Shown here: positions 1-13,089 of the stretch, in pieces | How positions within the stretch are numbered: position 1 is the first letter of the stretch | Layout: every line of letters starts with the position of its first letter | Assembly: GCA_021443285.1 (NCBI GenBank) | Contig: JABUUG010000014.1 | Span: 28,018 to 41,106 of the forward strand | Direction of reading: 5' to 3' | Length of the DNA stretch: 13,089 nt | Source of the DNA: Bacteroidaceae bacterium | GTDB taxonomy: Bacteria; Bacteroidota; Bacteroidia; Bacteroidales; Bacteroidaceae | Translations under genes and position numbers: made by a program | The notes under the pieces: model-generated | The model's input: only the letters and a program-made list of their open reading frames with translations | Databases searched by the model: none | Told to the model about the DNA's origin: nothing

Positions 1-1105
1 ACAGCCAGCGGCTCATGTGGTTGCGCGAGATGTGGTAGAGCATCGAGTCGTTTGGAATCTTGAAGATGTTGTCCTGCAGCTCCTTGAGGTTGCTCACGCG
101 CAGTATGGGCTCTCGCGTAACGGGGTTTATGAAGATGAAGTCGCCGAAGCCCATGTGCTCCGCCATCTGCTTGCGGAGCATGACGTTCATCGCCTTCGAG
201 TTCTTGTCGATGGTATGGAAATGTAAGGCCTGGGCTTTTTCTAACGATGCAGTCTCGGAGCTTTGCAGAATAACGGGCAGGTACTCATTGTCCGCTTTCA
301 GCTCTTGCAGCAGCTTTAAGCCCGCCTCGGGGTCAATCTTGCCATCAAGAGGGAAGCGGCAGTCGCTGATTACTCCGATGGTGTTGTCCCTGTGCGCCTT
401 GTACAGTTCCATTGCCTCCTCGTAGTTGCGTGCGAGCACCACCTTCGGACGCCCTCTCATACGCAGGGTGGCGGCATGTGGGTTGAGCGCTTCTGTGGCG
501 AAACGCTGGCTTTGCGCAAGGATGTACTGGTATAGGTTGGGGAGAATGGAGGAGTAGAAGCGTATGCTGTCCTCAACAAGGAGGAGCATCTGCACACCGC
601 CCTCCTTGATGTCGCGCTCCAGGTTCATCTTGTCCTCGATGAGCTTTATGATGGAGAGCAGCAGGTTGGTGTTGCCGAGCCAGCAGAAGACATACTCAAA
701 AATGGAGAGGTCTTCCTTCTCAATGCGGCGGGTGATGCCGTGGGAGAATGGTGTCAGCACGACGCAGGGTATGTGGGGAAAGCGTTCCTTCACCTCGTGG
801 GCAACGGTGAAGGCGTCGTTGTCGGCATTACCGGGCATACAAATCACGAGGTCGATGTTTGTACCCCTGATTACTTCTGTCGCCTCTTCCGTTGTGCTGA
901 CCTGTGTGAACGATGGCGGGTAGCGCAGTCCGAGTGCGGTGTATTCGTTGAAGATCTTCTCCTCCACACGACCGTCGTCTTCGAGCATGAAGGCGTCGTA
1001 TGGGTTGGCGATTATAAGGACGTTGAAGATGCGGCGTGCCATAAGATTGACAAACGACACATCTTTCAGATAAAACTCGTTTGTTTCAGCCCAGTTTCTT
1101 TTCAT
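1..1105 (-). CDS. Receiver-domain protein, N-terminal part of a probable PEP-synthase-like enzyme (partial)
   Basis: The open frame runs from an ATG at 1105 (an in-frame TAA directly precedes it) off the window edge, giving 368 residues without a stop. Two response-regulator receiver-like units are visible. The first, about residues 27-160, has VLIIANPYD, then DLVICMPG and VVLTPFSHG, and lacks clear phosphorylation residues. The second, about 172-310, has LLLVEDS (177-180), an acceptor-type Asp at 248 in VISDCRFPLDG and a Lys near 301, so it looks phosphorylatable. From memory of the family, such tandem receivers occur at the N-terminus of large Bacteroidales proteins annotated as PEP synthase or PEP/pyruvate-binding. 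The catalytic part would lie beyond base 1, so the enzyme name is an inference. Repeat copy A separates it from the upstream RING-FHA gene. I see no promoter of its own in the gap. Confidence 0.72.
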   Translation of the reverse strand, partial: MKRNWAETNEFYLKDVSFVNLMARRIFNVLIIANPYDAFMLEDDGRVEEKIFNEYTALGLRYPPSFTQVSTTEEATEVIRGTNIDLVICMPGNADNDAFTVAHEVKERFPHIPCVVLTPFSHGITRRIEKEDLSIFEYVFCWLGNTNLLLSIIKLIEDKMNLERDIKEGGVQMLLLVEDSIRFYSSILPNLYQYILAQSQRFATEALNPHAATLRMRGRPKVVLARNYEEAMELYKAHRDNTIGVISDCRFPLDGKIDPEAGLKLLQELKADNEYLPVILQSSETASLEKAQALHFHTIDKNSKAMNVMLRKQMAEHMGFGDFIFINPVTREPILRVSNLKELQDNIFKIPNDSMLYHISRNHMSRWL

Positions 1106-1121
1106 TTATGGTTGGTGTGTT

Positions 1122-1247
1122 AATTGGAAGTTAAAGGAGTTAAAGAAGTTAAGGGAGTTAAAGACATATGTTTTATTCTCTGATAGCTACACGAATACAA
1201 GCTTCATACTATAATGTCTTTAACTCCTCTAACTTCCTTGACTCCCT
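1122..1247. repeat. Dispersed stem-loop repeat, copy A
   Basis: Arms made of 9-bp units close to GTTAAAGGA (1130-1165) and their complement (1217-1247) flank a core at 1163-1218 that starts GACATATG and ends TAATGTC. The core has the same 56-bp length and orientation as copy C (12987-13042), with shared blocks TTCTC, GATA, CTA, ACAA and CATA. It fills the space between the RING-FHA gene and the receiver-domain gene. The arms can fold into one long hairpin. No coding capacity is seen. Confidence 0.8.
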
Positions 1248-1257
1248 AAAGAATTTG

Positions 1258-3612
1258 CTACATGTCTTTTTCGATGTATGTGAACTTCGTGCGCCCTATG
1301 GTGAAGCTTGCTCCGTGGGTCAGTGTCACGGGGGTGTCGTGTTTCAGTTCGCTTCCGTTGAATGTCATGCCCGGCTCCAAGGCGGTCAGCATCAGCTTGT
1401 TCCGGTGGTTTTTCGATATTCTTGCCATGAGTGGCTCTATGGGCGACTCTGTGTCCCAGTTTATCTGCAGGTCGCAGTCGATGGAACGGCCGAGCGTGAT
1501 GAACGACCGCTCGTTTGTGCGCAGGAGCTTGAATATAGCTATGTCCATCTCCTTCGTCTGTCCCGTAACGTGGAGGTAGTAGCAGGCGGAGAGGCGTTTC
1601 GGCGTGGCGAAGGTCAGTCCGAGTCCTATGATATACACGCAGCAGGATATCAGGTTGAGGTCAAACAGCATGAGTATCCGTGAACTGAGGGCGAAGAGGT
1701 AGATGCAAAGCACTGCCGCTACGGTTGTCATGACGGCGCCCTTGATGATTTTCGCCCGTGAGATATGCATCACGGTGCTGATGCCCCAGATAATCAGGAG
1801 GTTCACCACGAGATATGGTATCCAGTCGAACCAGAAACTGGTGGTGTATATGTTCAGGTATGTGGATATCAGTGCGAAGCCAAAGCTGACGTTGTAGCTG
1901 ATGAATCCGAATAAGACAAGGTGGGTTATGAGGAAGAACATGTTTCTGGATGCGAGTGGCTTTTCGGCAAGCATGAGGTGGAGATAGCAGACAAGAGTCA
2001 TTACCTGCCATGCCAGAAAATCGGGCATGCTGAAACATTTCCCGGCGTATGTGTTAAGGAAGAATATGTCTTTCGGGTTGTCGAGTGAAAGGTCGAACAT
2101 TCTGCAGACGATGGCATAGATAAAAGTGTCGTCTTTATCCCTGAAGATGCAGTAGAGAGTGAATGCTACAAGTGCGGCGAGAAGGCCGGCTATGATCCAC
2201 GTCATCAGGTATGAGGCGTTCTTAGGGTCGAAGATGTTGCGGCGGTTGTAGTAGTGGCTGCTCTGGTGGTTGTGGTATCCGTGTTCCGGGCATTTGCATC
2301 CGTTCTCCTCCCAGCAGTCGAGGTGCATCTGGTGCTTGCAGTTCGCCACGATGGTGTCGCCTTGCTTGAACTCATCCTTGCAGTAGCAGCATCTTTCTGC
2401 GACGAGGTTTCCCCCCGCCGACATGTTGGGGCCGGTGTATGTATATACGTTTTGCTTGTACCACAGCATGTATTTTATGTATGGTATGACAAACTGCATC
2501 ATGATATACACGATGAGTATCACTGTCAGGATGAAGATGAAGTTCGCCTTCGTCTTTTCCCACAAGCTTTTTACGTTTACTACTATCGGGCGATAGACTG
2601 TGCCAAGGGAGTAGGTGGTTTCTCCGGAGGCGATGATGCTGTCGTTGTATGTGATGTCGAGCTTGAGATTTCTGTCTATGCCGGCGTATCTCTTACCGTC
2701 AGGATTCTCACAATACAGGATGTAGTCAGGGTCGCTTTCTTTTAGATTGGTGATGAACGACGTGATGCGCGAATTCTCCAGACTGTCAAGATATATGCCT
2801 TTGGTTTTTTCCGTCAGAGCCTTCATCAGCACCTCTGTCTCCTCTATTTCCTCGTCTGGCACATTGCCCATGTCTATGTATGAAATGACAGGCAGCGGTT
2901 CGTCGGACTCAAGGAGCTCTATGAGCTGGTCTTCATCGGAGATATGGTCGGGGTCAAGGCTTTCGTCCGTCTCATCATTGTAGATTCTGCCGTCGGAGAA
3001 TACGAGCAGGCGTGAATTGCCGCGCATGTTTTCCGGTATTGTGGAGACGGTGTTCGTGACAGCCTTTATAAGGCTCTTGCGTTCGCTGCCTGTTGAGACG
3101 AGGTCTTTGTGTATGTGTGAGGCCTTTATGGACAGCGGGGGCATTGTGGTGTTGCCGTTGAATGTGGCGAGATAGGCATTCTTGCCAAAGACATCCGAGC
3201 ACCGGTCTGCAAGTATTGAGATCTTTTCGAGGCTCTGCTGTTCAAGAGTAAGGTCAACGAGAAGAATAAGGCGTTCGCCTGACTTCTGGATGGAGTCTCT
3301 GAGAACGAAGTCGTATGAAAGTATTTGGGGATCATCGATTGTGCTGAATGTCAGTGCTCCTATTCGGTTTTCTGTCATCAGGAGTCTTATTTTGTCTTTC
3401 TTTGAGACAGAAAGCAGCAATGGGTCGAGATCTCCGCCAATCTTCACTCCAACGTTGAAGTGCTTGTAGTCGTTGTCTTTGAATTCCGGCTCAAATATCT
3501 TTATGTTTTGTTCCTCTCCGAGCAGAGCGGAGAGTTCCGATTCCATGTCATCGCAGGCGACGAATGTGGCTGCCGCAAAGATTGCAAGAAATATTCTGAA
3601 CATTAATTTCAT
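1258..3612 (-). CDS. Membrane RING-H2-like E3 candidate with lipobox, vWA and FHA domains
   Basis: I chose the ATG at 3612 because the frame upstream (to 3711) is only repeat sequence, while this start gives a signal sequence with a lipobox (FVAC, Cys20). The protein has 784 residues. Domains in order: vWA-like, about 114-287, with a MIDAS-like DLTLE (Asp120) and FSDG (Asp207); TM1, about 356-378; RING-H2-like zinc site, C408-x2-C411-x13-C425-x-H427-x2-H430-x2-C433, closing with C439/C441 and H444; six further membrane segments, about 468-670; FHA, about 704-782, with GR (708-709), S733, H736 and NG (752-753). Counting segments places the vWA outside and both RING and FHA in the cytoplasm. 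RING domains recruit charged E2s and FHA domains bind phosphothreonine. With a Ubl and an E2 in the same operon, a membrane E3 role is the natural inference. A purely structural T6SS anchor remains possible. Confidence 0.82.
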   Translation of the reverse strand: MKLMFRIFLAIFAAATFVACDDMESELSALLGEEQNIKIFEPEFKDNDYKHFNVGVKIGGDLDPLLLSVSKKDKIRLLMTENRIGALTFSTIDDPQILSYDFVLRDSIQKSGERLILLVDLTLEQQSLEKISILADRCSDVFGKNAYLATFNGNTTMPPLSIKASHIHKDLVSTGSERKSLIKAVTNTVSTIPENMRGNSRLLVFSDGRIYNDETDESLDPDHISDEDQLIELLESDEPLPVISYIDMGNVPDEEIEETEVLMKALTEKTKGIYLDSLENSRITSFITNLKESDPDYILYCENPDGKRYAGIDRNLKLDITYNDSIIASGETTYSLGTVYRPIVVNVKSLWEKTKANFIFILTVILIVYIMMQFVIPYIKYMLWYKQNVYTYTGPNMSAGGNLVAERCCYCKDEFKQGDTIVANCKHQMHLDCWEENGCKCPEHGYHNHQSSHYYNRRNIFDPKNASYLMTWIIAGLLAALVAFTLYCIFRDKDDTFIYAIVCRMFDLSLDNPKDIFFLNTYAGKCFSMPDFLAWQVMTLVCYLHLMLAEKPLASRNMFFLITHLVLFGFISYNVSFGFALISTYLNIYTTSFWFDWIPYLVVNLLIIWGISTVMHISRAKIIKGAVMTTVAAVLCIYLFALSSRILMLFDLNLISCCVYIIGLGLTFATPKRLSACYYLHVTGQTKEMDIAIFKLLRTNERSFITLGRSIDCDLQINWDTESPIEPLMARISKNHRNKLMLTALEPGMTFNGSELKHDTPVTLTHGASFTIGRTKFTYIEKDM

Positions 3613-3639
3613 GGAGTGAAGATTATGGGTGGGTTCTGT

Positions 3640-3812
3640 AAATTGGAAGTTATAGGAAGTTAAGGGACATTTTCTTTTTGGAGTTAAGGAAGTTAAGGGA
3701 GTTAAAGACATTACCTGTTGGGGGTTGTTCAGTTAGTCATCAGATAAAAAGTCATTTGTCTTTAACTCCTTTTAACTCCCTTAACTCCTTTAACTCCTTT
3801 AACTTCCCAATT
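3640..3812. repeat. Dispersed stem-loop repeat, copy B (inverted)
   Basis: It begins AATTGGAAGTTATAGG and ends CTTTAACTTCCCAATT, so the ends are inverted repeats. The arms consist of 9-bp GTTAAGGGA-like units. The core at 3707-3760 (54 bp), read on the minus strand, starts GACAAATG and ends GGTAATGTC, matching copy C, so this copy lies in the opposite orientation to A and C. It occupies most of the 208-bp gap between the coiled-coil anchor gene and the RING gene, the widest gap in the downstream half of the operon. Confidence 0.82.
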
Positions 3813-3820
3813 ATTAGAAG

Positions 3821-4654
3821 TTAGATCGTTGGGATGTCGTTGTTGTTCTGTTTTACCATATCCTGGTATTTCTTCATGGCATTCTTGGCGTCCTTGGCAG
3901 CCTTGAATTTTGTTATCATCATGTTGAAGAACATGAGTATCATTGCCACTGCTCCCAGCCCAATCAGGTAGTTCTTGGCGCGGTCGATGAATGGCTGGTA
4001 TGCAAGTTCCTGTATCTGTTTTGAGATTGCTGAAACCTTTATGTATGTATTCTCCGCTTTTGCGAATTTCTCCTTCAGTGCGGGAAACTGCTCTGCGCCC
4101 TGCTTGGCAGTGTTGTAGTACTGCGTGAGTTCCTCAAAGTGAAGCTTCTCTGACGCTTTAAGCTGTTCCAGCTGCGGTGTGCCTTTCTTGTGGAGGGAGA
4201 GTATCTGTGCCTTTTTGTAGAGGGAGCGGTATGCCGCCTCCTCGCCGTCGAGCTTTTTGAAGATGTTGTTCACGGCGTCTTTTGCGCTTGCTGTCTGCTT
4301 CTGCTTTTCTATGGCGTCCTTGAACTGCTGTGTCAGTGCGGGGAACTCTGTCAGCAGGTTCAGTATCTCTGTCTGGTCTTCGGTGATGAACGGCTTGTTC
4401 ATCTCCACTGTCATGTCCCATTTCTGCTGGTAGAAGCTGATGTTCTGCTCTGCCGACTCCATGCGCCTTTCGGACATGTAGGGGACAGACGACACCAGTT
4501 CGGACACATTGTTGAACAGCGAGTCGAGCAAGGTGAGTATCTCCTGCTGTTTCTTCACGGTGTCAACGGGTGCGGCGTTTTGCCCACCGGCACTCTGCCC
4601 GCTGGCGTTCAGACCGGCAAGAAATATTATGGCGATAAGCAGCAGCCGTCTCAT
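3821..4654 (-). CDS. Secreted coiled-coil protein with C-terminal membrane anchor, unknown family
   Basis: This 277-residue protein is not a family I recognise. It has a signal peptide (about 1-19, ending ASGQ), then a long charged, helix-rich region (about 35-225) with leucine-rich heptad-like stretches that should form coiled coil, a single membrane segment (about 229-248) and a short basic cytoplasmic tail (249-277). It contains no cysteine. The predicted topology is periplasmic stalk with the tail inside. Its ATG overlaps the TGA of the upstream gene as ATGA, which suggests translational coupling and possibly a complex with that periplasmic protein. Type VI systems of Bacteroidetes use their own membrane proteins (TssN-TssR) instead of TssJLM, so a membrane-complex role is plausible, but I cannot assign it to one of those families from sequence alone. 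Confidence 0.85.
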   Translation of the reverse strand: MRRLLLIAIIFLAGLNASGQSAGGQNAAPVDTVKKQQEILTLLDSLFNNVSELVSSVPYMSERRMESAEQNISFYQQKWDMTVEMNKPFITEDQTEILNLLTEFPALTQQFKDAIEKQKQTASAKDAVNNIFKKLDGEEAAYRSLYKKAQILSLHKKGTPQLEQLKASEKLHFEELTQYYNTAKQGAEQFPALKEKFAKAENTYIKVSAISKQIQELAYQPFIDRAKNYLIGLGAVAMILMFFNMMITKFKAAKDAKNAMKKYQDMVKQNNNDIPTI

Positions 4655-5871
4655 TTCTCCATGTATTTGTTAAGTGAGTTAACAGCCTTGTGGAAGAGGT
4701 CTCTGGTTTTCTTTTCTGACGATGTCAGCACTCTCGACTTCTTCAGCATGTCGTTTCCGTCGGCAATGGCCATGCGCGCCACCTTCATCAGGTCTGCCTT
4801 CTCGTATGGGTCGGTAGTGGTAACGAGGCGCACCTTGGTGCCGTCCATGCTGCGTATCAGCTTGAGCATGCTCGGTATGTCGAGTGGCGGTTTGCCCGCA
4901 TTCTCCTTGGCCTCTATCTCCGCCGGTGTCGGTGGCGGTGCCACATAGACGCATTCCATCTTGTTCATTGCGTCGAGTATGGCGTTGTATTCGCCGTAGG
5001 CTGCAAGCAGGTCTGAGCAGATGTGCCACAGCGGCTGGAGCTTCCTTTTGGCGAGCACTCTTCCCTGCACCTCGTTGAACATGTCTGCGCCGCCTTTCGA
5101 CGGTTGCTTGTTGAAGTTCTGCTGCATCGTGGCGAGCAGTGTGGAGTCTTTCCTCAGCTCAGCCAGCTCATTCCTCATTATGTTCACTGTGTCCTTGTAG
5201 AGGAAGCAGGTGTCGCGCTGCACGGTGATGCGGTATTTCTGGTCGGAACGCACCATAAGCAGGTTCTGTACCTGCATACCCAGTATCCTGCGCTTGTTGC
5301 GCTGCATGCCCAGAATATCGCCGAGCTGCATGAACACGTCCTCGTGTATGTCCTTTATGGTGAAGCGCTGCTCTATGGAGTCGTTCTCCATGTTCTGTAT
5401 GGGCTGCTGCACGGGGAACATACCGTAGCCCGTAACCCATGGCGTGAAGCTGTAGCCGTCGCGCGGTGTGGGTATCAGTTCGCGGAAGTCCTTCTTCATG
5501 CGGTAGTAGGTGTCCAGGTCGTAGCTTACGGGGTAGGGCATACGCTTGGGGTTGAACAGCCTTATCCACAGTGCGCCCTTGGCGATGTGCTTGTAGCGCA
5601 CGGGGGCGGTAAATCCGAGAATGCTGCCCTCTGCGTCGGGCTTCTTCACGAGTCTCACCACCACATTGTTGTCGGCGTCGGAGAACATCACCTTCAGTGT
5701 AGCCTTGAGTTCAGGGGTGCCGCCGAGGCTTATGTCCTCTGTGTATATGAGGGTGTCGCCGATGGTTATGTCCTTCGTCACCGACGGTGCCTGCGCATGG
5801 CCTGACAGCGATAGCAGGGATATGCCGGCGACAATCAGCAGCAGTGTTTTCAGATATATTCTTTTCGCCAT
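4651..5871 (-). CDS. Periplasmic protein of unknown function in the T6SS/Ubl operon
   Basis: The 406-residue product starts with a clear signal peptide (1-27, cut after AQA) and has no other membrane segment, so it should be periplasmic. The first half is beta-rich with many aromatic residues (about 35-220). The second half is helical and charged (about 225-300 and 335-406), with a proline-rich linker near 311-331 (VAPPPTPAE). Cysteines are at 222, 285 and 307. I do not recognise the family. It starts 16 bp after the E2 stop and overlaps the next gene by 4 bp, so it is tightly linked to the Ubl/E2 pair although it acts on the other side of the membrane. I infer a part of the envelope-spanning portion of the machine. 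Nothing in it looks enzymatic. Confidence 0.85.
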   Translation of the reverse strand: MAKRIYLKTLLLIVAGISLLSLSGHAQAPSVTKDITIGDTLIYTEDISLGGTPELKATLKVMFSDADNNVVVRLVKKPDAEGSILGFTAPVRYKHIAKGALWIRLFNPKRMPYPVSYDLDTYYRMKKDFRELIPTPRDGYSFTPWVTGYGMFPVQQPIQNMENDSIEQRFTIKDIHEDVFMQLGDILGMQRNKRRILGMQVQNLLMVRSDQKYRITVQRDTCFLYKDTVNIMRNELAELRKDSTLLATMQQNFNKQPSKGGADMFNEVQGRVLAKRKLQPLWHICSDLLAAYGEYNAILDAMNKMECVYVAPPPTPAEIEAKENAGKPPLDIPSMLKLIRSMDGTKVRLVTTTDPYEKADLMKVARMAIADGNDMLKKSRVLTSSEKKTRDLFHKAVNSLNKYMEK

Positions 5872-5887
5872 TTCTTTGGTTGTTGTG

Positions 5888-6406
5888 TCAGTATCCGTTG
5901 TTTAGGAACCATTGTGCCACTTTCAGGTCTTCCGGATACGGAGGTTCGTTTTTTGCGTGGTACAGGCTGTAGTTTAGGTATTGCCTTATCCTGTCAACAG
6001 CCCATGCCAAGGATGCGTAGCTGTCGGGGAAGTTCATGCACACATACCCGGCAAAGGCGCCGAAGTAGCGGATGTTGGGGTGCCAGGGGTGTGCTATGGG
6101 GCGGTGGCTCTCGTCGTGGACAAGGAAGTTGAACTGCGGCATGGCGTCTATGCAGGGGTAGGATGGCGGGATGTCTATGGTCATCAGGAACCTGTCGGCA
6201 TAGACGGGCTTGCATACTGCCCCTTCCTCGTTCAGGTGTTCTATGTCGGTTACCCCGCACATCGCCCTTATGTTGTATATGATAAGGTATCGTGTGGGGA
6301 TGCCGCCCTCTTCTGCAAGCACCTGCATCTCTATCTGCTCTCGTGCGGAGACCAGAGTGCGCAGCTGGGTGTATTCGTTGTTTAGCCGTCTCAGTCTTGG
6401 GGTCAT
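5888..6406 (-). CDS. E2-like ubiquitin-conjugating enzyme homolog
   Basis: The 172-residue protein follows the E2 (UBC) fold order. A helix lies at 1-30. Strands follow with a Pro-Tyr-Pro turn (MTIDIPPSYP, 75-84), like the FxxxFPxxYP of eukaryotic E2s. Next come HPN at 109-111 and GYVCMNF with Cys123 in the catalytic position. The C-terminal helices include a NEPPYPED segment (153-160), comparable to the PNPxxPL stretch after the active site. The spacing from His109 to Cys123 is 14 residues, four more than in typical E2s. E2 enzymes carry the Ubl as a thioester on this Cys, and the HPN Asn supports isopeptide formation. The product has no signal peptide, so it is cytoplasmic. It starts 24 bp after the ubiquitin-like gene. 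An inactive E2 variant is less likely because both HPN and Cys are kept. Confidence 0.85.
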   Translation of the reverse strand: MTPRLRRLNNEYTQLRTLVSAREQIEMQVLAEEGGIPTRYLIIYNIRAMCGVTDIEHLNEEGAVCKPVYADRFLMTIDIPPSYPCIDAMPQFNFLVHDESHRPIAHPWHPNIRYFGAFAGYVCMNFPDSYASLAWAVDRIRQYLNYSLYHAKNEPPYPEDLKVAQWFLNNGY

Positions 6407-6430
6407 CGGTCAGCCTGACGGGGTGTTTCC

Positions 6431-6751
6431 TTATCCCGGGAACGGGTCCGGCACTACGAATACGGTGTCGCCGTTCTGCACGTTGTAGTCCCTGAGGTTC
6501 TGGTCTTCGTGTCCGATGCGCGGACGCAGCACGCGCAGCTCGTTTATCATCGTGTCCTCCTTGCCGAAGAAGTAGTCCATCGGTGCGCCCGTCTTGTCAA
6601 CGGAAGGGAAGTCGAATATCACTCTGCCGTCCTTGCCTACGGCGTGCTTGAGGTTCTGCATCAGCGTGCTGAGCGGAGCGTCGGGGTTCTGTACGCGGAA
6701 CTTTATGGTACGGTCCTTATACACTATGTTAAGGAAGAATTCTTCGTCCAT
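6431..6751 (-). CDS. Ubiquitin-like beta-grasp protein with native C-terminal glycine
   Basis: The protein has 106 residues. It starts with a beta hairpin (FFLNIVYKDRTIKFRV, 5-20), then a helix (27-38) and further strands. Its region 86-100, LRDYNVQNGDTVFVV, aligns without gaps to ubiquitin LSDYNIQKESTLHLV with seven of fifteen residues identical. The chain ends PDPFPG, so the last residue is a free glycine and no maturation peptidase would be needed before activation. An insertion at about 48-80 separates the middle strands and makes it longer than ubiquitin (76). It begins 24 bp after the tssF stop and is followed by the E2 gene, a classic partner pairing. Ubls of type VII secretion (YukD/EsaB) work without conjugation, so a structural role is the alternative. 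The terminal Gly and the E2/RING neighbours favour conjugation. Confidence 0.82.
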   Translation of the reverse strand: MDEEFFLNIVYKDRTIKFRVQNPDAPLSTLMQNLKHAVGKDGRVIFDFPSVDKTGAPMDYFFGKEDTMINELRVLRPRIGHEDQNLRDYNVQNGDTVFVVPDPFPG

Positions 6752-6775
6752 CGTTATGTTTTTTTTTCAGGAATG

Positions 6776-8482
6776 TCAGTTTATGGTTATTTCCACCCTT
6801 ATGGGGAAGAGGTTCAGGCTTCTCACCTCTATTGACTTTGCAATCTCCGTCTCCACCTTCCGGATGTTTTCCTTGAAGTTCGACTGCAGGTATCTGTTGT
6901 CTGTCAGGGAGATTTTCACGAGTATCTCGTACATCGCCTGCCGCCATTCCTTCTGTTTTTCGTGTGTGATGCTTATCCTGTCCACCATGAAGCTGCCTAT
7001 GTCGTAGCGTGTGGTCAGCTCTGTCAGGCAGAAGATGCGTATGTCGGCGGGTGTTACGAGGCGGTTGTGTGTGGCGAGGTGGTATTTCACCAGCTGCTTC
7101 TGGTGGCGGCTGGCGTTCACGGTGTCCTTTCCCGGCACTGGCCTGCCCACCAGCCTTATGCTTTGCTGGTCGATCTCTACGGGAGCGTTGAAGCGCACAT
7201 CACCGTTCAGCGCCTCGTTTATGCTGGCGCCGGAGGTGGTGAGGTAGTCCACGTTCAGCTGTGTGGACTCCGAAATCTTGTTCTGCTGCGAACGGATGGT
7301 CAGATAGACTCCCGGAATAAGGTCGCTGTTCTTCTCTTCCAGGTTCTTTATCAGGCTGTTGAGCAGTATGTTTATGCGGCGTAGGGTGGCGGAGCTGTCC
7401 TGCGTGTTGAACATCTGGTAGGCGTAGAAATCGGAGTTCAGACGGTCTGACAGCGTGTGTATCATGTCGGCGAGGTCGAGCGATGTGAAGCGGTCTGAGC
7501 GGAGGCTCCTCACCTGCACGTCCATCGACTCGAACAGCTGCTCGTCGGATGGCAGCAGGAGGTGCATGAACTGCTTCCTTATCGTCATGCCCTTGCTGTT
7601 CTTTATGTCCGTTATTCGGGCCACGGGTGTGCTTGGCGACAGCACTACCGACTCTATGTCCACGTTGGCGAGCACCATGGTGTTCAGTCTCAGGTCTCTG
7701 GAAGAGAATGAGAACTTGTCTGAGATATTACGGAACTCGAACACGAGTCTCATCTCATAACCGGGTTCCACTCCGTAGTCTGCCTGGTCATAATTGTCGA
7801 AGACGAACACCCTCTGGTTGCAGCGCAGGAACTGGCTGTAGCACAGGTCGATAGAGTTTTGCGTCAGCTTCTGGTTGTATATGCCCACATCTGTGGAGAG
7901 TATCTGCGAGACGGGCAGGTTGAATGAGTCCCAGGGCTTTATCAGTGGCAGTTCCTTGCCGTTGCAGTACACCGTGAGGTCCTCGAAGTCGGTACGGGTG
8001 ATGGCAAACGACATGCCGCTGAGGGAGGTGATGGGCATCGTGGAGTTCAGCGTCACTGTCCAGCGCAGTCCGTCGGTGCGGGTAACACCCTTCAGCGTGG
8101 CGTTCACGACGTTCGTTACGAGTATCGGGCGGAACGATGTCGGCAGACCGTTTATGTTGAACACCTTCTGCTCATCCATCCTTACGGAGTCTATGCCGTC
8201 TATGGCGTTGCACTCTATGACGAGCGATGCGGGCGTTGCCTTCGTGAGATAGTCGGGAACGAGCATCCGCACAAAGTCCTTGACAACATCCTTCTTTATC
8301 TCGTTTATGTCGCGGTCGATGCGGTTCACCTGGTGGGCGATAGCCATGGTGAGCAGTGAGAAGATGGGGTCGTTCTCCATGCCTTCCAGATAGTCGGCGT
8401 GGGGCGAGTTGCGCCAGATGGCGAGTGCCTCGGCAAGCATCTCCTTGGCTCGTTGTCGGGTTTCGTATATGTTCTGGTCCAA
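6776..8482 (-). CDS. tssF: TssF-like T6SS baseplate protein
   Basis: The 568-residue product carries the typical TssF N-terminal region: a helix with ENDPIFSLLTMAIAHQVNRIDRDI (about 36-59), then KDFVRMLVPDYLTKATPASLVIE (68-90), which matches the DPxxERLxEAxAFL ... LYPxYLxPxPS layout of TssF. TssF and TssG form the wedge of the contractile baseplate in the cytoplasm, related to T4 gp6/gp7/gp53. The length is close to the usual 560-620. The start is a TTG at 8482. The frame is closed upstream by a TAA and no ATG lies between, while the first ATG inside is codon 15. The next gene, encoding the Ubl, starts 24 bp downstream. The downstream part is divergent, as usual for Bacteroidetes T6SS. Confidence 0.82.
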   Translation of the reverse strand: MDQNIYETRQRAKEMLAEALAIWRNSPHADYLEGMENDPIFSLLTMAIAHQVNRIDRDINEIKKDVVKDFVRMLVPDYLTKATPASLVIECNAIDGIDSVRMDEQKVFNINGLPTSFRPILVTNVVNATLKGVTRTDGLRWTVTLNSTMPITSLSGMSFAITRTDFEDLTVYCNGKELPLIKPWDSFNLPVSQILSTDVGIYNQKLTQNSIDLCYSQFLRCNQRVFVFDNYDQADYGVEPGYEMRLVFEFRNISDKFSFSSRDLRLNTMVLANVDIESVVLSPSTPVARITDIKNSKGMTIRKQFMHLLLPSDEQLFESMDVQVRSLRSDRFTSLDLADMIHTLSDRLNSDFYAYQMFNTQDSSATLRRINILLNSLIKNLEEKNSDLIPGVYLTIRSQQNKISESTQLNVDYLTTSGASINEALNGDVRFNAPVEIDQQSIRLVGRPVPGKDTVNASRHQKQLVKYHLATHNRLVTPADIRIFCLTELTTRYDIGSFMVDRISITHEKQKEWRQAMYEILVKISLTDNRYLQSNFKENIRKVETEIAKSIEVRSLNLFPIRVEITIN

Positions 8483-8512
8483 AGCGGTGGGGTTTATTCG
8501 GGGTGTTGGTTA

Positions 8513-8531
8513 TTGATTAATCATTAATCAA
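8513..8531. other. Perfect AT-rich palindrome between tssE and tssF
   Basis: TTGATTAAT-C-ATTAATCAA is a 9-bp perfect inverted repeat around one base, in the 72-bp gap upstream of the tssF TTG. It is too AT-rich and has too short a loop for a good terminator. It could be an operator half-site pair or an RNA-processing site. There is no direct evidence of function. Confidence 0.5.
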
Positions 8532-8554
8532 CAAACATTAAAAGTATTGTCCTC

Positions 8555-9004
8555 TTAATTCCATATATTGTATGAAGTGTAGAGGTTGAACTCCGAGTCG
8601 TCGGATTTCTTCTGCGCGTTAATGGTGATGTATATTTTCTTCTCCAGCCTGATGTGCGTCATGGACACCTTCACGTTCGTGAGTCTCGGCTCGTAGCGGT
8701 CGATGGCGCTTTTCAGTTCGGAAGCGAAGGTGTTGATGTTCTTCGACGTGCCGGATATTTTCTCCTTGTAGAGGTAGTTCATGTCGATTTCGGAGTCTGC
8801 CGCCGAGTCGCGTATGGTGCCGTTCTGCTCATCGAAAATCTCGAAGCGCAGGTTGTTGAAGATGAAGCCGAAGTCGGGGTCGGTGATGATCGAGCCTACG
8901 GGAGTCGTTATGAGCAGCTCCAGATTGTCGCGTATTCCCTCGTCCTCAGTGGCGGCGCGCTCCACGCGGTTGTTGCGTATGTCTAATGGCAGGCGGATGT
9001 CCAT
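8555..9004 (-). CDS. tssE: TssE-like (gp25/GPW family) T6SS baseplate protein
   Basis: The 149-residue protein matches the gp25-like fold. It has RDNLELLITTPVGSIITDPDFGF (about 25-47), equivalent to the segment that ends in the PEFG motif of T4 gp25 and TssE, and AIDRYEPRLTNVKV (about 100-113), equivalent to the conserved IxxxEPRL stretch. TssE is the baseplate component that starts sheath assembly, in the cytoplasm. The length is normal for the family. The start ATG at 9004 lies directly after a repeat block that fills the gap to tssK. The order TssK-TssE-TssF supports the assignment. Confidence 0.88.
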   Translation of the reverse strand: MDIRLPLDIRNNRVERAATEDEGIRDNLELLITTPVGSIITDPDFGFIFNNLRFEIFDEQNGTIRDSAADSEIDMNYLYKEKISGTSKNINTFASELKSAIDRYEPRLTNVKVSMTHIRLEKKIYITINAQKKSDDSEFNLYTSYNIWN

Positions 9005-9007
9005 GTT

Positions 9008-9186
9008 TAGTGAATAGTGAATAATGAATAGTGAATAGTTTGCTGCCGCAGCTTTTTAACGAATAGTGAATAATGAATGGTTTGCTATCGCAATGTTTGA
9101 ATATAAACAGCCCCCGTGTTCGGAGCATCAGCTCCGAAAAATCAGCGGTAGCAAACTATTCACTATTCATTATTCACTCTTCGTTA
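9008..9186. repeat. Inverted AGTGAATAATGA-type repeat block between tssK and tssE
   Basis: Two direct units on the plus strand (about 9008-9055 and 9060-9092) read GAATAGTGAATAATGAAT followed by a TTTGCTGCCGC or TTTGCTATCGC end. An inverted unit (9145-9183) reads GCGGTAGCAAACTATTCACTATTC. The block can fold into a long cruciform or RNA hairpin. It fills nearly the whole 184-bp gap and reaches the tssE start and the tssK stop. A related fragment lies at 10461-10490. This looks like a dispersed intergenic repeat and contains no gene. Confidence 0.8.
9119..9138. other. Perfect 8-bp stem-loop in the centre of the tssK-tssE repeat
   Basis: TTCGGAGC-ATCA-GCTCCGAA is a perfect 8-bp stem with a 4-nt loop between the outer repeat arms. 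No T-tract follows it on the minus strand, so it is not a standard intrinsic terminator. It may pause RNA polymerase or stabilise the mRNA. Confidence 0.55.
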
Positions 9187-9188
9187 AT

Positions 9189-10391
9189 TTATATGTCCGG
9201 CATGAACAGGTCTTCCACTTCCTCCTGTTTTATGTGCAGTGCTTCGAAGAGTGCGTCGTAGAGCTTTTGGTAGAGTTCGTCGTACAGCTCCGGATATAGC
9301 TTGTCATGCAGCGCAGGCTCCAGTTCCTCCTTCAGCACGCCATATAGCTTGTCGTGCAGCTCGGTGCGCAGCCTCTCCATTGCCTCGGCGAACTCTGTGG
9401 AAATCCTGTCGTCTATCTGCTGGCGGAACTGTTCGCTCAGCTCTTCCGTTATCTTCGTCTTGAGCTCCTCGTAGAGCGAGTCGTGGATTTTCGGCGTCAG
9501 CTCCGCCTCCACCTCCTCCTTTATCTCGCGCTTCAGCTTTTCGAGGTCTATGCTGTCGTCTACGATTGGGGTGACGTCGAGCTTCGCTATTGCCGAATCC
9601 TGCAGCACATCCACGAAGTCGTAGTAGGTCTCCATATCAACAGTGTACAGCAGCATGTCCATCTTTGTGAAGTCCTCAGGGGCGTTATCCAGAACATGAC
9701 ACTGCAAATGGAGCATGTATTCCTTCAGGAGCATGTACGACATTATCGTAACGTCGAACTCTGTGCACGCCGCCATACGGTTCACGCAGCTTGCAAGCGG
9801 CACGAAGTGCTCTTTGGGCAGGTTCGGGTGTCGCAGTATCTCATGAGCCTTTTCGATGACTCTCTGTATGAGCTGCATTATTCTTTGGTCGCTCTGTGCT
9901 ATAAGGCATGGCGGGATATATTCCTCACAGAAGGTCAGACGGTTGCCGTTCACGTTGATTTTCTTCAGCGGAAGCATAAGGCCCTCTTCGGCTATCACCT
10001 CTCCATACGACAGTATGGCGTACTTATAGGCCGAGCGTGTGTAGGGAAGTCCTTTCGACTCAAATTCTATGGTCTTGTCGCTGACACCCACGCAGAAATA
10101 GTAGTCGCCAGGCATGACGGCGGGGATGTCTATCTCCACCCTTTCGTCTGGATCCACGTTCATTCCGTTGGCAAGTATTGCTGTGCAGCGCAGACGCTCC
10201 ACAATCAGCTTGCCGGCAGAGAAGACAGCGTTGCACTCACATTTCGTGCCGGCCACCAACCCCACCATGCCGTAGTTCGTCAGGTTTGTCAGCGTCACAA
10301 AGCGACGGTTGATGTCGTTGCTCAGGGTCAGTAGAAACTCAGTGGTAAGTTTCGTGCCTGGCTTCCAGTGTAATTTTGCGTTAAGGTCCAA
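9189..10391 (-). CDS. tssK: TssK-like T6SS baseplate protein with C-terminal coiled-coil extension
   Basis: The 400-residue protein opens with LHWKPGTKLTTEFLL (7-21), the divergent form of the TssK start (VxWxEGMxLxPQHF). A beta-rich shell region (about 30-155) and a helical middle (165-265) follow, as in TssK. TssK links the TssFGE wedge to the membrane complex. The last third (about 282-392) is unusual: almost continuous charged helix with repeated ELY, KLY and EEL units such as HDKLYPELYDELYQKLY, expected to form a coiled coil. The start is a TTG at 10391. The frame has an in-frame TGA upstream and no ATG, and an A-rich leader precedes the TTG. The gene is followed by a repeat-filled gap before tssE. 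Assignment rests on the N-terminal motif and the neighbours, because Bacteroidetes TssK proteins are divergent. Confidence 0.75.
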   Translation of the reverse strand: MDLNAKLHWKPGTKLTTEFLLTLSNDINRRFVTLTNLTNYGMVGLVAGTKCECNAVFSAGKLIVERLRCTAILANGMNVDPDERVEIDIPAVMPGDYYFCVGVSDKTIEFESKGLPYTRSAYKYAILSYGEVIAEEGLMLPLKKINVNGNRLTFCEEYIPPCLIAQSDQRIMQLIQRVIEKAHEILRHPNLPKEHFVPLASCVNRMAACTEFDVTIMSYMLLKEYMLHLQCHVLDNAPEDFTKMDMLLYTVDMETYYDFVDVLQDSAIAKLDVTPIVDDSIDLEKLKREIKEEVEAELTPKIHDSLYEELKTKITEELSEQFRQQIDDRISTEFAEAMERLRTELHDKLYGVLKEELEPALHDKLYPELYDELYQKLYDALFEALHIKQEEVEDLFMPDI

Positions 10392-10460
10392 GGTGTATCT
10401 TTTTTTCTTATTTGTTCAATTGTTTCGAGTGTAGAAGGATTTGGGAGGTTAGCTCTAACT

Positions 10461-10490
10461 ATTGCGGCAGCAAACCATTCACTGTTTATT
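10461..10490. repeat. Fragment of the tssK-tssE repeat at the tssG 3' end
   Basis: The plus strand reads GCGGCAGCAAACCATTCACTGTT, close to GCGGTAGCAAACTATTCACTATT at 9145-9167. The fragment includes the tssG stop codon (10486-10488), so the repeat supplies the gene's terminus. The rest of the 94-bp tssG-tssK gap shows only an A-rich leader for tssK. Confidence 0.65.
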
Positions 10491-11244
10491 TTATTCTCGC
10501 ATTGTAGTCAGCATAGCTCTCCTCGCTCACGCCCTCCACCTCTATAGAGAATTTCACGCAGAAGGGTATGAACCATTCGCGCAGGAAGTCCTCCAAAGGC
10601 TGCATCAGGGCGAAGAACTCTTGCAGGGAGTCCTCGTCCATGTCGTTCTTCTCAACCATCATCACCAGCCACATTATCGAGCACTCGTTCGACTCTTCGA
10701 TGCTGTAGTGCCGCTTGTCCATGCGCACAGGCTGTTGTATCATTGTTGAGAGCAGGGAGCACAGCTTGCCGTAGTCGCCCCTTATCATCTCCACAAAGGG
10801 CAGCAGTTTGGCGTAGTTCTTCACAAGAGGGTTCTCTATCTTGTTCAGGTTAATGTCGAACAGTTCGCGCAGCACGATGTTGAGCCTGTCCTCAAGGATA
10901 CGCGTCATCTCACGTTCCACCTTCAGGTTCTCGCGGAAGAGTATGGTGTCGATGGGGCAGAAGAAGCTGCGCAGCATATTCAGCCTTGCGTGCAGCTTCT
11001 CCCACTGGTTCTGGCGGTCGCCCATGCGCAGCAGGTTCTCGCCCCCAATCATGCCTTCCGGCATCAGCGAGAGCACCGAGTCGCGCGAGACGTGAATCTC
11101 GTTTATCTCAGGGAACACATTCAGCACGTCGGCGTTATAGTTACGGTAGAACGTGCCGTCGCAATACACCGCCCAGTCGTCATTCTTCTCCGGGAAGAAC
11201 ATGTTGAGCAGGAATTCCGCCTTTATCTCAGGGATGTATAACAT
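10486..11244 (-). CDS. TssG-like T6SS baseplate protein (tentative)
   Basis: This is the first gene of the operon, coding for 252 residues. There is no signal peptide or membrane segment, so it is cytoplasmic. Recognisable but weak TssG-like traits are a middle helix followed by MIRGDYGKLCSLLSTMIQQPV (about 163-183), comparable to the TssG segment where a short helix precedes a strand ending in a PV pair, and a C-terminal REWFIPFCVKFSIEVEG (about 222-238), like the final strands of the family. TssG forms the wedge with two TssF copies. Position next to tssK, tssE and tssF supports the call. The length is shorter than in proteobacterial TssG (about 300-350), as expected for a reduced Bacteroidetes form. 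It could instead be a Bacteroidetes-specific baseplate accessory protein. The ATG at 11244 is preceded by an untranslated leader of about 75 bp from the predicted promoter. Confidence 0.55.
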   Translation of the reverse strand: MLYIPEIKAEFLLNMFFPEKNDDWAVYCDGTFYRNYNADVLNVFPEINEIHVSRDSVLSLMPEGMIGGENLLRMGDRQNQWEKLHARLNMLRSFFCPIDTILFRENLKVEREMTRILEDRLNIVLRELFDINLNKIENPLVKNYAKLLPFVEMIRGDYGKLCSLLSTMIQQPVRMDKRHYSIEESNECSIMWLVMMVEKNDMDEDSLQEFFALMQPLEDFLREWFIPFCVKFSIEVEGVSEESYADYNARIK

Positions 11245-11324
11245 TCTTTCTGTGAAGTTTTGCCTCTTGCAAGTGTCTGCCAGCCCGCCTTTTGGGGCGT
11301 TTTATGCTCGCACAGTTACGGGCG

Positions 11325-11359
11325 CAAAGTTAGAAACATTTTCAGACTCCCTCTCCAAA
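11325..11359 (-). promoter_or_regulatory. Bacteroidetes-type promoter of the T6SS/Ubl operon
   Basis: On the minus strand TAACTTTG (11332-11325) is a perfect match to the Bacteroidetes -7 box TAnnTTTG. A TTTG at 11359-11356 can act as the -33 box, with a 23-bp gap that is slightly longer than usual. Transcription would begin near 11318, about 75 bp before the tssG-like ATG. The leader contains a short GC-rich stem around 11285-11300. The rest of the 277-bp gap (11245-11521) holds this promoter, the palindrome at 11455-11484 and no gene. Confidence 0.65.
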
Positions 11360-11454
11360 TAAATGATAAATCATACCCTTACCCCCCTAATTGCCGCAAA
11401 AACACTCACTTATGTAGGCAAAAAGCGCTCCTTTACCGCCTTTAGCCATGTTTT

Positions 11455-11484
11455 CCGGCATCCCCTCCCTGAAGGGGATGCCGG
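11455..11484. terminator. Strong hairpin after the flavoprotein gene, possible terminator
   Basis: CCGGCATCCCCT and AGGGGATGCCGG form a perfect 12-bp stem with a 6-nt loop, 38 bp past the flavoprotein stop. On the minus strand the hairpin is followed by AAAACATGG, not a T-run, so it is not a textbook intrinsic terminator. It may stop readthrough by stem strength, protect the 3' end, or be another intergenic repeat. A small TTCCTGAAGGAA palindrome lies beside it at 11499-11510. Confidence 0.45.
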
Positions 11485-11521
11485 CTTGGGGGTCGTGCTT
11501 CCTGAAGGAATTTTCCATTAC

Positions 11522-12139
11522 TTACCTTATATAGTTTGTGGACACAGGCTCTTCCCTTACCGGCAGCTCTGTGCCGCAGAGGTTCTTCAGCATCCATGCC
11601 ATGTTCTGTGCGAGTGTGCGCATGGTCTGCATACCCTCCTCGTCCTGTACAGCCTCGCCGATGGTGCGGCCGTGTACACTGTTCCAGTACTGCGATGAAA
11701 CCACTGGCATGCAGTTGATGGTGAAGTATTTGTTCAGGCGGTCGAAGGTTGCGCTCGCTCCGCCCCTGCGGCATACTGCAACCGATGCGGCGGGCTTGTA
11801 GCGCAGATGCTTGCCGTGGCTGTAGAACAGGCGGTCGAGGAAGGCGCACAGCGCACCGTTGGGGCCGGCATAATAGACGGGAGAACCGACGATGATGCCG
11901 TCGCACTGCTCAACCTTCTTCTCAATGCGCGTCATCACCTCGTCGCGGAACACGCAGTGCCCTTTCTCCTTGCAGCTGCCGCAGGCGGTGCAGCCCTGCA
12001 TAGCCTTGTTGCCAATCCACTCGATGTCTGTCTCAACGCCGCACTCATTCAGTTTGCGTGCCGCCTCGCTCAGTGCGAGAAACGTGTTCCCCTCTTTGCG
12101 GGAACTGCCGTTAATAAGTAATACTCTGTGATTTTCCAT
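11522..12139 (-). CDS. Iron-sulfur flavoprotein / NADPH-dependent FMN reductase family
   Basis: I chose the ATG at 12139 because the frame continues upstream only into non-conserved sequence and MENHRVLLINGSSRKEGNT gives the family N-terminus. The 205-residue protein has the flavodoxin-like FMN phosphate loop GSSRKEGNT (11-19) and the second FMN site GSPVYYAGPNG (85-95). A compact cysteine cluster, C50-x2-C53-x2-C56-x5-C62, is typical of iron-sulfur flavoproteins that pass electrons between a 4Fe-4S cluster and FMN. It acts in the cytoplasm. The physiological partner is unknown, and roles in oxidative stress or quinone/disulfide reduction are known for relatives. It appears separate from the T6SS operon, since a hairpin and a new promoter lie between them. 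Confidence 0.85.
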   Translation of the reverse strand: MENHRVLLINGSSRKEGNTFLALSEAARKLNECGVETDIEWIGNKAMQGCTACGSCKEKGHCVFRDEVMTRIEKKVEQCDGIIVGSPVYYAGPNGALCAFLDRLFYSHGKHLRYKPAASVAVCRRGGASATFDRLNKYFTINCMPVVSSQYWNSVHGRTIGEAVQDEEGMQTMRTLAQNMAWMLKNLCGTELPVREEPVSTNYIR

Positions 12140-12201
12140 AGCTCTATGTTTTTGAAATGTTTCTCCCTGATGATTGTGATGCCCTCTAACTTCCACTGGT
12201 T

Positions 12202-12218
12202 AAGCCTGTTATAGGCTT
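12202..12218. other. Small hairpin in the flavoprotein leader region
   Basis: AAGCCT-GTTAT-AGGCTT forms a 6-bp stem in the 130-bp gap between the helicase remnant and the flavoprotein gene. There is no T-tract on the minus strand. The gap must also hold the flavoprotein promoter. A TTTG at about 12233-12236 on the minus strand may be part of it, but no convincing TAnnTTTG was found. Confidence 0.35.
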
Positions 12219-12269
12219 TATGCTTTAACTAACCAAATTCGGAAAACAGATTTGCCACTTGTTTCCCCT

Positions 12270-12929
12270 TCAAGAGATAGTAAACCTTGTTTTTTCTTTC
12301 GTTTTCTCCACATCGGGCATTGTTTCGAGGTGTTTTCTCAGTTTGGCGTCGCCCCAGTCGAGTTTCACGGCAGTTTTGAGCTTGGCTGTGGAGATTTTCT
12401 CCACATTATTTAGGACTTCCATGATAGATGCATTTATGCGTTCTACCTCTTTTTGCTCAGGTGTTTTCAGGTCTTCTTGCGAAAGGGAAACTGCAGCTCC
12501 CTGAGAATTAACAGGTTTTGCTCCCTTTTGTATAAGTGTCTCATCGCGGCCTCAATCCACGTGCTGTTCTCCTGACGTTCTGGCGCAATGTACATTATCT
12601 TTATCTTGCCGTCCAAGGCACGCTGAATGGTTGGGTCGTTCTCCTCGGCTGCTTGCTCGGAATTGATGTATGCAGCGGAAATGCCTTTCTCACAGAGGTT
12701 GCGCACTTGGTCGCGCATGAGTGCGATGAGGGGAGAAAAGATGACTGTCATACCAGGGAATTGCGTTGCAGTAAACTGGTAACATAATGATTTACCCAAG
12801 CCGGTACGCTCAATCATAAGGATGCGTTCCCCACGAAGAATGCGCTCAATAGCAGTCCACTGCTCATCGTAAAAAACGGTCTATACCGAATATCCTTTTC
12901 AGTTCTGTTTCCGCCTCATGTCTTGTCAT
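12270..12929 (-). pseudogene. RecQ-family DNA helicase remnant, frameshifted and internally deleted
   Basis: From the ATG at 12929 the frame reads MTRHEAETELKRIFGIDR and then stops at 12864, after a run of six T (six A at 12871-12876 on the plus strand). With one T fewer it continues YDEQWTAIERILRGERILMIERTGLGKSLCYQ, where TGLGKS is the Walker A motif of RecQ helicases. Then come FSPLIALMRDQV (motif Ia) and MYIAPER. After STWIEAAMR (about 12540) this frame gives only unrelated residues to a stop at 12467. The sensible reading switches back to the first frame, with an acidic, helix-rich tail containing KLDWGDAKLRKHLETMP, ending TGA at 12270. The DExH box and motifs III-VI of a normal 600+ residue helicase are missing. 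So both ends of one gene seem fused by an internal deletion, plus two frameshifts. That the tail comes from the same gene is an inference. Confidence 0.75.
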
Positions 12930-12946
12930 TCCTGGTGGGTTCTATA

Positions 12947-13089
12947 AATGGGAGTTAATGGAGTTAATGGAGTTAAAGGAGTTAGAGACAAATGCCTTTT
13001 TTCTCAGATAACTATTTGAACACAAATCACATAGGTAATGTCTTTAACTCCTTTAACTCCTTTAACTCCTTTAACTCCTTTAACTCCTT
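12947..13089. repeat. Dispersed stem-loop repeat, copy C (runs off window)
   Basis: The left arm has GGAGTTAAT/GGAGTTAAA units (12951-12984). The core at 12987-13042 starts GACAAATG and ends GGTAATGTC. The right arm (13043-13089) consists of at least five nearly perfect TTTAACTCC units and continues beyond the window. It has the same orientation as copy A and is inverted relative to B. The flanking GGTGGGTTCTATAAAT (12935-12950) resembles GGTGGGTTCTGTAAAT (3628-3643) at copy B, so the element seems to include some of this flank. Confidence 0.82.

Follow-up and report, generated by a model that had tools for sequence, protein, structure and literature searches.

A variant Bacteroidales T6SS gene cluster that probably includes its own ubiquitin-like conjugation pathway with a membrane RING protein

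The T6SS is a harpoon-like secretion machine, and control through ubiquitin-style tagging is, to our knowledge, known mainly from eukaryotic cells. Prokaryotic E1-E2-RING-JAB systems were reportedly described by Burroughs, Iyer and Aravind in 2011, who are said to have proposed that YukD-like ubiquitin-like proteins (Ubls) might be conjugated; we know of no linkage to T6SS or eCIS in that account. The Bil antiphage system, attributed to Hor et al. 2024, reportedly tags a protein of the phage tail. The vWA-MoxR FtsH ternary systems have separate JAB, E1 and RING genes together with a Ubl-E2 protein (PMC7159879). The ordinary T6SS of subtype iii has a TssNQOPR membrane complex, and the cytoplasmic domain of TssN has been described as ubiquitin-like (PMC10781749).

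The window, that is, the whole stretch of DNA that was analysed, comprises 13,089 nt of a Bacteroidaceae bacterium (GCA_021443285.1, contig JABUUG010000014.1, positions 28,018-41,106, forward strand), whose bin is fragmented and 77% complete. All on the minus strand, gp25 is followed by a TssF-like gene, a Ubl, an E2, a pair of envelope proteins and finally a polytopic RING/FHA protein. The sequence-only reading had already placed behind tssF a Ubl with a terminal Gly, an E2 with HPN and a Cys at the catalytic position, two envelope proteins and a RING/FHA membrane protein, and our analysis confirmed this arrangement:

10486..11244, minus strand: TssG-like baseplate protein, 252 aa (homologues in the same position in relatives)
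9189..10391, minus strand: TssK-like protein, 400 aa (Pfam T6SS_VasE E 0.02, below the cut-off)
8555..9004, minus strand: TssE/gp25 baseplate wedge, 149 aa (GPW_gp25 E 9.1e-11, above the cut-off)
6776..8482, minus strand: TssF-like baseplate protein, 568 aa (homologues in T6SS clusters)
6431..6751, minus strand: Ubl, 106 aa, ending in PFPG before the stop codon (AlphaFold2 pLDDT 90)
5888..6406, minus strand: E2 with predicted UBC fold, 172 aa, HPN at 109-111, Cys123 (predicted structure, motif)
4651..5871, minus strand: probably exported protein, 406 aa, with an N-terminal hydrophobic segment (hydropathy)
3821..4654, minus strand: envelope protein, 277 aa, with an N-terminal hydrophobic segment and one TM at 230-248 (hydropathy)
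1258..3711, minus strand: polytopic RING protein with FHA at its C-terminus (zinc ligands, weak Pfam matches, hydropathy)

We consider it probable, at about 0.68, that the window holds the Ubl, the E2 and the membrane RING protein of a Ubl-conjugation pathway belonging to a variant Bacteroidales T6SS, where they would form a dedicated membrane-anchored cascade for docking or licensing.

The baseplate genes are recognised partly by models and partly by their counterparts in relatives. The gp25 protein also matches NCBIfam VI_zyme (E 2.5e-8, below the cut-off). The Pfam TssF model does not match the TssF-like protein of the window, and it matches the homologue in L004 (E 1.3e-110) at E 0.0034, below the cut-off; a Prevotella homologue of the TssK-like protein reaches E 0.0016 with T6SS_VasE, likewise below the cut-off, and homologues of both proteins sit in the T6SS clusters of relatives. 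The 252-aa protein, which we take to be TssG from its gene position, has no Pfam match. Its homologues occupy the same position in L004 (E 9.7e-45), G394 (E 2.4e-52) and G388 (E 1.1e-6), and the family of the G388 protein matches 313- and 315-aa proteins near tssK-tssN of ordinary T6SS loci (E 4.3e-5, 2.1e-11). Matches of the window proteins to ubiquitin, UBC, RING and FHA models all fall below the Pfam cut-offs, and neither NCBIfam nor PHROGs yielded an informative name for the Ubl, the E2, the 406-aa or the 277-aa protein.

Structure prediction was the check that the sequence-only reading had set for these folds, and it returned a beta-grasp for the Ubl, with its elements in the order of ubiquitin, and a UBC fold for the E2. 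The Ubl profile matches ubiquitin sequences in a profile search. Gly stands immediately before the stop codon in all eight T6SS-linked Ubls and at the C-terminus of 120/120 Ubl homologues (the best 120 of 679). HPN and the Cys of the E2 are invariant (26/26), and the motif from HPN to VC is kept in 119 of the best 120 among 423 E2 homologues, the exception being a 147-aa protein. In G393 and G388 the Ubl, and in G242 the E2, overlaps a longer reading frame, and these three were read separately from the ORF list. Homology of the free Ubl to TssN was considered and rejected because profile comparison (hhalign) gave a probability of 0.07; what is left is the analogy of fold that has been described for TssN.

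The E1 of the window genome (ThiF domain, E 2.8e-52) is encoded on another contig of the same bin, apart from the operon, and its nearest PDB sequences are MoeB, UBA7 and SUMO E1 subunit 2. C147, C150, C166, C235 and H238 are invariant in 9/9 E1 proteins, and C166 is a candidate transthiolation Cys because it follows CxxC. A JAB deconjugase was found in G388, G242 (on a third contig, C76), G178, G046 and G016, with an intact JAMM motif in the proteins of G178, G388 and G046. No JAB was found in the window genome or in its three nearest relatives, G393-G395, and reversibility of the tag would thus not be general. These residues also bear on the possibility that the Ubl, the E2 and the RING protein are a structural scaffold at the junction of baseplate and membrane, working without covalent transfer as has been suggested for the ubiquitin-like domains of EccD and TssN. 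For T7SS EccD and T6SS TssN, a role of Ubl folds as non-covalent hubs has indeed been discussed (PMC10781749), and YukD has been reported not to be conjugated (PMC1779556). However, a scaffold needs neither a separate E1 with the conserved Cys166, nor conservation of HPN and the Cys in the E2, nor a Gly at the stop codon of the Ubl, nor the JAMM-intact JAB of basal lineages, and we regard it as improbable.

The RING protein might combine a membrane anchor with the conjugation pathway. Its N-terminal exported region is followed by a TM at 391-409, the RING at 441-480, further TMs and the FHA at 738-806. A vWA domain, which the sequence-only reading had assigned to this protein, was matched in the homologues of G046 and G459. 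By reading, translation may begin at the ATG of codon 34 (about 3612); the protein would then carry a lipoprotein-like signal with FVAC at its end. RING Pfam models stay below the cut-off for the RING proteins, and this part of the fold prediction was judged by ligand conservation: six zinc ligands are invariant in 8/8 aligned proteins, with the last pair variable. By reading, the ligands are not kept in G459. Among the recognised proteins of six clusters examined by hydropathy, the RING protein is the only polytopic one; the RING search in G242 covered two contigs. The 406-aa protein has no Pfam match; homologues hold the equivalent position in L004 (E 3.3e-29) and G394 (E 2.9e-27); the 277-aa protein also has homologues in L004 (E 1.7e-34) and G394 (E 1.6e-40).

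In the relatives, E1, E2, Ubl and RING genes are interleaved with T6SS core genes, joined by JAB in basal lineages, and 8 of the 11 cassette-bearing genomes have a T6SS. Nine of these, the eleven less G459 and G553, were tested for TssC, TssN and TssO; TssC was found in eight, including the window genome (E 7.6e-103), where ClpV-TssC lies on a third contig (C299). The clusters of G178, G388, G046, G242 and G393-G395 contain Hcp and VgrG, and gp25 was seen in G393; simple ORF listing yielded no TssB for G393, G395 or the window genome. Among 393 genomes of the order, TssC occurs in 5 of the 6 E2-positive ones (hypergeometric P 6.6e-7, uncorrected for relatedness). The E1, RING and TssC trees show like branching, which argues that the link is old. 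This association and the congruent trees answer the neighbourhood survey proposed earlier: the adjacency is not accidental. Elsewhere, the cassette of G459 and G553, which belong to one genus of another order, borders eCIS-type genes, and in G016, a genome without TssC, an E1-Ubl-E2-JAB-RING cassette adjoins SrfB and SrfC. G575 (E 5.2e-7) was left out of the eleven; its E2-JAB pair lies amid apparent housekeeping genes, and the 20 kb examined there gave no match to E1, Ubl or RING.

This distribution could also be read as that of a Bil-like immunity or defence module settled in a T6SS island, which would tag foreign tail-like machines or sense incoming attacks at the envelope. In keeping with it, G016 has the cassette without TssC, G459 and G553 have it next to eCIS-type genes, and Bil modifies the central tail fibre of phages with a Ubl (PMC12948488). 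Yet, unlike a defence island, the cassette is intermingled with core tss genes and has been inherited together with TssC. PADLOC matched neither the E2, Ubl and RING protein of the window nor the E2 of G388; the E1 matched 33 families, through broad E1-E2 matches, and two of three JAB proteins matched JAB models weakly, so that identity with a PADLOC defence family was rejected. No E2 match was present among 50,697 phage and 72,556 plasmid records, on which ground a phage or plasmid origin was also rejected. We hold a defence role to be about as improbable as the scaffold, and the recognition of incoming attacks, one of two roles suggested by the sequence-only reading, is less well supported than the other, tagging of a baseplate, anchor or effector protein, which might control assembly or firing.

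Export of the Ubl or of the whole set as an effector against bacteria or host cells, for which one could cite the effectors carried by T6SS loci and a ubiquitin-like protein that Bacteroides fragilis secretes to mediate antagonism (PMC5705921), is very improbable given that hydropathy finds no hydrophobic segment able to act as a signal in Ubl, E1 or E2, that these lie with baseplate genes and that the RING protein is membrane-integral. Equally remote is an incidental adjacency, in which an old cassette acting on other envelope proteins was inserted next to T6SS genes: the separate E1 of the window genome and the cassette of G016 without TssC would suit it, but the linkage persists through deep divergence and accompanies the TssC association.

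The conjugation pathway that we favour might stand in for TssN. TssN was detected in 0/9 cassette genomes, a count with no positive control within those nine, and the same model scored over its cut-off in 8 of the 393 genomes of the order. Completeness is 94-99% for G388, G178 and G046, 77% for the window bin and 68% for G242. TssO was likewise detected in 0/9, against 5/5 TssN genomes tested and 0/3 others; TssR was also found in 0/9, but its model finds just 2/5 TssN genomes. E2 and TssN exclude one another across 18 TssC genomes, a pattern that is not significant alone (P 0.054). Six TssC genomes have neither TssN nor E2, and three of them were inspected (G258, G247 and G331, not G239, G270 and G273) and carry neither TssN nor the cassette; a T6SS can thus lack TssN without having the cassette.

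We propose that the E1 would adenylate the C-terminal Gly of the Ubl, which would pass as a thioester from Cys166 of the E1 to Cys123 of the E2. The RING protein would reside in the inner membrane, with the RING and FHA in the cytoplasm and the vWA-like region in the periplasm. It would recruit the loaded E2 and guide the Ubl to a lysine on some T6SS protein located at the membrane, most likely one of the baseplate subunits or of the associated envelope proteins. The tag might then dock or license the baseplate at the membrane, in place of the ordinary Bacteroidota TssN hub, and it could be removed where a membrane JAB exists. A stronger, tentative proposal would extend this to an entire branch of Bacteroidota T6SS, with covalent Ubl tagging as the means of docking or licensing at the inner membrane and with the RING protein as both anchor and ligase, replacing TssN together with the free Ubl; as a whole we think it rather doubtful.

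A T6SS interleaved with a full set of ubiquitin-style genes suggests a weapon built or controlled through a small protein tag. If this is true, a bacterial secretion machine would have an integral E1-E2-RING pathway of the eukaryotic type, Ubl conjugation in bacteria would gain a definite cellular task beyond antiphage defence, and it would become easier to explain how T6SS lacking TssN reach the envelope. Under the stronger proposal, the cassette that adjoins eCIS-type genes in another order would make Ubl conjugation a layer of control recurring among contractile injection machines. The locus also offers a compact system for direct testing of a bacterial membrane RING ligase. Among the titles and abstract openings listed in literature searches, a scope that does not establish absence from print, none described a T6SS or eCIS locus with a Ubl-E2-RING module.

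Compared with the known systems, the cassette-bearing clusters have in common with Bacteroidota T6SS subtype iii TssC (PF17541), Hcp (PF17642), ClpV, VgrG, gp25 and TssF/TssG/TssK-like genes, with DUF4280 in some loci, whereas TssN and TssO are undetected and E1, E2, Ubl, the polytopic RING protein and other envelope proteins occur instead. SrfB/SrfC loci are adjoined by the cassette in G016, which differs in its genome without TssC. A cascade with RING is shared with the prokaryotic E1-E2-RING-JAB systems. Bil is reportedly alike in E1, E2 and Ubl, and in JAB for basal members of the T6SS-linked cassette; here, in contrast, a membrane RING protein is added and the contractile machine to which the genes belong is the cell's own. 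The vWA-MoxR FtsH ternary systems are alike in their separate JAB, E1 and RING genes and differ in that their Ubl is joined to E2 and to EAD1, that they have caspase-like effectors and that they are not a secretion machine.

In the sequence-only reading, a ubiquitin-like protein (Ubl), an E2, two envelope proteins and a RING membrane protein were proposed to follow tssF on one strand. The gene order was confirmed and enlarged as follows (minus strand, in transcription order).

TssG-like
TssK-like
gp25/TssE
TssF-like
Ubl
E2
406-residue envelope protein
277-residue envelope protein
817-residue RING protein

The gaps downstream from TssF are 24, 24, 16, -4 and 109 bp, the first four as originally given. 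gp25 was the sole firm Pfam match in the operon (E 9.1e-11), and the other matches fell below the cut-off (ubiquitin 0.051, UQ_con 0.098, Prok-RING_1 0.0099, FHA 0.019), so that the earlier domain calls required other tests. A large protein adjoining the T6SS operon (window 2-1105 and sequence piece L001, 17165-19100) has a receiver-like domain just below the cut-off (E 1.5e-6) and a remainder reading as PEP-synthase-like. Past an FMN reductase gene (11522-12196), an apparently truncated 116-residue DEAD/DEAH helicase fragment is encoded at 12467-12817.

Three loci retrieved by E2 similarity alone, from a Prevotella bin (L004 of G393) and two Muribaculaceae bins (L005 of G394, L006 of G395), share this operon and carry an E1 gene directly ahead of the TssG-like gene (ThiF E 1.3e-50 in L004). 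The bin of the window (G000, window at C55:28018-41106; 2.56 Mb, 309 contigs, 77% complete) is assigned to Bacteroidales by its named E2 relatives (Bacteroidales bacterium, Prevotella, Muribaculaceae, Alistipes). It also encodes a 362-residue member of this E1 family (ThiF E 2.8e-52). The E1 gene lies on contig C251, next to genes named rpsA and dapB by reading, and the TssC and ClpV of the bin are located on contig C299. E1, RING and TssC of G000 all group with those of G393-G395 (support 100/100, 100/100 and 100/99, respectively; the order within the group is open in the RING tree), which argues against mis-binning. E1 residues C147, C150, C235, H238 and C166 are invariant in all nine aligned sequences; the first four probably constitute a zinc site, and C166 is probably the catalytic cysteine. 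By sequence, MoeB, UBA7, SUMO E1 subunit 2 and yeast Uba1 are among the nearest relatives with solved structures. The genes of the predicted cascade are present as a full set in the G000 bin, conserved, and tied to the T6SS through deep divergence. Upstream of ClpV (G000:C299 14874-17991, L038) lie genes for two membrane proteins of 502 and 391 residues, neither of which phmmer (E 1e-3) could match to a protein from the other clusters.

E1, E2, Ubl and RING genes share a single cluster with ClpV, TssC, Hcp, VgrG, gp25 and TssF homologues in six relatives (G178, G388, G046, G393, G394 and G395), TssB being named from position and homology. TssK is also present in all six, directly in five and in G046 through a 361-residue protein at the TssK place. 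The set is split over three contigs in G242 (C30, C2, C76) and in G000 (C55, C251, C299). Throughout the window and the six clusters, TssG adjoins TssK with no intervening gene, and no recognised protein other than the RING protein is polytopic. Among 393 genomes of the order, E2 was found in 6 and TssC in 18, with TssC in five of the six E2 genomes (P 6.6e-7, a guide only since the genomes are related). E2 was found in 4 of 365 genomes of the phylum (G000, G459, G553 and, weakly, G575), and eight of the 11 cassette genomes have a T6SS. In G575 (C14 32293-33766, L061) an E2-like gene stands beside a JAB protein with an intact JAMM motif among neighbours reading as housekeeping genes, and no E1, Ubl or RING was found in the 20 kb covered.

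Accidental adjacency, which the sequence-only reading had wanted checked by genome surveys, is an unlikely account of the proximity of cassette and T6SS, given TssC in five of the six E2 genomes and the common branching order of E1, RING and TssC. Across the 17 rows of the TssC tree, 2 changes suffice for the Ubl-type rows, versus 5.9 in shuffles, and 0 of 500 shuffles were as low; one of the two changes is G258, which groups with G388 and in which E2 was not found. The E1 (11 rows) and RING (10 rows) trees follow the TssC order from the TssN side, namely G046, G388, G178 (joined by G242 in the E1 tree) and finally the group of G000 and G393-G395, though several inner forks have support of only 79-92. 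Because the three trees branch in the same order and the TssC tree needs few changes, the sequences strongly indicate, from few rows and short of proof, a single old association with later loss rather than repeated chance insertion. Three cassettes outside T6SS fall on one side (100/98 for E1, 100/99 for RING).

G459:C65 80001-113000 (within L056-L060): cassette; opposite strand, sheath, tubes, PAAR and a calpain-domain eCIS_core protein
G553:C11 605000-634000 (within L056-L060): cassette; adjacent, two long proteins reading as eCIS_core
G016:C685 1548-27000 (L026, L027): cassette adjoining SrfB (E 1e-213) and SrfC (E 1.8e-139)

G459 and G553 belong to one genus in a different order of the same class. 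Their cassette consists of an AAA-type gene in front, E1, Ubl, E2, JAB and RING, it adjoins PAAR (by Pfam in G459, by reading in G553) and eCIS-type genes, and the Ubl ends in VPG and VPGGK, respectively. TssC was not found in the G016 genome, where the Ubl has a four-residue tail past IAG; SrfBC loci may use a Ubl pathway. An additional Ubl-like protein and a second JAB are also encoded at that locus.

JAB was found in five of nine genomes searched (G388, G242, G178, G046, G016). The four in which it was not found, G000 and G393-G395, group together in the trees. An additional membrane protein in G388, G178 and G046 contains the JAB domain with an intact JAMM motif, the Pfam match being above the cut-off in G178 and below it in the other two. 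By reading, the RING-protein homologues of G046 and G016 contain the canonical metal-site motif of vWA domains (DxSGS), and those of the window (1258-3711) and the JAB-less G393-G395 do not.

From the parts present, we infer a cascade in which E1 would load Ubl, E2 would carry it, and the inner-membrane RING protein would pass it to a T6SS protein at the cytoplasmic face. Hydropathy, which gives only a provisional number of transmembrane segments, is compatible with RING and FHA on the cytoplasmic side and the vWA-like region in the periplasm. The FHA domain, which matches NCBIfam TagH far below the cut-off (E 0.0017), suggests a phospho-threonine input like that of proteobacterial TagH/Fha. 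A Ser/Thr kinase-like gene was read near the G388 cluster. Docking (the role of TssN), licensing of firing and marking spent machines for removal are candidates for the effect of the tag. Bil, the antiphage Ubl-conjugation system, provides a precedent for a bacterial Ubl put on a tail protein (PMC12948488).

According to a 2024 survey of complete genomes, TssN is nearly ubiquitous and T6SSiii is the only T6SS type in the phylum (PMC10781749); of the cassette loci, at least the three named ones (Prevotella and Muribaculaceae) come from bins. The TssN model (PF17555) matched 8 of the 393 order genomes over the cut-off and 14 at E 0.001. It gave no match in the nine cassette genomes tested, nor in the search controls. 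Among the 18 TssC genomes, seven have TssN over the cut-off, none of these has E2, and six have neither (P 0.054 for exclusion, taken alone). tssN adjoins tssK in G308 and G100. Three T6SS loci that lack both TssN and the cassette (G258:C1 329-357 kb, G247:C4 48-68 kb, G331:C146 7-29 kb) have Ser/Thr kinase-like genes nearby and perhaps represent alternative anchoring or control of Bacteroidota T6SS. The 361-residue protein of G046 matches TssK of TssN-type loci (E 3.7e-65) and no TssK of the other clusters; G046 thus combines an ordinary-type TssK with the cassette, without TssN. Its locus (C129 14327-37803), with the whole cassette and JAB, appears to be an intermediate. TssO occurs in 5/5 TssN genomes tested, 0/9 cassette genomes and 0/3 others. 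TssR was uninformative, its model matching 0/9 cassette genomes and only 2/5 TssN genomes. The cassette genomes, with neither protein found in the nine tested, thereby differ from ordinary T6SSiii, which has both TssN and TssO.
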